64,000 nt of DNA, from the NCBI GenBank assembly GCA_031289755.1, contig JAITOU010000012.1, positions 1 to 64,000 on the forward strand, given 5' to 3'. The notes beneath the pieces were generated by a model. That model saw only the letters and a program-made list of their open reading frames with translations, was not told the DNA's origin and did not search any database. The stretch comes from Clostridiales bacterium (GTDB lineage: Bacteria; Bacillota; Clostridia; Christensenellales; JAISNN01). The stretch's first letter is position 1. Each line of letters starts with the position of its first letter. The position numbers and the translations under genes were made by a program. Positions 1 to 64,000 of the stretch are shown here, piece by piece.

Positions 1-138
1 GAAACAAAGTAATACTTATGCGTTGAGACGACCGCCGGCAATTATTTTCATGCCCTGACGGGCAAGAAGGAAGACGATTCCTTTTTCTCTTTGTACAGGT
101 CTCTCTGCTTAGATGAGACATCGGACGGTAAGAGAAAG
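1..138 (-). other. DGR spacer downstream of the template repeat; leader expected for an off-window reverse transcriptase
   Basis: Read on the minus strand, this is the sequence immediately 3' of the template repeat, where DGRs place the spacer RNA and then the reverse transcriptase gene. It holds a small hairpin (51-64, arms TGCCC/GGGCA, 4-nt loop). The only ATG reading frame here is 11 codons long and ends in TAA. I see no RT motif, so the RT is inferred to start beyond base 1; this is not shown. Confidence 0.5.
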
Positions 139-258
139 CGGACGGACGCCATCGTTGTCATTGTTGACATCGTTGACATTGTTGCCGTCGGAATTGACAT
201 TGCCATTGTTATTCACGTTAGCGGCGCAACCGACCGACGAACTCGGCGACCGTAGCCA
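139..258 (-). repeat. DGR template repeat (TR), 120 bp
   Basis: This 120-bp segment aligns without gaps to 875-994. On the minus (template) strand it has 30 adenines, of which 18 differ in the variable copy (10 A to T, 7 A to G, 1 A to C). None of its 90 non-adenine positions differs. This adenine-only divergence is the hallmark of mutagenic retrohoming. Read as protein it encodes an Asn-rich stretch of AAC/AAT codons, typical of a TR that maximises variability. It lies 84 bp beyond the avd stop codon. An open frame at 109-291 crosses it but is best seen as a non-coding consequence of homology to the target gene. Confidence 0.95.
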
Positions 259-342
259 CGCGGAGCAGTATTCAACCGTATCCCTTGACAAAGCCTTTTA
301 CATTCGGCGCGTTCGGCCGCGCTCTGTAATCGGCTGTTATCT

Positions 343-741
343 CTATCTGTTTTTGTCGCTGTTAATCCACGCGCCGAGAAGCCGTTGGCAATCGGCGGAT
401 TTTAAGGCGATTTGCTCGAACTGCTTGGGCAGCAGACATTGATGCGTCATTGCAAGCTCGCCGAAGTATGCGAGAATTTTTACGTTTGTAAGCGCCTTAT
501 GCTGAAAGTCAAGGCGCATTGCTTTATTTGCGGCTTGATTGCTCCCCTGCCCTATGTAAATCTCGTTTGCACGATAGACGCTCTCGATGATATCGAGCGC
601 AAGATTTTGCAGACGGCTCACGAAGGTGAACCGAAATTGCTTCGGGGACTTTTGCGTCACCGTTATTATGTATGAACATAAATCCTTAGACTTTGTGACT
701 ATCGTCAGGTCGCTTTGCATATTTGTATTGCCGTACGCCAT
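343..741 (-). CDS. avd: DGR accessory variability determinant, Avd-like four-helix-bundle protein
   Basis: This 132-residue protein is recognised as the Avd family. Avd is a small basic helical protein that forms a pentameric barrel, binds the DGR reverse transcriptase and template RNA, and is needed for mutagenic cDNA synthesis. Visible family features are the FRFTFVSRLQNLALDIIESV segment in the first half, a central helix ending in an NVKILAYFGELAM-type stretch, and the C-terminal LLGAWINS motif. It sits between the variable gene and the TR, the usual order target-avd-TR-RT. The start is ATG at 741. A short stand-alone four-helix protein of the 23S-insert family is the only realistic alternative, and the adjoining TR/VR pair argues against that. 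Confidence 0.88.
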   Translation of the reverse strand: MAYGNTNMQSDLTIVTKSKDLCSYIITVTQKSPKQFRFTFVSRLQNLALDIIESVYRANEIYIGQGSNQAANKAMRLDFQHKALTNVKILAYFGELAMTHQCLLPKQFEQIALKSADCQRLLGAWINSDKNR

Positions 742-820
742 TTTTTTCTCACTTTTTTGTCCGCTTCGCGGATAGGCTTCCCTGCGACCCGATAGCTTTG
801 TAACGCGCCGTTTTTAGATT

Positions 821-835
821 GCCGCCTGCGGCGGT
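821..835 (-). other. GC-rich hairpin downstream of the variable repeat
   Basis: Arms GCCGCC and GGCGGT form a six-base-pair stem (one G-T pair) with a 3-nt loop, 19 bp past the stop codon of the variable gene and 39 bp past the VR end. Characterised DGRs often have a hairpin or cruciform just 3' of VR that helps target recognition. The assignment is by position and shape only, and a weak terminator is also possible. Confidence 0.45.
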
Positions 836-853
836 AGATTTAAAGATTCCGGA

Positions 854-1900
854 TTACAGATTTAACCATAAAGCCGGACGGACGCCATCGTCGGCAAAGT
901 CGACACCGTAGACATAGATGCCGACGGAACTGACACAGCCATAGTCATCCACGAAAGCGGCGCAACCGACCGACGAACTCGGCGACCGTAGCCAATACCA
1001 TGATTTACCAAAATATTCGGTTACTTTTTGTTCTTTATATATTCCGGCATCTGGATACAAGCCTTGATTATTTGCATACGGCGTTCCCGTTGCTTGTGCT
1101 AACGGAGTTATTGTATAGTTTTCTAATCCCTTATATCCCGTTAATTCCTTTTCATAAAAACCCCACGTTCCCTTTTGTTTCGCCCCAAACGCTTCTCTCG
1201 CTTCGTCAATGCTAAGTAAAAATACCTTGCTTCCTATTTCGCTTTTTTCTATGATGTTACGCTGCTCCCCGTCTTTAAACGCCTTTTTGTAAAATCCATT
1301 ATTTAGCCATTTGCACAGGTCTGATTGCGTCCAAAACTTACGGCACGACGCTTCGTTTTGGTAAAACTTATCGTTGTCTTTTTTTAAAGTTTTCCAATCT
1401 TCGATTGTATTATGATACGGTTTGCAAGCAAGTATTTGCTCCGATACAAAAAGCCCCTTTCCGTTTTCTTCTTTTAAGCAAATCCATCTAATCTTAGTGT
1501 CTTTATCAGTTCCGGCTTTGTTTGTCGGATGCCGTCCGAAAGTGTACACTGTCCGATTATGCCCGTATATGTCTTTATCCGGCTCTAAAACCGGTTTGAC
1601 AATGTCCGACGCGGCGTCGTTAGCCGTTTTACTTGCTTCCGCCGGAGTGGAGTCCGGCTCTTGAACGGCAACAACGTCAGAAGTCGATGTCTTTTTGCTT
1701 CGATGTTTTTTATAAAAATTGGCTACTAACAAACTAATCCCTATTAAAAGAACAACAATAGTCGCTATCAAGCCCGGTATAGATTCTTTGGCAAGCGCCA
1801 CAATAACGCCTATTGTAGCAATGGTAGACATTACGCCACCAGCTACGAGCGTTATGAATTTAAAGTCTTCTGTTGTTGTTATATTATTTTTATTATCCAT
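854..1900 (-). CDS. DGR target: membrane-anchored variable protein with DUF6273/C-type-lectin-like domain
   Basis: The 348-residue protein starts at ATG 1900 behind a strong GGGGGGAG site. Residues about 14-62 form two hydrophobic helices, which suggests membrane anchoring with the rest displayed. A low-complexity linker rich in Ser/Thr/Ala/Asp runs to about 110. The C-terminal 230 residues resemble the DUF6273 family (W-containing, ending DDGVRPALWLNL), a fold related to the C-type-lectin/FGE domains that DGRs usually diversify. Residues 303-342 are the variable repeat, exactly 40 codons in frame. 15 residues differ from the TR-encoded version, all between 316 and 337. A promoter lies at 1957-1985. 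The ligand is unknown; surface display is inferred from the helices. Confidence 0.88.
   Translation of the reverse strand: MDNKNNITTTEDFKFITLVAGGVMSTIATIGVIVALAKESIPGLIATIVVLLIGISLLVANFYKKHRSKKTSTSDVVAVQEPDSTPAEASKTANDAASDIVKPVLEPDKDIYGHNRTVYTFGRHPTNKAGTDKDTKIRWICLKEENGKGLFVSEQILACKPYHNTIEDWKTLKKDNDKFYQNEASCRKFWTQSDLCKWLNNGFYKKAFKDGEQRNIIEKSEIGSKVFLLSIDEAREAFGAKQKGTWGFYEKELTGYKGLENYTITPLAQATGTPYANNQGLYPDAGIYKEQKVTEYFGKSWYWLRSPSSSVGCAAFVDDYGCVSSVGIYVYGVDFADDGVRPALWLNL
875..994 (-). repeat. DGR variable repeat (VR), 120 bp
   Basis: This is the variable copy of the 139-258 template. The first 38 bp on the coding strand (956-994 side) match the TR, and so do the last 16 bp (875-890); the latter is the likely initiation-of-mutagenic-homing end. 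The 18 substitutions lie between 892 and 955 and replace Asn/Asp codons of the template with Phe, Tyr, Cys, Ile, Val, Ser, Gly, Ala and Asp codons. The reading frame and all Gly/Val scaffold codons are kept, so the gene looks functional and already diversified. Confidence 0.95.
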
Positions 1901-1954
1901 ACTCCCCCCATTATTGCCCTAACGGTTTTTTCTTTTTGCAAAACTTTTACTTTT

Positions 1955-2007
1955 ATATTATAACACAAAAATTTAATGTCCGCAATAATTATCTATTAAT
2001 TTGTGTA
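1955..2007. repeat. 53-bp direct repeat, left copy (carries a promoter)
   Basis: This segment matches 3135-3187 at 52 of 53 positions (only 1966/3146 differs). Each copy contains a complete minus-strand promoter, so the DGR target and the fic gene are driven from the same duplicated upstream region. Confidence 0.93.
1957..1985 (-). promoter_or_regulatory. Predicted sigma-A promoter of the DGR target gene
   Basis: On the minus strand, -35 TTGCGG (1985-1980) and a perfect -10 TATAAT (1962-1957) are separated by 17 bp, about 57 bp upstream of the ATG at 1900. It probably also feeds avd and the TR, since no better promoter was seen between them. Confidence 0.7.
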
Positions 2008-2099
2008 TATTTAAATAGCCGCCTATCAAAACGCCTATCGAGTATTTTGGTAAAGCGGCGATGTTTTGTACTGCTCTTATTTGTCGCTGATATCTAACT

Positions 2100-3002
2100 T
2101 CATTCCTTATCAATATGAATGGGTTCGTCCGGTTCTTCATAATAATATGAATAATCAATACCTTTCATAAAGATTTCACGGTCATTTATCTTGTCGGTTA
2201 ATGCACCATTCAAAAGGCTTTTAATATCGCTTGTGTCTGTGTGGCTTTCAATCATTGCGTTCAAATAATCGTTTTTATCTATATTGCTCCAATCAATACA
2301 TTTTTTCAAGCTTCGTCTAAAAATTAAATCAAGCCATATTCGTGTGCTTCTGCCGTTGCCTTCCATAAAGGGGTGAGCAACATTCATTTCAACATATTTG
2401 TCCACAATTTCATCAAAGGTTGTTTCCGGCATAAGCTCAATGTTCTTTAATGCCATTGGTAAAAATTGGGCAGGGGCGAAAGTAAAGCCACCCTTTGAAA
2501 TTGTAAGATGACGAATTTGTCCGGCAAAATCATAAAGCCCACCAAAGATATAGGCGTGAATTTTTTGAAGTGCTTTAACACTGCCAACTTCGGTGTCGCC
2601 AATTAAATTACTGTCCCAAAATGTATATGCTTTCTTCTTGCTTTGTCCGTCAATAGTGTTATCGCTGTATAAAAACCAATCTAAAAATCTATTTGCCTTA
2701 TTGTTTGGAAATTGTTTTGCAAGTTTAATAATATTGTCGCTGTCAAGAGTATCTGTTAAACGACGTTTGCCGTCAGGCGCAAGCAGCTTGAACCCGTGAG
2801 TGGCACTCACGACTTCGTTCTTTTCTTCCGCAAGTTTTCGTTTCAGCCAACGCCAATAATTACCCGCTTTTGAAAAATCGTCTTGCCCGTTCAAAATGCC
2901 CACAATATCTACAACCGAAAAATACCATTTGTTGTCGTATTCATTCCAAATGGCACGCACTTCTTTTTTATCAAAAAAACGAATTGAAATTTTGTTTTCC
3001 AT
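2100..3002 (-). CDS. fic: Fic-domain protein with N-terminal BRO-N-like domain
   Basis: The start is placed at ATG 3002, which has a GAGGAG site directly upstream; an in-frame ATG at 3080 would add 26 residues without a clear site. The 300-residue protein has a BRO-N-like front (about 1-110, with KKEVRAIWNEYDNKWYFSVV), common in phage and mobile-element proteins. A Fic domain follows, with the catalytic motif HPFMEGNGRSTR near residue 210. Fic proteins usually transfer AMP from ATP to Ser/Thr/Tyr of a target. I did not find a clear inhibitory (S/T)xxxE(G/N) helix, and no separate antitoxin gene is adjacent. A bacterial toxin or defence role is inferred. Gene and flanks are bracketed by the 53-bp direct repeats. 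Confidence 0.85.
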   Translation of the reverse strand: MENKISIRFFDKKEVRAIWNEYDNKWYFSVVDIVGILNGQDDFSKAGNYWRWLKRKLAEEKNEVVSATHGFKLLAPDGKRRLTDTLDSDNIIKLAKQFPNNKANRFLDWFLYSDNTIDGQSKKKAYTFWDSNLIGDTEVGSVKALQKIHAYIFGGLYDFAGQIRHLTISKGGFTFAPAQFLPMALKNIELMPETTFDEIVDKYVEMNVAHPFMEGNGRSTRIWLDLIFRRSLKKCIDWSNIDKNDYLNAMIESHTDTSDIKSLLNGALTDKINDREIFMKGIDYSYYYEEPDEPIHIDKE

Positions 3003-3134
3003 TTTCAATCTCCTCAATGATTTAGTCAATATCACGGCGTAAAATATCACTTCGCTTTGTGATTTTGGTTGTTTCGGCATTTAGTATATTAACGTCAACT
3101 TCTTCGGTTGTGTTTGGTAATTTTTTACTTTGTC

Positions 3135-3187
3135 ATATTATAACAGAAAAATTTAATGTCCGCAATAATTATCTATTAATTTGTGTA
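3135..3187. repeat. 53-bp direct repeat, right copy
   Basis: Copy of 1955-2007 with one mismatch. It lies 75 bp from the 3' end of tRNA-Ser, between the tRNA terminator and fic. Confidence 0.93.
3137..3165 (-). promoter_or_regulatory. Predicted sigma-A promoter of fic
   Basis: Same promoter as at 1957-1985, within the direct repeat: TTGCGG (3165-3160), 17 bp, TATAAT (3142-3137). The leader to the fic ATG at 3002 is about 130 nt. Confidence 0.68.
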
Positions 3188-3219
3188 AACGTTTTAAAAT
3201 ATCTCCCCTAAAAAACACA

Positions 3220-3251
3220 AAAAGAAAGCTTCCGTCACATGGACGAAAGCT
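3220..3251 (-). terminator. Intrinsic terminator of tRNA-Ser
   Basis: Ten-base-pair stem (3227-3236 with 3242-3251, one mismatch), 5-nt loop, followed on the minus strand by a T-rich run. It lies just downstream of the tRNA 3' end. Confidence 0.7.
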
Positions 3252-3262
3252 ATCAGTTGTTA

Positions 3263-3354
3263 TGGCGGAGAAGCCGGGATTCGAACCCGGGCGAGACTAT
3301 TCACCTCCTACACCCTTAGCAGGGGCGCCTCTTCGACCTCTTGAGTACTTCTCC
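3263..3354 (-). tRNA. tRNA-Ser (anticodon GCT)
   Basis: The minus strand folds as a class II tRNA. It has a 7-bp acceptor stem GGAGAAG/CTTCTCC, discriminator G with encoded CCA, T-arm GGGTTCGAATCCC, and a long variable arm typical of serine. The anticodon loop CTGCTAA gives anticodon GCT (complement of 3318-3320), reading AGC/AGU codons. It marks the chromosomal edge of the accessory island and could have served as an integration site. Confidence 0.95.
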
Positions 3355-3687
3355 GTATCGAAAACATATGGGTTTTTTATGGCTTGACCAAAAATGCCGT
3401 GCAAAAAAATATTGCGCCTCATTTACGGCTTGATAATTCTATCATAAAAAAAATATAATGTCAAAATATTTTTTTGCAATTTTTGCGCTTATATACAAAA
3501 ACGCCCGATATCCGAAGAAAAACACTGAATGTTGACATCGGCATTGCGCAAAATCCTATAAGATAAACGATATATAAATAGCCTACCGACAAGCAATCAT
3601 TTATATATCGCTCAAAGTTTTATCACATTTATGCGGCATTTCCTTAGCCTATCGACAGGCAGGCATATATCGTTTACAGTTTACTTA
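3355..3687. repeat. Gene-free spacer with nested inverted repeats
   Basis: No gene is supported here. A perfect 12-bp inverted repeat (3568-3579 with 3599-3610) flanks a GCCTACCGACAAGC segment that recurs in altered form at 3657-3665, and the sequence TAAACGATAT at 3563 is inverted again at 3667-3676. These palindromes lie just past the end of the P-type ATPase gene and may serve as its transcript end or be a small intergenic repeat element. Confidence 0.5.
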
Positions 3688-5538
3688 TCATTTCTTTAAA
3701 GCCCTAAAAGCATTCAATACCGCGAGTATCGCCACTCCGACGTCGGCAAAGACCGCAAGCCACAGCTTGGCAAGTCCGAATGCGCTAAGGACGAGAACGA
3801 TGACCTTTATACCTATGGCAAAGACGGTGTTTTGTCCGGCGATAGAGAGAGTACGTCGGGAGATTTTGACGGCTTCGGCGATTTTTGACGGTTCGTCGTT
3901 CATGATGACGATATCGGCGGCTTCGACGGCGGCGTCCGACCCCAACGCACCCATTGCCACCCCTATATCGGCTCGCGCAAGCACGGGCGCGTCGTTGATA
4001 CCGTCTCCCGCAAAAACCAATTTGCCCTTCTTGGATTGTCCTTTAAAAAGCTCTTCGACCTTGTCTACCTTGTCGGCGGGGAGCAAGCCCGCGTAATATT
4101 CGTCTATGCCGAGTGCGGCGGCGGTTTTTTGGGCTTCGTTCTCGGTGTCGCCCGTCAGCATGACGATTTTTTTTATGCCTGCGGCTCTCAGGTCGCTTAC
4201 GGCTTTGTTCGCGTCGCTTTTTATCTCGTCGGCTATGACAAAGCTTCCGGCATAGCGATTGTCTACGGCGACATAGGCGACTATTCCGGCGGCGGCTTCT
4301 TGTCCGACGTCGGGTACTGTTACGCCTATTTTTTGCATGAGCTTGGCGTTCCCGACGTAGACCGTTTGACCCTTGACGGCGGCGCGCACGCCGTAGCCCG
4401 CAAGCTCTTCCGCGTCTTTTACATGAGCGTTATCTATACTGCCGCCTTTTTTGGCATACGCTTCCTTTATCGCGGCTGACACGGGATGTCCCGAATAGCT
4501 CTCCGCATGGGCGGCAAGCTCCGTCAATTCCTTGTCGGTTATACCGACGGCTTCCGTCTTGATTACCTTTAATATTCCGCGCGTCAGCGTTCCCGTTTTG
4601 TCAAAGACCACCGTTTCGGCGTGTGCCATGGCTTCCAAATAGTTGCCGCCCTTGATAAGTATACCCTTTCTCGACGCGCCGCCTATTCCGCCAAAAAAGC
4701 TCATCGGTATCGATATGACCAATGCGCAAGGACAAGACACGACAAGAAAGGTCAACGCCCGGTACAGCCAATCGGAAAAGGTATTCCAGCCCACAATCAG
4801 CGGCGGCACTACGGCAAGCAGCGCGGCAAAGATGACGACGGCGGGAGTATACACTCTCGCAAATTTTGTAATAAAGTTTTCGGAATGCGATTTTTTGCCG
4901 CCGGCATTCTCCACAAGGTCGAGAATTTTGCTTACGGTAGACTGACCGAATTCTTTTGTGACCGACGCCGTAATAACTCCGTTGATATTGATACAGCCGC
5001 TCAAAATCTCCGCTCCGACAAATACGTCCTTCGGTACGGATTCGCCCGTCAACGCCGACGTGTCGACGGTCGAAGAACCGACGGTGACTACGGCGTCAAG
5101 CGGTATTTTTTCGCCGGGCGCGACGACGATAATATCGCCGACAAGGACGTCGTTCGGGTCTACCCTGACAAGCTCCGCGCCGCGCTTGACGTTGGCATAA
5201 TCGGGGCGTATATTCATAAGTCCGGCAATGGATTTTCGCGACTTATCGACGGCGAAGCTCTGAAAAAGCTCGCCTACCTGATAAAAAAGCATTACCGCCG
5301 CCGCTTCCGGATAGAGCTTGATACAAAAAGCCCCTATCGCGGCGATTGTCATGAGAAAATTTTCGTCAAAAACGCGCCCCTTGACGATGTTTTTTACCGC
5401 CCCGAAGATGACGTCGCCGCCGACTATCAATATGCTGGCAAGATAGAGAGCAAAGCCCAACCAAGCTTCGTTATTTATTATCAGCGCGGTCACAAAAACC
5501 GCCGCACCGATTGAAATGCGTATAATTTTCTTTTTCAT
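3688..5538 (-). CDS. cadA: Heavy-metal P1B-type ATPase (Cd/Zn/Pb efflux)
   Basis: This 616-residue membrane ATPase pumps divalent metal out of the cell using ATP. All core motifs are present: TGES (164-167, actuator), CPC (269-271) in the metal-binding transmembrane helix, the phosphorylation site DKTGTLT (313-319), an SGHP motif, and GDGINDAP. The last membrane helices carry an Asp in the ADVGVAILAVLNA stretch, the signature of the ZntA/CadA (Zn/Cd/Pb) group rather than copper pumps. The usual N-terminal HMA domain is missing; a free HMA protein is encoded upstream at 5599-5820. Gene order cadC-HMA-cadA on one strand suggests a single metal-induced operon. Confidence 0.93.
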   Translation of the reverse strand: MKKKIIRISIGAAVFVTALIINNEAWLGFALYLASILIVGGDVIFGAVKNIVKGRVFDENFLMTIAAIGAFCIKLYPEAAAVMLFYQVGELFQSFAVDKSRKSIAGLMNIRPDYANVKRGAELVRVDPNDVLVGDIIVVAPGEKIPLDAVVTVGSSTVDTSALTGESVPKDVFVGAEILSGCININGVITASVTKEFGQSTVSKILDLVENAGGKKSHSENFITKFARVYTPAVVIFAALLAVVPPLIVGWNTFSDWLYRALTFLVVSCPCALVISIPMSFFGGIGGASRKGILIKGGNYLEAMAHAETVVFDKTGTLTRGILKVIKTEAVGITDKELTELAAHAESYSGHPVSAAIKEAYAKKGGSIDNAHVKDAEELAGYGVRAAVKGQTVYVGNAKLMQKIGVTVPDVGQEAAAGIVAYVAVDNRYAGSFVIADEIKSDANKAVSDLRAAGIKKIVMLTGDTENEAQKTAAALGIDEYYAGLLPADKVDKVEELFKGQSKKGKLVFAGDGINDAPVLARADIGVAMGALGSDAAVEAADIVIMNDEPSKIAEAVKISRRTLSIAGQNTVFAIGIKVIVLVLSAFGLAKLWLAVFADVGVAILAVLNAFRALKK

Positions 5539-5598
5539 TTATAACCTCTTGACGTTGTAAGTTAAGGATTTTTTTGTGGCGTATCCTTTCGGCTTGCT

Positions 5599-5820
5599 TT
5601 AATTCACCTTTAAAGTCGCGCCCGAAGCGTATTTTTTGACAGCCTTTGCCGCCGTCTGTATAATGCCGTCCATCTCCGCTTCTTCCGCTTCGATAGAGAG
5701 CTTGCCCGTAAAGAAGTTGAGCGAACAGCTCTTTACTCCGTTTATATCGGAAATCTTCTTTTCGACCTTAGCCGCACAATTCGGACAATCTATGTTTTCT
5801 ATCTTTAAATTCTTTGTCAT
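5599..5820 (-). CDS. Stand-alone HMA metal-binding domain protein
   Basis: This 73-residue protein is a single heavy-metal-associated domain. The metal site is the CPNC motif at residues 12-15 in an ENIDCPNCAAKVE context, followed by the expected beta-alpha-beta pattern. It lies 60 bp upstream of the P-type ATPase, which lacks its own HMA domain, so it probably works as the detached N-terminal domain or a soluble metallochaperone for that pump. The start ATG at 5820 has an AAGGAG site. Confidence 0.9.
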   Translation of the reverse strand: MTKNLKIENIDCPNCAAKVEKKISDINGVKSCSLNFFTGKLSIEAEEAEMDGIIQTAAKAVKKYASGATLKVN

Positions 5821-5861
5821 GATATGTATCTCCTTTTTTATGTGTCTGCTTTGTAAGAACG

Positions 5862-6152
5862 CTATTCTTTTATTTGCTCTTTATGTTTTGCACTCCGCTT
5901 TGTACGGTCGTGAATTTTTGCAATAAAGTTATTCTTCTATATGCTCTTTATATTTTGCACTCCGCTTTGTACGGTCGTGAATTTTTTATAACAAGGTTAT
6001 TCTTCTATATGCTCTTTATGTTTCGCATTCCGCTTTGTGCGTCGTGAATTTTTGCAATAAAGTTATTCTTCTATATGCTCTTTATATTTTGCACTCCGCT
6101 TTGTACGGTCGTGAATTTTTTATAACAAGGTTATTCTTCTATATGCTCTCTT
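5862..6152. repeat. Tandem 66-68 bp repeats, about 4.3 copies, derived from the 3' end of cadC
   Basis: Units begin near 5862, 5929, 5997 and 6063, and a partial unit at 6131-6152 is the actual end of the cadC coding sequence. Each unit therefore repeats the last seven codons of cadC including its stop, followed by about 45 bp of spacer. The array separates cadC from the HMA gene and contains no ORF of interest. Confidence 0.92.
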
Positions 6153-6502
6153 CCCGATTCAAAAATCATCTTTATGTGGTCGTCGGCGAGAGAATAAAAC
6201 ACGACCTTCCCTTCCCTGCGAAAATTGACGAGATGCGTCTGTTTGAGATAGCCGAGCTGATGTGAGATTGCCGATTTTGTGGTGTTTAAAAGGACGGCAA
6301 GGTCGCACACGCACATTTCGTGCTCGTCGAGAGCCCAAATAATCTTTATCCTTGTACTGTCGCCAAATACCTTAAAAAAAACCGATAAACGGTTAAACTT
6401 ATCGTCGTCAGGCATATCTGCCTTGACCCTTTGGACTATCTCGCCGTGAATGACGTCGCAATCACAAGAAGCATCTCTTCTCTCTTTGTTATTATCAATC
6501 AT
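6131..6502 (-). CDS. cadC: ArsR/SmtB-family metal sensor, CadC-like repressor
   Basis: The start is placed at ATG 6502, preceded by AAGGGGG; the longer frame from 6547 lacks a site. The 123-residue winged-helix repressor has the three metal-sensing signatures of the family. These are a Cys pair near the N-terminus (CDCD), MCVCDL in helix alpha-3, and an alpha-5 motif D-x-H-x10-H-x2-E at the C-terminus that binds Zn in SmtB/CzrA. It is expected to release DNA on binding Cd, Pb or Zn and so control itself, the HMA protein and the ATPase. Its own stop region has been amplified into the tandem array downstream. Confidence 0.92.
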   Translation of the reverse strand: MIDNNKERRDASCDCDVIHGEIVQRVKADMPDDDKFNRLSVFFKVFGDSTRIKIIWALDEHEMCVCDLAVLLNTTKSAISHQLGYLKQTHLVNFRREGKVVFYSLADDHIKMIFESGREHIEE

Positions 6503-6544
6503 AGCACGCCCCCTTATAACGAATTTCTCGTCAATACGTTTAAG

Positions 6545-6697
6545 CAATCTTTTTTGTCAACATAGTTGAAGAACCGTTTTGCCAACATGGTTGAAGAATC
6601 ATTTTATCGACACCGTTCAGCAATCGTTCAACCAACACGGTTGAGCAATCGTTCAATCGTTATTTATATTATAATGGAACAACCGTTCAACCGTCAA
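6545..6697 (-). promoter_or_regulatory. cadC operon promoter with overlapping and repeated operator-like motifs
   Basis: On the minus strand, -35 TTGACG (6697-6692) and -10 TATAAT (6673-6668) are spaced 18 bp. The spacer holds GTTGAACGGTTGTTCC, which fits an ArsR-family operator covering the promoter. Downstream, up to about 6545, the leader carries at least five further degenerate GGTTGA(A/G)(C/G)AAT-type motifs, alternately oriented, that may be auxiliary repressor sites. Confidence 0.6.
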
Positions 6698-6828
6698 GTG
6701 TTTTTTATATGATTTTTTAGAAAATTTTTACTTGGAGAATATAGGGCTTGTTTTTTGGGGGGGTGGTGATTTGAGCGAAAGGTATTACAAAGACATATTA
6801 TTTTTAAAATTTCAATTTGATAAAAAAT

Positions 6829-6914
6829 AAAAAAGCCGTTTTCTTCTCAAAAGGATAAGACGGCTTTTTAGATGTCTATATGTCGGTTTTCAGTTTGTGG
6901 GGCGGATAAACCGC
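6829..6914. repeat. Dispersed palindromic repeat with terminator stem (copy 1, inverted)
   Basis: A stem of AAAAGCC-type arms (6829-6840 with 6859-6869) is followed by a conserved tail up to the GGCGGATAAACCGCC hairpin. The same 85-95 bp unit recurs in the opposite orientation at 45857-45952 and 46561-46645. It lies beyond the 3' end of folA and can terminate in either direction. The rest of 6503-6999 holds only the cadC control region and AT-rich spacer. Confidence 0.75.
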
Positions 6915-6999
6915 CGTTATTTTTTGTACAGATTTAATATTGCTTCCTTTTGTAAAACAAGATGCTTTTATAATGTTTTTCATTAAAAACAAATCCATG

Positions 7000-7500
7000 T
7001 CAGCGCGGTGTAACAAACCCATTTTTATATGTACAAAACCTATATTTTATATCGTCATATTCTTTGATGTCCGATTCTTCGGCGAGCGACCATGAGGGCG
7101 AAGCGTAGAGCTTGGTCAAAAATTTGTCGGCGTATGAGATTGCGTCTATTTCGGTGATGCAGGCGGTGTCGCAATAGTCTATGAGAAGGTCATAGACGGT
7201 TTGACCGCCTATCACATAGATATCGTCGGTCGGATATTCGGCAAGCTTTTTTAGCAGTTCGTCAAGCGAAGAACACACGACCGCGCCGTCTATCGGCTTG
7301 CCGCCGCGTGAAAGCACGATATTTGTTCTGCCTTGAAGGGGCTTGCCGTCTTTGAAGGATTTTAAGGTATTATGACCGCACACGACGACCTTTCCGAGCG
7401 TTTTTTCTCTGAAAAACTTCATATCGTCCGGAATGCGGTACAATAGAGCGTTGTTTGCCCCTATTCCTTTGTTTTTGTCTACGGCGGCGATGAGCTTCAT
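7000..7500 (-). CDS. folA: Dihydrofolate reductase
   Basis: This 166-residue enzyme reduces dihydrofolate to tetrahydrofolate with NADPH. It shows the conserved N-terminal strand and Met20-loop region (KGIGANNALLYRIPDDMKFF, catalytic acid in the DD pair at 25-26), the NADPH-binding GHNTLKSF stretch, and IYVIGGQTVYDLL near residue 115. It follows thyA by 47 bp on the same strand, the common pairing in which DHFR regenerates the folate oxidised by thymidylate synthase. Confidence 0.95.
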   Translation of the reverse strand: MKLIAAVDKNKGIGANNALLYRIPDDMKFFREKTLGKVVVCGHNTLKSFKDGKPLQGRTNIVLSRGGKPIDGAVVCSSLDELLKKLAEYPTDDIYVIGGQTVYDLLIDYCDTACITEIDAISYADKFLTKLYASPSWSLAEESDIKEYDDIKYRFCTYKNGFVTPR

Positions 7501-7547
7501 AAATTACTCCTTTTTAAGGCGCTTAAAAACGGCTTTTCCCTTTAAAC

Positions 7548-8378
7548 TCAAATCGCCACGGGGATTTTTCCGTCTTGCTCGGTGTAGCGGTAGCCGGTCA
7601 AAGAAAAGCTGTCGGCGGTGAAGCTGTAAAAATCACCGATTTTTTTGTCTATCCCAAAAATCGGAGCGTCATACACGGGATTTTCTATTATTTTCTCTAC
7701 TATCGGAATATGCCGGTCATAGATATGCGCGTCGGCTATGACGTGGACGAGCTCCCCTGCTTCAAGCCCCGAAACCTGTGCGAACATATGCACGAGAACG
7801 GCGTACTGGCAGACGTTCCAATTATTTGCCACGAGCATATCCTGCGAGCGTTGGTTGAGTATCGCGTTGAGCCTGCCGCCGTTGACGTTTAAGGTCAGGC
7901 TGTAAGCGCAAGGATAGAGCTTCATGTATTGCAGGTCGGAAAAATTATACATCGACGCGATGATACGGCGGCTCAAAGGATTGTTTTTTAGGTCGTACAA
8001 TAGCTTGTCCACCTGGTCGAAACGTCCTTCGGGAAAATCGTATTTTATAGCGAGCTGATAGCCGTAAGCCTTGCCGATAGTGCCGTTTTCGTCCGTCCAC
8101 GAATCCCAAATGCGGCTTTTCAATTTCTTTGTATCGTTAGATTTTTTTTGCCAAATCCAAAGCAATTCGTCTACGGAGCTTTTAAAGGCGGTTTTTCTGA
8201 GCGTTATGAGCGGAAATTCCTTCGCCAAATCATAGCGGTTGACTACTCCGAATTTTTTTAAAGTATAAGCCGGCTGACCGTCTTCCCATTTTGTCCTGAC
8301 GGGAAAACCGTCGTCCTTGTAGCCCGTCGTCAAAATATCCTTGCAGTTTTGTATAAAAATGTTGTCCGCTATGCTCAT
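7548..8378 (-). CDS. thyA: Thymidylate synthase
   Basis: This 276-residue protein makes dTMP from dUMP with methylene-tetrahydrofolate. The catalytic Cys is Cys157 in LYPCAYSL, and the dUMP/folate-binding segment NQRSQDMLVANNWNVCQYAVL follows. The HVIADAHIYDRHI stretch is the conserved C-terminal dUMP-ribose contact. It departs slightly from the classical motif (VANNWN instead of GxPFN), as in some Bacillota enzymes. First gene of the thyA-folA pair, driven by the promoter at 8440-8469. Confidence 0.95.
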   Translation of the reverse strand: MSIADNIFIQNCKDILTTGYKDDGFPVRTKWEDGQPAYTLKKFGVVNRYDLAKEFPLITLRKTAFKSSVDELLWIWQKKSNDTKKLKSRIWDSWTDENGTIGKAYGYQLAIKYDFPEGRFDQVDKLLYDLKNNPLSRRIIASMYNFSDLQYMKLYPCAYSLTLNVNGGRLNAILNQRSQDMLVANNWNVCQYAVLVHMFAQVSGLEAGELVHVIADAHIYDRHIPIVEKIIENPVYDAPIFGIDKKIGDFYSFTADSFSLTGYRYTEQDGKIPVAI

Positions 8379-8439
8379 ATTTACCCTTAAACCTTTGCCG
8401 AATTTTACGGCTTTTGCCGCCGTTTAGACCGACGGTAAT

Positions 8440-8469
8440 ATGATATCATAAAGTCGGGTCTTTCGTCAA
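8440..8469 (-). promoter_or_regulatory. Predicted promoter of thyA-folA
   Basis: TTGACG (8469-8464), 18 bp, TATCAT (8445-8440) on the minus strand, about 60 bp from the thyA ATG. Confidence 0.6.
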
Positions 8470-8527
8470 TTAAGTTATTCTTTAAAGTTGACCTTAAATT
8501 ACGGTGTAAATTTTATGCTTGCACCGG

Positions 8528-8556
8528 TTTACTATTTTTTTAGGATATGGTATAAT
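8528..8556 (+). promoter_or_regulatory. Predicted promoter of mrnC-gltX
   Basis: TTTACT (8528-8533), 17 bp, TATAAT (8551-8556), about 49 bp upstream of the mrnC start. Confidence 0.6.
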
Positions 8557-8604
8557 TTTATACGGAATTACACATTACCTTAAACGGACAAAAAGAGGTG
8601 TTCT

Positions 8605-9009
8605 TTGATAAACATTCCGATAAACCCAAATCCCTTGCCGGTCAAGCAAGCGTCGAATATCAATACGCTTGTGCTTGCAATGGTCGGCGACGCGGTAGAG
8701 ACGCTTTATGTACGGACGGAGCTTACGCTTCGCGCCGATTTTAAGGCGGGAGAGCTGCACAGACAGACGTCGGCGGTGGTCAACGCAAATGCGCAGGCGC
8801 AGCTCATGGAAAGGCTTTTGCCGCTCTTAAACCCCGACGAGCGCGCCGTCTATATCCGCGCACGCAACAGCAAGTCAAACAACGTTCCAAAAAACACCGA
8901 GCTGTCCGACTACAAAAAAGCTACGGGCTTCGAGGCGGTACTCGGCTTCCTGTATCTCACGGGTCAAAACGGACGGCTTGCGGAGCTTTTGCAGGACAAT
9001 TTTGAATAG
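8605..9009 (+). CDS. mrnC: Mini-ribonuclease III
   Basis: This 134-residue RNase III-type catalytic domain lacks a double-stranded-RNA-binding domain, as in MrnC, which matures 23S rRNA ends in Gram-positive bacteria. The active-site signatures are LAMVGDAVE near residue 28 and the terminal FEAVLGFLYL near 110, with LHRQTSAVVNANAQA between them. The start is a TTG codon at 8605 behind AGAGGTG. It is followed by gltX 53 bp downstream; in many Bacillota mrnC lies beside cysS or gltX. Confidence 0.93.
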   Translation: MINIPINPNPLPVKQASNINTLVLAMVGDAVETLYVRTELTLRADFKAGELHRQTSAVVNANAQAQLMERLLPLLNPDERAVYIRARNSKSNNVPKNTELSDYKKATGFEAVLGFLYLTGQNGRLAELLQDNFE

Positions 9010-9062
9010 GCTCTTTTTTAATTTTTTTTATCAGACACCGAGTATAAGGAGATAAACCCTTT

Positions 9063-10511
9063 ATGAAAAAAGTCAGAACGCGATTTGCCCCCAGCCCGAC
9101 GGGCTTTATGCACATAGGAAATTTGCGGACGGCACTGTACGCCTATCTGTACGCCAAAAAGAACGACGGAACGTTCCTGCTCCGTATAGAGGACACCGAC
9201 AAGGAACGCTTTGTCGACGGAGCGGTGGACGTCATATACCGTACCCTTAAAACGTCGGGCATAGAAATAGACGAAGGACCGTTAAACGGCGGAGCTTACG
9301 GGCCGTATATCCAAAGTCTGCGGAGCGATGCCGGGATTTACAGAAAATATGCGGACGAATTGATAAAAAAGGGCGGAGCTTACCATTGTTTTTGCACAAA
9401 GGAACGTTTAGAGAGCCTGACCGACAAAAACGGCATTCGCACATACGATAAGCATTGTCTAAAATTGAGCGCGGAAGAAACGGCAAAAAATCTCAAAGAC
9501 GGTCTTGCTTACGTCGTCAGACAAAACATTCCAAAAGACACCCCGACGGCTTATGACGACCTTGTTTTCGGCAAAATCAATATCGACAGCAACGATTTGG
9601 AAGACAATATCCTGATAAAGAGCGACGGTATGCCGACCTACAACTTCGCAAACGTCGTGGACGACCATTTAATGGACATAACTCACGTCATAAGGGGCGT
9701 CGAGTATCTGTCAAGCACTCCCAAATACAATCTCATGTACGACGCTTTCGGTTGGGAACGCCCCGTCTATATCCACCTGCAACTGATAATGAAAGACGCT
9801 ACGCGCAAGCTCAGTAAGCGTTACGGCGACGCAAATTTTGAAGATTTTATCGCCAAAGGCTACTTGCCGCAAGCCATTGTAAATTACATCGCCCTGCTCG
9901 GTTGGAGTCCGAAAGACAACGTCGAAAAAATGTCCTTGCCGGAGCTTATAGAAAATTTCTCCGTAGACGGCCTGAGCCGCAGCAGCAGTATCTTTGACGA
10001 AAACAAAATGCGCTGGTTAAATTCTCAATACGTCAAGGAGCTGACCCAAGAAGAATTTACTTGTCTTGCCGCGCCTTTTATCAGACACAGCAAGGCTTCC
10101 GCCTTTGATTTGTCAAAAATCGCCGCGCTGCTTCATACGCGCACGGAGATTTTGTCCGATATTCCGGGACTCATCGACTTTATCGCCGAATACTATGACA
10201 TGGACTTCGACCCGACTCTCTTTGTCAATCAAAAATGGAAAACCGACCAAGCCGTTGCAAAAAAAATCCTCTCGCTCTTTTTAGAAGAAGAAAAAAATAC
10301 TGAATTTGACGAAGAAGCTCTCCACGCCTTCCTGCCGTCGCTCGCCGAAAAATACGGCTACAAAAAAGGTCAGGTTCTCTGGTGCGTCCGCATTGCGGTG
10401 ACGGCAAGAGCTTCCACGCCCGGCGGTGCGGTCGAAATGCTCGGACTGCTCGGTCGTGAAGAATCGGTAAAAAGAATAGAACGCGCTTTAAAAAGCGTCG
10501 CGCATATTTGA
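9063..10511 (+). CDS. gltX: Glutamyl-tRNA synthetase
   Basis: This 482-residue class I synthetase charges tRNA-Glu (and often tRNA-Gln in bacteria lacking GlnRS). The HIGH-type motif is HIGN in RFAPSPTGFMHIGNLRTALY at the N-terminus, with LLRIEDTDKERF after it. The KMSKS-type loop is KLSKRYGD near residue 245. Length and domain order are normal. It probably shares a transcript with mrnC. Confidence 0.96.
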   Translation: MKKVRTRFAPSPTGFMHIGNLRTALYAYLYAKKNDGTFLLRIEDTDKERFVDGAVDVIYRTLKTSGIEIDEGPLNGGAYGPYIQSLRSDAGIYRKYADELIKKGGAYHCFCTKERLESLTDKNGIRTYDKHCLKLSAEETAKNLKDGLAYVVRQNIPKDTPTAYDDLVFGKINIDSNDLEDNILIKSDGMPTYNFANVVDDHLMDITHVIRGVEYLSSTPKYNLMYDAFGWERPVYIHLQLIMKDATRKLSKRYGDANFEDFIAKGYLPQAIVNYIALLGWSPKDNVEKMSLPELIENFSVDGLSRSSSIFDENKMRWLNSQYVKELTQEEFTCLAAPFIRHSKASAFDLSKIAALLHTRTEILSDIPGLIDFIAEYYDMDFDPTLFVNQKWKTDQAVAKKILSLFLEEEKNTEFDEEALHAFLPSLAEKYGYKKGQVLWCVRIAVTARASTPGGAVEMLGLLGREESVKRIERALKSVAHI

Positions 10512-10555
10512 CGGCGTAACGCAATTAATCGGCTTGCCGTCCCAAAAAACCTGTA

Positions 10556-10620
10556 AAACACCGCGCATAATGAGATGAATTTTAAGAAGTAAAAATTTTA
10601 TCTCATTATGCGCGGTGTTT
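10556..10620. repeat. Perfect 21-bp inverted repeat (short form of the GCGCATAA element); bidirectional terminator
   Basis: Arms 10556-10576 and 10600-10620 are perfect inverted copies around a 23-bp AT-rich loop. The arm sequence (ACACCGCGCATAATGAGAT) matches the ends of the longer repeats at 24281-24433 and 59649-59800. It sits between convergent gltX and the radical SAM gene, where it can end both transcripts. Confidence 0.85.
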
Positions 10621-10657
10621 CAATTTAAAATTCTTCTATATTTTCTTGATTATCATT

Positions 10658-12016
10658 TCAAAAATCCAACTTTCCCAGCACGGCAAGCTTGTATCTCAAA
10701 TCGTCTTCTATCGGATAATCCGGTTCTTGTTTTTTGCGTTCTCTGACCTTTATGCGGAGAGAAGCAAGGTCGTTAAAGGATAGCCAGCCGTCCTTTGCGA
10801 CCGACGCCAAATCCCAGCCGTGTTGCTCCCAAAGGTCGAGAGTCTTGACGAGAAGGGTTATATGCCATTGAGCCGACGGGGTGTTGTGACCTTCCATGAG
10901 CGAGCCGCGCATAGGCATCCACGGGCTTGGGTCGGCATATACTCCGTGCGCCGTGAGATATTCAAGCCCTTCGAGATAGCTTTTGAGCGGTTCTAATCCC
11001 GCTATCAGTATACTTCTGACATTGCCCTTTCCAAAGACGGTTACGGCATAATCCAATGCCTTTAACCAATGGTCGCGCCCTATAAGAGCCTGTTTTCCGG
11101 GACACAGACCTTTAAATAAGTTTTCGTCCCATATTTCGAGATTAAAGAAGATGTATTCCCAACCGGCGGCTTTTAGGTCGTCTATCCGAGAAAGGTCGTT
11201 TGGAGCGGCTACAAGGACGTGTCCGCCCGGAACGGTTTCCGTTCCCAAACGTTTTTTGATTGCATTCCCCACTTCGCATATAAAATCTATCTCTTCACGG
11301 TTAGGGAGAATACCGCCGGTTATTTCAAGGCGTTTGACTACCCCTTCCTTATATGCCGCTTCCGCGACCTCGGCTATCTGCTCCGGCGTCTGTATAAAGA
11401 AGCTGTTTTTGCGCCTGTGTATCGGCTCATGCGGAGAGAGAGAGCAAAAACGGCATTGATTGCCGCCTTTTAGCGTATGGCAATAGGTATTGTAGGTCAC
11501 CATAAGCTCGTCGCCCAAGCGGTGTTGCGCCAGCTTCCACATTTCTACGCCGTCTGTGGTTTTTTTGCCGTAAAAATCGGGACGCTTTTCAAATTCTACG
11601 GCAAAAAGACGCAGCTCGTTTACCGTTAAATACAAAATTCCTTTTTTTCGCTCCAAAACAAAGGGCGATTCGTCGTTGACAACGACGGGAACGTGAAAAC
11701 CGTGCGGCAGAGCCAATTCACTCGGCAAGGCTCGCGTCGTCTTTCCCAGATTTAAGTCAAACTGATAGACCCCGACAAGCTCCTTAAAAACCGTACCTAT
11801 TCCGTCATACGCGCTCTCGTCGAGCTTGACGCCTGTCAGATAAAGGGCGGCCTTTATGAGAAAAATCTCGCCTTCGCCGAAGAGATTTTCCGTACGGTCG
11901 GGATTTGCTATAAGCTTTCCTATCAGACCGTTGAGAGCCTTATCTCCCGCTCCCAAAGGCAGCGCTCCTTTTAGCTGTGAAGCGACTCTGTCGCTTATCC
12001 TTTGCTTGATTCCCAT
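10658..12016 (-). CDS. Radical SAM protein of unknown function with CX8CX2C cluster motif
   Basis: This 452-residue protein has a TIM-barrel radical SAM core in its second half. The cluster-binding cysteines are spaced CHTLKGGNQCRFC (C-x8-C-x2-C), not the canonical C-x3-C-x2-C, near residue 180. LEITGGILPNREEIDFI follows as the glycine-rich SAM-binding strand. The first 170 residues form a separate domain with no motif I recognise. It stands alone between gltX and dnaN, so context gives no substrate. Wider cysteine spacings are known in a few radical SAM groups; no reaction can be assigned. Confidence 0.75.
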   Translation of the reverse strand: MGIKQRISDRVASQLKGALPLGAGDKALNGLIGKLIANPDRTENLFGEGEIFLIKAALYLTGVKLDESAYDGIGTVFKELVGVYQFDLNLGKTTRALPSELALPHGFHVPVVVNDESPFVLERKKGILYLTVNELRLFAVEFEKRPDFYGKKTTDGVEMWKLAQHRLGDELMVTYNTYCHTLKGGNQCRFCSLSPHEPIHRRKNSFFIQTPEQIAEVAEAAYKEGVVKRLEITGGILPNREEIDFICEVGNAIKKRLGTETVPGGHVLVAAPNDLSRIDDLKAAGWEYIFFNLEIWDENLFKGLCPGKQALIGRDHWLKALDYAVTVFGKGNVRSILIAGLEPLKSYLEGLEYLTAHGVYADPSPWMPMRGSLMEGHNTPSAQWHITLLVKTLDLWEQHGWDLASVAKDGWLSFNDLASLRIKVRERKKQEPDYPIEDDLRYKLAVLGKLDF

Positions 12017-12204
12017 AAATCTCTCCCGTTTTTTTTATTGCTTTTGATTTAACCTTGTGATTATTTGAAATTTATCTTTAAATTTTTGAATATCAATATA
12101 AATATATATGTTTAATATGTATAATTTATTTGATATGTTTAATATGTTACCACAAAAAGATGTGCTTGTCAAATAATACTTTTTATTTTTTCAGGAAATA
12201 ACGT

Positions 12205-12292
12205 GCAAAGGAGATAAATGTTAAGCACGGTGTTTCCTTAATAAAAAAGACCGTTTCTCTTTTTTTATTATCAGAAACGGTCTTTTTTTTAT
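12205..12292. terminator. Partial GCGCATAA element and strong hairpin terminator
   Basis: A remnant of the palindromic element (GGAGATAAAT...CGGTGTTTCC, 12209-12236) is followed by a hairpin with arms AAAGACCGTTTCT and AGAAACGGTCTTT, flanked by A- and T-runs. It works as a terminator in either orientation. Upstream, 12017-12204 is AT-rich with repeated TTTAATATG motifs and no gene. Confidence 0.6.
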
Positions 12293-12319
12293 TTAATTCT
12301 TTTCATTTTGCGTAGGCAT

Positions 12320-12514
12320 ATGTTTGATATCGTAGGGTCGCCGCAGGCACGCGCCCGTTTTGTTTACAACCAAAATATGCTTGACGGTGTAGGGGCGGAT
12401 TCCATATCCGCCCGTTTTGTTCCTTAACCAAAACATGGATTGACGTTGTAGGGGCGCCGCTTGCCGCGCCCGCAATCCTAATTTGAAACGGGCGCAGCAA
12501 GCGGCGCCCCTACA
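12320..12514. repeat. REP-like GTAGGGGCG repeat cluster
   Basis: Three imperfect copies of a unit of about 60 bp start at 12331, 12389 and 12448; each holds TGTAGGG(G)CG and CGCCCGTTTTGTT parts. The third pairs with an inverted copy: 12447-12472 against 12489-12514, 25 of 26 bp identical. A related palindrome occurs at 49479-49500. No gene is evident between 12515 and 12678. Confidence 0.75.
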
Positions 12515-12678
12515 ATTGTTTTGCGTAGTTTTGGCAAAGCCGCTAATTGTGAAGCCTTCCTACTTATCGTTGCGCGTCTTTAAACAAGCGCGTCTAATAC
12601 CGATAAGTCTATTCCGTAATCGGCTAATGTCGGGGCTTTGTTGTAGGTATATTACCATAAATTTATATATTTTTTTGT

Positions 12679-13779
12679 TTACGCCTGCAATTTCATCGGC
12701 AATATCAGATACATATACGAATCGCCTTCTATCGGCTTGATGACGCACGGGCTTGTACTGTTGATAAAATACATTTTGATATATTCTTCGTCGATATTTC
12801 TCAGCATATCGAGCAAAAACTTAGCGTTAAAGGCGATAGTCAAGTCCTTTCCCTTAATACTTGCCGTTATCGTTTCTTTGATATTGCCAAGCTCCGAGCG
12901 CGAAGTTATCTCTATTATCTTTTCTTTGATTTCTAATTTGATTATGTCGCCTTTCTCTTCTCTCAATATGAGTGTGGCTCTCTCGATAGCTTCTTCGAGC
13001 TGTTTTTTGTCGGCGACGACCTCGACGGAAAATTCATTCGGCACAATTTTTTTGTAATCTATATAATTTCCTTCTATCAGTCTTGAAATAATAGAAGTTC
13101 CTCCGGCGTTAAATTGAACACTGTTTCTTTGCAAAATTATCTTTACATTGTCTTCCGGCGAATCTATCAGCTTGCTCACTTCGTTTAGCGACCTTGACGG
13201 AACGATAAATTTTGCATTCACGCCGTCCAAAACGGCATCTCTCTTATTGTAGCCGAGTCTTATACCGTTAAGGGCTACCGCGGTTATTTTTCCTTCGCCT
13301 GCTTCTATATTACAGCCCTTATATATAGGACGCATATCGTCGGTCGCGGCGCAGAAAATCACCTTATCTATCATGGTTTTTAATTCTTTGCCCTTTATAT
13401 CGAAGCTTTTTTCGTCGGTGAGAAACATGATAGGCGGATATTCGTCGTTATTTAAGCATTGAAGGGTCACCTTGTTTTCGGAATAAATTATCGTCATTTG
13501 ATTGTTGTTGACATTTATCTCGATAGTTTCGTCCTTTAATTTTTTGACGAAATCGGCTATAAAATGTCCCGATATTACCGCTTCACCTTCGATTTTGATG
13601 TCGGCCTTGATGGTTTTTTGGATTGACAAGTCAAGGTCGGACGCGAGAATTGTCAAGGTATCGCCTTCCGCTTTAAATTTCATTCCTTCGAGTATCGGCA
13701 TTTGCTTTTTAACGGGCAAAGCTTTTGACGCTTTTAGCACCGCATCCGATAATTCCGTCGATTCGCAAAAAAACTTCAT
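12679..13779 (-). CDS. dnaN: DNA polymerase III beta subunit (sliding clamp)
   Basis: This 366-residue protein has the three-fold clamp architecture. The N-terminus is MKFFCESTELSDAVLKASKALP, a mid-protein segment SRSLNEVSKLI is typical of the second domain, and the C-terminus MYLILPMKL contributes to the partner-binding pocket. It encircles DNA and tethers the replicative polymerase. Unusually, dnaA is not upstream of it: the next gene in that direction is parB, 583 bp away. Confidence 0.96.
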   Translation of the reverse strand: MKFFCESTELSDAVLKASKALPVKKQMPILEGMKFKAEGDTLTILASDLDLSIQKTIKADIKIEGEAVISGHFIADFVKKLKDETIEINVNNNQMTIIYSENKVTLQCLNNDEYPPIMFLTDEKSFDIKGKELKTMIDKVIFCAATDDMRPIYKGCNIEAGEGKITAVALNGIRLGYNKRDAVLDGVNAKFIVPSRSLNEVSKLIDSPEDNVKIILQRNSVQFNAGGTSIISRLIEGNYIDYKKIVPNEFSVEVVADKKQLEEAIERATLILREEKGDIIKLEIKEKIIEITSRSELGNIKETITASIKGKDLTIAFNAKFLLDMLRNIDEEYIKMYFINSTSPCVIKPIEGDSYMYLILPMKLQA

Positions 13780-14362
13780 ATTTGCACCCTTTATTTAAAA
13801 ATTTATTTTTATATGTTTTTATCTTTATATTTTATCTATGTTTTTGTAATCGTTTAATTTTAGCGATATTTGATTTTTTTATCCTTATAGAATTTCATTC
13901 TTTTAAAACAAATCAAAAGACGCCGTTTCTTCTTTATATATTCTTTATAGATATTATTTAGAAATGATAATAATAATAAGCGCTGTTAAAATGTGAGTGA
14001 CTTTACAAAATATCTATTTGTTGTGATTTTTTTAAGTATATTATACAATATATTGATGATTTTGTAAATTCAAAAATGTGAAAAACCCGCTCGGAGTAAT
14101 AAACATTTTTCACAAAACCGCCTTATTTGTCCACAAAGCCTTATTATAAAGCACTCAAAAAAGCCTTTTATAAATAAGAAAATATGTCAAAAAATCAACC
14201 GACGGTCTTAAAACAAAAGCATAAATATGGAAAAGTGAAAAACCCCGTGTATATTGTTGATAAGATGTTGACAAAGGATAAAGCTTCCGGATAAAAGCCG
14301 TCTTTTCAGTGAGTTATTTAACATTTTCATAAATTTTAGCAGTTAAGCTTTTGACAAAGCGA
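13780..14362. other. Origin-like AT-rich spacer between parB and dnaN (no dnaA)
   Basis: Gene-free, strongly AT-rich sequence at the place normally occupied by dnaA and its flanks. It contains a near DnaA box (TTGTCCACA at 14129-14137, one mismatch to TTATCCACA) and a TTGTTGATAAGATGTTGACA stretch near 14254 like those upstream of clostridial dnaA genes. It also has an ATAATAATAATAAG tract near 13967 that could be an unwinding element. No cluster of perfect DnaA boxes was found, so origin function is a suggestion only. Confidence 0.35.
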
Positions 14363-15304
14363 TTATTTATGTTTTAAGGTTTCTATCAGAGAGTTGATTC
14401 TGTCCAAATCGTCTCTCGTAAAATAATCGATACAGATACGTCCTTTGTTGTCGTTGCCGATGACCTTGACCTTTGTCCCGAAGACGCGTTTCATAGAATT
14501 TATCATGTCCTTCAATTCCTTGCTGCGCTTTTCCTTGGGCTGTCTTTCGCCGAAATTAGGAATGACGCCCTTTGCCGCATATAGCTTGACTTGATTTTCT
14601 AATTCTCTGACCGACATTTGAGTCTGAATGACGGTCTCGGCTAATTTTTCTTGAATTGATTTGTCTTCGATAACTACCAAAGCCCTTGCGTGACCCGCCG
14701 AAAGCCTTCCGCCTCTGACGAGCGCGAGAACGGGCGCGGACAGAGAAAGCAATCTCAAAAGGTTTGTCACGGTAGGACGGCTCTTTCCGATTTTTTGGGA
14801 AAGCTCGTCCTGCGTCATTTTGTAAGACGTCATAAGCTCTTTTATCGCTTCGGCGGCTTCGATAGGATTTAAATCTTCTCTTTGGAGATTTTCGATAATG
14901 GCTATTTCTTTTATGGCTTGCTTTGATAGCTCTTTTACGATAGCCGGAACGGCGGAAAGACCCGCGATTTTAGCGGCGCGGTATCTTCTCTCACCTGCTA
15001 CAATGATGTAGCGTCCGTCTAATTTGACGACGATGAGCGGCTGTAATACGCCGTGGATTTTGATAGACGCCGCAAGCTCTCTCAATGCCACGTCGTCAAA
15101 ATGCTTACGCGGCTGATTAGGATTCGGGTCTATCAAGTTTAGGTTGATTTCGTTGACGTTTCCTTTTTCGGGCTGAGCCGCCGCCGCTTGTCTGCTTCTT
15201 TCGATGCTTCCGGCAGTCGACGTATTTTCGTTTTTGTTTTCTTCCTCCGCCAAATCTTGCAAAAGGGCTGCGAGTCCTCTGCCCAATCCTTTATTTATAG
15301 CCAT
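14363..15304 (-). CDS. parB: Chromosome-partitioning protein ParB (Spo0J)
   Basis: This 313-residue protein binds parS and spreads as a CTP-dependent clamp to organise the origin region. It has the N-terminal ParB/Srx CTPase fold with GERRYRAAKIAGL near residue 103, the IIENLQREDLNPIEAAEA segment, and a central helix-turn-helix (TQDELSQKIGKSRPTVTNLLRLL). A cluster of nine parS-like sites, its expected targets, lies 3 kb away at 18374-19190. It is downstream of parA in the rsmG-parA-parB order common in Bacillota. Confidence 0.96.
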   Translation of the reverse strand: MAINKGLGRGLAALLQDLAEEENKNENTSTAGSIERSRQAAAAQPEKGNVNEINLNLIDPNPNQPRKHFDDVALRELAASIKIHGVLQPLIVVKLDGRYIIVAGERRYRAAKIAGLSAVPAIVKELSKQAIKEIAIIENLQREDLNPIEAAEAIKELMTSYKMTQDELSQKIGKSRPTVTNLLRLLSLSAPVLALVRGGRLSAGHARALVVIEDKSIQEKLAETVIQTQMSVRELENQVKLYAAKGVIPNFGERQPKEKRSKELKDMINSMKRVFGTKVKVIGNDNKGRICIDYFTRDDLDRINSLIETLKHK

Positions 15305-15513
15305 TTTGATTTCCTCCGAAAAATAGATATATAATATGAAATAGTATCCAAAAACTTTGAAGCCGGTTTGATTGATTGATTATCGCGGCAAGAAAGTTTT
15401 TATTTTGTACTGCATTTTTGTCGCACAAGAAAAGTCGGGCAAGTAAGCATTGATAGTATGTAGGGTTTTATAAGACGTATAAGGGCGGTTTTGTATTTAA
15501 AATAAAGAAGCCG

Positions 15514-16293
15514 TCATCTTTTTTTTTCTTTTCTCAAAAATTCGTCCTTTAAATCTTCGTAAGCTCTGCCGCCCTGCGACCGCTTGTCGTACAGGAGTAT
15601 CGGCAGTCCGAAGCTCGGCGCTTCGGCAAGACGAATGTTTCTCGGGATTTTGGTGTCGAAAAGCTTGTCGTTAAAATATTTTCTGATTTCGTCGGCGACT
15701 TGAAGAGTGAGCTTTGAACGCGGATCGTACATTGTCAGGACGACGCCTTCTATCTCTAAGGAAGGATTTAAAGCTCTTTTTATAATCTTTACGGTGTTTA
15801 TCAGCTGTGATAAACCCTCCAAAGCGAAAAATTCACACTGAATAGGTATCAAAACGCTGTCGCTTGCGGTTAGCGCGTTTACGGTCAAAAGACCGAGAGA
15901 CGGCGGACAATCTATCATGATATAATCAAAGCTTTCTTTTGCGGGGGCAAGCTTCTTTGACAATATCTCGCCCTGCTCTCTACCGATTTTTGCCAGCTCG
16001 ATTTCTGCGCCGGCAAGGTCTATCGTCGACGGCAAAATATAAAGGTTGGGTACTTTTGTTTCTTGAATAAGCCCCTTGTCGTCTATATCTAACTGACCTG
16101 AAAGCACTGAATAGACCGACGGCGTACCTTTGTTTTTGACGGCGGCGACGCCGCTGCTCGCATTACCTTGCGGGTCGAGGTCTACCAACAAAACCCTATA
16201 ACCGGCTTTTGCGACGTAAGCGGAGAGATTTATGCAAGTAGTCGTCTTTCCTACGCCGCCTTTTTGATTTGTAAAAGTGATAATTTTGCCCAT
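15514..16293 (-). CDS. parA: Chromosome-partitioning ATPase ParA (Soj)
   Basis: This 259-residue MinD/ParA-type ATPase starts at ATG 16293 (MGKIITFTNQKGG); an ATG 21 bp earlier is less likely. It has the deviant Walker A KGGVGKTT, the DLDPQGNASSG switch segment, and the Walker B strand FDYIMIDCPPSLG. It works with ParB on origin segregation and, in relatives, modulates DnaA. ParA and ParB genes are separated by 209 bp. Confidence 0.96.
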   Translation of the reverse strand: MGKIITFTNQKGGVGKTTTCINLSAYVAKAGYRVLLVDLDPQGNASSGVAAVKNKGTPSVYSVLSGQLDIDDKGLIQETKVPNLYILPSTIDLAGAEIELAKIGREQGEILSKKLAPAKESFDYIMIDCPPSLGLLTVNALTASDSVLIPIQCEFFALEGLSQLINTVKIIKRALNPSLEIEGVVLTMYDPRSKLTLQVADEIRKYFNDKLFDTKIPRNIRLAEAPSFGLPILLYDKRSQGGRAYEDLKDEFLRKEKKR

Positions 16294-16537
16294 TTTTTCA
16301 TCTCGCTTTATCATTAATTACTATTGACTTGCCCTAATACCGTAACCATGTTTGGGTTTTAGGATAAGTCTGTTATTTGAACCGCCGCGCCGACGGGACT
16401 TTTTTTGAATTATCTTGAAGCCGATACGGTAGCCGCCAATTAAGTATAATTTGTTTGCTCATTCTTTTGCAATACCGAACGCCGATAAGAATATTATGAC
16501 TGACGGACAAAGAATGCGGAACCGAGCTTTGCGGTAT

Positions 16538-17257
16538 TTATAACGGATTGCTTCGTTCCTTATTTCCGCCTCTCGGATATATAGCAGGTGAAGCGTGCGC
16601 TTTCGGATAAACGACCAATGTCCTTTTGATATCCGTATAAGGCAAAACGATTTCTTCCGTGTAAGGCTCTCCACAGCCGAGAAGCTTGGCGGCGTTTGAA
16701 GCCGCAGTGATTTCGCCGTCGGCAGATGCGGTTTTGTAGGCAATGAAGCCGCCGCCTTTTTTGAGCAGCGGAGCGGCGTATTCGAGCAAGGTGTTGAGCG
16801 GTGCGACGGCTCTCGCAAGGGCGATGCCGAAGCGTTCACGGTACACGGTTCTTGCCGCGTCTTCGGCTCTCATATGAAGGCATTTGAAGCCGTCGAGCTT
16901 TAAGAGCTTTGCCGTGCCGTTTATAAAGTCGGTCTTCTTTCCCGACGCTTCAAACAATGTAAAGTCTAAGTCGCCGCGCAATATCTTTAACGGAACCGAA
17001 GGAAAACCTCCGCCCGGACCGATATCGCAAACCGTTGCGTTTAGAGGAATGTGTTTTGCGGCGGTCAGACTGTCCGCGATATGTTTTATTATAAAGTCTT
17101 TTTCTTCGATTATCGAGGTCAGATTGACTTTATCGTTATATGCGATAATCTCACCGTAAAGCATAGCGAGCTTTTGTTGCGCTCCGTCGTCGGCGGCTAA
17201 GCCGAGCGATTTAAGACAAGCGTTCAAAAATTCAAAATCAAAGCCGTGAGTTTCCAT
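16538..17257 (-). CDS. rsmG: 16S rRNA (guanine-527-N7)-methyltransferase RsmG
   Basis: This 239-residue class I methyltransferase modifies G527 of 16S rRNA with SAM. The SAM-binding loop is CDIGPGGGFPSVPLKIL near residue 80, and NLTSI plus IIKHIADSL precede it as in GidB proteins. It heads the rsmG-parA-parB cluster, 244 bp ahead of parA, with its own promoter. In many Bacillota mnmE and mnmG precede it; here they are 21 kb away. Confidence 0.95.
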   Translation of the reverse strand: METHGFDFEFLNACLKSLGLAADDGAQQKLAMLYGEIIAYNDKVNLTSIIEEKDFIIKHIADSLTAAKHIPLNATVCDIGPGGGFPSVPLKILRGDLDFTLFEASGKKTDFINGTAKLLKLDGFKCLHMRAEDAARTVYRERFGIALARAVAPLNTLLEYAAPLLKKGGGFIAYKTASADGEITAASNAAKLLGCGEPYTEEIVLPYTDIKRTLVVYPKAHASPAIYPRGGNKERSNPL

Positions 17258-17353
17258 TATAACCTTATCCGAAGTTATCAGATTTTTTAAAAGAAGCCGC
17301 CGGCAAAGGGTTTGAAGAGCCGAAAAACATCTTTTAAGAAATCTGTCGAATAT

Positions 17354-17382
17354 ATTATACTTTTAATAAAATAATTTGTCAA
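17354..17382 (-). promoter_or_regulatory. Predicted promoter of rsmG-parA-parB
   Basis: TTGACA (17382-17377), 17 bp, TATAAT (17359-17354) on the minus strand: consensus in both hexamers, about 97 bp from the rsmG start. Confidence 0.72.
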
Positions 17383-17543
17383 CGAATTTTATTTGTATGC
17401 TATACTATAAGCAAGACTTTTTTATAAAAGAACCGAATATATTAAAAAAGGCGGCTAAATCAACGCCGCGCAAGGACCTTTGCCGTCGCGGCAAAAAAAG
17501 AAACGGCAAAAAATTTATTACAAAGCAAAAAAAGGAGTAAATT

Positions 17544-17978
17544 ATGGAAAAAATATCGTCATTCAAAATCGACCACACCGTCCACGCAAAGGGTTTTTAT
17601 TTGGGACATGTCGATAACAACATCTTCACCTACGATTTGCGGTTCAAGAAGCCCAACGGCGGCGACTATATTTCCAATGCCGCCATTCATACGATAGAAC
17701 ATCTTTTTGCCACCGCGATAAGAAACGGCGACATAAAAGAAAACGTCGTCTATTTCGGACCTATGGGCTGCCGCACTGGCTTTTATCTTTTGCTTGCCGG
17801 AGTCCCTAAGGAATACGCGCTCAAATATACCCTTCTCACCTTTAATAAATGTCTGGAATTGACGGAAATTCCCGGCGCAAGCCCAAAAGAATGCGGCAAT
17901 TACAAGGAACACAATCTCGCCGACGCTAAAAAAGAAATAGCCGCATACCTTGAAGTCTTGAACAATCAAAACGCTTAG
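17544..17978 (+). CDS. luxS: S-ribosylhomocysteine lyase
   Basis: This 144-residue metalloenzyme splits S-ribosylhomocysteine into homocysteine and the AI-2 precursor DPD in the activated-methyl cycle. The metal site is H49-x2-E-H53 plus Cys117 (ECGNY), and the catalytic Cys76 sits in GPMGCRTGFYL. The start has a GGAG site. It is divergent from rsmG and followed by a small Zn-ribbon gene 147 bp downstream. It may link to metY-cysK at 53.7 kb through homocysteine metabolism. Confidence 0.95.
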   Translation: MEKISSFKIDHTVHAKGFYLGHVDNNIFTYDLRFKKPNGGDYISNAAIHTIEHLFATAIRNGDIKENVVYFGPMGCRTGFYLLLAGVPKEYALKYTLLTFNKCLELTEIPGASPKECGNYKEHNLADAKKEIAAYLEVLNNQNA

Positions 17979-18125
17979 ACTACCTTTAAAAAAGAAAGAC
18001 GCAATCTTCGTCACAAACACAATCGGCAAAACGCTTAGATAACAGTTAAAAACAAAGCGGTATATTTTTTCTTTGCACGGACATAATCTAAACGATTCAA
18101 TATTTATTAAAGGAGATTTCGCTGT

Positions 18126-18266
18126 ATGATATGTCAAAATTGCAAAAAGAACGTAGCGTCGGAAAGCCTTCATATATGTTCGGGCTGTGACGCGGTACTT
18201 TGTTCGGAATGCGCCGCCGAAGGCGTTTGTCCGTCCTGTCTGAATGAAACAAATTACTTTTCCTAA
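18126..18266 (+). CDS. 46-residue protein with four CxxC pairs (zinc-ribbon/treble-clef type)
   Basis: An ATG at 18126 follows AAAGGAG and opens a 46-codon frame. Its eight cysteines form four CxxC pairs (3/6, 18/21, 26/29, 35/38), fitting two zinc sites in a B-box or RING-like arrangement. The spacing of short knuckles and the good ribosome site make a real gene likely. Tiny zinc-knuckle proteins of this kind are often protein- or RNA-binding; the function is unknown. It precedes a 12-bp-stem terminator and may be cotranscribed with luxS. Confidence 0.7.
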   Translation: MICQNCKKNVASESLHICSGCDAVLCSECAAEGVCPSCLNETNYFS

Positions 18267-18309
18267 GCCGATTGTCGTTTTAAACTGCGGCATTGCTCAT
18301 CAATCCGTT

Positions 18310-18340
18310 ATCAGGCTTCGGTCGCATTCCGAAGCCTGAT
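18310..18340 (+). terminator. Terminator of luxS/zinc-ribbon unit
   Basis: Perfect 12-bp stem (18310-18321 with 18329-18340), 7-nt loop, followed by TCTTTAATT. Confidence 0.75.
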
Positions 18341-18373
18341 TCTTTAATTATAGCGGTATTTCAGTCTATAAAG

Positions 18374-18607
18374 CGTTCCACGTGGAACGTCTTGTCCTTA
18401 TTATAGGACTTTAATTTATTACCTATAAGTTTCACATGAAACGCTCGATTGTTTATTAATACGGTTTTAAACGACCGTCAATAGGTTTCACATGAAACGT
18501 TTTGCCGCCTATTAAAAAGACTTAACCGATTGACCGCAGGTTTCACATGGAACATTTATTACCGATAAAACGGCTCCGACCGATTACATTCGGGTTTCAC
18601 ATGAAAC
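18374..18607. repeat. Periodic array of five parS-like sites
   Basis: Fourteen- to sixteen-bp palindromes start at 18374 (GTTCCACGTGGAAC core), 18429, 18485 and 18594 (GTTTCACATGAAAC), and 18540 (GTTTCACATGGAAC). Start-to-start spacing is 55, 56, 55 and 54 bp. The first matches the ParB parS consensus; the other four carry CACATG in place of the CACGTG centre. parB lies 3 kb to the left. A regular array of this kind is more usual in plasmid centromeres than around chromosomal origins. Confidence 0.85.
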
Positions 18608-18734
18608 GTTTTATTTGCAAAACAAAGCTATTCGCATTTAAAGCTTTCCAAACGCTTATAAAGATAACGGCGTTTCCGTGAAAGCAATAAACGTCTTTAA
18701 ATAACTGAAAAAGCCGCAACGATACCGTTAAAAT

Positions 18735-18748
18735 GTTTCCCGTGAAAC
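18735..18748. promoter_or_regulatory. Variant parS-like palindrome GTTTCCCGTGAAAC
   Basis: One arm is parS-like. The centre CCCGTG is intermediate between parS and the Noc-binding site TTTCCCGGGAAA. No noc gene is in the window. Confidence 0.6.
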
Positions 18749-19093
18749 CTTTAAAGAGCTTTCAAGGAAGGATAAAGACTTTTGTCAAAAGATAAAACCG
18801 TTGTATTTCGATTGAAAAACGGATAAAATAAAACCATTTGAGTTAAAGACAGTTTTGCCAAAGCAACAGACATTTAAAGGCAATGATTTATTTTTAATCA
18901 AGCAAAGAAAAGTATAAACTTAAAGATAAAAGCATAAAAACAAATGCCGCACTTTTACATTGTTAAAAATTTAACAATGTAAAAAGCAAGCCGAATAAAT
19001 ACTCAAACAAAAGCCTGCAAACGAATAATGTCTTATTGTCCCGACAAGCCGAATGATAATGCAAATAGAAGTCTGTGAATAAGCCGCGCTATT

Positions 19094-19190
19094 GTTCCAC
19101 GTGGAACGCAAACGGACGGTGCGGATACACCATGAAGCGTTCCACGTGAAACGCAAACGATAAATACGGGCATTTAGTTTCACGTGGAAC
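19094..19190. repeat. Cluster of three canonical parS sites
   Basis: Sites at 19094-19107 (GTTCCACGTGGAAC), 19139-19152 (GTTCCACGTGAAAC) and 19177-19190 (GTTTCACGTGGAAC) all have the CACGTG centre and match the Bacillota parS consensus. With the array at 18374-18607 they make nine sites within 817 bp. Confidence 0.9.
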
Positions 19191-20622
19191 GGCATGAAGT
19201 TTATATCCGATAAAACGTCAAAAGAAAGATGTCGGTTAAAACAGCCCATAAACGGCAAAGCGATAAAATCCGAAAGCGCACTTGCAAAACAACAAAAGCG
19301 TGAAATTTAAAAAGCAAACTCAAAAAGGTAAAGACGAAAATTTACGGTTTTAAAAATAAAAAGAAATTTTTGAGGTTTCCGAACCGAACCCGAAAGTCTC
19401 TATTTTTTTAAAAGTAAAGTCCGATAGGTCGGACGATTGACAAAAACCGATTTTCGGGTCGGGCGAACGGATTTCGGTTCGGGAAAAATCTGCGAGAAAG
19501 GTTGTTGTGTTGCACAACACGTTTAAATGACAACCCAAAAGCCGTCGGATTATCTTAAAAGGCGATTTTATCGGTAAAAATAAGGCTTTTCGGTCGAAAA
19601 TCCGACTTTTAAACAAAACAGGGTGATGTTACTTTTAAACTCTAAAAACGCCTTTTTAAAGGCTTTGCCGATAGGTTTGATTGCGAAAACCTTTTTGAAA
19701 AGCCAAACCGAAAGGTTTTTCTTTCTTGACAAGCTTCACGGTGAAGAAATTCAAAGACTTGCAAACGGAGCGCAATCAAAACTCTTGCGAAAAACGCAAG
19801 CCGCACCGTTTGATTTTTATTGTAACAGGAAAAAACATCATGTAAAAATGATAAGCTCTATTTGTTTCATTTGCGCAATATTCCGCAAAAACAATCAAAT
19901 AAATAAACGGTACGCCGATAACGAAAAGCCGCAAATAAACCGTACCTAATAAAACGGCAAACGGTAAAGCGGCGTTTGTTTAGGATAGCGTCAAAATCAA
20001 AAACGGTGTATGTTTTGGCGAGAAACAAAGAAAAACGACATAAATAACCCTGCTTTATATGGGCTGAATTTAATGCGCATTTTAAATAAGGAAGTAGTAT
20101 CGCAATAAAAAATATTCTGTCGAAAGGAATTTAATACACATTTAAATCGGTATGTTCATATATTCAAACGGGTGTTTAGGCTAAATTTAACGCGCATTTA
20201 AAACATTATAATAATAAACCCGAATATCAAAATCCAAAAGAACGCCGTATAAATTTAATATACAATTAAAGATTATCGGATAAAATAAATAAAAGCATCG
20301 GTAAAAGCAAAAATGCAAGAAGCTTTATCGACGATTAGCTTGACGGCGAAAAAGGATTTTTATCGGCGATTGGCTTCACGGCGAAATCGTGTATGCTTCA
20401 AAATGTTTTCAAGAAAATAAAGATGTTTTTTAAAGCGCGGACGGCGATGTCAAAACACGGTATCGGCAGATTTTAAAACCGTCCGACATCATAGATAACG
20501 GCGACAAACTTTACTCAAACACCCTTTAATCAAAAACATAGCGAAAAAGCCGAGTAAACGGCGCATTGTTCGGCGTTCTGACGCGCTTTGAGCGGCGGTT
20601 CAGAAAGTGTTATAAAAATCAG
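19191..20622. other. 1.4-kb gene-free stretch between parS sites and rpmH
   Basis: No convincing gene is seen: the longest open frame (19623-19949) has no ribosome site and an unnatural composition. The region is AT-rich, with short direct repeats (for example ATCG(A/G)CGATT(A/G)GCTT(G/C)ACGG at 20328 and 20368) and the iteron-like array at 20067-20270. Position between divergent dnaN and rpmH arms, beside parS, makes this the best candidate for part of the origin. Confidence 0.5.
20067..20270. repeat. Four iteron-like AT-rich repeats
   Basis: AATTTAA-nn-(C/A)GCATTTAAA-type units of 19-20 bp occur at 20067-20086, 20128-20146, 20184-20202 and 20252-20270, spaced 61, 56 and 68 bp. Each is nearly palindromic around GCGC. 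They do not match DnaA boxes. Confidence 0.65.
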
Positions 20623-20651
20623 TTGACAATAAAGAATAAATAATTTATAAT
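20623..20651 (+). promoter_or_regulatory. Promoter of rpmH
   Basis: Consensus TTGACA (20623-20628), 17 bp, TATAAT (20646-20651), 52 bp ahead of the rpmH ATG. Confidence 0.85.
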
Positions 20652-20703
20652 ATATTCACTATTAAACAACAAGATAAAAGAAAATTTAGAAAGAGGTGTA
20701 TAA

Positions 20704-20838
20704 ATGAAAAGAACTTACCAGCCTAAGAAAAGACAGCGCAGCAAGGTTCACGGTTTTAGAAAGAGAATGAAGACCAAATCAGGCAGAAACGTATTGGCAA
20801 GCAGGCGCAAAAAGGGCAGAGCAAAGCTGTCCGCTTAA
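20704..20838 (+). CDS. rpmH: Ribosomal protein bL34
   Basis: A 44-residue very basic protein, [12 protein letters not shown] at the start and GRAKLSA at the end, is unmistakably bL34 of the large ribosomal subunit. An AGAGGTG site precedes the ATG. It heads the rpmH-rnpA-yidD-yidC-jag run leading away from the origin. A hairpin separates it from rnpA, a common arrangement that lets rpmH be expressed far more than rnpA. Confidence 0.97.
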
Positions 20839-20861
20839 ACAACGATTTAAGTTTTCATTTT

Positions 20862-20890
20862 AAAATGCGGCTTGTAAAATGCCGCATTTT
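20862..20890 (+). terminator. Attenuating terminator between rpmH and rnpA
   Basis: Perfect 10-bp stem AAAATGCGGC/GCCGCATTTT (20862-20871 with 20881-20890), 9-nt loop, followed by TT. Readthrough would supply rnpA. Confidence 0.75.
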
Positions 20891-20916
20891 TTAAACAAAA
20901 AGGGTATCGGCGGCAT

Positions 20917-21267
20917 ATGCAGTCAAAATACAGGCTAACTCACAATTCGTCTTTTAATTATATTTACAAAAACGGTCAGAGCGCGGCGAATAAGTATATA
21001 GTCGTACTATATACAAAGACGCGGTATTTGCTCAAAGTCGGATTTTCGGTCAGCAAAAAAATAGGCAACAGCGTCGTCCGCAACAGGACAAAACGCCGCC
21101 TAAAAGAATGCTTCCGTGCATTGATACCCGAACTGAACAAAAAATACAACTATGTAATAGTTGCAAGGGAAGGCGCGGCGACCGCCGCCTATGCGGAATT
21201 ATCCGAAGCCATGAGACACACTTTAAAAAAAATCGGAATGTTAAACGACATAAGCACCGGCTCATAG
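20917..21267 (+). CDS. rnpA: Ribonuclease P protein component
   Basis: The 116-residue basic protein binds RNase P RNA and helps 5' maturation of tRNAs. The family motif VVRNRTKRRLKECFR is present near residue 54, with VGFSVSKKIGNS before it. Its place after rpmH is the usual one. The next gene, yidD, starts 203 bp downstream. Confidence 0.95.
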   Translation: MQSKYRLTHNSSFNYIYKNGQSAANKYIVVLYTKTRYLLKVGFSVSKKIGNSVVRNRTKRRLKECFRALIPELNKKYNYVIVAREGAATAAYAELSEAMRHTLKKIGMLNDISTGS

Positions 21268-21470
21268 GACGCGCACATTTAAGCGCAATAGCGGATTGTT
21301 TATGCGGCATTGATAGTTTCCGGTAACGGCATGATGCTTTTCGGTAATTAGGCATAAACGGTCTCGGTAATAACCGCTTGAAGCTTTTCGGTAATTCGGT
21401 AGGTATTATAAACGCAAGCCGTGCATTAATGCGCCGAACGGACGGAGCGCAGTTTAAACTTCGGAGTGCA

Positions 21471-21716
21471 ATGAAAAAAGCTGCTTTAAAAGCCATATTA
21501 TTCTATAAAAAATATATAAGCGGACTCAAAAACGGACATTGCCGTTTTGTCCCGACCTGTTCGATGTATACCTACGAAGCCATTCAAAAATACGGCGTTA
21601 TCGCCGGTTGTATAAAGGGCGGAATAAGGATTTTGAAATGCGGTCCTTTTACAAAGCACGGCGGCTTCGCTCCCGTAAAAGAAAATTTCAGAGGTGACGC
21701 AAAATGGTTAATATAA
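21471..21716 (+). CDS. yidD: Membrane protein insertion efficiency factor YidD
   Basis: The start is set at ATG 21471, which has a GGAG site and gives the normal 81-residue length; the frame is open for 31 further codons upstream. The core signature GHCRFVPTCSMYTYEAI is present, with a conserved Cys pair and a short HGGFAPV tail. It is a small amphipathic membrane-associated protein that assists YidC. It overlaps yidC by 13 bp, implying translational coupling. Confidence 0.94.
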   Translation: MKKAALKAILFYKKYISGLKNGHCRFVPTCSMYTYEAIQKYGVIAGCIKGGIRILKCGPFTKHGGFAPVKENFRGDAKWLI

Positions 21717-22909
21717 TTTCCGCAATAGAAACAGGAAATATATTCGGCTGGCTAATATTGCAGCTGTACAATCTGATACAAAATTATGCCTTAACGGTCA
21801 TAGTCTTTACATTGCTTTTTAAGATAGTCATGTCGCCGTTAGACTTTTGGCAAAAATCGCTCATGAGAAAAAACAACAAAGCCATGAAGATTATGAAGCC
21901 GAAGCTCGAACAGATAAAAAAAGAATCGGGCGACAACCAGCAGCTTTATCTTCAAAAGCAACAGGCGTTATATAAACAGCACGGTTATTCGATGTTGGGC
22001 GCGTGCTTGCCGACGATAGTCACGCTTGTTTTGTTTATCATCATACTCGGCGGCTTTACCGCAATGGTCAAATATCAAAACCAAACGACCTTTGAGTATT
22101 TAAAGGGTGCATACGAAGAAGAATACGGGTCGGCTTATGCGGATTACAAAACCGCAGGCGACAGCGACACCCAAGCCGACGAAAAAGCCACCGCCGATGC
22201 CCAAGCATTGGTCCAAAAAGAATATCAGAGCAAAAAAGACAGCTTTTTGTGGGTAAAAAACATATTTATGCCCGATACGCCGTGGTCTGCCGCAGTGCCG
22301 GATTGGGGAATCTTTTCGGGAACGGGCGGCGGCTTTTTGGGAATGGGCAGGATAAACGTCGACGTGGACAAGCTGGGCTGGGAGCAATACGATTACGACA
22401 AGGTAATGGGTTCTATTGTAGAAGAAGAAGGAGCAAAGGTCAACGGCTTTCTCATACTTCCGCTCATCTGTCTGTTGCTCAATGTCCTTATGATGAAGCT
22501 CAATCCGCAGTCGGCTCAGCAGCCCGCAATGGCGCCGTCCTTCGGACAAAATTCCGAAGCGTCGGCAAAATCAGCTCAAATGTCTTCAAAAATGATGATA
22601 TATATGATGCCGGCAATGATGTTTGTCTTTGCGATGTTTTACAGCAGCGCATTCACATTGTATCTGACCATCAGTACGACCTTTTCGATAGTTTTTAACT
22701 ATGTATACAATACAATAGCCAAGAAAAAAGACAAGGTAGAGGAAGAAGTCGCCGCAAATACGACATATGTCAGAAAGTCGGAGCTTGAAGCGATAAAGAA
22801 GCATAAAGAAAAAGAAGAGAGAGAAAAATTGGAAAAAGAAAAAGACGAAAAAGCAAAAAAGATTTTGGAAAAGACGCAATCTAAGTTTAAAGACATCGAT
22901 AAGCTATAA
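21704..22909 (+). CDS. yidC: Membrane protein insertase YidC/OxaA
   Basis: This 401-residue insertase places proteins in the cytoplasmic membrane alone or with SecYEG. The first helix region (LYNLIQNYALTVIVFTLLFKIVMSPLDF) is followed by the cytoplasmic coiled loop (MKIMKPKLEQIKKE). Three further hydrophobic segments lie around 95, 250 and 305. An unusual feature is the 150-residue extracytoplasmic region between the second and third helices, rich in Gly, Asp and Ala. The tail after 335 is a highly charged helix that may bind ribosomes. No N-terminal lipobox was seen. Confidence 0.95.
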   Translation: MVNIISAIETGNIFGWLILQLYNLIQNYALTVIVFTLLFKIVMSPLDFWQKSLMRKNNKAMKIMKPKLEQIKKESGDNQQLYLQKQQALYKQHGYSMLGACLPTIVTLVLFIIILGGFTAMVKYQNQTTFEYLKGAYEEEYGSAYADYKTAGDSDTQADEKATADAQALVQKEYQSKKDSFLWVKNIFMPDTPWSAAVPDWGIFSGTGGGFLGMGRINVDVDKLGWEQYDYDKVMGSIVEEEGAKVNGFLILPLICLLLNVLMMKLNPQSAQQPAMAPSFGQNSEASAKSAQMSSKMMIYMMPAMMFVFAMFYSSAFTLYLTISTTFSIVFNYVYNTIAKKKDKVEEEVAANTTYVRKSELEAIKKHKEKEEREKLEKEKDEKAKKILEKTQSKFKDIDKL

Positions 22910-22973
22910 GTCAAGACCAAAACCATAAACAAATAAAAGAAAAACGGTATATATCCGTAAAACAGGAGAAACG

Positions 22974-24179
22974 ATGGAAGGCATAGAATTTAAAGCTCAT
23001 AAAGTCGAGCAGGCAATCGAAAACGGACTTAAAGAATTACAGCTTACCAAAGAAGAAGTCGATATCGAAATCATCAGCAACGGTGGATTATTCAGTAAAG
23101 CGACGGTCAGGATTACTCCAAAGGTCAAACCCGAACAAGCGGCGACGGATTTTGTCAACAATTTGTTTTCTTACATGAAGTTTGAATCATACGCCGAGCT
23201 GACAAAGACCGAAACCGATAGCCGCATAGATATAACCGGCGCGGACAGTCCCTTACTTATAGGATATCGCGGCGATATATTGGACAGTCTTCAATACCTT
23301 GCGCTTTTGATAGCCAACAAAAACACAACGGATTTTGTCCGCGTATCGGTCAATACCGAGAATTACCGTGAAAAAAGAAAGGAAATATTGACAAGACTCG
23401 CAGGCAAGCTGGCGATAAAGGCCGAGAGAACGGGCAGAAAGATAGACTTAGAGCCGATGAATCCGTACGAAAGACGCGTAATACATTCCGCGCTCCAAGA
23501 CAGCGCGACCGTCACGACCGAAAGCGTCGGAGAAGAGCCTAACAGATATGTACTTATAGTCCCTAAGAATCCAAAACCGCAGTATGCCAACAACAGCCGC
23601 CCTGTAAACAACGGCAGACCGCCTTACGGCGGAGCAAACAACGGCGGCAGACGGTTTGACAACAACGGCAGACCGCCTTACGGCGGACGGAACGACCGCG
23701 CCGGTTACAACGGTAACAGAAGCGGCGGCGGCTACGAGAGCAGAAACGGCGACGGCAATAATCGCGGCTATGAGAATAGAAGCGGCGGCTACGACAACAG
23801 AAACGGCGGCTACGACAACAGAAACGGCGACGGCAACAATCGCGGCTACGGGAATAGAAGCGGCGGTGAAAACAATAACCGCAGTTATGAGAACAGAAGC
23901 GGCGGTTATGAAAACAGAAACAGCGGCGGCGGCTCCGGCGGCTACGCCGGAAACAACAACAGAAGCGGCGGTTGTAACAACCGCGACAGCAGGCCGTCTT
24001 ATCCGAGAACGCCGTATACCGAAAATTCTGAAACAATAGAAAAAATAGAAAAACCGATTGACGCCGAACTCGAAGTGCAGGAAAGCGCGGACAAAGACAA
24101 CGGCGCAAACGCAAATTTTTCTAATAACTTCAAAAAAACGGGAACGAGCAAAATGAAGAGCTTCGGCTACAAGAGATAG
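22974..24179 (+). CDS. khpB: Jag/KhpB RNA-binding protein with a long Arg/Gly/Asn-rich tail
   Basis: The first 205 residues are standard: a Jag-N domain (residues 1-50), a KH domain with LLIGYRGDILDSLQYL near residue 90, and an R3H domain (NPYERRVIHSAL). Beyond that, about 145 residues are made of degenerate GGY-x-NRNG and NNRGYENRSG units, an RGG-like disordered region. A short acidic and then basic tail ends FGYKR. Jag/KhpB proteins are normally about 200-250 residues; this one is 401. It binds RNA and controls cell elongation in relatives. The tail could add RNA affinity or drive condensate formation (inference). Confidence 0.93.
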   Translation: MEGIEFKAHKVEQAIENGLKELQLTKEEVDIEIISNGGLFSKATVRITPKVKPEQAATDFVNNLFSYMKFESYAELTKTETDSRIDITGADSPLLIGYRGDILDSLQYLALLIANKNTTDFVRVSVNTENYREKRKEILTRLAGKLAIKAERTGRKIDLEPMNPYERRVIHSALQDSATVTTESVGEEPNRYVLIVPKNPKPQYANNSRPVNNGRPPYGGANNGGRRFDNNGRPPYGGRNDRAGYNGNRSGGGYESRNGDGNNRGYENRSGGYDNRNGGYDNRNGDGNNRGYGNRSGGENNNRSYENRSGGYENRNSGGGSGGYAGNNNRSGGCNNRDSRPSYPRTPYTENSETIEKIEKPIDAELEVQESADKDNGANANFSNNFKKTGTSKMKSFGYKR

Positions 24180-24280
24180 AGCCGCAGCGGCAATGACAAA
24201 TGTTACAGGCTTCAACGATATGCCCTAAGCCGCACTTTTTCTCCGAAAGAAAAAGACCGTCTTAGGGCATAATTAAGTCA

Positions 24281-24433
24281 ACACCGCACAAATGAGATAA
24301 AATTTTTAACTGCGTCTTTTTTGCCGCAAACCGCCTTCTTGTCTTAATAATAGCGAAGCTATTATCTACGTCAACAAGCCGATTTTCGACCAAAAAATAC
24401 TTGTTTAAAATTTATCTCCTTATGCGCGGCATT
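24281..24433. repeat. GCGCATAA palindromic element, long form (copy A)
   Basis: About 153 bp with inverted ends (ACACCGCACAAATGAGATAA on the left, inverse of TTATCTCC..GCGCGGCAT on the right). Its interior of CGTCTTTTTTGCCGCAAACC, an AATAGC..GCTATT hairpin and CAACAAGCCG is shared with 59649-59800 and, inverted, with 27605-27828. It fills most of the 332-bp spacer between jag and typA; the remainder shows no gene. Confidence 0.8.
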
Positions 24434-24511
24434 TCCTTAGCGGACTTAAAATTTATTAGCGGATTTTGAAATTAATACATACGGGACAAAAAGGTTGTAC
24501 GATAAAAATAT

Positions 24512-26332
24512 ATGATAAGATATGATTTGAGAAATATAGCGATTATAGCGCACGTTGACCACGGCAAGACCACGCTTGTGGACGAAATGTTAAAGCAGAG
24601 CGGTACATTTAGAGAAAACCAAGCGGTCGAAGAGCGCATAATGGATTCCAACGACTTAGAAAAAGAGCGCGGAATAACGATTTTGGCAAAAAACACCTCT
24701 ATCCATTATAAGGATATCAAAATAAACGTCATCGACACACCGGGACACGCCGATTTTTCGGGCGAGGTCGAGCGTGTGCTAAAAATGGTGAGCGGAGTTT
24801 TGCTCTTGGTGGACGCGGCGGAAGGACCTATGCCGCAGACGCGTTTTGTCATGCAAAAAGCACTTGAATTAAACTTAAAGGTCATCATCGTCGTCAACAA
24901 GATTGACAGACACGACGCCAGACTGTCTTTGGTCGAAGACGAGATATTGGAATTGTTTTTGGAATTAGACGCGTCCGACGACCATTTGAGAAGCCCTATC
25001 ATATATTGCTCCGGCAGGCAGGGAACGGCGACGACCGATTACAAGCAACCGGGCGAAAATCTCGAAATCCTTTTTGAAACTATTATCAATTATATCGCGC
25101 CGCCGGAAGGCGACCCGGACGGCGAATTGCAGCTGCTTGTTTCTTCGATAGATTACAATGATTTTGTCGGCAGAATAGGCATCGGCAGGATAGAGCGCGG
25201 CGTTGTGACGGTCAACGGCGACGTCGTTGTATGCAATTATCACAGCGACATGAAGCCGTACCGAAGCAAAATCGTCAGTCTGTATCAGATAGAGGGTCTC
25301 AAAAAAACCTCCATATTGACGGCAAAGGTCGGGGATATCGTTTGTTTTTCGGGAGCGGAGAACGTCAACATCGGCGACACGATAACGTCCGTCAACAAGG
25401 TAGAGCCTGTGCCTTTTATCAAAATCAGCGAGCCGACCGTTGAAATGTTCTTTTATGTCAATGACAGCCCTTTTGCGGGGCGCGAAGGCAAATTTGTCAC
25501 TACAAGGCATTTAAAGGACAAGTTATTCAAGGAAATGCTGCGCGACGTGTCGTTAAAGGTCTATTTGACCGAATCGGCGGACGCGTACAGAGTATGCGGC
25601 AGGGGCGAAATGCACTTGTCGGTCTTGATAGAAAATATGCGCCGTGCAGGCTATGAGTTTCAGGTCGGCACACCGCGTGTTATATATAAAGAAATCGACG
25701 GACAGACACAAGAGCCGTTAGACAGGCTCATCGTAGACGTGCCGGAGGACAGAGTAGGCAATATATTTGACAAAATGGGTACGAGAAAGGGTGAATTGCT
25801 CAAAATGAATTCTTTCGGAAGCCGTATGCGTTTGGAATTTTTGATACCGTCACGCGGACTCTTCGGCTACCGCTCGGAGTTTCTCACCGACACGAGCGGC
25901 GAAGGCGTGATGAATACGGTCTTTCACGGCTACTCGCCTTATAAGGGCGAGGTCATACGCCGAAGCGTCGGCTCTCTTATCGCGTTTGAGACGGGAGAAG
26001 CCGTGACCTACGGCTTGCACAATGCGCAGGACAGGGGATTGCTGTTTATAGGGTCGGGAACGCCCGTTTATGAAGGAATGGTCGTCGGCGTTTCGCCAAA
26101 AAACGAAGACGTCGCCGTCAACGTCTGCAAAAAGAAGCACGTCACAAATATGCGCGCTTCCGGCTCGGACGAAGCTCTCCGCTTAAACAGCCCTAAAAAA
26201 ATGTCCTTAGAAGAAGCGATAGAATTTATCGCCGACGACGAGCTTCTCGAAGTCACCCCCGTGACTATCCGAATAAGAAAACGCATTTTGAAGAACGAAT
26301 TGAGAATGAAGCAGAAGTTTAAAACTAACTAA
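24512..26332 (+). CDS. typA: Ribosome-associated GTPase TypA/BipA
   Basis: This 606-residue translational GTPase has the usual EF-G-like order. G1 is AHVDHGKTTLVD, the DTPGHADF motif is G3, and NKIDR is G4. Domains II, III and V follow, then the TypA-specific C-terminal domain (SRGLFGYRSEFLTDT, ending in a Lys/Arg-rich tail). It helps 50S assembly and stress adaptation. Length is normal. The ribosome site ahead of ATG 24512 is weak (AGG), so translation may be modest. Confidence 0.96.
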   Translation: MIRYDLRNIAIIAHVDHGKTTLVDEMLKQSGTFRENQAVEERIMDSNDLEKERGITILAKNTSIHYKDIKINVIDTPGHADFSGEVERVLKMVSGVLLLVDAAEGPMPQTRFVMQKALELNLKVIIVVNKIDRHDARLSLVEDEILELFLELDASDDHLRSPIIYCSGRQGTATTDYKQPGENLEILFETIINYIAPPEGDPDGELQLLVSSIDYNDFVGRIGIGRIERGVVTVNGDVVVCNYHSDMKPYRSKIVSLYQIEGLKKTSILTAKVGDIVCFSGAENVNIGDTITSVNKVEPVPFIKISEPTVEMFFYVNDSPFAGREGKFVTTRHLKDKLFKEMLRDVSLKVYLTESADAYRVCGRGEMHLSVLIENMRRAGYEFQVGTPRVIYKEIDGQTQEPLDRLIVDVPEDRVGNIFDKMGTRKGELLKMNSFGSRMRLEFLIPSRGLFGYRSEFLTDTSGEGVMNTVFHGYSPYKGEVIRRSVGSLIAFETGEAVTYGLHNAQDRGLLFIGSGTPVYEGMVVGVSPKNEDVAVNVCKKKHVTNMRASGSDEALRLNSPKKMSLEEAIEFIADDELLEVTPVTIRIRKRILKNELRMKQKFKTN

Positions 26333-26374
26333 CAGTACAGGTTTTATACGGTTTCTTGTGAAACACACGTTTTT

Positions 26375-26403
26375 TACCGGCTATTTTATATAATACGCCG
26401 GTA
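26375..26403. terminator. Bidirectional terminator between typA and glmU-like gene
   Basis: 7-bp stem TACCGGC/GCCGGTA with a long AT loop, T-rich on both sides, in the 73-bp convergent gap. Confidence 0.6.
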
Positions 26404-26405
26404 TT

Positions 26406-27473
26406 TTACTTTTTTTTGCCGTATTTATCGGCATAACTCTTTTTGACTACTTGTTTTTCACGGGCGATAGCAAAGGCGTTCGGGGGAATGTCGTCGGTTA
26501 TCGTCGAGCCGGCGGCGATAAAGGAGTCCGAGCCGACGTCGAGCGGAGCGATAAGGTTTGTGTTTGCGCCGATAAAGACGTCCGAGCCGACCGTAGTTTT
26601 TTGTTTTATTTTTCCGTTATAGTTGGCAAAGACCGTTCCGCAGCCGATATTTGTACGCGAACCGACTTCGGCGTCGCCTATGTAGGCGAGATGAGCGGCT
26701 TTTGCGCCGTTATGGATTATGGAATTTTTGACTTCCACATAGTCGCCGATACGGCAATTATCGCCGATAGACGCGCCCTTTCGCAGCGTCGCAAAAGGTC
26801 CGACCGAGCAGCCGCTGCCTATAACGCAGTCCGATAGATTTGATTGGACAATGCGGTTAGAGTCGCCTATAAAGGCGTTTTCTATGATACAGCCGCTATC
26901 TATTATGTTATTGCAGCCGATAGATGTTGCGCCCTTTATGACGTTAAAAGGATGAATCATACAGCCTTTTTTGAAGGTAACGGTCGAATCGATACTTACG
27001 GAGCTTGCGTCGTATATAATTACGCCGTCGGCAATCAGACGGTCGGTGATTTTTTTTCTCATCAAATCGTGTATTTTTATGACTGATGCGCTTGAATCGG
27101 CGCGTAAAAAGCTGTCGCGGCGCACATTGATATTGATAACGGGCGGCGTACCCGACAGTGAAGAGCGGTTTTTGAACATGAGCGCGCTCGATAGGCGCAC
27201 ACCGCCGAGACGACGCTTTTCCATAGCTTCGGCAATTTGGAAGATTTCGCCCTTCGAGATGAGCGGCATATCGGCGTGCATACGCAAATAATAATCCGCC
27301 GCCGGATAAACGTCGGGGATTTTTTCGTCCGCTATGTATATGACCGAAAAATTCTCGTCTTCCGCAAGGTTTTCTTTCAAATATTCCCGGGCGGTGCGTC
27401 CGAGAAGCTTTACTGCCGAAAATTCGTTGACGGTATTGACCGCAAAGACCGTAACGGTTAAATGCTTTTTCAT
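26406..27473 (-). CDS. GlmU-like acetyltransferase with degenerate uridylyltransferase domain
   Basis: This 355-residue protein matches the C-terminal half of GlmU, a left-handed beta-helix that acetylates glucosamine-1-phosphate. It has the helix repeats from about residue 150, the catalytic His segment AAHLAYIGDAEVGS, and GCGTVFANYNGKIKQKTTVG followed by FIAAGSTIT. The front domain is only about 140 residues instead of 230 and lacks the LxAGxGTRMxS nucleotide-binding loop. Only remnants such as ADMPLISKGEIFQI are recognisable. It is therefore unlikely to make UDP-GlcNAc by itself. Either a second enzyme supplies the uridylyl step or it acts on another sugar. Confidence 0.82.
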   Translation of the reverse strand: MKKHLTVTVFAVNTVNEFSAVKLLGRTAREYLKENLAEDENFSVIYIADEKIPDVYPAADYYLRMHADMPLISKGEIFQIAEAMEKRRLGGVRLSSALMFKNRSSLSGTPPVININVRRDSFLRADSSASVIKIHDLMRKKITDRLIADGVIIYDASSVSIDSTVTFKKGCMIHPFNVIKGATSIGCNNIIDSGCIIENAFIGDSNRIVQSNLSDCVIGSGCSVGPFATLRKGASIGDNCRIGDYVEVKNSIIHNGAKAAHLAYIGDAEVGSRTNIGCGTVFANYNGKIKQKTTVGSDVFIGANTNLIAPLDVGSDSFIAAGSTITDDIPPNAFAIAREKQVVKKSYADKYGKKK

Positions 27474-27532
27474 ACTTACAATATATGTTCAGAAGCAAGA
27501 GAAATTGCCAAAAGACCGATAAAACAAAAAGC

Positions 27533-27560
27533 AAGCCTGTGAAAAAATTTCCACAGGCTT
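27533..27560. terminator. Hairpin terminator
   Basis: 9-bp stem AAGCCTGTG/CACAGGCTT with flanking T-run on the plus side and TTTTTGTTTT on the minus side. It lies downstream of fba on the minus strand. Confidence 0.65.
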
Positions 27561-27604
27561 TAATTTTTTTGTTATTATGGTTTCTGCAATTAAAAAACAG
27601 CGAA

Positions 27605-27828
27605 CAAAAAACAATTTTAAGTAAGTATTTTTTAGGCGGAAATCGGCTTGTTGGCGCAGGCGATAGCCTTATGTTATTATAAAGATATCCGATAAAAACA
27701 GTAAACGAAAAATAAGTTTAAGCAAGTATTTTTTAGGCATAAATCGGCTTGTTGGCGAAGGTAATAGCCTTGCGCTATTATCAAGACAAGAAGGCGGTTT
27801 AGGACAAAAAAGACGCCGCTTAAACGGT
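27605..27828. repeat. GCGCATAA element interior, inverted, one partial and one longer copy (copy C)
   Basis: Two adjacent inverted copies of the element interior: a partial one (27612-27682) and a longer one (27714-27828). Each has AAGTATTTTTTAGGC, AATCGGCTTGTTGGCG and an AATAGC-type stem; the second also has ACAAGAAGGCGGTTT. They fill the space up to the fba stop codon; 27474-27828 holds no gene. Confidence 0.75.
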
Positions 27829-28758
27829 CTAAGCTTTGTTGTTGCAGCCGAGAACATTAACGAGCTTGTGTCTGACTACGTCGGTTATCGCGGCTCTTGC
27901 CGGAGTGAGATATTGACGCGGGTCAAAATGCGACGGATTGTCCGCCATATGCTTTCTGATGCTTGCGGTAAAGGCAAGCCTTAAATCGCTGTCGATATTG
28001 ATTTTGCAAACGGCCATAGAAGCCGCTTGTCTGAGCATTTCTTCGGGAACGCCCTTAGCTCCGTCCATCATACCGCCGTTTTGGTTGACTATTTGGATAT
28101 ATTTCTCGGGAACGCTCGACGCGCCGTGCAAGACGATAGGGAAGCCCGGAAGGCGTTTGCCTACTTCTTCGAGAATGTCAAACCTGAGCTTTGCTTCGCC
28201 TTTAAACTTAAATGCGCCGTGGCTTGTGCCGATAGCTATCGCAAGGCTGTCTACGCCGGTTTTCTCGACAAATTCTTGAACCTGTTCGGGATTTGTATAA
28301 GCGGAATCCTTTTCGGAAACGTTTACGGCGTCTTCTACGCCGGCAAGTCTGCCAAGCTCCGCTTCTACTACTACGCCGCGGTCATGGGCGTATTCTACGA
28401 CTTTTTTTGTGATTTTGATGTTTTCCTCGAAGCTGTGGTGCGAAGCGTCTATCATTACGGAAGAAAATCCCCCGTCGATAGAATCCTTGCAAAGCTCAAA
28501 GGTGTCGCCGTGGTCTAAATGCAGACAAATCGGCAATCCGCTGTCTTCGACGGCAGCTTCGACAAGCTTTCTCAAATATATAGGGTTTGCGTACTTGCGC
28601 GCGCCCGACGAAGCTTGAAGAATTAGCGGCGCTTTTTCGATTTTTGCGGCGTCGACAATACCTTGAATGATTTCCATATTGTTGACGTTAAACGCGCCGA
28701 TAGCATAACCGCCGGCATACGCTTTTTTGAACATTTCTGTACTTGTGACTAATGGCAT
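27829..28758 (-). CDS. fba: Fructose-1,6-bisphosphate aldolase, class II
   Basis: This 309-residue zinc-dependent aldolase cleaves fructose-1,6-bisphosphate in glycolysis. Zinc-binding and catalytic signatures are CLHLDHGDTFELC near residue 80, DASHHSFEENI, the VVVEAELGRLAGVED strand, and GTSHGAFKF followed by LHGASSVPEK. ATG 28758 is preceded by an AGGCC-type weak site. Single gene, terminated by the downstream hairpin region. Confidence 0.96.
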   Translation of the reverse strand: MPLVTSTEMFKKAYAGGYAIGAFNVNNMEIIQGIVDAAKIEKAPLILQASSGARKYANPIYLRKLVEAAVEDSGLPICLHLDHGDTFELCKDSIDGGFSSVMIDASHHSFEENIKITKKVVEYAHDRGVVVEAELGRLAGVEDAVNVSEKDSAYTNPEQVQEFVEKTGVDSLAIAIGTSHGAFKFKGEAKLRFDILEEVGKRLPGFPIVLHGASSVPEKYIQIVNQNGGMMDGAKGVPEEMLRQAASMAVCKINIDSDLRLAFTASIRKHMADNPSHFDPRQYLTPARAAITDVVRHKLVNVLGCNNKA

Positions 28759-28963
28759 GATATAAGGCCTCCGTATAATTTTTTGATAAGGTGTTCCTTA
28801 AAAATGTTTTTAGGAACGATAGCGTATCCATTATATATCAGAACGGCATAAATTGCAAATCATTTTAAGGATTTTCAGCATTTTATACTAAAATGTACTT
28901 AGTCCGCACTGCGTGAGCATTTTGTTTGAAAGCCGCAATTATAGACAAGCGTTTACAAGAAGT

Positions 28964-30964
28964 CTATTTTCTGTTTTTGATATGTCCGACTATAATGTCG
29001 GCGGCGTTTTCCGCGCCGACCGAGCCGTCCACGCATAGGTCGTATTGATGAGCGTTGCCCCATTGCAAGCCCGAAATGTTTTTGTAATAAGTGGCGCGTG
29101 CCGCATCGGAGCGAGCAATACTCTTTTTGGCTTCCTGTTCGGTGTCGCCGTACATCTCCGTGACTTTTTTGATTCTAAAAGGCTTAGGCGCGTGGATAAA
29201 GATACGAACGACGTCCGGGTAATCGCGCAGGACATAATCGGCGGCGCGTCCGACGATGACGCACGAGCCGTTGTCCGCAATCTTGCGGATGATTTTTTCT
29301 TGTGCGATAATAGCCGTCTGAACGACTTCGCTGCTCAAATACAATTCGTGCATGAGAGCCGGAGAATTTGCGTTGATATCGGATATAAATTCTTCCGCAA
29401 AGCCGCATTCCTGCGCGGCAAGCGCGGTCATTTCCTTGTAATAAAAGGGAATTGCCAATTTTTCGGCGACAAGCTGACCGATATATTTTCCGGCAGAGCC
29501 GTGTTCACGGGCGATAGTGACTATAACGCCCTTGTGCGACGGTTTGAGCGTCTGAACGACGGTATTTGACGCGGACACGCCGATATCCTTGACCTTTGAG
29601 CCGTCAAGCTTCTTCCATATAAAGAGAATTACAACGGCGGTAATGATTATCGCGAGTATGTCCGCCGTGGGGGCTGCCCAAAAGATACCTTCGACGCCGA
29701 TAACCGACGCGAGAATAAACGAAAAGGCAATGAGAAAAACTACGTCGCGAATCAACGCCATGCAAATCGCCGCAACGGATTTTCCGATAGATTGCAAGAA
29801 AATCGCGCACGCCTTTTGGACGCAGGTCATGATGATAAACGCCAGATAAATGCGCAGACATTTTGTCGCAAATTCCATATAAAGAGTGTCGCTGCCCGAC
29901 CCGAAAAGCCAGATAAACACACTCGGCATTCCTTCAAACAAAATCGTAGCGATAGCGCTTGTGATAGCCGTCCACAAAATGACATATTTAAAGGTCTGCT
30001 TCACGCGGTCGTAGCGTTTTGCTCCGTAGTTGTAGCCTATGATAGGCTGCGCGCCAGCCGCGATACCGATAGCGATATTCAATACAATCTGAAACAGCTT
30101 CATGATAACGACAAATGCGGCAAGGGGGATATCCTTTCCGTAAGCCGACAGCGCGCCGTAGGCGACTAACAATTTGTTGTTTATGATTGTCACGACGACG
30201 ATAGAAAGCTGAGTGAGAAAGCTCGAACCGCCCAAAGGAAGCACGGGTTTGAGCGCTTTAAAATTCGGTTTAAAATCCGATAGACGCAGACGGAAGTTTT
30301 TGCTCCGTCTGAGATATAGCACGCACAGGACAAAGCTGACAAACTGCCCGAAAATCGTCGCATAAGCCGCGCCTTGAATGCCCCATTTAAAGACAAAAAT
30401 GGTTATCGGGTCAAAAATGATATTCAAGACCGCACCGACCGCCATTGCAAACAGCGCATAGCGCGGATGACCGTCGGCACGGATAATAGACGCTAAGGTG
30501 TTTTGAGCCAAAGCGAGCGGTATCATGATAAAGATGATATGTCCGTAATTGCGCGTCAGGACGATAGTGTCCGCCGTCGCGCCGAGCGCATAAAGGATTT
30601 TGTCGCCGCAAATGTAGCAGATAATGATAAGAAGCGCGCCGACCAAAAAGGAGAATAAAACGCTGTTAGCTATCGTTTTGCCGACGGTTTTTGTGTCGCC
30701 GCGCCCTTGCGACAGGCTGAGAAAAGCCGCCGCACCGTCGCCGAAGAGCAGGGATATTCCCCAACCGACGACGGTTATCGGAAAGATAATTCCCGTCGCC
30801 GCATTGCCCAAGTAGCCGATACCCTGCCCGACAAAAATCTGGTCTACGATGTTGTAAAGACATGAGATGATTAAGGACATGACGCACGGAATGGCAAACT
30901 TCGGCAGAAGCTTGCGTATGGGGGTCGAGACCAAATAATCGTTGTTTTGCTGTGTCGTTTCCAT
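28964..30964 (-). CDS. MATE-family transporter fused to a cytidylate-kinase-like domain
   Basis: The start is placed at ATG 30964, directly behind GAGGTAAAA; a start at 30988 would add 8 residues. Residues about 10-450 are a MATE-type multidrug exporter with 12 hydrophobic segments (for example FVGQGIGYLGNAATG, then IIGYNYGAKRYDRV at the second half). Residues about 465-666 form a cytidylate-kinase-like domain with a P-loop-like REHGSAGKYIG and a lid region RSDAARATYY. The two parts are joined without stop or frameshift. The fusion suggests transport coupled to, or sensing, a nucleotide or a phosphorylated small molecule; this is inference. Confidence 0.88.
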   Translation of the reverse strand: METTQQNNDYLVSTPIRKLLPKFAIPCVMSLIISCLYNIVDQIFVGQGIGYLGNAATGIIFPITVVGWGISLLFGDGAAAFLSLSQGRGDTKTVGKTIANSVLFSFLVGALLIIICYICGDKILYALGATADTIVLTRNYGHIIFIMIPLALAQNTLASIIRADGHPRYALFAMAVGAVLNIIFDPITIFVFKWGIQGAAYATIFGQFVSFVLCVLYLRRSKNFRLRLSDFKPNFKALKPVLPLGGSSFLTQLSIVVVTIINNKLLVAYGALSAYGKDIPLAAFVVIMKLFQIVLNIAIGIAAGAQPIIGYNYGAKRYDRVKQTFKYVILWTAITSAIATILFEGMPSVFIWLFGSGSDTLYMEFATKCLRIYLAFIIMTCVQKACAIFLQSIGKSVAAICMALIRDVVFLIAFSFILASVIGVEGIFWAAPTADILAIIITAVVILFIWKKLDGSKVKDIGVSASNTVVQTLKPSHKGVIVTIAREHGSAGKYIGQLVAEKLAIPFYYKEMTALAAQECGFAEEFISDINANSPALMHELYLSSEVVQTAIIAQEKIIRKIADNGSCVIVGRAADYVLRDYPDVVRIFIHAPKPFRIKKVTEMYGDTEQEAKKSIARSDAARATYYKNISGLQWGNAHQYDLCVDGSVGAENAADIIVGHIKNRK

Positions 30965-30986
30965 TTTTACCTCGTTTTTTCGGCAC

Positions 30987-31026
30987 AAAAAAACGCGCTG
31001 AATCCTTTTCGGAATTCTACGCGTTT
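30987..31026 (-). terminator. Terminator-like hairpin in the leader of the MATE-kinase gene
   Basis: On the minus strand AAAACGCG and CGCGTTTTTTT arms, with GAATTCC/GGATTC extending the stem, are followed by a T-run ending 21 bp before the start codon. The hairpin lies between the promoter and ribosome site, so it may act as an attenuator. Confidence 0.5.
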
Positions 31027-31044
31027 TCGCTGCCCGTTTTGTAC

Positions 31045-31074
31045 ATTATACCGTAAAGCTTGCGGCAAAGTCAA
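31045..31074 (-). promoter_or_regulatory. Predicted promoter of the MATE-kinase gene
   Basis: TTGACT (31074-31069), 18 bp, TATAAT (31050-31045) on the minus strand; leader about 75 nt. Confidence 0.65.
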
Positions 31075-31153
31075 GTTATTTTGCCGCCGTCAAAGGTTAT
31101 ATTTTGTTTATTTTATCAAAAATTCATTATAAAAAAGACGCTTAAAAGGTGTC

Positions 31154-32137
31154 TTAATAGTCCTCGATATCGCCGTAGACCTTTTCGCTTTTGTCAAAGA
31201 CACAGCGAAATTCAAAGAATTTGTTTAAGATATATGTGATAATCAAGATAGCGACGCTCATTGTAAACATCAATATCACCGTGCCTATACCGAGAGCCTC
31301 TATTCTTATCTTGCCGAAGAGCAGATAAGAGAGCGCGACGGCGGCGGAGAGAAAGAGAATGTCGAGCGGCACTTTGACTTTGAGTATCGATATAGTCCGC
31401 TTGGCGGCAATTTCTTTTTGGAGCGTTTCGTAAGGCATCAAAGGCACATGACATCTAAAAAAGAACGTCATCGAGAGCGCGGACGAGAAGAAGCCCAAAG
31501 CAAAACAAATTATTCTGCCCGTCATATCGGTTACGGCGTACCTTGCCGACGCTTCGACAAAAAAATCTAAAATCACCACATAGACGGCGGCGACGGCAAA
31601 AGCGAGAAGATATCTCAGCTTAAACCTATGCGTCAGACACAGCGCGATAAGGACATAAAGCCCCTGAACTATCAGATTCCATATTCCGAGAGAAAGCTTG
31701 TCGAAGTAGAGCGACAAGAGCAAAGGGATAGACTGTACGGCGGTGACGCCGAAGTCGGCTTTGAGCATAAGGGTCTTGCCGAGCGCGAGAAAAATTAAAG
31801 CGAAGATAAGCGCAAACTCGTTATAGATGACGGGCTTGCGCTGAAAGAGCCGTTTTTTTGGCGTTGGGGGTGCGGACGGTATGTTTCGGTAAAACGAGCC
31901 GCCGTAGCCGTACGTTCCCGTATAATTGTTTCTGTCAAAGGGGAGCATGACCGAGCCGTTTTTTAAAGAAGCGGTATTTGCGGAATTTTTTGCAAACAAA
32001 TGTCCGGCGTCGACTACCGCTCCGGCATTATCGGCGGCGTCGCGTGCAAAAAGCGCGGCATCGGCTCCGGTTTCGGGATTACCGCCGTCTTTTATACTGT
32101 ATATTCCGTCTTTCGGGATTTGTATTATTTGCTTCAT
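31154..32137 (-). CDS. YczE/DUF6198-like integral membrane protein with disordered N-terminal extension
   Basis: The 327-residue protein has about 95 polar, Gly/Asn/Ala-rich residues at the front, followed by five or six hydrophobic helices. It resembles YczE/YyaS-type proteins (KADFGVTAVQSIPLLLSL, then LGIWNLIVQGLYVLIAL and FFFRCHVPLMPYETLQKEI). These are of unknown function, sometimes next to transporters. Here it lies downstream of the MATE-kinase in the same direction but with no shared promoter evident. The N-terminal extension is not typical of the family. Confidence 0.7.
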   Translation of the reverse strand: MKQIIQIPKDGIYSIKDGGNPETGADAALFARDAADNAGAVVDAGHLFAKNSANTASLKNGSVMLPFDRNNYTGTYGYGGSFYRNIPSAPPTPKKRLFQRKPVIYNEFALIFALIFLALGKTLMLKADFGVTAVQSIPLLLSLYFDKLSLGIWNLIVQGLYVLIALCLTHRFKLRYLLAFAVAAVYVVILDFFVEASARYAVTDMTGRIICFALGFFSSALSMTFFFRCHVPLMPYETLQKEIAAKRTISILKVKVPLDILFLSAAVALSYLLFGKIRIEALGIGTVILMFTMSVAILIITYILNKFFEFRCVFDKSEKVYGDIEDY

Positions 32138-32337
32138 CGTAATAAATTATAACAAAAATAAGGGGCTTTGTCAATAGACTTCTTAAAAAACTAACCCGAT
32201 AATTATTCGCAAAAAAGCAACTTGCGGCACATGGAAAGCTGAATTACAGAATTTGATAAGTTAAATTGTCGCGGCGGAAAAATCTTGTGTTTTTTTTAAA
32301 AAATTTTGTAAAATTTTGTATTTTTTTCAAAAAGATA

Positions 32338-32366
32338 TTTACATTAAAAAAAAAGTATGATAAAAT
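32338..32366 (+). promoter_or_regulatory. Predicted promoter of the lipoprotein/ABC operon
   Basis: TTTACA (32338-32343), 17 bp, TAAAAT (32361-32366). The surrounding 32138-32468 is very AT-rich and has no gene. Confidence 0.5.
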
Positions 32367-32468
32367 AAAAATAATTCAATACATTTTAATCAACCAAGAG
32401 TTTTTTCCGGATGACGCATCTATCGTATTATGATTAAAACATTGCTAAATTATATTTAGGAGTTTTTT

Positions 32469-32575
32469 ATGAAAGATTATTATAGCGGCTTTGTTTAGGC
32501 TTATTTTTAGAATTTTGTTGCAAACCGAAACCAAATCAAAAAATTCAAAAAAATAAAAACAGGAAGAGATTTAAT
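32469..32575 (+). pseudogene. Decayed lipoprotein gene start
   Basis: An ATG at 32469 behind TAGGAG opens a frame that stops after 9 codons. In other frames the same DNA reads as a signal-peptide-like KIIIAALF stretch and then CKPKPNQKIQKNKN. This resembles a lipoprotein leader plus lipobox broken by small indels. An intact lipoprotein gene starts right after it. Confidence 0.35.
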
Positions 32576-32998
32576 ATGAAAAAAATTAAAATTTTAGTAG
32601 TATTGGCAATGATGTCGGCAATGATAGTTCTTTTAACTGCTTGTACAGAAACAACAATTGAAGATGTCACTCCGACGACGACAACCCCTGCCGGCAGTAT
32701 ATCACCAAATTCTCCACCTATCACATATACAACCGAATCTCTACGAATCGGACGTTATTATAATAATGAGTATGCCGTTCAGGGCGGAAGTTATATAGAG
32801 ATTATCTCAGACAATAAATGCAATTTTGTGAATATATTATATACGAATGGTGAAGAAGTAAGTTTATACGATGCAAGCTTTCTTATTTCGCAAACAGCTA
32901 TATATGTTGAGATAGATACGGAACAGGGGTATTTTACCAAAATTGATTATGTTTATTTAAATACACTTAGTTATTATAATATTATTTATAAACTATAA
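32576..32998 (+). CDS. Small lipoprotein of unknown function
   Basis: The 140-residue protein has a signal peptide and lipobox LTAC at residues 20-23, a Thr/Pro-rich linker, then about 90 residues of likely beta structure (rich in Tyr, Ile, Asn). No family was recognised. It ends 6 bp before the ABC ATPase gene and is probably part of that operon, perhaps as an exported sensor or substrate. Its codon use is AT-richer than neighbours. Confidence 0.75.
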   Translation: MKKIKILVVLAMMSAMIVLLTACTETTIEDVTPTTTTPAGSISPNSPPITYTTESLRIGRYYNNEYAVQGGSYIEIISDNKCNFVNILYTNGEEVSLYDASFLISQTAIYVEIDTEQGYFTKIDYVYLNTLSYYNIIYKL

Positions 32999-33004
32999 TA
33001 AAGC

Positions 33005-33682
33005 ATGATAGAATTAAAAAACATCGCAAAGCGTTACAATGATTTTTACGCTTTAAAAAACATTAATTTAACGGTGAAGCAGGGTGAATTTTTCGCGATA
33101 GTAGGAAATTCCGGCAGCGGAAAATCCACCCTGCTAAACATGATAGGCTTGATAGACGAGCCGACGGAGGGAGAGGTTTTGTATCACGGACGAAGCATCA
33201 CCTCTTTTTCCGATACGCAAAAGGCTGTTTTTAGAAACAAGACGATAGGCTTTGTTTTTCAGGCGTTTCACTTAGAGCCGTCTTATTCGGTTTTTAAAAA
33301 CACCGAGCTGCCGCTTATAATAAGGGGCGTAGACAAACGTATCCGAAAAAAAATGGTCGAAAGCGCGCTTGAAAGCGTCGGATTGCTGTCCAAGATAAAG
33401 AACAAAGCCGATACGCTAAGCGGCGGCGAGAAGCAAAGGGTCGCGATAGCCAGAGCCTTGATAGGCGACCCAGAGATTATACTTGCGGACGAGCCTTGCG
33501 GAAATTTAGATACAAAAAACTCCGAAGCGGTTATGAAAATATTGTCGGATATCAATATCGGCGGTAAAACCGTTATTATGGTAACGCACAACAGAGAGCA
33601 TTCCGCCGAGATAGGCAGGTATATAGAGCTTGCGGACGGGGAGATTGTCCATGATGAAAGGTATAGCGGGGGTCAGCTTTAA
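33005..33682 (+). CDS. ABC transporter ATPase (LolD/MacB type)
   Basis: This 225-residue ATPase has Walker A GNSGSGKST, Q-loop FVFQAF, signature LSGGEKQR, Walker B IILADEPCGNLD and switch His VTHN. Its sequence falls in the MacB/LolD/FtsE group, which pairs with FtsX-like permeases such as the two encoded downstream. These complexes use ATP mechanically to act on exported peptides or lipoproteins rather than to import solutes. It overlaps the next gene by about 32 bp. Confidence 0.94.
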   Translation: MIELKNIAKRYNDFYALKNINLTVKQGEFFAIVGNSGSGKSTLLNMIGLIDEPTEGEVLYHGRSITSFSDTQKAVFRNKTIGFVFQAFHLEPSYSVFKNTELPLIIRGVDKRIRKKMVESALESVGLLSKIKNKADTLSGGEKQRVAIARALIGDPEIILADEPCGNLDTKNSEAVMKILSDINIGGKTVIMVTHNREHSAEIGRYIELADGEIVHDERYSGGQL

Positions 33683-34853
33683 CGAATTCAGAGAGCTAAA
33701 AAGACAATGTTTTTTGAGCTTGTTTGTCGGAGCGGTAGTGTTGTTTCTTGCCGTCGGCACGTTTGCTTTTGCCGGAAGCCTAAAGGAAAATTTCGCTAAA
33801 AATTATGCACAATACGGCGCGACGACCTTTTATGTCGTACCGGACGACATAAACGCTTTTTTGAAAGCCAATGAAATTGCCGATTATATAGCCGTACATG
33901 CGAGCGGAGTCACTTCCGGGGAATCCATCGTATTTAAAAACGGCGATAAAGAATTTTGCGCCGACAGTCCGGAAAGGGGCTTCGGCGGCGCGGCTTATTA
34001 TTTCAAGGATTATTTACACCCTGATTTTAAAAAGGAAAATTTCAGCGGCGGCAAGGGCTGGACGGAGCTTGACAACGTGACGGAAAACGGATATTACAAT
34101 ATCTTTCTCGGCGATATTATCGCGGAAGCGATAGGCGCGTCAAGCGGCGATATTATCACGGTCGAGTATTTCGGCGATGAAGCGTACGGTTTTTCGGCAG
34201 CGGTCAGAGTGAAAGACATATTTGTCCGTGACGGCGACGTTATGCCCTGTTTTGTTATGCCGCTGAATTATTGCTTAGAGCTTTATAACGAATACAACTC
34301 CGTTTATCAGGCGAAAGAAATTGTGTTAAACTATTTCGCAACATTTTTGAACCGCGCCGACCTTTTTTATAAGCACAAGACCTTAGAAGCGGCGGGGGTA
34401 CATCCGATTGAGTTTTTGGGCGGCTTCGGCTTTTATCAAATGTTTGACGGCGTGCAAGCGGCGGTGATATTAGCGGCGCTTTTGATAAACGCGCTGGCGT
34501 TTATCGTTATATCTAATATCATAAACGTCATACTTCTGACCAGACAAAAATTTATCGCTAAGCTAAAAATGATAGGAGCTTCGGCGGCTTATATATCCGA
34601 CGTTTATTTTTTGATTTTATTCGCCGTCATTACGGCGGCTTTCGGAGCGGCATATCTTGCAAGCTTTTTGTTTAAGGGTGTTTTTGAAGAGATAGGCAAG
34701 GTTTTGTTTTTTGAAAACTACGTCATAAATATATATTGGTACGTTCCCGTCGCTTTGTACGGCTTTTTGCTCCTTTTGATGTCGTTCGGTTATATCTTTT
34801 TTAAGAAAAAAATAGCCAAAACCGCTCCGGTGGATTTGTTGAGGATAAAATAA
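33651..34853 (+). CDS. FtsX-like permease 1
   Basis: The start is taken at ATG 33651 (GGGGAG site), giving 400 residues. One hydrophobic helix near the N-terminus (CFLSLFVGAVVLFLAVG) is followed by about 230 extracytoplasmic residues. Three closely spaced helices form the C-terminal FtsX domain, the second pair near residues 310-385. It ends MAKTAPVDLLRIK-like, as MacB permeases do. The stop codon overlaps the start of permease 2, so the two are likely translated together. Confidence 0.85.
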   Translation: MMKGIAGVSFNEFRELKRQCFLSLFVGAVVLFLAVGTFAFAGSLKENFAKNYAQYGATTFYVVPDDINAFLKANEIADYIAVHASGVTSGESIVFKNGDKEFCADSPERGFGGAAYYFKDYLHPDFKKENFSGGKGWTELDNVTENGYYNIFLGDIIAEAIGASSGDIITVEYFGDEAYGFSAAVRVKDIFVRDGDVMPCFVMPLNYCLELYNEYNSVYQAKEIVLNYFATFLNRADLFYKHKTLEAAGVHPIEFLGGFGFYQMFDGVQAAVILAALLINALAFIVISNIINVILLTRQKFIAKLKMIGASAAYISDVYFLILFAVITAAFGAAYLASFLFKGVFEEIGKVLFFENYVINIYWYVPVALYGFLLLLMSFGYIFFKKKIAKTAPVDLLRIK

Positions 34854-36097
34854 TGAAATTGTCCGATAGTATTGCAACGGCTTTTTATAATATAATCCGT
34901 CTCAGGCGAACGTATTTAAAGGTCTTTATAACCTTTTTGTTCGTCTTTACGCTTTTGACCGCTTCGGTCGCTTACGGTATATCGGTTGAGAAACAAAACG
35001 ACGAGGCGGCATACGGCAGTCTCGCAATCAATTATGCAAAAAATGATACCGCGATTAATTTGTCTCCCGAAGAGAGAGAAGAGATAAGGGCAAGCGACGA
35101 TAATATAGCCGAAGTCAGAAAGATTGCAGATTTTGCCGTCGGCGGAATATATATCGGTATCGAAGGCGGCGTTTCCGATTTTTTAATTAATTCTTCGCGT
35201 ACGAGAATCGTAGAGCCGTCTTGCAGCTCACTGCCTTACAACAGCGAACGCGAATTGTTTTTTAGATACGGAGAAAAACCGATAAAATACGGCAGAGATA
35301 TAATAGACGAAAACGACGTTTTGATAAGCGAGAGTCTGCTTAGGGATATGAACGTTTCCGACCTTGAAGGCTGTCTGAACAAAACTCTTAAAATATTTGT
35401 CAGCGGCGGAGGTGTTTCGGGCGATTATAAGATAGCGGGTATATTAACGGCAAACATCGACCGATTGACGTCGATTTATGGCTATAACGAGAGCATTATA
35501 ATAAAAAAAGATATTTCTTTATACGGATTTTTCAAAGAATACCGCGTTTATTTTAAAGACGTTTTAAAAAGCTATGAGTCAATAAAGTCGCTGTCCGAGC
35601 GATACGGAGACTATGAGTTTAAGCCGTTTAGAGTGACGTCTAATGTTTGGAATACGGCAGCCGATTTGAATTCGCAAAAGCTTTTTTATACGAAGTTTCT
35701 GTCCTTGATATGTATTATATTTACCGCCGCTATGTTAATCAATACGGTCAACGACCAAATATTTTTGAACAAAAGAAGAACCGAATACTTCGGCGTACTC
35801 AAAACGCAGGGAGCGTCGAACCGCAATATCTTTTGGATAATTATGCTCGAAACCCTTATGATATGCCTTGCAAGCGTATTGCTTGCTTGCTTGATATCAT
35901 CGGGGCTTATGCTTTTGATAAATAAAATATATTTGATATATTATAAAATTTCCGTATTGGCGGCTTTTTCTTATTATATCAAGATATTCTTATTCGATAT
36001 AGCCTTTGCTGTCTTGTTAAGCGTTTTGATTGCTTTTATTGTCGTGAGAAAAGCCGTAAAGCATTCCTTAGCCGATTTGTTAAGAAACGGTGAATAA
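34853..36097 (+). CDS. FtsX-like permease 2
   Basis: This 414-residue membrane protein has the same 1+3 helix plan as the gene before it. There is an N-terminal helix (FITFLFVFTLLTASVAYG), a large outer domain, then helices near 285, 330 and 380, ending in VVRKAVKHSLADLLRNGE, typical of FtsX/MacB proteins. Its start overlaps the stop of permease 1 by one base. Together with the ATPase and lipoprotein it makes a four-gene unit terminated at 36134-36162. The substrate is unknown. Confidence 0.85.
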   Translation: MKLSDSIATAFYNIIRLRRTYLKVFITFLFVFTLLTASVAYGISVEKQNDEAAYGSLAINYAKNDTAINLSPEEREEIRASDDNIAEVRKIADFAVGGIYIGIEGGVSDFLINSSRTRIVEPSCSSLPYNSERELFFRYGEKPIKYGRDIIDENDVLISESLLRDMNVSDLEGCLNKTLKIFVSGGGVSGDYKIAGILTANIDRLTSIYGYNESIIIKKDISLYGFFKEYRVYFKDVLKSYESIKSLSERYGDYEFKPFRVTSNVWNTAADLNSQKLFYTKFLSLICIIFTAAMLINTVNDQIFLNKRRTEYFGVLKTQGASNRNIFWIIMLETLMICLASVLLACLISSGLMLLINKIYLIYYKISVLAAFSYYIKIFLFDIAFAVLLSVLIAFIVVRKAVKHSLADLLRNGE

Positions 36098-36133
36098 AGG
36101 TAACACAGAATTTTAAGTATATATAAAAAAAAT

Positions 36134-36162
36134 CAAGCGGCGGTCAAAAAAACCGCCGCTTG
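36134..36162. terminator. Bidirectional terminator
   Basis: Perfect 11-bp stem CAAGCGGCGGT/ACCGCCGCTTG with A-rich loop, between convergent permease and phosphatase genes. Confidence 0.75.
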
Positions 36163-36187
36163 CATTATTTATAAAGGATAAAAATCG

Positions 36188-37807
36188 TCAGACTATCGGA
36201 TATATAGCCGTAACGGTCTTGTTGAGAAGCTCGGTCGGGCTGTCGTTGCGTAAAATCTTAAAGGTGATTGTCGAACGGTCGGCAGGGATAAGGATTTGAC
36301 CGCCGATAAAATAGTAGTAGTTTTTGAGAAAAACACGTCTGAGATTTTCGAGATTGATTTTCTTTGCTCCCGTGACAAAATCGAGCGGTTCGACGGCGTT
36401 TCCGTCGGTCTCCCAGCCGCCTTCTTCAAAGTTGTAAAACTTGTCGTAGGCTATCACTCTGGAATGACCGGTGTGTCCGCCCACGACAAATTGCATTTGC
36501 AGTCTTTCGGTTTCGGCGCGAAATTCACCGCCGAAATACGGCAAAAAGCCGTGCGTTGTATGACATAGCAAGGCATTAAAGACGTCGGTGCGGAGCGGAA
36601 GAGATTTGTACCATTCGAGTTGTTCCTTATCGTACCGCTCGAAGTCGTTCATGCCGCCGTGCTCGTAATATTCGTCGCTAACGGCTTCGCCGGAGTCGAG
36701 AACGGTAAAGAGAATGCCGTTTCTTTCGACCTGATAATAATTCTTCGAGAGTCCGAGCTGAGACCAAACGTCATAAAGTCCGTCGGCACGCGCTTCGTGG
36801 TTGCCCTTGACAAGGATTGCCGGAATAGAGCTTTTTGTCGCCGTCGCCATGTCCTTGATGACGTTCGAGACTATCATACTTTCGCTGACGTAGTAGTCGG
36901 AGAAGTCGCCGAGCATGAGAATCAGGTCGAGCTTGCCCATGCGAGAAGCCGTTTCCGGCAAGAGATAGCCTAAGTTATGCCAATCCGAAAAGGAAGCGAT
37001 ATTGACGCCGAGCTTTGTCCTGTCGTCGCTGAAATGAAAGGATTGTGAATCGACGGCTTTGCCGAGATGACTGCCGTAAGGAAGAGTGCCGTGACTGCGT
37101 ACGGCGTGGATTGAATAATCCGCGTCTTTAAATTCGTCATAAGGCAAAAACACCGAATGTATGACGCCGACTCGCTTTGTGCCTTCGATAGAAGACCAAA
37201 CGGTCTTTTCTTCGCCGCCGCTCTCATAGGTGAGATAGGCGACGGCTTCCGCGTTTGTTCCCCAAGCGACCGAATAACCCGTTCCGATATCGAGAACGAG
37301 CGGGTCGGTAGCCAGCTCGAACTTAAACGGAACGAGCTTAAAGAGATAAGCCGAACAGGTCAGAACGACTGCGGCAAAGAGAACCGCCGCGACGACCTTT
37401 CGGGCTTTGACCTTAAAGGACGGCAGCGCAAAGAGCGCGAAGAGCGAGCCGAAAACCGCCGCAAAAATCGGAAGCATTCCGATAACCAAAAACCGTGTCG
37501 CTTCGGGTACGGCGCGAGTCGCGGTGACGTAATTGATAAGGGTAAAAAACACAGAAAGCAGCGTACTAAAACCGATGACAATGCGTATCGGAATGGCAAT
37601 TCTGCGGTCTTTTTTGTAAAAGAACAGACAAAAAAGCATAAACGCGGCGTTTACGCCCATCAAGATGAGCAATAAGTAAGAAAAACCTGTAAAAATCTCA
37701 TTGTCGATTTGCGGATAACCGAGCGCAAAGACGCCGAAACTTAACAGCGGATTGACGATTGCAAGAACCGTCAGCAGGACAAGAAAAACTCTTTTAACAA
37801 CCTTCAT
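36188..37807 (-). CDS. Membrane-anchored calcineurin-like metallophosphatase
   Basis: This 539-residue protein has four or five N-terminal hydrophobic helices (1-160), then a beta-rich domain of about 100 residues, then a calcineurin-like phosphoesterase. Metal-binding motifs in order are SDWH, GDFSD, GNHE (KGNHEARADG), a histidine in LCHTTHG, and GGHTGHS near the end. The arrangement recalls purple-acid-phosphatase-type exported enzymes on a membrane anchor. The substrate is unknown. Single gene. Confidence 0.85.
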   Translation of the reverse strand: MKVVKRVFLVLLTVLAIVNPLLSFGVFALGYPQIDNEIFTGFSYLLLILMGVNAAFMLFCLFFYKKDRRIAIPIRIVIGFSTLLSVFFTLINYVTATRAVPEATRFLVIGMLPIFAAVFGSLFALFALPSFKVKARKVVAAVLFAAVVLTCSAYLFKLVPFKFELATDPLVLDIGTGYSVAWGTNAEAVAYLTYESGGEEKTVWSSIEGTKRVGVIHSVFLPYDEFKDADYSIHAVRSHGTLPYGSHLGKAVDSQSFHFSDDRTKLGVNIASFSDWHNLGYLLPETASRMGKLDLILMLGDFSDYYVSESMIVSNVIKDMATATKSSIPAILVKGNHEARADGLYDVWSQLGLSKNYYQVERNGILFTVLDSGEAVSDEYYEHGGMNDFERYDKEQLEWYKSLPLRTDVFNALLCHTTHGFLPYFGGEFRAETERLQMQFVVGGHTGHSRVIAYDKFYNFEEGGWETDGNAVEPLDFVTGAKKINLENLRRVFLKNYYYFIGGQILIPADRSTITFKILRNDSPTELLNKTVTAIYPIV

Positions 37808-37846
37808 AATAACCCCCTAATAGTTATTTAAGATATAAATTTAGAT

Positions 37847-38000
37847 TAGTCCTATAACCTATCCGCCGACATCTTTTGCGTTTTTTTGCCTTATACGGCG
37901 TTGCATTTTCCTTGTGTAGCTTACGCTACACAGCGTCAAATGCGCCTTGTATAAGGCAAAAATCCGCTAAAATCCGTTCGTCATATAGGTTATAAGACTA
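37847..38000. repeat. 154-bp imperfect palindromic intergenic element
   Basis: Outer arms TAGTCCTATAACCTAT (37847-37862) and its inverse (37985-38000), inner arms TTTTGCCTTATA/TATAAGGCAAAA, and a central GTGTAGC..GCTACAC hairpin. A part-copy of the arm, GTAGGTTATAGGACTAAT, recurs at 38135-38152 upstream of mnmE and, diverged, near 39628. No gene lies in 37808-38196. Confidence 0.75.
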
Positions 38001-38196
38001 AACTATTATATAATATCTTCAAGCAAAAAGCAATAGCTAACGCAAAAAAAATATTAGCTTTTGTGTATCGGGATAGGATTGTCCAATCCGTTTTCTTTAC
38101 TTTTGCATGAGAATAGGGTATAATAGATTCGCCGTGTAGGTTATAGGACTAATATCGCAAGTAAATCCATACCCGAATAATTACAAGGAAATCAAA

Positions 38197-39573
38197 ATGG
38201 ACAAAATCATCGCCGCTCAATCGACCGCCGCAGGAAAGGGCGGTATAGGCATAATAAGAATGACCGGAAAGGGTTGCTTAGATATCGCGGCGAAAATTTT
38301 TACTTCGGGCGGATTAAAGGACGTGATTAAGGCGAAGCCCAACGTCATGTATTTCGGACGGATAGACGCCGGAGCGGCTAAGGATAAAGGATATCTCGTA
38401 TATTTTAAAGAGCCGCATTCCTTTACCGGCGAAGACACTGTGGAATTTCATTGTCACGGCGGACAAGCGGTATTGAACGCCGTATTGGACGGGCTTTTCG
38501 GCTTGGGAGCGCAGCCAGCCGAACGCGGCGAATTTACAAGGCGCGCTTTTTTGAACGGAAAGCTGGCTTTGTCCGACGCGGAAGGCGTTATCGACATGAT
38601 AAATGCCGATAGCACGGCGGCTTTAAAAGCCGCTTACCGAATGATGAGCGGCGGACTTTCAAAAGAGATATATTCCATGCAAGAAAGCCTTTTAAAGCTT
38701 ATCGCGTCATACGAAGCGGCTTTGGACTATCCCGACGAAATCGGAACGGAAACCGTCGCTCATACCGCAGCCTTAAAAAAGCTTGCGGACAGAGCCGCCG
38801 CGCTCATAGCCGCGTCAAACAAGAGCGCAACCGTCAAACGCGGCGTCAACGTCGTCCTTATCGGCAAGCCGAATACCGGCAAATCTTCTCTTTTAAACGG
38901 CTTTGTCAAAAAAGACAGGGCGATAGTCACAGACATACCGGGAACGACGAGAGATACCTTAGAAGAGAGCTTCGAGTATGACGGCGTCAGATTAAACGTC
39001 GTCGATACCGCGGGGATAAGAGAAAAGGAAACGGCCGGAATTATCGAACTCAAAGGAATCGAGCGGTCGATAGACGCGGCTAAGGGTGCGGATATCGTCC
39101 TGTACGTCATAGATTCTCCGCTTTATGCGGAGGATAAAGACGCTTGCCTGCCGTACGGCGCGTATGCGGAGAAGAGCGGAGAAAAGGCTATCGCGGTTTT
39201 TAATAAAAGCGATATAAAAGACGTTTTGACGCAATGTCGGGGCAGAATAAAAAAAGAATTCGGCGGCACTGCCGCGTTCTCCGTTTCGGCGAAGACGGGC
39301 GACGGCATAGATAAATTGTTGGGCTATATAGCCGGACTTTTTAAAGGCGGTAACGTGTCCGACGCGGAAATAATGACAAATCAAAGGCACGTCGCCGCGC
39401 TTCGCGGCGCATACGACGGCATCTTGTCCGCCGTATCGGCGGACGGGATAGGCGCGGAATGTATCCTTGTGGATTTGAGAAACGCGTGGACTAAGCTCGG
39501 CGAGATAACGGGGCAGACGGCGACGGAAGATATTTTGGACAAGATATTTTCGGAATTTTGTCTGGGAAAATAA
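38197..39573 (+). CDS. mnmE: tRNA modification GTPase MnmE
   Basis: This 458-residue protein with MnmG makes the cmnm5 modification at U34 of several tRNAs. The N-terminal folate-binding domain (QSTAAGKGGIGIIRMTG), helical domain and inserted G domain are visible, with G1 GKPNTGKSSLLN, G3 DTAGIRE and G4 NKSD. The C-terminal FCLGK keeps the conserved Cys. mnmG follows 113 bp downstream. Confidence 0.96.
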   Translation: MDKIIAAQSTAAGKGGIGIIRMTGKGCLDIAAKIFTSGGLKDVIKAKPNVMYFGRIDAGAAKDKGYLVYFKEPHSFTGEDTVEFHCHGGQAVLNAVLDGLFGLGAQPAERGEFTRRAFLNGKLALSDAEGVIDMINADSTAALKAAYRMMSGGLSKEIYSMQESLLKLIASYEAALDYPDEIGTETVAHTAALKKLADRAAALIAASNKSATVKRGVNVVLIGKPNTGKSSLLNGFVKKDRAIVTDIPGTTRDTLEESFEYDGVRLNVVDTAGIREKETAGIIELKGIERSIDAAKGADIVLYVIDSPLYAEDKDACLPYGAYAEKSGEKAIAVFNKSDIKDVLTQCRGRIKKEFGGTAAFSVSAKTGDGIDKLLGYIAGLFKGGNVSDAEIMTNQRHVAALRGAYDGILSAVSADGIGAECILVDLRNAWTKLGEITGQTATEDILDKIFSEFCLGK

Positions 39574-39686
39574 AATAAATTTGCCCTATAACATAGACGG
39601 CGAAAAGACACAAAATATGTCGGCGGATAGGTTTTAGGTCTAATCTAAATAAAATCGAAAGAGAGAGAAAAACACTTCTATAAATT

Positions 39687-41549
39687 ATGAAATTTGATTG
39701 TATAGTAATCGGCGCGGGACACGCCGGAACGGAAGCGGCGTTAGCCGTCAGCCGTTTGGGATACAAAACGCTTCTTTTGACTATGAGCCTGGACTCGATA
39801 GGCTTTTTGGCGTGCAATCCGAATATCGGCGGCACGTCTAAGGCGCAGCTTGTCAGAGAAATCGACGCGTTGGGCGGCGAAATGGGGCTTTTTGCCGACG
39901 AAGCCGTCATACAGATGAAGATGCTGAACGGCGCGAAAGGCGCGGCGGTACGCAGCCTAAGGGGACAGGTAGACAAAAATCTCTATCATCGCATAGTCAA
40001 ACGCCGCTTAGAGCGTCAGCCGAATCTGACGATAAGGCAGGACGAAGCGACCGAGCTATTGACGGACGGCGGAGCGGTCAAGGGGATAAAGACGGCAATG
40101 GGCTTTGTTTATACGTCGGGCGCGGTTGTGATAGCGACGGGCGTGTATCTCGATTCGCGCATTATCATAGGAGAATTTACCAAGAAATCAGGGCCGTCGG
40201 GCTTTTTTGCCGCCGAAAACGGACTTGCAAAATCGTTGAGAGATTGCGGCGTAGAGCTAAGGCGTTTTAAGACGGGTACGCCGCCGCGTGTCCATAAACG
40301 CAGTATCGATTTGAACGCAATGCAGATACAGGAAGGCGAAAGCGGTATTTGCCGTTTCTCCTTTATGAACGGCTATTATGATGTTCCGCCGGACGCGCAA
40401 ACGCCGTGCTATCTCACCTATACGACGGCGGCGACGCGTGACATTATCAAAGAAAACATAGCGCGTTCGCCTATGTACAACGGCGCGATAGAAGGCACGG
40501 GTCCAAGATATTGTCCGTCTATCGAAGACAAGATAATGCGCTTTGCCGACAAGGAAAGACATCAGATATTTATCGAACCGGAAGGCGCGGACACCGACGA
40601 GATGTATATACAGGGCGCGAGCAGTTCTCTGCCGACCGACGTGCAGTTAAAGGTCATACGTTCGATAATAGGGCTTGAAAACGCCGAAATAATGCGGTTT
40701 GCTTACGCGATAGAGTACGACTGTTTAAATCCCGAACAGCTTTTGCCGACACTCGGCGTCAAGCATATCAAGGGGCTTTATACGGCGGGACAGCTCAACG
40801 GCACGAGCGGCTACGAAGAAGCTGCGGCGCAGGGGCTTATCGCCGGAATAAACGCCGCCAACTATCTCGGCGGCAAGGACGGGCTTGTACTCGGCAGAAA
40901 CGAAGCGTATATAGGCGTGCTTATAGACGACCTTGTGACCAAGGGGACAAACGAGCCTTACCGAATGATGACGTCGCGTGCCGAATATCGCTTGACGCTT
41001 AGGCAGGACAACGCCGATTCGCGGTTGACCGAGAAGGGCAGGGCGGCGGGGCTTGTCACGGACGGGAGATACGCCTTGTATTTAAAGAAACAAGACGAGA
41101 TAGCCGCCGTTTTAGCAAAAACCGCCGAAGTGCTTTCGCCCGACAAATCGCTCGAAGATATCTTTGAAGCAAAGGGCGCGGCATTTGTCAAGCGCGGCTA
41201 TACGGTCGGAGAGCTTGTCCGCCGTCCCGAATTTACCTTCGCCGACTTAGAGCCGGTCATCGGTTCGCTCCAAGCTTTTTCACGCGCCGCTCTCGCCGAA
41301 GCCGAAGCCGATATCAAATACGGCGGCTATATAGAGAAACAAAATGCGGAAATAAAAAGCTTTTTAAAGGCGGACAATATCCGCCTGCCGTCCGATATAG
41401 ACTATGAAAGCATGACGGGCTTAAAAGCCGAAGCGCGTATCAAGCTCGCCAAAATACGTCCGCTCTCGGTCGGACAAGCCATGAGAATATCGGGCGTATC
41501 GCCCGCTGACATCAACGTGCTTATGATTTATATCGGCAGGATGAGATAA
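39687..41549 (+). CDS. mnmG: tRNA uridine-5-carboxymethylaminomethyl modification enzyme MnmG
   Basis: This 620-residue FAD enzyme is the partner of MnmE. The FAD-binding GAGHAGTEAA motif is at the N-terminus, ACNPNIGGTSKAQLVREIDALGGEMG follows, GYEEAAAQGLIAGINAA is near 375, and the C-terminal GidA-associated helical domain ends in SPADINVLMIYI. Length is normal. In many Bacillota mnmE-mnmG are directly followed by rsmG-parA-parB; here they sit 20 kb from that cluster. Confidence 0.96.
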   Translation: MKFDCIVIGAGHAGTEAALAVSRLGYKTLLLTMSLDSIGFLACNPNIGGTSKAQLVREIDALGGEMGLFADEAVIQMKMLNGAKGAAVRSLRGQVDKNLYHRIVKRRLERQPNLTIRQDEATELLTDGGAVKGIKTAMGFVYTSGAVVIATGVYLDSRIIIGEFTKKSGPSGFFAAENGLAKSLRDCGVELRRFKTGTPPRVHKRSIDLNAMQIQEGESGICRFSFMNGYYDVPPDAQTPCYLTYTTAATRDIIKENIARSPMYNGAIEGTGPRYCPSIEDKIMRFADKERHQIFIEPEGADTDEMYIQGASSSLPTDVQLKVIRSIIGLENAEIMRFAYAIEYDCLNPEQLLPTLGVKHIKGLYTAGQLNGTSGYEEAAAQGLIAGINAANYLGGKDGLVLGRNEAYIGVLIDDLVTKGTNEPYRMMTSRAEYRLTLRQDNADSRLTEKGRAAGLVTDGRYALYLKKQDEIAAVLAKTAEVLSPDKSLEDIFEAKGAAFVKRGYTVGELVRRPEFTFADLEPVIGSLQAFSRAALAEAEADIKYGGYIEKQNAEIKSFLKADNIRLPSDIDYESMTGLKAEARIKLAKIRPLSVGQAMRISGVSPADINVLMIYIGRMR

Positions 41550-41602
41550 GAGATAGAGCCATAGATAAAAAATGTTGTATTTTGCGGTATTTTATGATAA
41601 AA

Positions 41603-41768
41603 TAGACTTCTTGCAAAACTAAATTTGCATAGATAAGGTATAGATTTTTGTGTCTGCCGTGACTTATGGAACAGGCGCATAGCCTTAGCTATGTAACTGT
41701 TCCATAAGGCGCGGCAGACGCAAGAAGATATGCCTTAGATATGTGAAGTTAGCTTTGCAAGAAGTCTA
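41603..41768. repeat. 166-bp imperfect palindromic intergenic element
   Basis: Perfect 15-bp outer arms (41603-41617 with 41754-41768) enclose inner inverted pairs GTCTGCCG/CGGCAGAC and TTATGGAACA/TGTTCCATAA. A single arm-like TAGACTTCTT occurs at 32175. The rest of 41550-41889 shows no gene. Confidence 0.75.
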
Positions 41769-41889
41769 ATATCAGAATGCGGCTTAAATGAATAAAAAGG
41801 GCGAAACGGACGGACAAAAATCTTTATAAAGGCAGACACTTCCGTCAAAATTTATATATCGTGAAGAAATACAATTTTCGGGGATAAAC

Positions 41890-43542
41890 ATGAATTTACT
41901 CGGCGATTTTTTGAACAGAACGGAATTTAAGGATTATGATGATTTTTATAATAATCTCAAAATAACCGTCAAGGACAACTTCAATTTCGGTTACGACGTG
42001 GTAGACAAGTATGCCGCGCTGACGCCAAATAAGACGGCTCTCGTCTGGTGCGACGACCGCGGCGGCGAAAAAATCCTGACCTTTAAAGAGCTTGGAGAGC
42101 TGTCCGATAAGGCGGCTTTTATCATGCAGAAGCACGGCGTGAAAAAGGGCGATTTTATCTTGACGTTGCTCAACCGCCGTTATGAATATTGGATAATCGC
42201 CGTCGCCGCCCACAAGGTCGGCGCGGTCATCATTCCGGCTACCTGTATGCTTACGCCGAAGGACATTATCTACCGCTGCAACAGCGCGGACGTCAAGATG
42301 ATTTTCGCCGTCAACGAAGAGGAAATAACGGCACATTTAAAAGCGTCGGCGTCGGAATGCCGCGCTCTCAAAACTATCTTTACGACGGGCGAAAGCGGCT
42401 TTGTCAATCTCTTCAAAGAATTTGAAGCAGCCGGTACGGATTATAAAAAAATAAAAAACGACAACGGCGACATGATGCTCGTCTATTTTACTTCGGGTAC
42501 GACGGGCTTCCCAAAAATGGTCGCCCACGACTATACCTATCCGCTCGGACACATTATAAACGCTCAGTATTGGCACAACGTGCAGGATGACGGTCTGCAT
42601 TTTACAATGGCGGAGACGGGCTGGGCGAAGTTTTCTTGGGGCAAGATATACGGACAATGGATTGCCGGAACGGCGGTCTTCGGCTACGACTATTACGGAA
42701 GATTTACGCCGACGGACATTTTGCCGCTGCTTTCAAAATACAAGATAACCACCTTTTGCGCTCCGCCGACAATTTACCGCTTTTTGGTCAAGGAAGATTT
42801 GTCGGCTTACGACCTTTCGGGCATCAAGCATTGCTCGACGGCGGGCGAACCGCTCAATGCAGAAATCTTTAATCAATTCGATAAAATCACCGGCTTAAAA
42901 ATCTGCGAAGGCTTCGGTCAGTCCGAAAGCGCGATAATTGCCGGAACTTTTTCTTGTTTAGAGCCTAAGCAGGGCTCTATGGGCAGACCGTCGCCCGTCT
43001 ACCGCGTCGATTTGATAGGCGACGACTCCGAACCCGTGCCGCAAGGGGCGATAGGAGAAATAGCCATTCTCAACAGGAAAGATAATTTTAGCCTGCTCAT
43101 GGGCTACCACAAGGACAAGGACCGCACCGACGGCGCGCTCGGCGGTAAATATTACGGCACGGGCGACCTTGCCTACGCCGACAAGGACGGCTACCTTTGG
43201 TTTGTCGGACGCAAGGACGACATTATCAAAAGCTCCGGCTACCGCATAGGACCTTTTGAAGTCGAGAGCGCGCTGCACGAGCATCCGTCCGTTCTCGAAT
43301 GCGCCATAACGGCAGTACCCGACCCCCTGCGCGGTCAAATCGTCAAGGCGACTATCGTCCTTGTCAAAGGCTATTGCCCGTCCGACGGGCTAAAAAAAGA
43401 GCTTCAAGAACACGTAAAAAAAGCCACCGCACCGTATAAATATCCGCGCATAATAGATTTTGTCGACGCTCTCCCAAAAACCGTCAGCGGCAAGGTAATG
43501 AGAAAAGACATCAGGAATAAGGATAGCGAAAAACCGTGCTAA
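41890..43542 (+). CDS. AMP-forming acyl-CoA synthetase (medium-chain/acetyl type)
   Basis: This 550-residue adenylate-forming enzyme activates a carboxylic acid to its acyl-CoA through an acyl-AMP. The P-loop is YFTSGTTGFPKM near residue 202, the CEGFGQSES segment near 340 is the A4-A5 region, YGTGDLAYADKDGYLWFVGRKDDIIKSSGYRI is the hinge, and the catalytic Lys lies in TVSGKVMRKD near the C-terminus. The sequence looks like the acyl-CoA synthetase MACS group. The exact chain length cannot be read from the sequence. A single gene. Confidence 0.88.
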   Translation: MNLLGDFLNRTEFKDYDDFYNNLKITVKDNFNFGYDVVDKYAALTPNKTALVWCDDRGGEKILTFKELGELSDKAAFIMQKHGVKKGDFILTLLNRRYEYWIIAVAAHKVGAVIIPATCMLTPKDIIYRCNSADVKMIFAVNEEEITAHLKASASECRALKTIFTTGESGFVNLFKEFEAAGTDYKKIKNDNGDMMLVYFTSGTTGFPKMVAHDYTYPLGHIINAQYWHNVQDDGLHFTMAETGWAKFSWGKIYGQWIAGTAVFGYDYYGRFTPTDILPLLSKYKITTFCAPPTIYRFLVKEDLSAYDLSGIKHCSTAGEPLNAEIFNQFDKITGLKICEGFGQSESAIIAGTFSCLEPKQGSMGRPSPVYRVDLIGDDSEPVPQGAIGEIAILNRKDNFSLLMGYHKDKDRTDGALGGKYYGTGDLAYADKDGYLWFVGRKDDIIKSSGYRIGPFEVESALHEHPSVLECAITAVPDPLRGQIVKATIVLVKGYCPSDGLKKELQEHVKKATAPYKYPRIIDFVDALPKTVSGKVMRKDIRNKDSEKPC

Positions 43543-43574
43543 GACGGTGTGATAAAAGGAAAATATAAAGATAT

Positions 43575-43616
43575 AAAAAAGCCGTTTTATTCTCAAAAAG
43601 ATAAGACGGCTTTTTT
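43575..43616 (+). terminator. Terminator of the acyl-CoA synthetase gene
   Basis: Stem AAAAAAGCCGTTTTAT / ATAAGACGGCTTTTTT, the same stem as in the dispersed repeats at 6829, 45905 and 46599, but without their tail. Confidence 0.8.
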
Positions 43617-43748
43617 GCCGTTCAGGGATTATAAGGACGGCAAGGAAGTATGAACGTCGAACGATTCCCTTTTCGCCCGAATAAAAAAAGCTACCGTTAC
43701 AAAACGACAAAAAATCATAAGTTTGCAACAGTGAGTGTATCAAATTGC

Positions 43749-43777
43749 TTGACAAGTCCATTTTTGATTGTTATAAT
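43749..43777 (+). promoter_or_regulatory. Promoter of the AAA ATPase gene
   Basis: Consensus TTGACA (43749-43754), 17 bp, TATAAT (43772-43777), 31 bp before the ATG. Confidence 0.72.
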
Positions 43778-43808
43778 ACTAAGGAAAAACCGCGCAAAGG
43801 AGTTTTGA

Positions 43809-45137
43809 ATGGATAACATAATCGAGCGAAAGGCATACACCGAAAATATTAAAGGGTTTGTTGATAAAGACGTTATCAAAGTAATAACGGGTATTCGCAG
43901 GTGCGGCAAAAGCGAGATATTAAAACTTCTAAAAAAAGAGGTTTTGAAAATAACCGATAATGAGCATATCGTCTTTATAAATTTTGAAGATATTGAGTTT
44001 GACAATATTAAAACATATAAAGATTTATACGGCTTTGTTTTAGACAAAATAAAAGACGATAAAAAATATTATTTATTTTTTGACGAAATACAGAGTATTG
44101 AAGCTTGGGAAAGGGCAATCAATTCACTGCGGCTCAAAAACACCGATATATATATAACGGGATCAAACTCAAAATTATTATCGGGCGAGCTTGCAACGCT
44201 GATTGGCGGACGATATGTTCAATTTGAAATACGGCCGCTTTCGTTTGATGAATTTTTGCAGTTCAGAAAAAAAAATGACTTCGCTCCGGTTTATTCCGGC
44301 GTTGATTTATCCGCTGAAAAAACGATAAAGTCCGTTAAACAAAACGAAACGGTATTCAACGGCGGAAAAAATTCCGATTTTGCTTCTTCTGCAATGGATA
44401 AATATTATTTCAACGATTACTTCTTGTTGGGCGGCTTTCCGCTTATTTCAACACAAGATTTTAGCATTGAGCAAGCCGTTCAATTGATAAAGGATATTCA
44501 TTCGTCTATTGTTTTGAAAGACGTCGTGTCACGCAATAAAATTAAAAATGTTCCGTTGCTTGAAAAAATTGTGGCTTATTTTTATGACAATATCGGCAAC
44601 TTAACTTCTCTGCGCGGCATTGCCGACTATCTAAGCGGCGGCGACAAAAAGAAAGCTACTGTCAACCTTGAAACGCTAAGCACCTATGTAAGTTATTTGG
44701 AAACGGCTTATGTCATTAAGAAAGTTCCGCGCTATGATATTAAAGGCAAAAGACTTTTTGAGACAAACGACAAATATTATCTCGCCGACCACTCGCTTGC
44801 CTATGTGATTAAGGATATAAACAAAGTAAATAAAGGCGGAATTTTAGAAAATATAGTATATAATGAATTGGTCGCTCGCGGATATACCGTTTATGTCGGA
44901 AAGCTCGATAATAAGGAAGTAGATTTTGTCGCCGAAAAGAACGGCGAAAAGATTTATCTTCAAGTTTGTTTGGAGTTTACGACCAAAGACACTTACGCCA
45001 GAGAATTTAACCCGCTTAAAGAAATTAAAGATAACTATCCGAAATATGTCGTTTTGCTTGATAATTTTGCAGGCACAAACGACGAAGGAGTTATCGGTAT
45101 TTCATTAAAAGACTTTTTACTCAAAAAAGAGTATTAG
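43809..45137 (+). CDS. AAA+ ATPase of the AAA_14/DUF4143 type
   Basis: The 442-residue protein has an N-terminal AAA domain with Walker A GIRRCGKSE, Walker B YYLFFDEIQ and a sensor-like YITGSNSKLLSGEL. A C-terminal DUF4143 domain of the nuclease-like fold follows (NKGGILENIVYNELVARGYTVYVGK-type with EVDFVAEKNG). Such proteins are common, often in multiple copies, in gut bacteria; function is uncertain. An insertion of about 50 residues rich in Lys/Ser lies after the AAA core. The gene is AT-rich compared with flanks. Its 3' end overlaps the convergent small gene at 45121 by 17 bp. Confidence 0.88.
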   Translation: MDNIIERKAYTENIKGFVDKDVIKVITGIRRCGKSEILKLLKKEVLKITDNEHIVFINFEDIEFDNIKTYKDLYGFVLDKIKDDKKYYLFFDEIQSIEAWERAINSLRLKNTDIYITGSNSKLLSGELATLIGGRYVQFEIRPLSFDEFLQFRKKNDFAPVYSGVDLSAEKTIKSVKQNETVFNGGKNSDFASSAMDKYYFNDYFLLGGFPLISTQDFSIEQAVQLIKDIHSSIVLKDVVSRNKIKNVPLLEKIVAYFYDNIGNLTSLRGIADYLSGGDKKKATVNLETLSTYVSYLETAYVIKKVPRYDIKGKRLFETNDKYYLADHSLAYVIKDINKVNKGGILENIVYNELVARGYTVYVGKLDNKEVDFVAEKNGEKIYLQVCLEFTTKDTYAREFNPLKEIKDNYPKYVVLLDNFAGTNDEGVIGISLKDFLLKKEY

Positions 45138-45342
45138 TTTCCGTTTCATTCGCCGTTAGCAAAAATGTTTGTCCGTTGTTCAAAAAGACGCGGAGCGCAT
45201 TTTGCTTACCGTCAAAGGACACGATGTAATTGCTTTGTAATAAAATTTTTATGTCCAAAAGGAAGTCGGTATTTTGAATACGGCTTTTTTTTCTTCTCTT
45301 CGCCGCTTCTTCTTCGGCGACGACATCATTGAAGTTTATCAT
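45121..45342 (-). CDS. Small conserved MINFNDVV protein, module 1
   Basis: This 73-residue protein belongs to a family seen four times intact in this window (45121, 45970, 46663, 59408). The first 68 residues differ from the module 3 copy at only three positions. The front half is charged and helical (AEEEAAKRRKKSRIQ); the back half reads as beta strands (NYIVSFDGKQNALRVFLNNG, then FLLTANE). No known domain is recognised. It is transcribed away from the XRE gene at 45555. A promoter TTGACT-17-TATTCT lies at 45418-45446. Confidence 0.8.
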   Translation of the reverse strand: MINFNDVVAEEEAAKRRKKSRIQNTDFLLDIKILLQSNYIVSFDGKQNALRVFLNNGQTFLLTANETETNTLF

Positions 45343-45417
45343 TTTTTACACTCTTCCGTTATTGTATTTTATATTTTTGAACTATATGTCGTTATTATCA
45401 ACGGCATTTTTGTTTAT

Positions 45418-45471
45418 AGAATACAATGTAAAAGATAAAAAGTCAACAAATATCGCATAGTATGCGATATT
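45418..45471 (-). promoter_or_regulatory. Module 1 control region: promoter and 23-bp palindrome
   Basis: On the minus strand TTGACT (45446-45441), 17 bp, TATTCT (45423-45418). A perfect palindrome with 11-bp arms (AATATCGCATA) around one base lies at 45449-45471, just upstream of the -35. This is the likely operator of the divergent XRE protein, but its place differs from modules 2-5, where it is in the promoter spacer. Confidence 0.7.
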
Positions 45472-45554
45472 CTATCTAATATAAAATGTTTTTACCGTGC
45501 CACACGGCTATATTTTTAAGAATTTTGTCCTAAAATATACATAGGTAAAAGTTT

Positions 45555-45857
45555 ATGGATTTAAAAGAAATTATTGAGCGCATAGGCAGAATAAGGTCAA
45601 AGTCAAATCTCTCGGCGCGTGAATTGAGCCTTAGAATCGATAAGAATCCGGGCTACATTAATTTATTGGAAAGCAAACAGAATTTTGAGCCGTCGCTTTC
45701 CGCGCTTTTGGATATCATCGAAATATGCGGAATAACGCCGGAAGAATTTTTTTATGAAAATTTGGAGCAATACGAAACCGATAAAAAGCTATTGAGCTTC
45801 TTTAAAACCCTTTCACAATACCAAAAGGAAGCAATATTAAATCTGTACAAAAAATAG
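45555..45857 (+). CDS. XRE-family HTH regulator, module 1
   Basis: This 100-residue protein has an HTH of the Cro/CI type in residues 5-65 (LSARELSLRIDKNPGYINLLESKQ) and a short helical tail (LLSFFKTLSQYQKEAILNLY). It diverges from the other module HTH proteins. The start ATG at 45555 has a weak AGG site. It probably represses the small gene at 45121 through the palindrome between them; the pairing and orientation recur in modules 2-5. Confidence 0.8.
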   Translation: MDLKEIIERIGRIRSKSNLSARELSLRIDKNPGYINLLESKQNFEPSLSALLDIIEICGITPEEFFYENLEQYETDKKLLSFFKTLSQYQKEAILNLYKK

Positions 45858-45952
45858 CGGCGGTTTATCCGCCCCGAAAACTGAAAGCCGACATATAGAC
45901 ATCTAAAAAGCCGTTTTATCCTTTTGAGAATAAAACGGCTTTTTTATTTTCA
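45857..45952. repeat. Dispersed palindromic repeat with terminator stem (copy 2)
   Basis: GGCGGTTTATCCGCC hairpin, conserved spacer ACATATAGACATCT, and the AAAAAGCC terminator stem (45905-45945). The same unit is at 46561-46645 and inverted at 6829-6914. It terminates module 1 HTH transcription. Confidence 0.8.
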
Positions 45953-45969
45953 TGTCAAATAAGGGCGTG

Positions 45970-46188
45970 TCATAAGACGTCTTTTTTCGTTTCATTCGCC
46001 GTTAGTAAAAATGTTTGTCCGTTGTTTAAAAAGACGCGGAGTGCGTTTTGCTTACCGTCAAAGGAGACTATGTAGTTGTTTTGCAATAGGATTTTTATAT
46101 CCAAAAGGAAGTCGGGGCTTTGAATACGGCTATTTTTTCTTCTTTTTTCCGCTTCTTCTTCGGCGACGACATCATTGAAGTTTATCAT
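45970..46188 (-). CDS. Small conserved MINFNDVV protein, module 2
   Basis: This 72-residue copy is nearly the same as modules 1 and 3 (changes such as KKS to KNS and a Ser-Asn swap at QSNY/QNNY). ATG at 46188 follows a GGGAG site, and the 45 bp upstream of the ATG match module 3 closely. It is read divergently from the XRE gene at 46373. The function is unknown; the sequence conservation across copies implies selection on the protein or recent duplication. Confidence 0.8.
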   Translation of the reverse strand: MINFNDVVAEEEAEKRRKNSRIQSPDFLLDIKILLQNNYIVSFDGKQNALRVFLNNGQTFLLTANETKKDVL

Positions 46189-46309
46189 TTTCTTATATTC
46201 TCCCGTTGCGGTATTTTATCTTTTTGACCTTATATGCAGATATACGGCACTGCATTCAAGTTTTGCCATAAAAAAGGCAAGGCTGAACAGATATTGCGCT
46301 TATGAGTTT

Positions 46310-46338
46310 ATTATATAGACATTTTTTGTCTATGTCAA
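46310..46338 (-). promoter_or_regulatory. Module 2 promoter with operator-like inverted repeat in the spacer
   Basis: TTGACA (46338-46333), 17 bp, TATAAT (46315-46310). The spacer TAGACAAAAAATGTCTA is an inverted repeat with 7-bp arms (ATAGACA/TGTCTAT across 46314-46332). Repressor bound here would block RNA polymerase. Confidence 0.75.
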
Positions 46339-46372
46339 TTATTTTTAGAAATAAATCGTCTAAAATATAATT

Positions 46373-46579
46373 GTGAGAAACGGTTTTGCAAAAAACATAA
46401 AAGCTCTAAGAATAGAGGACGGCTACACGCAAGCCGAGCTTGGCAAGCTTGTGAACGTCTCCCAAAGAAAGGTATCTTATTGGGAAAGCCAAAATATCGA
46501 ACCCGATATCGACACCTTATTATTGCTTGCAAACTTTTTTGAAATCACCGTTGACGAATTAGTCCGCCCCGAAAACTGA
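46373..46579 (+). CDS. XRE-family HTH regulator, module 2
   Basis: This 68-residue protein starts with GTG at 46373 and has no Shine-Dalgarno in front, so it may be leaderless (a TAAAAT box lies 12 bp upstream). It is little more than an HTH domain (YTQAELGKLVNVSQRKVSYWE), typical of Cro/CI-like proteins. Its last four codons (RPEN) and stop fall inside the dispersed repeat starting near 46561. The nearest relative in the window is the module 5 HTH at 58940. Confidence 0.78.
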   Translation: MRNGFAKNIKALRIEDGYTQAELGKLVNVSQRKVSYWESQNIEPDIDTLLLLANFFEITVDELVRPEN

Positions 46580-46645
46580 AAACCGACATATAGACATCTA
46601 AAAAGCCGTTTTATCTTTTGAGAATAAAACGGCTTTTTTATTTTC
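46561..46645. repeat. Dispersed palindromic repeat with terminator stem (copy 3)
   Basis: Same unit as 45857-45952, starting from GTCCGCCCCGAAAACTGA, which also encodes the end of the module 2 HTH protein. Terminator stem 46599-46640. Confidence 0.8.
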
Positions 46646-46662
46646 ATGTAAATAAAAGCGTG

Positions 46663-46881
46663 TCACAAGACGTCTTTTTCCGTTTCATTCGCCGTTAGTA
46701 AAAATGTTTGACCGTTGTTCAAAAAGACGCGGAGCGCGTTTTGTTTGCCGTCAAAGGACACGATGTAGTTGCTTTGCAATAAAATTTTTATATCCAAAAG
46801 GAAGTCGGTATTTTGAATACGGCTTTTACTTCTTCTTTTTTCTGCGTCTTCTTCGGCGACGACATCATTGAAGTTTATCAT
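46663..46881 (-). CDS. Small conserved MINFNDVV protein, module 3
   Basis: This 72-residue copy has the same plan as modules 1 and 2 (charged helix, then a beta-like half ending FLLTANETEKDVL). It is divergent from the XRE gene at 46991, with 109 bp between them carrying the overlapping promoters and a perfect palindrome. Confidence 0.8.
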   Translation of the reverse strand: MINFNDVVAEEDAEKRRSKSRIQNTDFLLDIKILLQSNYIVSFDGKQNALRVFLNNGQTFLLTANETEKDVL

Positions 46882-46938
46882 TTTCTTATATTCTCCCGTT
46901 GCGGTATTTTATCTTTTTGACCCCTACACGCTGTTTTC

Positions 46939-46974
46939 ATGAATAATTATATAGCAAATTGCTATAATTGTCAA
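46939..46974. promoter_or_regulatory. Module 3 face-to-face promoters with perfect palindrome
   Basis: Minus-strand promoter TTGACA (46974-46969), 17 bp, TATAAT (46951-46946). A plus-strand promoter is likely too: ATGAAT (46939-46944), 18 bp, TATAAT (46963-46968). The 17-bp palindrome TATAGCAAATTGCTATA (46950-46966) lies in both spacers, so one bound repressor could shut both genes. Confidence 0.75.
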
Positions 46975-46990
46975 CAAAGGTAATAATAAA

Positions 46991-47197
46991 ATGTCTATTT
47001 TTTCTAAGCGGCTTATAGAACTAAGAAAGCTGAATAAATATACTCAAAGATATATGGCAACGCTTCTCGACATCAAGCAATCGTCTTACTTGCGTTACGA
47101 AAACGGCACGGCAGAACCCACTCATGCAAATCTTGTCAAGCTTGCCGACGCTTTGGACGTCAGTACGGATTATCTTTTGGGCAGGGGGGAATATTAG
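46991..47197 (+). CDS. XRE-family HTH regulator, module 3
   Basis: This 68-residue HTH protein (YTQRYMATLLDIKQSSYLRYE) ends in a CI-like dimerisation stub (STDYLLGRGEY). It is closely similar to the module 4 HTH at 47428: both begin M-x-IFSKR-x-IELR, and both end DYLLGR-x-EY. The operator and HTH recognition segments differ between the two, as expected for separate specificities. ATG at 46991 has a weak AAAGG site. Confidence 0.82.
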   Translation: MSIFSKRLIELRKLNKYTQRYMATLLDIKQSSYLRYENGTAEPTHANLVKLADALDVSTDYLLGRGEY

Positions 47198-47204
47198 ACT
47201 GCAT

Positions 47205-47297
47205 TATTTTAATCCGCAATGGAAGTCGGTATTTTGAATACGGCTTTTTTCTTCTCTTTGCCGCTTATTCTTCCGCTATGATATCTTCATAATTCAT
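47205..47297 (-). pseudogene. Decayed MINFNDVV gene, module 4
   Basis: ATG at 47297 with AAGGAG opens a frame reading MNYEDIIAEE, matching the intact copies. A TAA then replaces the next Glu codon, and a one-base loss in the AAAAAAGCC run shifts the frame. Similarity ends after the counterpart of LLDIK. The regulator gene next to it is intact. Confidence 0.82.
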
Positions 47298-47375
47298 CAC
47301 AAACTACTCCTTTTGATAATTATCAACAGAAAAACCCGTTTTTTTTGAGATAGTGACAACGATACGTTATCTTAA

Positions 47376-47411
47376 TTGAATAATTATATAACGTACTGTT
47401 ATCATTGTCAA
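47376..47411. promoter_or_regulatory. Module 4 face-to-face promoters with imperfect palindrome
   Basis: Minus-strand TTGACA (47411-47406), 17 bp, TATAAT (47388-47383); plus-strand TTGAAT (47376-47381), 18 bp, TATCAT (47400-47405). ATAAC/GTTAT arms around GTACT lie in the shared spacer at 47388-47402. A second partial match, GATACGTTATC, is at 47361-47371. Confidence 0.72.
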
Positions 47412-47427
47412 TAAGGACAAATAAAAA

Positions 47428-47634
47428 ATGTTGATTTTTTCCAAACGGATTATAGAATTAAGAAGTCTGAATCATTTTTCCCAAAGGCACATGGCGAAAT
47501 TTTTGGATATATCGCAAGCGGCGTATTTTCGCTATGAAAACGGCAGTGCCGAGCCGAGTCAGGAAATGCTTGTCAAAATAGCCGATATCTTTGACGTGAC
47601 TATCGATTATCTTTTGGGCAGAGCGGAATATTAG
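47428..47634 (+). CDS. XRE-family HTH regulator, module 4
   Basis: This 68-residue HTH protein (FSQRHMAKFLDISQAAYFRYE) parallels the module 3 protein but differs in the DNA-recognition helix. Its partner small gene is broken, yet this gene remains open, suggesting it still serves as a repressor of something or has only recently lost its partner. ATG at 47428 has AAGGAC upstream. Confidence 0.8.
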   Translation: MLIFSKRIIELRSLNHFSQRHMAKFLDISQAAYFRYENGSAEPSQEMLVKIADIFDVTIDYLLGRAEY

Positions 47635-47716
47635 TCAACATTATATTAAAAAGACGATACAGTTTTAAACTGCATTTTTAACATTATACAGGTATTGACT
47701 GTATAAGGTAAAGCAT

Positions 47717-47938
47717 ATGAACGAAAAAAATTTATTATCCTTTCACAAAACCTTAAAGCGGCTTCGTCTTGATTCAAACATGACCCAAAAGCAGGCTGCC
47801 GAAAAAATAGGGATTAGCTATCAATCATATCAAGCCTACGAAATCGGCATTACTTTGCCGACCTTGTCTCATTTCACTAAGCTTTGTGAGATATTTGAGA
47901 CTACGCCGAACGAATTGTTGGGGTTTTCGGATATTTAG
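47717..47938 (+). CDS. XRE-family HTH protein without a MINFNDVV partner
   Basis: This 73-residue HTH protein (MTQKQAAEKIGISYQSYQAYE) lies 82 bp after the module 4 regulator in the same direction. No small partner gene or palindrome is seen beside it. It has a classical Cro/CI domain only. It ends the array, followed by a strong terminator. Confidence 0.8.
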   Translation: MNEKNLLSFHKTLKRLRLDSNMTQKQAAEKIGISYQSYQAYEIGITLPTLSHFTKLCEIFETTPNELLGFSDI

Positions 47939-47968
47939 CAGAGCCTTGATTTTATTTTTAAAAGCAAA

Positions 47969-48013
47969 AAAAGCGTCGGCGTTTATACGAAAGTACAAAA
48001 CGCCGACGCTTTT
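47969..48013. terminator. Terminator closing the XRE array
   Basis: Perfect 16-bp stem (47969-47984 with 47998-48013) flanked by A- and T-runs; it serves both the array and the convergent gene at 48055. Confidence 0.85.
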
Positions 48014-48054
48014 TTCTATTCATATCGGGTTCGTGTTTTAAAACGATATTTTGT

Positions 48055-48639
48055 TCAAATCAAGACCTTGACCTTTTGTATCAGTAATGCGCTTTTAGGT
48101 CCTTTTATTCTTTCGGCGGTCGAAATGAGAAAGGCGGCGTTGCGCTTTGGGAGAACGACCTTGCCGGCGGTGGTTTTGTAGCGGACAAACAGGTCGTCAA
48201 AAAGGTTTTCGATATCGTCGTCGATTTTTTCTCTGGCGGTATTTTTTAAGAAAAGACCGATAAAATATTCGGCTTCTTCAAATTTTGACGAATAAATAAG
48301 GTCGCCGAGCAAGCGGAAGGACGCGCCCGTCAATGCCGCTCCCGATAGGGTAAAGATGCGTTTGCTCACTGCCGTATTGTCCTTTAAAAGGGCTATCGTC
48401 TTTATGCGGTTGGCTTTTAACAAAACTTCGAGTGCGCTTTCGCACAGCTCCTTTGCATAGTCGAAGCTTTTTAGCTTATCTTCCTTTAAAACAAGCAAAA
48501 ACTCAAAGACGTCTGCGGCGGTTTCGTATCCGCAGGCGGTCGTAAGCTCTCCAAAAAAAGGCTTGACCTGTTTTAAATTGCAATCCGCAGAAAAAAACTT
48601 GTATAAAGCGGTATAGAGCTTTGCATTTTTTGGTGCCAT
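48055..48639 (-). CDS. Hypothetical helical protein
   Basis: Start set at ATG 48639 (GGAGG site), giving 194 residues; the frame is open upstream to 48717. Mostly helical with Lys/Glu/Leu-rich segments and no membrane helix. No domain is recognised. It is convergent with the XRE array and divergent from the PF06695-type gene at 48806. A repeat-type fold is possible but not shown. Confidence 0.65.
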   Translation of the reverse strand: MAPKNAKLYTALYKFFSADCNLKQVKPFFGELTTACGYETAADVFEFLLVLKEDKLKSFDYAKELCESALEVLLKANRIKTIALLKDNTAVSKRIFTLSGAALTGASFRLLGDLIYSSKFEEAEYFIGLFLKNTAREKIDDDIENLFDDLFVRYKTTAGKVVLPKRNAAFLISTAERIKGPKSALLIQKVKVLI

Positions 48640-48805
48640 AAAATATAAAATCCTCCGATTTATTGATAAAAGCCGTATTTTTAAGGTAATGGTATAATAG
48701 ACTATTCCTATAATCATTAACCGTTCAGGCTTTATGATTAATCTAATATATTGTAATATCGCAGAGAAAAAAAGTCAAATACAAATATTATATTATAGGG
48801 TTTTT

Positions 48806-49426
48806 ATGGCGGAATTTTTTTTACAATTCATAAAATCGTTTGTGTACGGCGACATTCCGGCGGTTATGCTGTTGTCGGTCATACCGTTTGTCGAAGCACG
48901 CGGCGCAATACCCTTTGCTTTCGGGCTGGGCTTAACGCCGTTCGGCGCGGGATTTTATTGTGTGACGGCGGCGACCTTGGCGATACCGGTGATACTTCTG
49001 CTTTTTGCGCCGACGACGGCTCTTTTAAAAAAAATAAAATTTACAAATAAACTCGTCCTGTCGCTCGAAGACGTCATCAACGAAAAAGCGCAAAGCTTTT
49101 TGAAGAAAGTCGGCAAAAAGGCTGCGGCGTCAAACGCGGACGATATGAAATACAAAATGCTCTTTGCGCTTGCCGCCGTTCCGCTGCCGCTGACCGGAAT
49201 ATGGACAAGCTCCGCCGCCGCCGTCATCTTGAAGTTAGACAAATTTAAAGCCTTTGTCAGCATAGCTCTCGGCAATCTGTGTTCGTCCGCCGTACTGATA
49301 GTCTTGATGAAATTTTTTGCCGGAAGCATAACGCTCATTCTCAATATCCTTATCGCATCCATGATAGCGGCGGCAGTCTTTACCGTATTTAAAATAATCT
49401 TTAAGGGCAAGAGAAAAGTCGCTTAG
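48806..49426 (+). CDS. PF06695-type small multidrug-export family membrane protein
   Basis: The start is taken at ATG 48806, giving 206 residues. There are about five hydrophobic segments. The EARGAIPFAFGLGLTPFGAG signature near residue 30 and PLPLTGIWTSSAAAVIL near 130 match the family named Sm_multidrug_ex, whose actual transport role is poorly established. Single gene; followed by REP-like and AT-rich spacer. Confidence 0.82.
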   Translation: MAEFFLQFIKSFVYGDIPAVMLLSVIPFVEARGAIPFAFGLGLTPFGAGFYCVTAATLAIPVILLLFAPTTALLKKIKFTNKLVLSLEDVINEKAQSFLKKVGKKAAASNADDMKYKMLFALAAVPLPLTGIWTSSAAAVILKLDKFKAFVSIALGNLCSSAVLIVLMKFFAGSITLILNILIASMIAAAVFTVFKIIFKGKRKVA

Positions 49427-49478
49427 ATAGAGAAACACCGCGAAACGGGCGTTTATGAAATCGGGCGTTTGCGAAAAC

Positions 49479-49500
49479 GGGCGACCGCATAGGGTCGCCC
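49479..49500. repeat. REP-like palindrome
   Basis: GGGCGACC and GGTCGCCC arms around a 6-nt loop, followed by CCTAC as in the 12320-12514 cluster. Confidence 0.7.
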
Positions 49501-49721
49501 CTACTGTTTTCAAGGTTTTTTCAACATTTTTGAGTTATCATATCGGTAAGATATAATTAAAAAATTACCGTTTAACGGCGGCTTTTTTGCGCGGTTTTTA
49601 CTTTATAAAAAATTCATTTACTTTTTAAAGTGTATGTGCTATAATATTACAAAAGCCGTTTGTCGTACGCCGTAAAGCTTGCGTATTTACGTTTTGATTT
49701 TACGGAGCAGTAAGGTAGATT

Positions 49722-50279
49722 TTGAAAAGAATTATTTTGGCGTCCGCGTCGCCCAGACGGGCGGAGCTTCTGAGAACTATTATAAAAGCTTTCGAGATAA
49801 TTCCGGCGGACGTTGACGAATCTGTCCACAGCTACAAGCCTTCTGCTGCCGCCCAAGAATTGGCGGAGAGAAAAGCCGCCTGCGTATTTGATAAAATCGG
49901 CGGCAAGGACGTCCTTGTCATAGCTTCGGACACGATAGTCTACAAGAACGGAAGGTTTTTTGGTAAACCGACGGATTTTGACGACGCGTACCGTATGCTC
50001 GGCGAGCTGAATGCCGCTAAGCATTATGTCTATACGGGGGTATGCCTGACGGACGGCGGCGGGATAATAAGTTTTTTTGACCGTTCGGAAGTGACTTTTA
50101 AGGATAATTCCGACGCCGACATCAAAAAATATATAGAGAAGTACAGCCCTTTTGACAAAGCCGGCGCATACGGTATTCAAGACGGACAGCTTGTCGCGTC
50201 CTACAAGGGCAGTTTAAACAACATCATAGGCTTACCGACCGAAAAGCTCAATAAAGAATTGGCGCGCATACGTCTATAA
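49722..50279 (+). CDS. maf: Maf-family nucleoside triphosphate pyrophosphatase
   Basis: This 185-residue protein starts with TTG at 49722 and shows the Maf signature LASASPRRAELL at the N-terminus, an ADVDES motif, and ASDTIVY near residue 68. Maf proteins remove modified or non-canonical nucleotides (dTTP/UTP, m5-CTP types) and are linked to septum control in Bacillus. Here it precedes an MreB-like gene by 39 bp, echoing the maf-mreB neighbourhood of many bacteria. Confidence 0.94.
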   Translation: MKRIILASASPRRAELLRTIIKAFEIIPADVDESVHSYKPSAAAQELAERKAACVFDKIGGKDVLVIASDTIVYKNGRFFGKPTDFDDAYRMLGELNAAKHYVYTGVCLTDGGGIISFFDRSEVTFKDNSDADIKKYIEKYSPFDKAGAYGIQDGQLVASYKGSLNNIIGLPTEKLNKELARIRL

Positions 50280-50318
50280 GCGTATAAGCGCGTCGTCTAA
50301 GATACAGAGGAATTTTTC

Positions 50319-51305
50319 ATGGTTATCGATATTGTAATTGACATGGGTTCTGAAAACATCAAAATTTTGCGAAGGGGCAGCGGACTTGTTTTGAACGAGC
50401 CGGCATTAGCCTTAGTAGACAAGGAGTCAAAAAAATTGGCTCTGAATGCGACGGGCTTCCGCGCCAAAAAGGTGACGTCCGAAATGTTGGATAGCTGCGT
50501 TCCCGTCCACCCGATAAAAAACGCCGCCGTATCCGACGAAGAAATCGCCGTTTTGCTTTTTAAGGATTTTTTTGAAAAAATCAACATTCAACCGACCTTT
50601 TTTAATCGGCTGAGAGTCATCGCTCTCGTCGGCTGCGGTCTGACCTACGGCGACCGCAAGGTGATAGCCAGAGTAATGAAAAAAGCCGGAGCGTCAAGGA
50701 CTTACGTCATAGACGGACTTTTTTCGCTCTATTCTTATGCCGACGTCAAGCGCGGTTTTTTTGTCGATTTGGGCGGAGCGGCTGCAAATATGGGCTTTGT
50801 TTCGACCGACGGCTTGGTAGCGGGCTGTCAGAGCGACCTTGCCGGAAATGCCTTAAACGAATTGATTTGCAACCTTGCCGACTCCAAATATTCTCTCGTC
50901 ATCGGCAACCGCACCGCCGAAAAGGTCAAGCTTGCGTCGGGCGGTCTTAATCCCGAAAAAGGACGCTATATACCCGTAAACGGCAAGGACAAGAGCGGCG
51001 GCGGCTACATAACGGCAAACATATCTGCCGCAGACATTGCGCGCTGTATAGCCGAGCTTGCAGACAAGCTCGCTTTGCTGATAAATTCGGTATTGGTTTC
51101 TCTGCCGGAGGACGACTACAATTTTGTCTGCAAAAACGGTATCCATTTGGCGGGCGGCACTGCAAACATCAACGGGCTTCCCGAATATCTCGCCGAAAAG
51201 CTCAAACTCAAAGTCTGCGTCGTCAAGGACGGCGAAGAAGCTCCGGCGGCGGGGGGCGTGAGATTTTATGAAGAAAAGGGCTTTTTGAAAAAACTTATAA
51301 AATAG
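50319..51305 (+). CDS. MreB-like actin homologue, degenerate
   Basis: This 328-residue protein has the MreB plan: an N-terminal phosphate-1-type strand IDMGSENIKILRRGSGLVLNEP, a phosphate-2-like FVDLGGAAANMGFVS, IGNRTAEKVK and a LAGGTANINGLPEYL adenosine motif. Several normally invariant positions differ (DxGT to DMGS, and IGGGTT to LGGAAA), so nucleotide binding may be altered. It may be a divergent MreB paralogue involved in cell shape. It follows maf. Confidence 0.82.
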   Translation: MVIDIVIDMGSENIKILRRGSGLVLNEPALALVDKESKKLALNATGFRAKKVTSEMLDSCVPVHPIKNAAVSDEEIAVLLFKDFFEKINIQPTFFNRLRVIALVGCGLTYGDRKVIARVMKKAGASRTYVIDGLFSLYSYADVKRGFFVDLGGAAANMGFVSTDGLVAGCQSDLAGNALNELICNLADSKYSLVIGNRTAEKVKLASGGLNPEKGRYIPVNGKDKSGGGYITANISAADIARCIAELADKLALLINSVLVSLPEDDYNFVCKNGIHLAGGTANINGLPEYLAEKLKLKVCVVKDGEEAPAAGGVRFYEEKGFLKKLIK

Positions 51306-51367
51306 CTTAAAAGAATAGCGGCTTTTAGAACCGCCAAAAAAAGATAAAAGGATAAGGAGTAACGATT

Positions 51368-52795
51368 ATGTCCGGTACAAAAACCCAAAAAAGATTTATT
51401 TTGATTTGCTTTATAGTCGCTTTATGCGTCATTTTTTCGTCTTGTCTGCCGTCCTTCGGCAAGAACGGCAAGTCGGCTTATGAGATAGCCGTCGCCAACG
51501 GCTTTGAAGGAACGGAAGCGCAGTGGCTGCTCAGTCTAAAAGACGGCAAGTCGGCGTACGATATCGCCGTCGAGAACGGCTTTACGGGGACGGAACGCGA
51601 ATGGTTAGACAGCCTTAAAGGCACAAGCGGTTCGGACGGCGCGCCGCTCGATATTTACGGTATTTACCAAGCTTATCAAGCCAACGGCGGTTTGTTAGAC
51701 TTCGAGAGCTTTTTAAAGGAATTTCTTTCGAGCGGCGACTACGGGTCGGTTGATTATGCCGCCGCTATCGCACTGCGTTCGACGGTTTCGATAATTGCGG
51801 CTTTCGGCGTGGGAGCGTACGCCGGGTCGGGCGTCATAATAAGCTTCGACGTTGCCGCCGGAACGGCGTACATCATGACAAATTATCATGTCGTCTGCGA
51901 CGCTTCGGTCGGAGCATATAACGGTATCAGCCAAAATATCGAAGTGTATTTGTACGGACAGTATCAATACTCCGACTATAAGATACCGGCGGTTTTTGTA
52001 GGCGGCGCGCCCGACAACGACATAGCCGTTTTAAAGGTCACGGGCAGTGAATTGCTCAAAAACAACAATTTTGTTCAAGCCGTGCAGAGTGCGGATTCGG
52101 ACGCCGTATATCCCGGTCAGACCGCGATAGCCGTCGGCAATCCTAAGGGCAAGGGCTTGGCGGTCACCTCCGGGGTAATCAGCTTGGAATCGGAAAACAT
52201 CGAGCTGCCGGGGATTTATAATTCTTCGACCACCGTCACAATGAGAATTATCCGCATAGATACCCCTATCAACAGCGGAAACAGCGGCGGCGGCTTGTTT
52301 GACAAAAACGGACGCCTGATAGGCGTTGTCAACGCCAAATCCATAGAAACGAACGTAGACGATTTCGGCTATGCCATACCGTCGAACGTCGCTATCGGTA
52401 TCGCCGAAAACATTATCTTCCATGCCGGAACGGGTCTGAAATATCTCATCGGAATAACTACTTCCGTCGGCGGAATATCGGACGTCTATGACCCCTTGAC
52501 CCAACGCACCGAAGCCGTTCATTCGGTGAAAGTCATCGACGTTACCGCAGGAAAGCCCGCCGCGCTCGGCGGTATCAAAGCCGACGACCGCATAGTATCG
52601 GTCACGCTCAAAAGGGGCGGAAGCACCGTCGCAAGCAAGGACATAAAGCGTTCTTATTCGCTTTCAGAATTTATGTACAAGGCGAGAAGCGGCGACGTTT
52701 TGACGGTCAACGTCATCAGAGTAGTAGGCGGTATCGATACCGCAGTCGCGGTGAATATCACTATTTCATCGTCATATAACGACACTATAAAATAA
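51368..52795 (+). CDS. HtrA-like S1C serine protease lipoprotein with PDZ domain
   Basis: The 475-residue precursor has a signal peptide ending in a lipobox (IFSSC, about residues 18-22). Two copies of a KSAYEIAVANGF-x-GTE-x-WL segment follow. The trypsin-like domain has catalytic His in MTNYHVV, Asp in DNDIAVL and Ser in NSGNSGGGLF. A C-terminal PDZ domain lies near 385-470. HtrA proteases degrade or chaperone misfolded exported proteins; here it would act on the outer face of the membrane. ATG has an AAGGAG site. Confidence 0.92.
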   Translation: MSGTKTQKRFILICFIVALCVIFSSCLPSFGKNGKSAYEIAVANGFEGTEAQWLLSLKDGKSAYDIAVENGFTGTEREWLDSLKGTSGSDGAPLDIYGIYQAYQANGGLLDFESFLKEFLSSGDYGSVDYAAAIALRSTVSIIAAFGVGAYAGSGVIISFDVAAGTAYIMTNYHVVCDASVGAYNGISQNIEVYLYGQYQYSDYKIPAVFVGGAPDNDIAVLKVTGSELLKNNNFVQAVQSADSDAVYPGQTAIAVGNPKGKGLAVTSGVISLESENIELPGIYNSSTTVTMRIIRIDTPINSGNSGGGLFDKNGRLIGVVNAKSIETNVDDFGYAIPSNVAIGIAENIIFHAGTGLKYLIGITTSVGGISDVYDPLTQRTEAVHSVKVIDVTAGKPAALGGIKADDRIVSVTLKRGGSTVASKDIKRSYSLSEFMYKARSGDVLTVNVIRVVGGIDTAVAVNITISSSYNDTIK

Positions 52796-52830
52796 CAAAA
52801 CGAAGCTTTGATTACGGCATATTTGCACAA

Positions 52831-52889
52831 AAAAGGACTTGATTTAAATAACGGCGAATAATCCCCGTAGAAAATCAGAAGTCCTTTTG
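52831..52889. terminator. Terminator after the protease gene
   Basis: Stem AAAAGGACTT-GATTT / AAATC-AGAAGTCCTTTT with a long loop. Confidence 0.6.
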
Positions 52890-52957
52890 GCGTATCATCT
52901 AAAATAATAATTCAATTCGGCGTTATTTCAAAGGCAAAACGGCAAAAAAAGGTATTT

Positions 52958-53542
52958 ATGAAAGATTGGCTTACTCTTATCGTTCTTGCGGCAGGACTTT
53001 CTATGGACGCATTCGCCGTTTCGCTGTGCAAAGGCTTGACGGTCAAGCGCATCGATATCAAAAAATTTGCTTTTGCGGCAGGCGTTTTTGCCGTGATGCA
53101 GGGGATAATGCCGCTCATAGGATATTTGTTCGGCAGCTTGTTTTTGGAATATATCGACAATTATTTGGGCATAGTTTCTTTTGTCATACTGCTGCTTGTC
53201 GGCGGCAAAATGATATACGAAGGCATAAAGACCTACAAAAACAAGGCTTTTGACGGGGAAGCCGTACAAGAAGACAAAGCCTTTTCCGTTTCCGCCGTAC
53301 TGATTCAGGGCGTGGCTACGAGTATCGACGCGCTTGCCGTAGGGGTCTCGCTTTTAAATTTTTCTATCAATATATATGTTTCCGCGCCGGTTATATCGGG
53401 CATAACCTTTCCGATTTGCATGGCTGGAATGTTTCTCGGCTTCAAATTCGGCTCCGCGCTCAAAGCAAAAAACGGCTTGGCGGATATATTGGGCGGCATA
53501 TTGCTTGCCGCTATCGGCATAAGCTTTCTCTTCGCCCGATAA
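52958..53542 (+). CDS. mntP: Manganese efflux pump MntP
   Basis: This 194-residue membrane protein has six hydrophobic helices and two copies of the family signature: AAGLSMDAFAVSLCKG near residue 12 and GVATSIDALAVGVSLL near 117. It exports Mn(II). The 68 bp between the preceding hairpin and the ATG leave no room for a standard yybP-ykoY manganese riboswitch, and I see no such fold. Confidence 0.93.
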   Translation: MKDWLTLIVLAAGLSMDAFAVSLCKGLTVKRIDIKKFAFAAGVFAVMQGIMPLIGYLFGSLFLEYIDNYLGIVSFVILLLVGGKMIYEGIKTYKNKAFDGEAVQEDKAFSVSAVLIQGVATSIDALAVGVSLLNFSINIYVSAPVISGITFPICMAGMFLGFKFGSALKAKNGLADILGGILLAAIGISFLFAR

Positions 53543-53607
53543 AATACGCCGCAAAAAAGCTTAAAGAACGTCTAAAAAAAACTTTTTAAAGTTTTATCAA
53601 AAAAGTG

Positions 53608-53636
53608 TTGACAAAAGAAAATAATTATCATATAAT
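53608..53636 (+). promoter_or_regulatory. Promoter of metY-cysK
   Basis: Consensus TTGACA (53608-53613), 17 bp, TATAAT (53631-53636). A 115-nt leader follows. It shows no clear SAM riboswitch or T-box. Confidence 0.75.
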
Positions 53637-53750
53637 GTACGAAACATATAAAACATATAGGTATTCTATGCGTTCACGCTCCGACCTTTAAAAATATACA
53701 AAAAAGAGCGGCGCAACACAATAAAAATCCTAAGTAGGAGAAAGAGTATT

Positions 53751-55046
53751 ATGAGCAAAAACACAAAAAATTGGGCTTTTGAAACAAAACAATTACATAT
53801 CGGTCAAGAAACTGCCGACCCGACGACGGACGCCAGAGCCGTGCCGATATATCAAACGACGTCTTATGTCTTTCACAATTCCGCCCATGCGGCGGCGCGC
53901 TTCGGGCTTGCCGACGCCGGAAACATCTACGGCAGACTGACAAATCCTACGCAGGACGTTCTCGAACGCCGTGTAGCGGCTCTCGAAAACGGTTCGGCGG
54001 CTCTCGCCGTAGCGTCGGGCGCGGCGGCTGTCACCTACGCGATACTCAATCTCGCCAAGCAAGGCGACAATATCGTTTCGGCAAAGACAATATACGGCGG
54101 AAGCTACAATCTCTTTGCACACACGCTGACAAATTACGGTATCGATACGATATTTGTAGACCCCGACGAAGACGGTGCTTTTGAAAAAGCCGTTAACGAC
54201 AAGACAAAAGCCATTTTTATAGAGAGCTTCGGCAATCCTAATTCTAATATTATCGATATACAAGAGACGGCGTTTATCGCGCACAAGCACAAGATTCCGC
54301 TTGTCGTAGACAATACCTTCGCGACGCCTTATCTGCTCCGCCCTATCGATTACGGCGCGGACATCGTCGTGCATTCCGCCACAAAATTTCTCGGCGGTCA
54401 CGGCAACTCTCTCGGCGGAATCATAGTCGAGAGCGGAAAATTCGATTGGGAAGCCAGCGGCAAATTTCCGTCCCTTGTCGAGCCGAATGAGAGCTATCAC
54501 GGCGTTTCATTCTACAAGGCTGTCGGCGCGGCGGCATTCGTTACCGCTATCAGGGCGGTTTTGCTCAGAGATACGGGAGCGGCTATCTCGCCGTTTAACG
54601 CCTTTCTCATACTGCAAGGTATCGAAACGTTGTCCTTGCGCGTCGAGCGGCACGTCGAGAATACCTTAAAAATCATCGAATTTTTGAAAAAACACCCTAA
54701 GGTCGAAAAGATAAACCACCCGTCCTTAGAGCGCAAAGGCAGCAAGCAGAGAAAGTATTACGACAAATACTACCCGAACGGCGGCGGCACGATATTTACC
54801 TTCGAGATAAAGGGCGGTATCAAGGAAGCCCATAGATTTATAGACAATTTGGAGATTTTTTCGCTCCTTGCCAACGTCGCCGACGTCAAATCACTCGTCA
54901 TTCACCCCGCCACGACGACCCATTCGCAATTGAGCGAGAGCGAGCTTTTGGACCAAGGTATCAAGAAAAACACTATCAGGCTGTCGGTAGGTACGGAGAA
55001 CGTCAAAGACCTTATCGCCGACCTTGCGCAAGCGTTTGAAAAATAA
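53751..55046 (+). CDS. metY: O-acetylhomoserine sulfhydrylase
   Basis: This 431-residue PLP enzyme of the Cys/Met-metabolism family makes homocysteine from O-acetylhomoserine and sulfide. Family signatures are IYQTTSYVF near residue 33, YGRLTNPT, the [11 protein letters not shown] stretch, and the PLP Lys in [11 protein letters not shown] near 213. Length and features match MetY rather than cystathionine gamma-synthase, which is usually shorter. It lies 61 bp before cysK, forming a sulfur-assimilation operon. Confidence 0.9.
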
Positions 55047-55107
55047 AAAACGATATTCGGATAAGAAGAAAAAGAATAATAATAAGCATAATAACGGAGG
55101 TATTTTT

Positions 55108-56037
55108 ATGGCTAATATTGCAAAAACAATTACGGATTTGATAGGAAAGACGCCGCTTCTCGAATTGGTAAATTTCGGGGCGCAGCAAAAGCTTTGGGCT
55201 ACGGTCACGGCAAAGCTGGAATTTTTTAATCCGGCAGGAAGCGTCAAGGACAGAATCGCCAAATCGATGGTCACCGATGCCGAAGAAAAGGGCTTACTCA
55301 AAAAAGGCGCGACGATAATAGAGCCTACCAGCGGAAATACGGGAATCGGACTTGCGTCCGTCGCGTCCGCAAGGGGATATAAGCTCATATTGACCATGCC
55401 CGAAACGATGAGCATAGAGCGCAGAAATCTCTTAAAGGCTTACGGCGCGGAGCTGGTCCTGACCGAAGGTCCTAAGGGCATGAAGGGCGCGATAGCCAGA
55501 GCCGAAGAATTGCACAAGGAAATACCCGGCTCAATCATTCTCGGTCAGTTTGTCAATCCCGCAAACCCGAAGGTACACCGCGAAACGACAGGACCGGAGA
55601 TTTGGAACGATTCGGACGGAAAGGTCGACTTTTTTGTGTCGGGTATCGGCACGGGCGGCACGATAACGGGAGCCGGAGAATATCTCAAATCCAAAAATCC
55701 GAAAATCAAAATCATAGCCGTCGAGCCTTTTGATTCGCCGGTACTCTCTAAGGGAACGCCCGGACCGCATAAGCTTCAAGGCATAGGCGCGGGCTTTATC
55801 CCCGAAACGCTCAATACTTCCGTCTATGACGAAATCATAACGGTAAAAAGCGACGAAGCCTTTGCCGCAGCCAAGCTGCTTGCAAAGACCGAAGGCGTAC
55901 TCGTCGGAATTTCTTCCGGAGCGGCGCTCCATGCCGCCGCCGAGCTTGCCAAAAAGCCCGAAAACGCCGGCAAAAACATAGTGGTAATCCTGCCTGATAC
56001 CGGCGAGCGTTATCTCTCGACGCCGCTGTTTGAATAG
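55108..56037 (+). CDS. cysK: Cysteine synthase A
   Basis: Start set at ATG 55108 (ACGGAGG site), giving 309 residues. It is a PLP enzyme forming cysteine from O-acetylserine and sulfide. The PLP Lys is in [11 protein letters not shown] near residue 40, the substrate loop [11 protein letters not shown] near 68, and [16 protein letters not shown] near 175. It probably shares a transcript with metY. Confidence 0.95.
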
Positions 56038-56065
56038 ATAATATCCCTAAATCTGTAAAAATATA

Positions 56066-56109
56066 TAAAAAAAGCCGCTTTGTGAATTAAAACGCGAAAC
56101 GGCTTTTTT
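56066..56109 (+). terminator. Terminator of metY-cysK
   Basis: Stem AAAAAGCCG / CGGCTTTTT with extra pairing (CTTTGTG-type), T-run after. The rest of 56038-56401 holds an AT-rich spacer, a partial GCGGTGTC element-like piece near 56175, and no gene. Confidence 0.75.
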
Positions 56110-56401
56110 GTTAGATGTATTTACACAGACAAGAAAGGAATTTTTAAGACCGCATACCGATAAAATTTTAAGCGGTGTCTTTTTTTGCAGTAAGCGTTGG
56201 GTATATCTATTGACAAGAAGTAAATTATATATTAAAATGGTAATACTATATGCAAAATGCGCCAAGCAAATATAGTTTTTATAAAGAAATTTTGGGTTGT
56301 TATATGATTAGCTGACTTGATAACACTTACTTTTTCTTAAAAGCCGACAAATTGATGACATATTCTGCCCTTACAGAAGAGAACGGCAAAGGCAAAAACT
56401 T

Positions 56402-56542
56402 TGTCCGCATTGCAATAATGGATTTACTTTTGATAAGTTTGAAATTGATTATATAATTGCTTGGAGTAAAGGCGGACGAGCAGCGTTGGGAAACGCTCAA
56501 TTACTTGGCAAAAAGTGCAATGTTACAAAAGGCGGCAAATAA
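56402..56542 (+). pseudogene. HNH endonuclease remnant
   Basis: A frame without an upstream start encodes CPHCNNGFTFDKFEID-Y-IIAWSKGG and GNAQLLGKKCNVTKGGK, then TAA. This is clearly the HNH fold seen in McrA-like proteins, but the metal-binding DH has become DY and one Cys of LCKKC has become Gly. The frame cannot be followed upstream for long. It ends 2 bp before tcmP, so it once preceded it in an operon. Confidence 0.75.
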
Positions 56543-56543
56543 A

Positions 56544-57416
56544 ATGGCAGTAAGCAAACAAACAAAAAAGAAAAACAGTAATTTTGGTGGCGATTGGACA
56601 AAAGATAAATTAGATATAATTGAAAAATATTTCAATGCTTATACAACAATTTTTCAAAAGCAAAGTTGGGCGAAAACTGTTTATATTGACGCTTTTGCCG
56701 GAAGTGGCGAGATAAGCCTTGAAAACGCAACATTAAAAGGTTCGCCTTTAATTGCTCTACAATATGATTTTTCAAAATACTATTTCATTGAATTTGACGA
56801 CAAAAAGATTAAGAAGCTACAAGACTATGTTAAGGAACAATATCCTAAAAGGGTTGACAAAGTAGAATTTATAAACGGTGATTGCAACAGCGAATTGCCA
56901 AAACTCTTTGAAACACTTTCAAAACAAAATGACGTTCGCGGTGTTTTGTTCCTTGACCCTTTCGCATTAGAATTAAAATGGTCAATTTTGGAGCAAGCAA
57001 AGCAAGTCAAGTTGGATATATTTTATTGGTTTCCTATGATGGCAAATAGACTACTGTTCAAAGATAAAAGTAAAAATGACTTGTTTAGAACGAAACTCAA
57101 TACCTTGTTTGGTGAAGAAAATTGGGAAGAAAAACTTTACAAAGAAAGTCCACAAATGAATTTATTTGGTGATGTTCTTTTTGATAAAGAGCCAACGACT
57201 AAATTAGTTGAATATATTGCGGATAGATTAAAAACACTTTTTGAATACGAGCCAAGCATTAAGCTATTTAAAAATTCGCACAATAGTCTTATATTTTTGT
57301 TATGCGCTATGACAACCAACACAAGCGAGCCGGCACGGAAGTTAGTAAAGAAATTAGCAAGTGAGATATTTAATAAATTAAACAAAGATAGAAATCAAAT
57401 TGTTGGTGATAATTGA
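56544..57416 (+). CDS. tcmP: Three-Cys-motif partner protein TcmP
   Basis: Start set at ATG 56544 (AAAAGGCGG site); an in-frame ATG at 56457 lies inside the HNH remnant. The 290-residue protein matches TcmP: FGGDWTKDKLDIIEKYFNAY near the front, VYIDAFAGSGEI, and a VRGVLFLDPFALELKW segment, all like a nucleotide-binding Rossmann protein of methyltransferase shape. TcmP genes typically lie beside a three-Cys radical-SAM-like gene, as here. The biochemical role is not established; it may belong to a DNA-related defence module. Confidence 0.85.
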   Translation: MAVSKQTKKKNSNFGGDWTKDKLDIIEKYFNAYTTIFQKQSWAKTVYIDAFAGSGEISLENATLKGSPLIALQYDFSKYYFIEFDDKKIKKLQDYVKEQYPKRVDKVEFINGDCNSELPKLFETLSKQNDVRGVLFLDPFALELKWSILEQAKQVKLDIFYWFPMMANRLLFKDKSKNDLFRTKLNTLFGEENWEEKLYKESPQMNLFGDVLFDKEPTTKLVEYIADRLKTLFEYEPSIKLFKNSHNSLIFLLCAMTTNTSEPARKLVKKLASEIFNKLNKDRNQIVGDN

Positions 57417-57418
57417 TT

Positions 57419-58180
57419 ATGGAAGAAATAACAAGGAAATCGCTGTTATACAAAACAAGTGTTGAATATGGTGATTATACGGTTAATCACGCCGAAGGCT
57501 GTTCCCACGGCTGTAAATATCCTTGTTATGCGATGATGCTTGCAAAACGCTTTGGCAAGGTAAAAAGCTATGACGATTGGTGCAGGCCTAAAATTGTTGC
57601 AAATGCTTTGGAGTTATTTGATAAAGAAATACCACGATTAAAAAGTAAAATAAAAGAAGTCCATTTGTGTTTTACGACAGACCCTTTTATGTACGGCTAT
57701 GACGAAATCTCAAATATGAGTATTGAGATAATCAAAAAATTAAATAATAACGGAATAAAATGCACTGCGTTGACAAAAGGGATTCTGCCAAAAGAATTGG
57801 CGGAATTATCAAAAGAAAATGAATACGGTATCACTTTAATTTCATTAAATGAAGATTTTAGAAGAGATATGGAAAACGGTTCTGCTCCTTATATAGAGCG
57901 AATTAATGCACTAAAACAGTTGCATGACAAGGGTATGAAAACTTGGGTAAGTATTGAGCCATATCCGACACCAAATTTTATTGAACAAGACATAAACGAA
58001 ATATTAAATGCTTTATTTTTTGTTGACAAAATTATTTTTGGACGCTTAAACTATAATGCAAAAGTTTCGCAGTATAAGGATTATAAAAACTTCTTTAATC
58101 AAACGGCACAAACGGTCATTGATTATTGTGTTAAAAATAAAAAACGATATCACATTAAAGACGGCACAATCACACAATAA
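57419..58180 (+). CDS. Three-Cys-motif radical SAM-like protein (TcmP partner)
   Basis: Start set at ATG 57419, 2 bp after the tcmP stop; a TTG six bp earlier overlaps it. The 253-residue protein has CSHGCKYPCYA near residue 28 (C-x3-C-x3-C, the three-Cys motif), then HLCFTTDPF, TALTKGI, and VSIEPYPTP at the expected beta-strand ends of a radical SAM barrel. It resembles the phage Gp37/Gp68-like and spore-lyase-like groups. Genes are AT-rich relative to the chromosome, suggesting transfer. The reaction is unknown. Confidence 0.82.
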   Translation: MEEITRKSLLYKTSVEYGDYTVNHAEGCSHGCKYPCYAMMLAKRFGKVKSYDDWCRPKIVANALELFDKEIPRLKSKIKEVHLCFTTDPFMYGYDEISNMSIEIIKKLNNNGIKCTALTKGILPKELAELSKENEYGITLISLNEDFRRDMENGSAPYIERINALKQLHDKGMKTWVSIEPYPTPNFIEQDINEILNALFFVDKIIFGRLNYNAKVSQYKDYKNFFNQTAQTVIDYCVKNKKRYHIKDGTITQ

Positions 58181-58318
58181 TTTTTACTCCGTGTCGCCGA
58201 CATATAAAAGTGATTAGCAACAAATCCGCAATCCGTTGAATGTTTGCAAAAATATTTGCCAAATTCATATAATGAATTTATGCAATTAATAAAAAATTAT
58301 TAAAGTGAGGTTCAAAAA

Positions 58319-58714
58319 ATGGAAGAAAACGATACATTTTTTTATCGCGGTTTTAATTTTACAAGAGAACAATACATTAAATTTGATGATTTAACAGATA
58401 AATATTGGGAAAAATTTGGCAAAGTCTATCATGATAAGGATATGCTCAAGGAAAAGGGATATGACGGCACTATTGCCGATTTAGAAAGGCGTATCAAAGA
58501 CGGCGATACAATTTTTGACCCGCCGCCCGAAATCACAAACGAATATGACGCTTTAAATTGGACATACAGCGAAATATTCGGAGGTCCGTATCCGCGCTGG
58601 GGTAATCCTATCCGCTCACAAGGCGAAGAGGCGGTTATTGCGAATATGAAAGAATGTATCCGTACAAAGACGCCTTGCGAAACAATACCTTGTCCTGACG
58701 GGGCATTATATTAA
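58319..58714 (+). CDS. Hypothetical protein
   Basis: This 131-residue protein is acidic and aromatic-rich (FFYRGFNFTREQYIKFDD, and IFGGPYPRWGNPI), with no signal peptide or membrane helix. No family is recognised. ATG at 58319 has an AAAGTGAGG site. It lies 138 bp after the three-Cys gene with no strong terminator seen between, so it may be a cargo gene of the same AT-rich block. Confidence 0.65.
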   Translation: MEENDTFFYRGFNFTREQYIKFDDLTDKYWEKFGKVYHDKDMLKEKGYDGTIADLERRIKDGDTIFDPPPEITNEYDALNWTYSEIFGGPYPRWGNPIRSQGEEAVIANMKECIRTKTPCETIPCPDGALY

Positions 58715-58939
58715 TCCAACCTAAAAAACCATAAAAAATATCACAAAGGGCATTCCTAACGGAGCGTCCTTTTTTATATAAAAAAATTTGCTCTACGCAC
58801 GGAGACAAAACAGTGCGCCGCATTGCCGGGACTTGCCGGACAAAAAAGGACAGCGACAAGTGTATTGACTTTCTAACTTTTTAATTTCGTCTGACAATAT
58901 TTACATTTGCCACTTCTCTATTAAAATTGCGATTTTTTA

Positions 58940-59152
58940 TTACAAAATAGTCATTCCCAGCATATAGTCGGCGGAAACCTTGAAATAATTGCAAATCATG
59001 ACAAGCGTGTCCATGTCGGGTTCGCGGCTGCCTGTTTCCCAAAAGCTGATTGTTTGATTGCAGACAAAGAAAATCTCGCCGAGAGCCTTTTGAGAAAGAT
59101 TCTCCGCAATGCGCAATTCTTTTAATGTCTGACCGAATTTATTAGATTTCAT
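58940..59152 (-). CDS. XRE-family HTH regulator, module 5
   Basis: This 70-residue HTH protein (LSQKALGEIFFVCNQTISFWE) is most like the module 2 regulator. It is divergent from the fifth MINFNDVV gene at 59408, but in mirror orientation and 12 kb from the main array. The start ATG at 59152 follows AGGGGCTT. Confidence 0.82.
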   Translation of the reverse strand: MKSNKFGQTLKELRIAENLSQKALGEIFFVCNQTISFWETGSREPDMDTLVMICNYFKVSADYMLGMTIL

Positions 59153-59181
59153 AAGCCCCTATAAAACATTGTAAAAAAATA

Positions 59182-59223
59182 ATCCTACATTTTGTTGACT
59201 TCCAACAAAATGTAGGATATAAT
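59182..59223 (+). promoter_or_regulatory. Module 5 promoter with 16-bp-arm inverted repeat
   Basis: TTGACT (59195-59200), 17 bp, TATAAT (59218-59223) drive the small gene. Perfect arms ATCCTACATTTTGTTG (59182-59197) and their inverse (59203-59218) span the -35 and spacer. The -35/-10 geometry is that of modules 2-4, with an unrelated inverted repeat. Confidence 0.78.
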
Positions 59224-59407
59224 TATTATTTGTAAAGAAGTACTTTTCTATTAGTATTTCTAAAATATTTTTTATCCGGCTGTTTATGCGGATACTAAAT
59301 TAGATAAAGCTATTTGTCGTATTTACCTTGAAAGACATTCAAAACCGGACGTTAAAACCACATTTAAAAAAAGGCAAAAACTATGCAACAAGGAGATTTA
59401 TAATAAC

Positions 59408-59623
59408 ATGATAAACTTCAATGACATCGTAGCCGAAGAAGAAGCCGCAAGGCGAAGAAAAAAGAGCCGTATGCAAAGCACCGACTTTCTCTTAGACATA
59501 AAAGGTCTGTTACAAAGCAACTACATCGTATCTTTTGACGGCAAACAAAACGCACTCTGTGTTTTACTGAACAACGGACAAAAGTTTTTACTGACGGCGG
59601 AAGAAACGGAAAAAGAAGCTTGA
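59408..59623 (+). CDS. Small conserved MINFNDIV protein, module 5
   Basis: This 71-residue copy is of the same length and plan as modules 1-3, with scattered changes (DIVAEE, ARRRKKSRMQ, LKG at the DIKILL position, CVLLNNGQKF). ATG has an AAGGAG site. It lies 185 bp past its promoter's -10. It shows that the family is not confined to the 45-47 kb cluster. Confidence 0.82.
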   Translation: MINFNDIVAEEEAARRRKKSRMQSTDFLLDIKGLLQSNYIVSFDGKQNALCVLLNNGQKFLLTAEETEKEA

Positions 59624-59648
59624 AAGCCACATAAAAAAACAAAAAAAA

Positions 59649-59800
59649 TACCGGGCATAAGGAGATAAATTTTAAACAGCGTCTTTTTTGCCGCAAACCG
59701 CCTTCTTGCCTTGATAATAGCTCTGCTATTACCTGCACCAACAAGCCGTTTTACGTCGAAAAATACTTGCTTAAAATTTATCTCCTTTGCTCGGTGTTTC
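59649..59800. repeat. GCGCATAA palindromic element, long form (copy B)
   Basis: 152 bp with inverted ends (ACCGGGCATAAGGAGATAA / TTATCTCCTTTGCTCGGT) and an interior almost the same as copy A at 24281-24433, including AATAGC..GCTATT and CAACAAGCCG. Confidence 0.82.
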
Positions 59801-59905
59801 CCTTTGAAAAAAGCGTTAGCCCGAACCGCTTATGAGCGGCAGCAAGGCAACGCTTTTTTTTGTTTGTTGTATATTGACAGCCTTAACGCTGTATTTTAAC
59901 GCAAA

Positions 59906-60700
59906 TCAAATCAAGTACATCTCCGGCTTATGCGAGAGATAGGCGGCAAAGTATTTGAAGCCGAGAGCTTTTGCCGTTTCGGCGATAAGGGGGTATTTTT
60001 CGGCGACGCGGAAGGTTTGGTGGGCGTCGGATGAGAAGGTGATTAGCTCGCCGCCGAGTTCGCGGTAGCGTTTGATTAGGCTGATGCCGGGAAAGAAGTC
60101 GGCTTTGGCAAATTTTACATGGGAATTTATTTCAAGGCATTTGCCTTTTTGAATGATTTTTTTGAAGATTTTGTCAAACAGACCGTCATAATCGGCGTAT
60201 TCAAAGGGGTAGGGGGCTTTGCGTGCAATGTAACCGATATGTCCTACGATGTCGTAGGGCATTTCTATATCCAGACTTTCGTCAATGGCGCGTATGTACG
60301 GCAATAAAATCTCGTCCTTTGTTTTGTTCTTATAATATGATTCTATATATATATCCTCGTCGTTGACGGAATGGACGGAATTGATTATCACGTCAAAGTC
60401 GTAGTCCTTCAATTCGTCGCGGCACATTATTTCCGATGCTTTGGAATAGCCGCATTCTATGCCGAAAGCCAGCTTGATTTTGCCGCCGTAGACCTTTTTT
60501 GCCTTGTCGATTGCCGCCGCATATGCAGGCAGGTCGAGCTGTCTTACCGATTTGGCGTTTTTGCAAAAGAGAAAATCTCTGTCCATATGGTCGGTTACGG
60601 CGAGATAGCTCAGACCGAGCCTGACGGCCGTTGATATAAGGTCGTCTAAGGGCATTACGGAATCGGCGGAATGCTCCGAATGGGTGTGAGAATCTAACAT
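59906..60700 (-). CDS. PHP-domain histidinol-phosphatase-like protein
   Basis: This 264-residue phosphoesterase has the PHP metal-site motifs DSHTHSEHS at residues 3-11, VTDHMD near 35, a VHSVNDEDIYI stretch, and SDAHQTF near 220. These match the HisK/HisJ class (L-histidinol phosphatase). No other his gene is nearby, so a general PHP phosphatase role is also possible. It lies downstream of the ATP-grasp pair on the same strand. Confidence 0.85.
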   Translation of the reverse strand: MLDSHTHSEHSADSVMPLDDLISTAVRLGLSYLAVTDHMDRDFLFCKNAKSVRQLDLPAYAAAIDKAKKVYGGKIKLAFGIECGYSKASEIMCRDELKDYDFDVIINSVHSVNDEDIYIESYYKNKTKDEILLPYIRAIDESLDIEMPYDIVGHIGYIARKAPYPFEYADYDGLFDKIFKKIIQKGKCLEINSHVKFAKADFFPGISLIKRYRELGGELITFSSDAHQTFRVAEKYPLIAETAKALGFKYFAAYLSHKPEMYLI

Positions 60701-60868
60701 TATCGGGTCTCCTTTTTTTTATAAGCTTGCCATAACGGCAATAATCACCTTAAAATACGGTAACGCCAAGACGAAGATATGCGAGCCGTTACCTGCGAAG
60801 CCGCCGAAGAAGCCTTGTCCCTTTACGCCGCCGCCCGTTTATCGGCGGCTTGCGCGGTGTTGCTTCGT

Positions 60869-61672
60869 CTATTTTACAACGGAAGCGATATAGCGGACAA
60901 AAAGGTCAGCCGGGTCGACGTCTGTCGAAGCGTAGACTGTGCGGCAGCCCGCGACGTCCTCTATTTCGTTGAAAATCGGCTTGCCGCCGTCGTAAATCAG
61001 GTCGATTCCTACAAAATCGAAGTCAAAAAGCGCGGTTATTTTGTCTATTTCGCGTCTTTCCGTGTTTGTGAGCGCGCGCGGCGACGCCGAACCGCCCAAA
61101 GAATAGTTACTGCGGAAGTCGGACGCCGATTCGCGCAAAATCGAGCATACGGGCTTGCCGCCGATTATGTAGGTTCTCAAATCCTTTCCGATATCGGAGA
61201 CGGGCTTTTGGATAATCGCGGTATCGCCGCGTATTTTTGAGAAGCAAGAAGCGATATCGGCGGCGGTTTCGACCCAAAAGACCTCGTTTCCGCCGTGTCC
61301 GCACCGCGATTTAAAGACGTGCGGTTCGGTAAGCTCGATATTCGGCGCGTCCGTTCTCGTTATCAGACGGTAGGGAAGGACGCTTATATTGCGGCTTTCT
61401 AAGAAGCGGTAGGTTTCGTATTTGTCATTGCAAACTCCGCTCACCCTTGAATTGTTAAAGACGCGCACGCCGCGTTCTTCCAAAAAAGCGGTTAGTTTAA
61501 ACGATACGGCGCGCATGACGGCGTATTTCGGCAAAGAACCCTTTAAAGGGAAGTCTTCGACGAATACAAGACGCGGAAGCAGACCGTATTTTAGGCATTT
61601 TTCACTGAGTAACCGCGCAAATTCTTTGTTTTTTTTGTAACGCGGAAGGTCGTATATTATCAATATTTCCAT
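60869..61672 (-). CDS. RimK-like ATP-grasp ligase 1
   Basis: This 267-residue ATP-grasp protein has the phosphate-binding loop KSRCGHGGNEVF near residue 140, the IIQKPVSDIGKDLRTYIIGG strand, and DFVGIDLIYDGGKPIFNEIED near the end, where Asp/Glu/Asn bind Mg-ATP. Such enzymes ligate an amino acid or peptide to a carboxylate. It is followed 168 bp later by the PHP gene and preceded by a second ATP-grasp gene 50 bp upstream. Confidence 0.86.
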   Translation of the reverse strand: MEILIIYDLPRYKKNKEFARLLSEKCLKYGLLPRLVFVEDFPLKGSLPKYAVMRAVSFKLTAFLEERGVRVFNNSRVSGVCNDKYETYRFLESRNISVLPYRLITRTDAPNIELTEPHVFKSRCGHGGNEVFWVETAADIASCFSKIRGDTAIIQKPVSDIGKDLRTYIIGGKPVCSILRESASDFRSNYSLGGSASPRALTNTERREIDKITALFDFDFVGIDLIYDGGKPIFNEIEDVAGCRTVYASTDVDPADLFVRYIASVVK

Positions 61673-61722
61673 AAAAAGCGTTATTATCTGGCAAATTATG
61701 CGTAAAACGGCAAGGGCGGCAT

Positions 61723-62592
61723 TTAGACGATGACCGTCTTAACGTATTCCGCGATACTCGAAGCGACGTTTATTCCGGTCGCGTCGCGGAGATTTTTAAA
61801 GTGGGCGTTAGAATTTATTTCGCATAAAATCGGCTCGCCGTCCTTTCCGAAAAGCAGGTCGACGCCGGCAAAATCCGCGCCTATATACGAGCATACCCGT
61901 ATTGCAAGGTCAAGAAATTCTTTGGGCGGCGAAAACGCGCTCATTTGACCGCCGTTTGTCACGTTGGATATAAAACCGCCGTTTTTTGCAGTCCTTTTGA
62001 CTGCGGCGACCGCCCTGTCGCCGACGACGTGAATCCTTACGTCCGTACCTGCGGCGGACGCGACGTATTCCTGCATGATAAAGCCGCGCGGAGAAAGTCT
62101 CTTACATAGGCTTTTAAGTCCGTTCATGTCGGCAATAAGGTAAACCTGCTCGCCGAACGACCCGAAATTTTCTTTGACGACCATAGGAAAGCCCAAAATA
62201 TCGGCGGCGCGCTCCAAAAAGCCGTAGCTTGTATAGCCGACATTATCATAGGTAAAGGGGGCGATGAAGGTTTTCGGGGTTTTTATGCCGGAATTTTCAA
62301 AGACCGCCGCCGTCAGGGCTTTGCTGTCGCATATCTCGATTACGCGCGAAGAATTTATGACCTTGTAACCGAGATTTTCAAGACGTTTTGCCAAAAGCAC
62401 GTCTTTATCCCAGAAAAGTATGAAGTTTATGTCCTTTAAACGCCCCGAACGGCTTATTTCTAATGCGGTTTCCGCATTTGTCGCACGCGTCAGCGGAAGA
62501 CCGCCCTTTTTAAAGGCGGCGCAAAGCATATCGTAAATTCCGTCGAATTTCTCCGTTCGGAAAAATTCGTTTGTGACCAAAAGACCCTGCAT
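61723..62592 (-). CDS. RimK-like ATP-grasp ligase 2
   Basis: This 289-residue protein shares the RimK ATP-grasp fold with its neighbour: KENFGSFGEQVYLI loop near residue 155, FIMQEYVASAAGTDVRIHVVG, and FAGVDLLFGKDGEPILCEINSNAHF. It is more typical of RimK than ligase 1. The two are only distantly alike, so they are probably not recent duplicates. They form a two-gene unit that could build a short amino-acid conjugate. The substrate is unknown. Confidence 0.88.
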   Translation of the reverse strand: MQGLLVTNEFFRTEKFDGIYDMLCAAFKKGGLPLTRATNAETALEISRSGRLKDINFILFWDKDVLLAKRLENLGYKVINSSRVIEICDSKALTAAVFENSGIKTPKTFIAPFTYDNVGYTSYGFLERAADILGFPMVVKENFGSFGEQVYLIADMNGLKSLCKRLSPRGFIMQEYVASAAGTDVRIHVVGDRAVAAVKRTAKNGGFISNVTNGGQMSAFSPPKEFLDLAIRVCSYIGADFAGVDLLFGKDGEPILCEINSNAHFKNLRDATGINVASSIAEYVKTVIV

Positions 62593-63047
62593 ATTTCCCT
62601 TGTGCGGACAAACGGCGCGTGATATTTTAACGGTATTATCGGTATTATCGTAACCTTATTATATAGTATTATTATTATATATATATAAGTAACAATATTA
62701 TATAGGGCATTTTTATCGGTTGAATAAGTCTATTATATCATTTATAAAAAAAAAAGTAAAACGATATCGGAAGGATAGAGAAACCGTGTTTTTACGGATT
62801 TTTTGCCGTCGGCGGCGAAAACCGGCAAAAAATATTGACGGCGGCGGCGGCGGCGCAGTCCCTAAAAGCCCGACGTATCGCGGCAAAGGCTTAAAAAACG
62901 GGGGATTTGCTGTTTTTTGCAAAAAAAAAATAAATTATTTTTTAATTTAGTATTGACTATGTTTATAATCTGTTGTAAAATAATTATAGCTAAAATTATC
63001 GCTTAAACTATTGTTTATTACTAATTATATTTAGGAGGACATTATAT
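62593..63047. other. AT-rich spacer
   Basis: No gene supported. 62640-62710 is a run of TATATA-like sequence, possibly the promoter region of the ATP-grasp pair. A GGCGGCGGCGGC tract at 62836-62850 and an ORF without start signals (62720-62950) lie between. Confidence 0.5.
62953..62981 (+). promoter_or_regulatory. Predicted promoter of the lipoprotein at 63048
   Basis: TTGACT (62953-62958), 17 bp, TAAAAT (62976-62981), 67 bp upstream of the ATG; a TAGGAGG site precedes it. Confidence 0.6.
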
Positions 63048-64000
63048 ATGTCGACCAAAATAAGTATCAGAAAGATATTGGTTTTTGTGGCGTGCGTGCT
63101 TTTGGTAGCCGTTTTTGCGTCTTGCACCCCGAAAATCAAACCGACAGGCACAATCAAAACCGAAAGTTGGGAAGGAAATCAAACTCTCGATAAGGTTTTG
63201 GACACCATTTCCGGGCTTCAAGAAGGAGGCTCCGGTCAAAAGAAATTCAGTATCGACAGCGAATTTGAAGCTTATGTGGGAGACCGCAGTCTTTCGCTGA
63301 AAATTCAAGCGCAATTCGATTTGGAAAACAGCGCGTCGGACGAGCTTCTCATAGAGCTTACCGATATCGATACATATACGCTTCTCGGCGGAGTTTACTC
63401 CAAAAACCAAGCGGTATTTGTATCTGCCGGCGGTTTTAAATTTACATTAAACAAAGTAGACGTCCTGAACGCAATCGGTCAGGGTTTTAGTCAGTTCTTC
63501 GATATGGACTTGACGAGCCTTATAACCGGTCTTGATTTGGGCGGTATGGATATTACGACCATTCTCGGCGGCGTTTTGTTCCCGAGCGCGAGCGTCATAA
63601 CCGAATCCCCGGTCAGAGGCGAAAACGGCGAGACGATTGTTACGGTCAATGCGGCGGTGGATATCGATGCGGTTTTATCGGTAGTTTTGGGCTTGGTCGG
63701 TATGGTAAACGACCTTGCTAAGGATTCCGATTTAAATCTCGACATCAACGAGCTTCTCAGAGAATTTACCGGCGTTCCGCTCATCAGCGAGCTTGACGCG
63801 GACGGCAATATCATAGTAGAAGGCTACGACGAAAAGCTAAAAGAATACATCGGACTCAAGGTCTTAGACGCAAGCGGCAATTATGTCGAAGGCACGCCTT
63901 TTCAAGGCTCGATTTTGTCAATGAGATTTGTAGACGGCGTACTCGACGTCAACGGTATTACGCTTGACGGCAAATATGCCAAAGCCGGAACGGTTACAAA
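63048..64000 (+). CDS. Secreted lipoprotein, cut by the window end
   Basis: ATG at 63048 follows TAGGAGGAC. The frame stays open to the last base, giving at least 317 residues. A signal peptide (MSTKISIRKILVFVACVLL) ends in the lipobox FASC, so it is anchored outside the membrane. The mature part is rich in Asp, Gly, Leu and Val, with repeated beta-like stretches (DLTSLITGLDLGGMDITT). No family recognised; solute-binding protein is not indicated. Confidence 0.8.
   Translation, partial: MSTKISIRKILVFVACVLLVAVFASCTPKIKPTGTIKTESWEGNQTLDKVLDTISGLQEGGSGQKKFSIDSEFEAYVGDRSLSLKIQAQFDLENSASDELLIELTDIDTYTLLGGVYSKNQAVFVSAGGFKFTLNKVDVLNAIGQGFSQFFDMDLTSLITGLDLGGMDITTILGGVLFPSASVITESPVRGENGETIVTVNAAVDIDAVLSVVLGLVGMVNDLAKDSDLNLDINELLREFTGVPLISELDADGNIIVEGYDEKLKEYIGLKVLDASGNYVEGTPFQGSILSMRFVDGVLDVNGITLDGKYAKAGTVT

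What the first reader, a model, noticed from the sequence alone, without database searches (positions are those of the whole stretch)
1..1900. Diversity-generating retroelement with membrane-displayed lectin-like target
Seen directly: TR 139-258 and VR 875-994 align over 120 bp without gaps. All 18 mismatches are at the 30 adenines of the template strand and none at the 90 other bases. TR codes AAC/AAT runs; VR is exactly codons 303-342 of a gene whose front has two membrane helices. Established: this bias, an Avd-like gene and the order target-avd-TR define DGRs; an RT gene should follow the TR. Inference: the organism diversifies a surface binding protein. No ligand is known.
Basis: partly seen in the sequence, partly recalled or inferred. 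Interest (0 to 1): 0.92.

Follow-up and report, generated by a model that had tools for sequence, protein, structure and literature searches.

The report
Self-mutating sensor cassette, probably intracellular
A gut-type Clostridia bacterium carries a genuine retroelement that rewrites the tip of one of its own proteins, and relatives use the same cassette to vary the sensing end of immune-like proteins, so the protein is more likely a randomised intracellular alarm than a surface lectin.

Summary
It is a real diversity-generating retroelement (DGR). The window's base 1 is a contig end, but the 'missing' reverse transcriptase is in the genome: its last 51 codons lie at the very end of contig C45, so the RT gene most simply spans an assembly gap. 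The 138 bases after the TR carry a structured RNA conserved, with strong covariation, in complete relatives and absent from Rfam; a model of it finds one copy in this genome, and all seven matches in other sampled genomes of the order lie at DGRs.

The 'membrane-displayed surface lectin' reading is not supported. The two N-terminal helices form a hairpin followed by KKHRSKK, which puts the variable DUF6273 domain in the cytosol. In relatives with the same cassette, verified variable domains sit behind TIR, SIR2, NACHT and Tmn-like ATPase domains, though others are lipoproteins or wall proteins. Best reading: an anticipatory intracellular sensor joined to a two-helix membrane part, of the kind proposed for multicellular bacteria (PMC10907252), here in Clostridia. 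The DGR is certain; the immune role is inferred. New variant of a known kind.

The parts
854..1900 (-). DGR target gene, 348 aa: two-helix membrane hairpin, linker, C-terminal DUF6273 domain with the VR
   Evidence: ORF; DUF6273 PF19789 E=3.9e-14; model pLDDT 75 with helices 12-37 and 42-67
1712..1858 (-). two predicted transmembrane helices (residues 15-36 and 42-62) with a loop of about 5 residues
   Evidence: hydropathy; helices in the model
1691..1711 (-). KKHRSKK (residues 64-70) after helix 2: positive-inside signal, predicts a cytosolic C-terminal domain
   Evidence: sequence; positive-inside rule is established knowledge
875..994 (-). variable region (VR), codons 303-342
   Evidence: 18 of 18 mismatches to the TR at template adenines
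822..834 (-). candidate hairpin after the VR, CCGCC-GCA-GGCGG; same core as relatives' post-VR hairpins but the stem is only 5 bp
   Evidence: role of such hairpins in PMC3240598; candidate only
343..741 (-). avd, accessory variability determinant, 132 aa
   Evidence: NF033474 6e-12, PF22296 6.5e-9; 45-63% identical to avd of relatives' cassettes
139..258 (-). template repeat (TR)
   Evidence: only one copy of the pair in the genome
1..146 (-). structured spacer RNA downstream of (and touching the 3' end of) the TR, conserved across this DGR group
   Evidence: covariation in 25 loci; window fold z=-3.9; covariance model 100.6 bits (the window was one of the 25 rows); no Rfam match
1955..2007 (-). 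upstream element of the target gene, 98% identical to the one at 3135-3187 upstream of the fic gene, at the same distance (54 bp) from the start codon

Best explanation
A chromosomal diversity-generating retroelement. Shown: target gene with VR, avd, TR, structured spacer RNA and the 3' end of an RT gene of the same group (on another contig end). Established for the family: the RT-Avd complex copies the TR RNA with errors at adenines and the cDNA overwrites the VR, here a potential of about 10^17 protein variants. Inferred: the rewritten DUF6273 domain hangs into the cytosol from a two-helix membrane hairpin and acts as a randomised sensor; ligand binding (for example a phage protein) would trigger the membrane part, as in effector-plus-sensor immune proteins. 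My confidence: DGR 0.98; variable domain cytosolic 0.75; immune-type sensor 0.5.
For: DGR: A-only mismatches; avd; 42 of 54 relatives with at least 1.5 kb after avd have an RT there; RT C-terminus of 51 codons plus stop at the end of contig C45, E down to 4e-13 against relatives' RTs; spacer RNA with 30 pairs, 89% of cells paired against about 50% in slid controls, 22 pairs with double changes, and the model's matches outside the training rows lie at DGR loci. Absence of any change at the 90 non-A bases implies recent rewriting. Cytosolic: helix hairpin plus KKHRSKK. Immune-type: verified VRs in relatives on TIR (L088, L098), SIR2 (L080), NACHT (L058/L074) and YobI/Tmn-like ATPase (L073) proteins; window avd lies in a supported clade (96/85) of 20 rows in which 13 of the 16 labelled rows are intracellular types (the window counted as one) and 3 lipoproteins; same genome has a TIR-DUF6273 protein beside an IetA-like AAA ATPase and a trypsin-like protease.
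Against: No known effector domain in the target itself and no PADLOC hit. Topology rests on the positive-inside rule, not on a dedicated predictor. Close avd relatives also diversify lipoproteins (L069, L072, L076). The RT catalytic core is in the gap and was not seen. The IetA/TIR genes are on another contig (C18), and the VR-like stretch there is not a recent copy of this TR.
Confidence: 0.55

Rival explanations
1. Surface-displayed binding protein: the DGR varies an adhesin or receptor exposed outside the cell.
For: Most cellular DGR targets with membrane segments are described as surface binders (PMC8144416); lipoprotein and wall-anchored targets occur in related cassettes.
Against: No cleavable signal peptide, lipobox or wall-sorting signal seen; two-helix hairpin with KKHRSKK after helix 2 puts the domain inside; even if helix 1 were a cleaved signal peptide, helix 2 would again put the C-terminus inside.
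Confidence: 0.22
2. Intracellular sensor with a non-immune job (kin recognition or signal tuning) whose output is not defence.
For: Alternative put forward for DGR sensors in multicellular bacteria (PMC10907252); no effector domain recognised in this target.
Against: N-termini of sister targets are TIR, SIR2, NACHT and Tmn-like domains typical of anti-phage systems.
Confidence: 0.18
3. A decayed or orphan cassette without a working reverse transcriptase.
For: Complete RT not seen; no RVT_1 match in the 93%-complete assembly; 12 of 54 relatives have avd without a detected RT.
Against: RT 3' end with its stop codon lies intact at the end of C45; VR shows no drift at 90 non-A bases, so rewriting was recent; spacer RNA well conserved.
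Confidence: 0.05

Closest known systems
DGR of Bordetella phage BPP-1 (mtd-avd-TR-brt)
   Same: Order target-avd-TR-RT, A-only mutagenesis, C-terminal VR, structured spacer between TR and RT (spacer role: PMC12875486)
   Different: Chromosomal, target is DUF6273 with a membrane hairpin rather than a phage tail protein; spacer RNA was not compared with BPP-1's; post-VR hairpin is short
[quoted passage not shown] PMC10907252)
   Same: DGR varies the C-terminal sensor of NACHT, TIR or membrane proteins (NACHT and TIR in relatives of the window, a membrane protein in the window); trypsin and AAA genes occur in the same genome
   Different: Clostridia and other gut bacteria, DUF6273 instead of FGE-type sensor; that paper's main text does not mention Firmicutes, Bacillota, Clostridia or DUF6273; RT clade not tested here because the RT core is missing
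DUF6273 DGR targets in Faecalibacterium prophages and other phages (PMC11792537, PMC10743442)
   Same: DGR varies a DUF6273 domain; VR at the C-terminal end of DUF6273 in the Faecalibacterium prophages
   Different: Phage proteins thought to bind host surfaces; here cellular and most probably cytosolic

Membership tests
Diversity-generating retroelement | TR/VR pair differing only at template adenines | tested here: met
   18 of 18 mismatches at 30 A of 120 nt, p 8e-14
Diversity-generating retroelement | VR at the C-terminal end of a target gene, in frame | tested here: met
   codons 303-342 of 348
Diversity-generating retroelement | avd or other accessory gene | tested here: met
   NF033474/PF22296 below cut-off, 45-63% identity to avd of relatives' cassettes
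Diversity-generating retroelement | DGR-type reverse transcriptase nearby | tested here: inconclusive
   C-terminal 51 codons at the end of contig C45; catalytic core lies in the assembly gap and the contig join is inferred
Diversity-generating retroelement | structured RNA between TR and RT | tested here: met
   covariation, fold z=-3.9, model score 100.6 bits
Diversity-generating retroelement | hairpin downstream of the VR | tested here: inconclusive
   5-bp stem CCGCC-GCA-GGCGG at 822-834; many relatives have 7-10 bp
Diversity-generating retroelement | VR variation in the population | not testable with these tools
   no reads; metagenome scans not available
C-type-lectin-fold variable protein | CLec fold of the VR domain | tested here: inconclusive
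   PDB fold search matched only IgA peptidase 9qa6, whose N-terminal domain is DUF6273; literature reports DALI similarity of DUF6273 to C-lec (PMC10743442)
Surface-displayed DGR target | VR domain outside the membrane | tested here: not met
   helix hairpin followed by KKHRSKK predicts cytosolic domain; prediction only
DGR-diversified conflict-system sensor | recognised effector or STAND domain in the target | tested here: not met
   no Pfam or PADLOC effector hit in the window target; met in relatives L058, L073, L080, L088, L098

The most novel reading that the evidence does not exclude
Clostridia of termite and ruminant guts use a DGR subfamily with its own conserved spacer RNA to pre-randomise intracellular immune receptors (TIR-, SIR2-, NACHT-, Tmn-like and, here, a two-helix membrane effector fused to DUF6273), so anticipatory, antibody-like immunity would not be special to multicellular bacteria.
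Probability: 0.4. Interest if true: 0.82.

Novelty: new variant of a known kind. Interest (0 to 1): 0.6.

Why it matters
If the cytosolic reading is right, the cassette is a bacterial immune receptor whose sensing tip is re-randomised in each lineage. The idea has been proposed for multicellular bacteria and is untested; this group brings it to gut Clostridia with small, single-gene TIR, SIR2 and membrane-hairpin versions that can be expressed and tested in laboratory strains. The conserved spacer RNA gives a way to find such cassettes even when assemblies have lost the RT.

Tried and rejected
RTs of the same-genus genomes G001 and G004 lack the DGR motif and look retron-type (by eye): not the missing RT. 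Second copies of TR or VR: none in the genome. C18 paralogue as a second target of this TR: over a 60-nt stretch 12 of 16 mismatches are at template A (p 8e-5) but the flanks have drifted, so at most an old or differently templated VR. avd scan of viral contigs: no relative, and the flanks are chromosomal, so no evidence of a phage. N-terminal hairpin: no homologue among held ORFs. Target search over 391 genomes of the class: matches at E<=1e-10 only in the own genome. Rfam: no family.

Full report
Observation. TR 139-258 and VR 875-994, both on the minus strand, align over 120 nt without gaps; 18 mismatches, all at the 30 template adenines, chance 8e-14. VR is codons 303-342 of the 348-codon ORF 854-1900. 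All 12 Asn codons of the template differ in the VR and none of the 16 Asn/Asp codons can turn into a stop; the reachable protein diversity is about 10^17. No base outside the adenines has changed, so the VR was rewritten recently.

The missing reverse transcriptase. The window begins at the end of contig C26. A Pfam RT search of the 46-contig, 93%-complete assembly found nothing. A relative's RT as query found one place: the last 150 bases of contig C45 (28,003 bases long) encode, on the minus strand, 51 codons and a stop that match the C-terminus of this group's RTs (AHLKHGHTYRL block; E down to 4e-13 against relatives; model positions 303-346 of 349). The simplest reading is that the RT gene bridges the gap between C26:1 and C45:28003, with about 300 codons unassembled. 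That the two contig ends join is an inference; the RT core was not seen. Beyond the RT on C45 lie ordinary chromosomal genes.

Relatives. avd homologues at up to 65% identity occur in the same order and 63 named loci were fetched, mostly termite-gut and rumen Clostridia. Of 54 loci with at least 1.5 kb beyond avd, 42 have an RT there; where a pair was found, the order is usually target-avd-TR-RT, with the RT frame opening within about 440 bases of the TR. In some loci the target lies after the RT. The window holds only 138 bases beyond its TR, so the RT body could not have been in view. Note that the pair finder reports only runs without non-A mismatches, so the A-only pattern in relatives is partly by construction.

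Spacer RNA. The 138 bases after the TR align with the TR-RT spacers of 24 relatives. A 30-pair structure was counted: 89% of cells pair, against 41-52% when the partners are slid; 22 pairs show changes on both sides; covariation score 0.496 against 0.11-0.16. One helix pairs the bases just after the TR with a downstream segment. The window RNA folds at -47 kcal/mol, z -3.9. A covariance model scores the window (one of its training rows) at 100.6 bits and finds the element in 16 loci not used to build it, next to avd or the RT where checked; in 297 genomes of the order it finds eight, the window being one: six others lie at DGR loci already found by avd, and the eighth, G128, sits beside an RT. 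Rfam has no such family. In BPP-1 the equivalent spacer recruits the RT-Avd complex and primes cDNA (PMC12875486); the same role here is inferred.

Target. DUF6273. Two hydrophobic helices (15-36, 42-62) with a loop of about five residues are followed by KKHRSKK; the model shows two long helices and a well-predicted C-terminal domain. By the positive-inside rule both ends are cytosolic. If helix 1 were a cleaved signal peptide the C-terminus would still be inside. Fold search matched only an IgA peptidase that carries a DUF6273 domain; the lectin-fold statement rests on published modelling of phage DUF6273 proteins (PMC10743442).

What relatives do with the cassette. Targets with a verified TR/VR pair include TIR-TPR-DUF6273 (L088, L098), SIR2-DUF6273 (L080; PADLOC LmuA and ThsA), NACHT-DUF6273 (L058/L074; NACHT hit below cut-off, P-loop seen by eye) and a YobI-type ATPase-DUF6273 (L073; PADLOC Tmn 2.5e-26). 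TIR-DUF6273 next to avd without a verified pair: L122, L127. Others are surface proteins: lipoproteins, leucine-rich repeats, LysM. In the avd tree the window falls in a supported clade of 20 rows, of which 13 of the 16 labelled rows carry intracellular-type targets (window counted) and 3 lipoproteins. I assigned these labels from sequence features.

Own genome. It holds four more DUF6273 proteins: two on C18 and two on C22. C18 carries an IetA-like AAA ATPase, a trypsin-like protease, a DUF6273 protein and a TIR-DUF6273 protein cut by the contig end. This is a conflict-type island, but its link to this DGR is unproven.

Setting. The gene upstream is a Bro-N/Fic protein (PADLOC candidate PDC-S04, 4e-157). 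A 53-bp element, 98% identical, lies 54 bp before both the fic and the target start codons. A tRNA-Ser(GCT) gene follows; in all five same-genus genomes the close similarity stops at its 3' end, and what lies beyond varies: in G004 genes that look like type I restriction-modification genes, in G005 a transposase-like region some 2 kb away (by eye). None of the five has the avd, the target or the RNA. A defence-type hotspot is plausible.

Literature. DGR-diversified sensors in NACHT and ternary conflict systems are proposed for multicellular bacteria (PMC10907252). Text searches for DGR with SIR2, TIR or DUF6273 found no report of this combination in Clostridia among the titles and passages seen; the library is open-access only, so prior reports may exist.

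Verdict. DGR: certain. Surface display: unlikely. Immune-type cytosolic sensor: the best-supported reading at about even odds, inferred from topology and sister targets. New variant of a known kind.

Noticed in passing
window 1955-2007 and 3135-3187: 53-bp direct repeat (98%) at the same 54-bp distance upstream of the DGR target and the fic gene: shared promoter or the trace of a recombination; co-regulation possible.
   Followed up: partly
window 2100-3080 (-): Bro-N plus Fic-domain protein, near-full match to PADLOC phage-defence candidate PDC-S04.
   Followed up: partly
window 3263-3354 (-): tRNA-Ser(GCT) marks a variable site in the genus; one congener (G004) has what look like type I restriction-modification genes there.
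   Followed up: partly
G000:C18:7600-13243 (L010): IetA-like AAA ATPase, trypsin-like protease, DUF6273 protein and TIR-DUF6273 protein, the last cut by the contig end; the DUF6273 protein has a VR-like stretch resembling this TR but drifted.
   Followed up: partly
G000:C22:34449-37469 (L011): Two tandem DUF6273 paralogues with helical N-termini; conserved body but strongly diverged C-terminal tips, no template found.
   Followed up: partly
L086, L087, L090, L091, L109, L128: Contigs labelled Betaproteobacteria, Accumulibacter, Synergistaceae, Propionibacteriaceae and Zoogloeaceae carry avd related to the Clostridia ones: cross-phylum transfer or mis-binning.
   Followed up: no
L081, L085, L093, L094, L104, L111, L113, L114, L125, L126, L127, L129: avd with at least 1.5 kb downstream but no RT detected: possibly orphan or broken cassettes.
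   Followed up: no
window 5840-6149: About four copies of a 67-bp tandem repeat between the heavy-metal gene cluster and an ArsR-type regulator.
   Followed up: no
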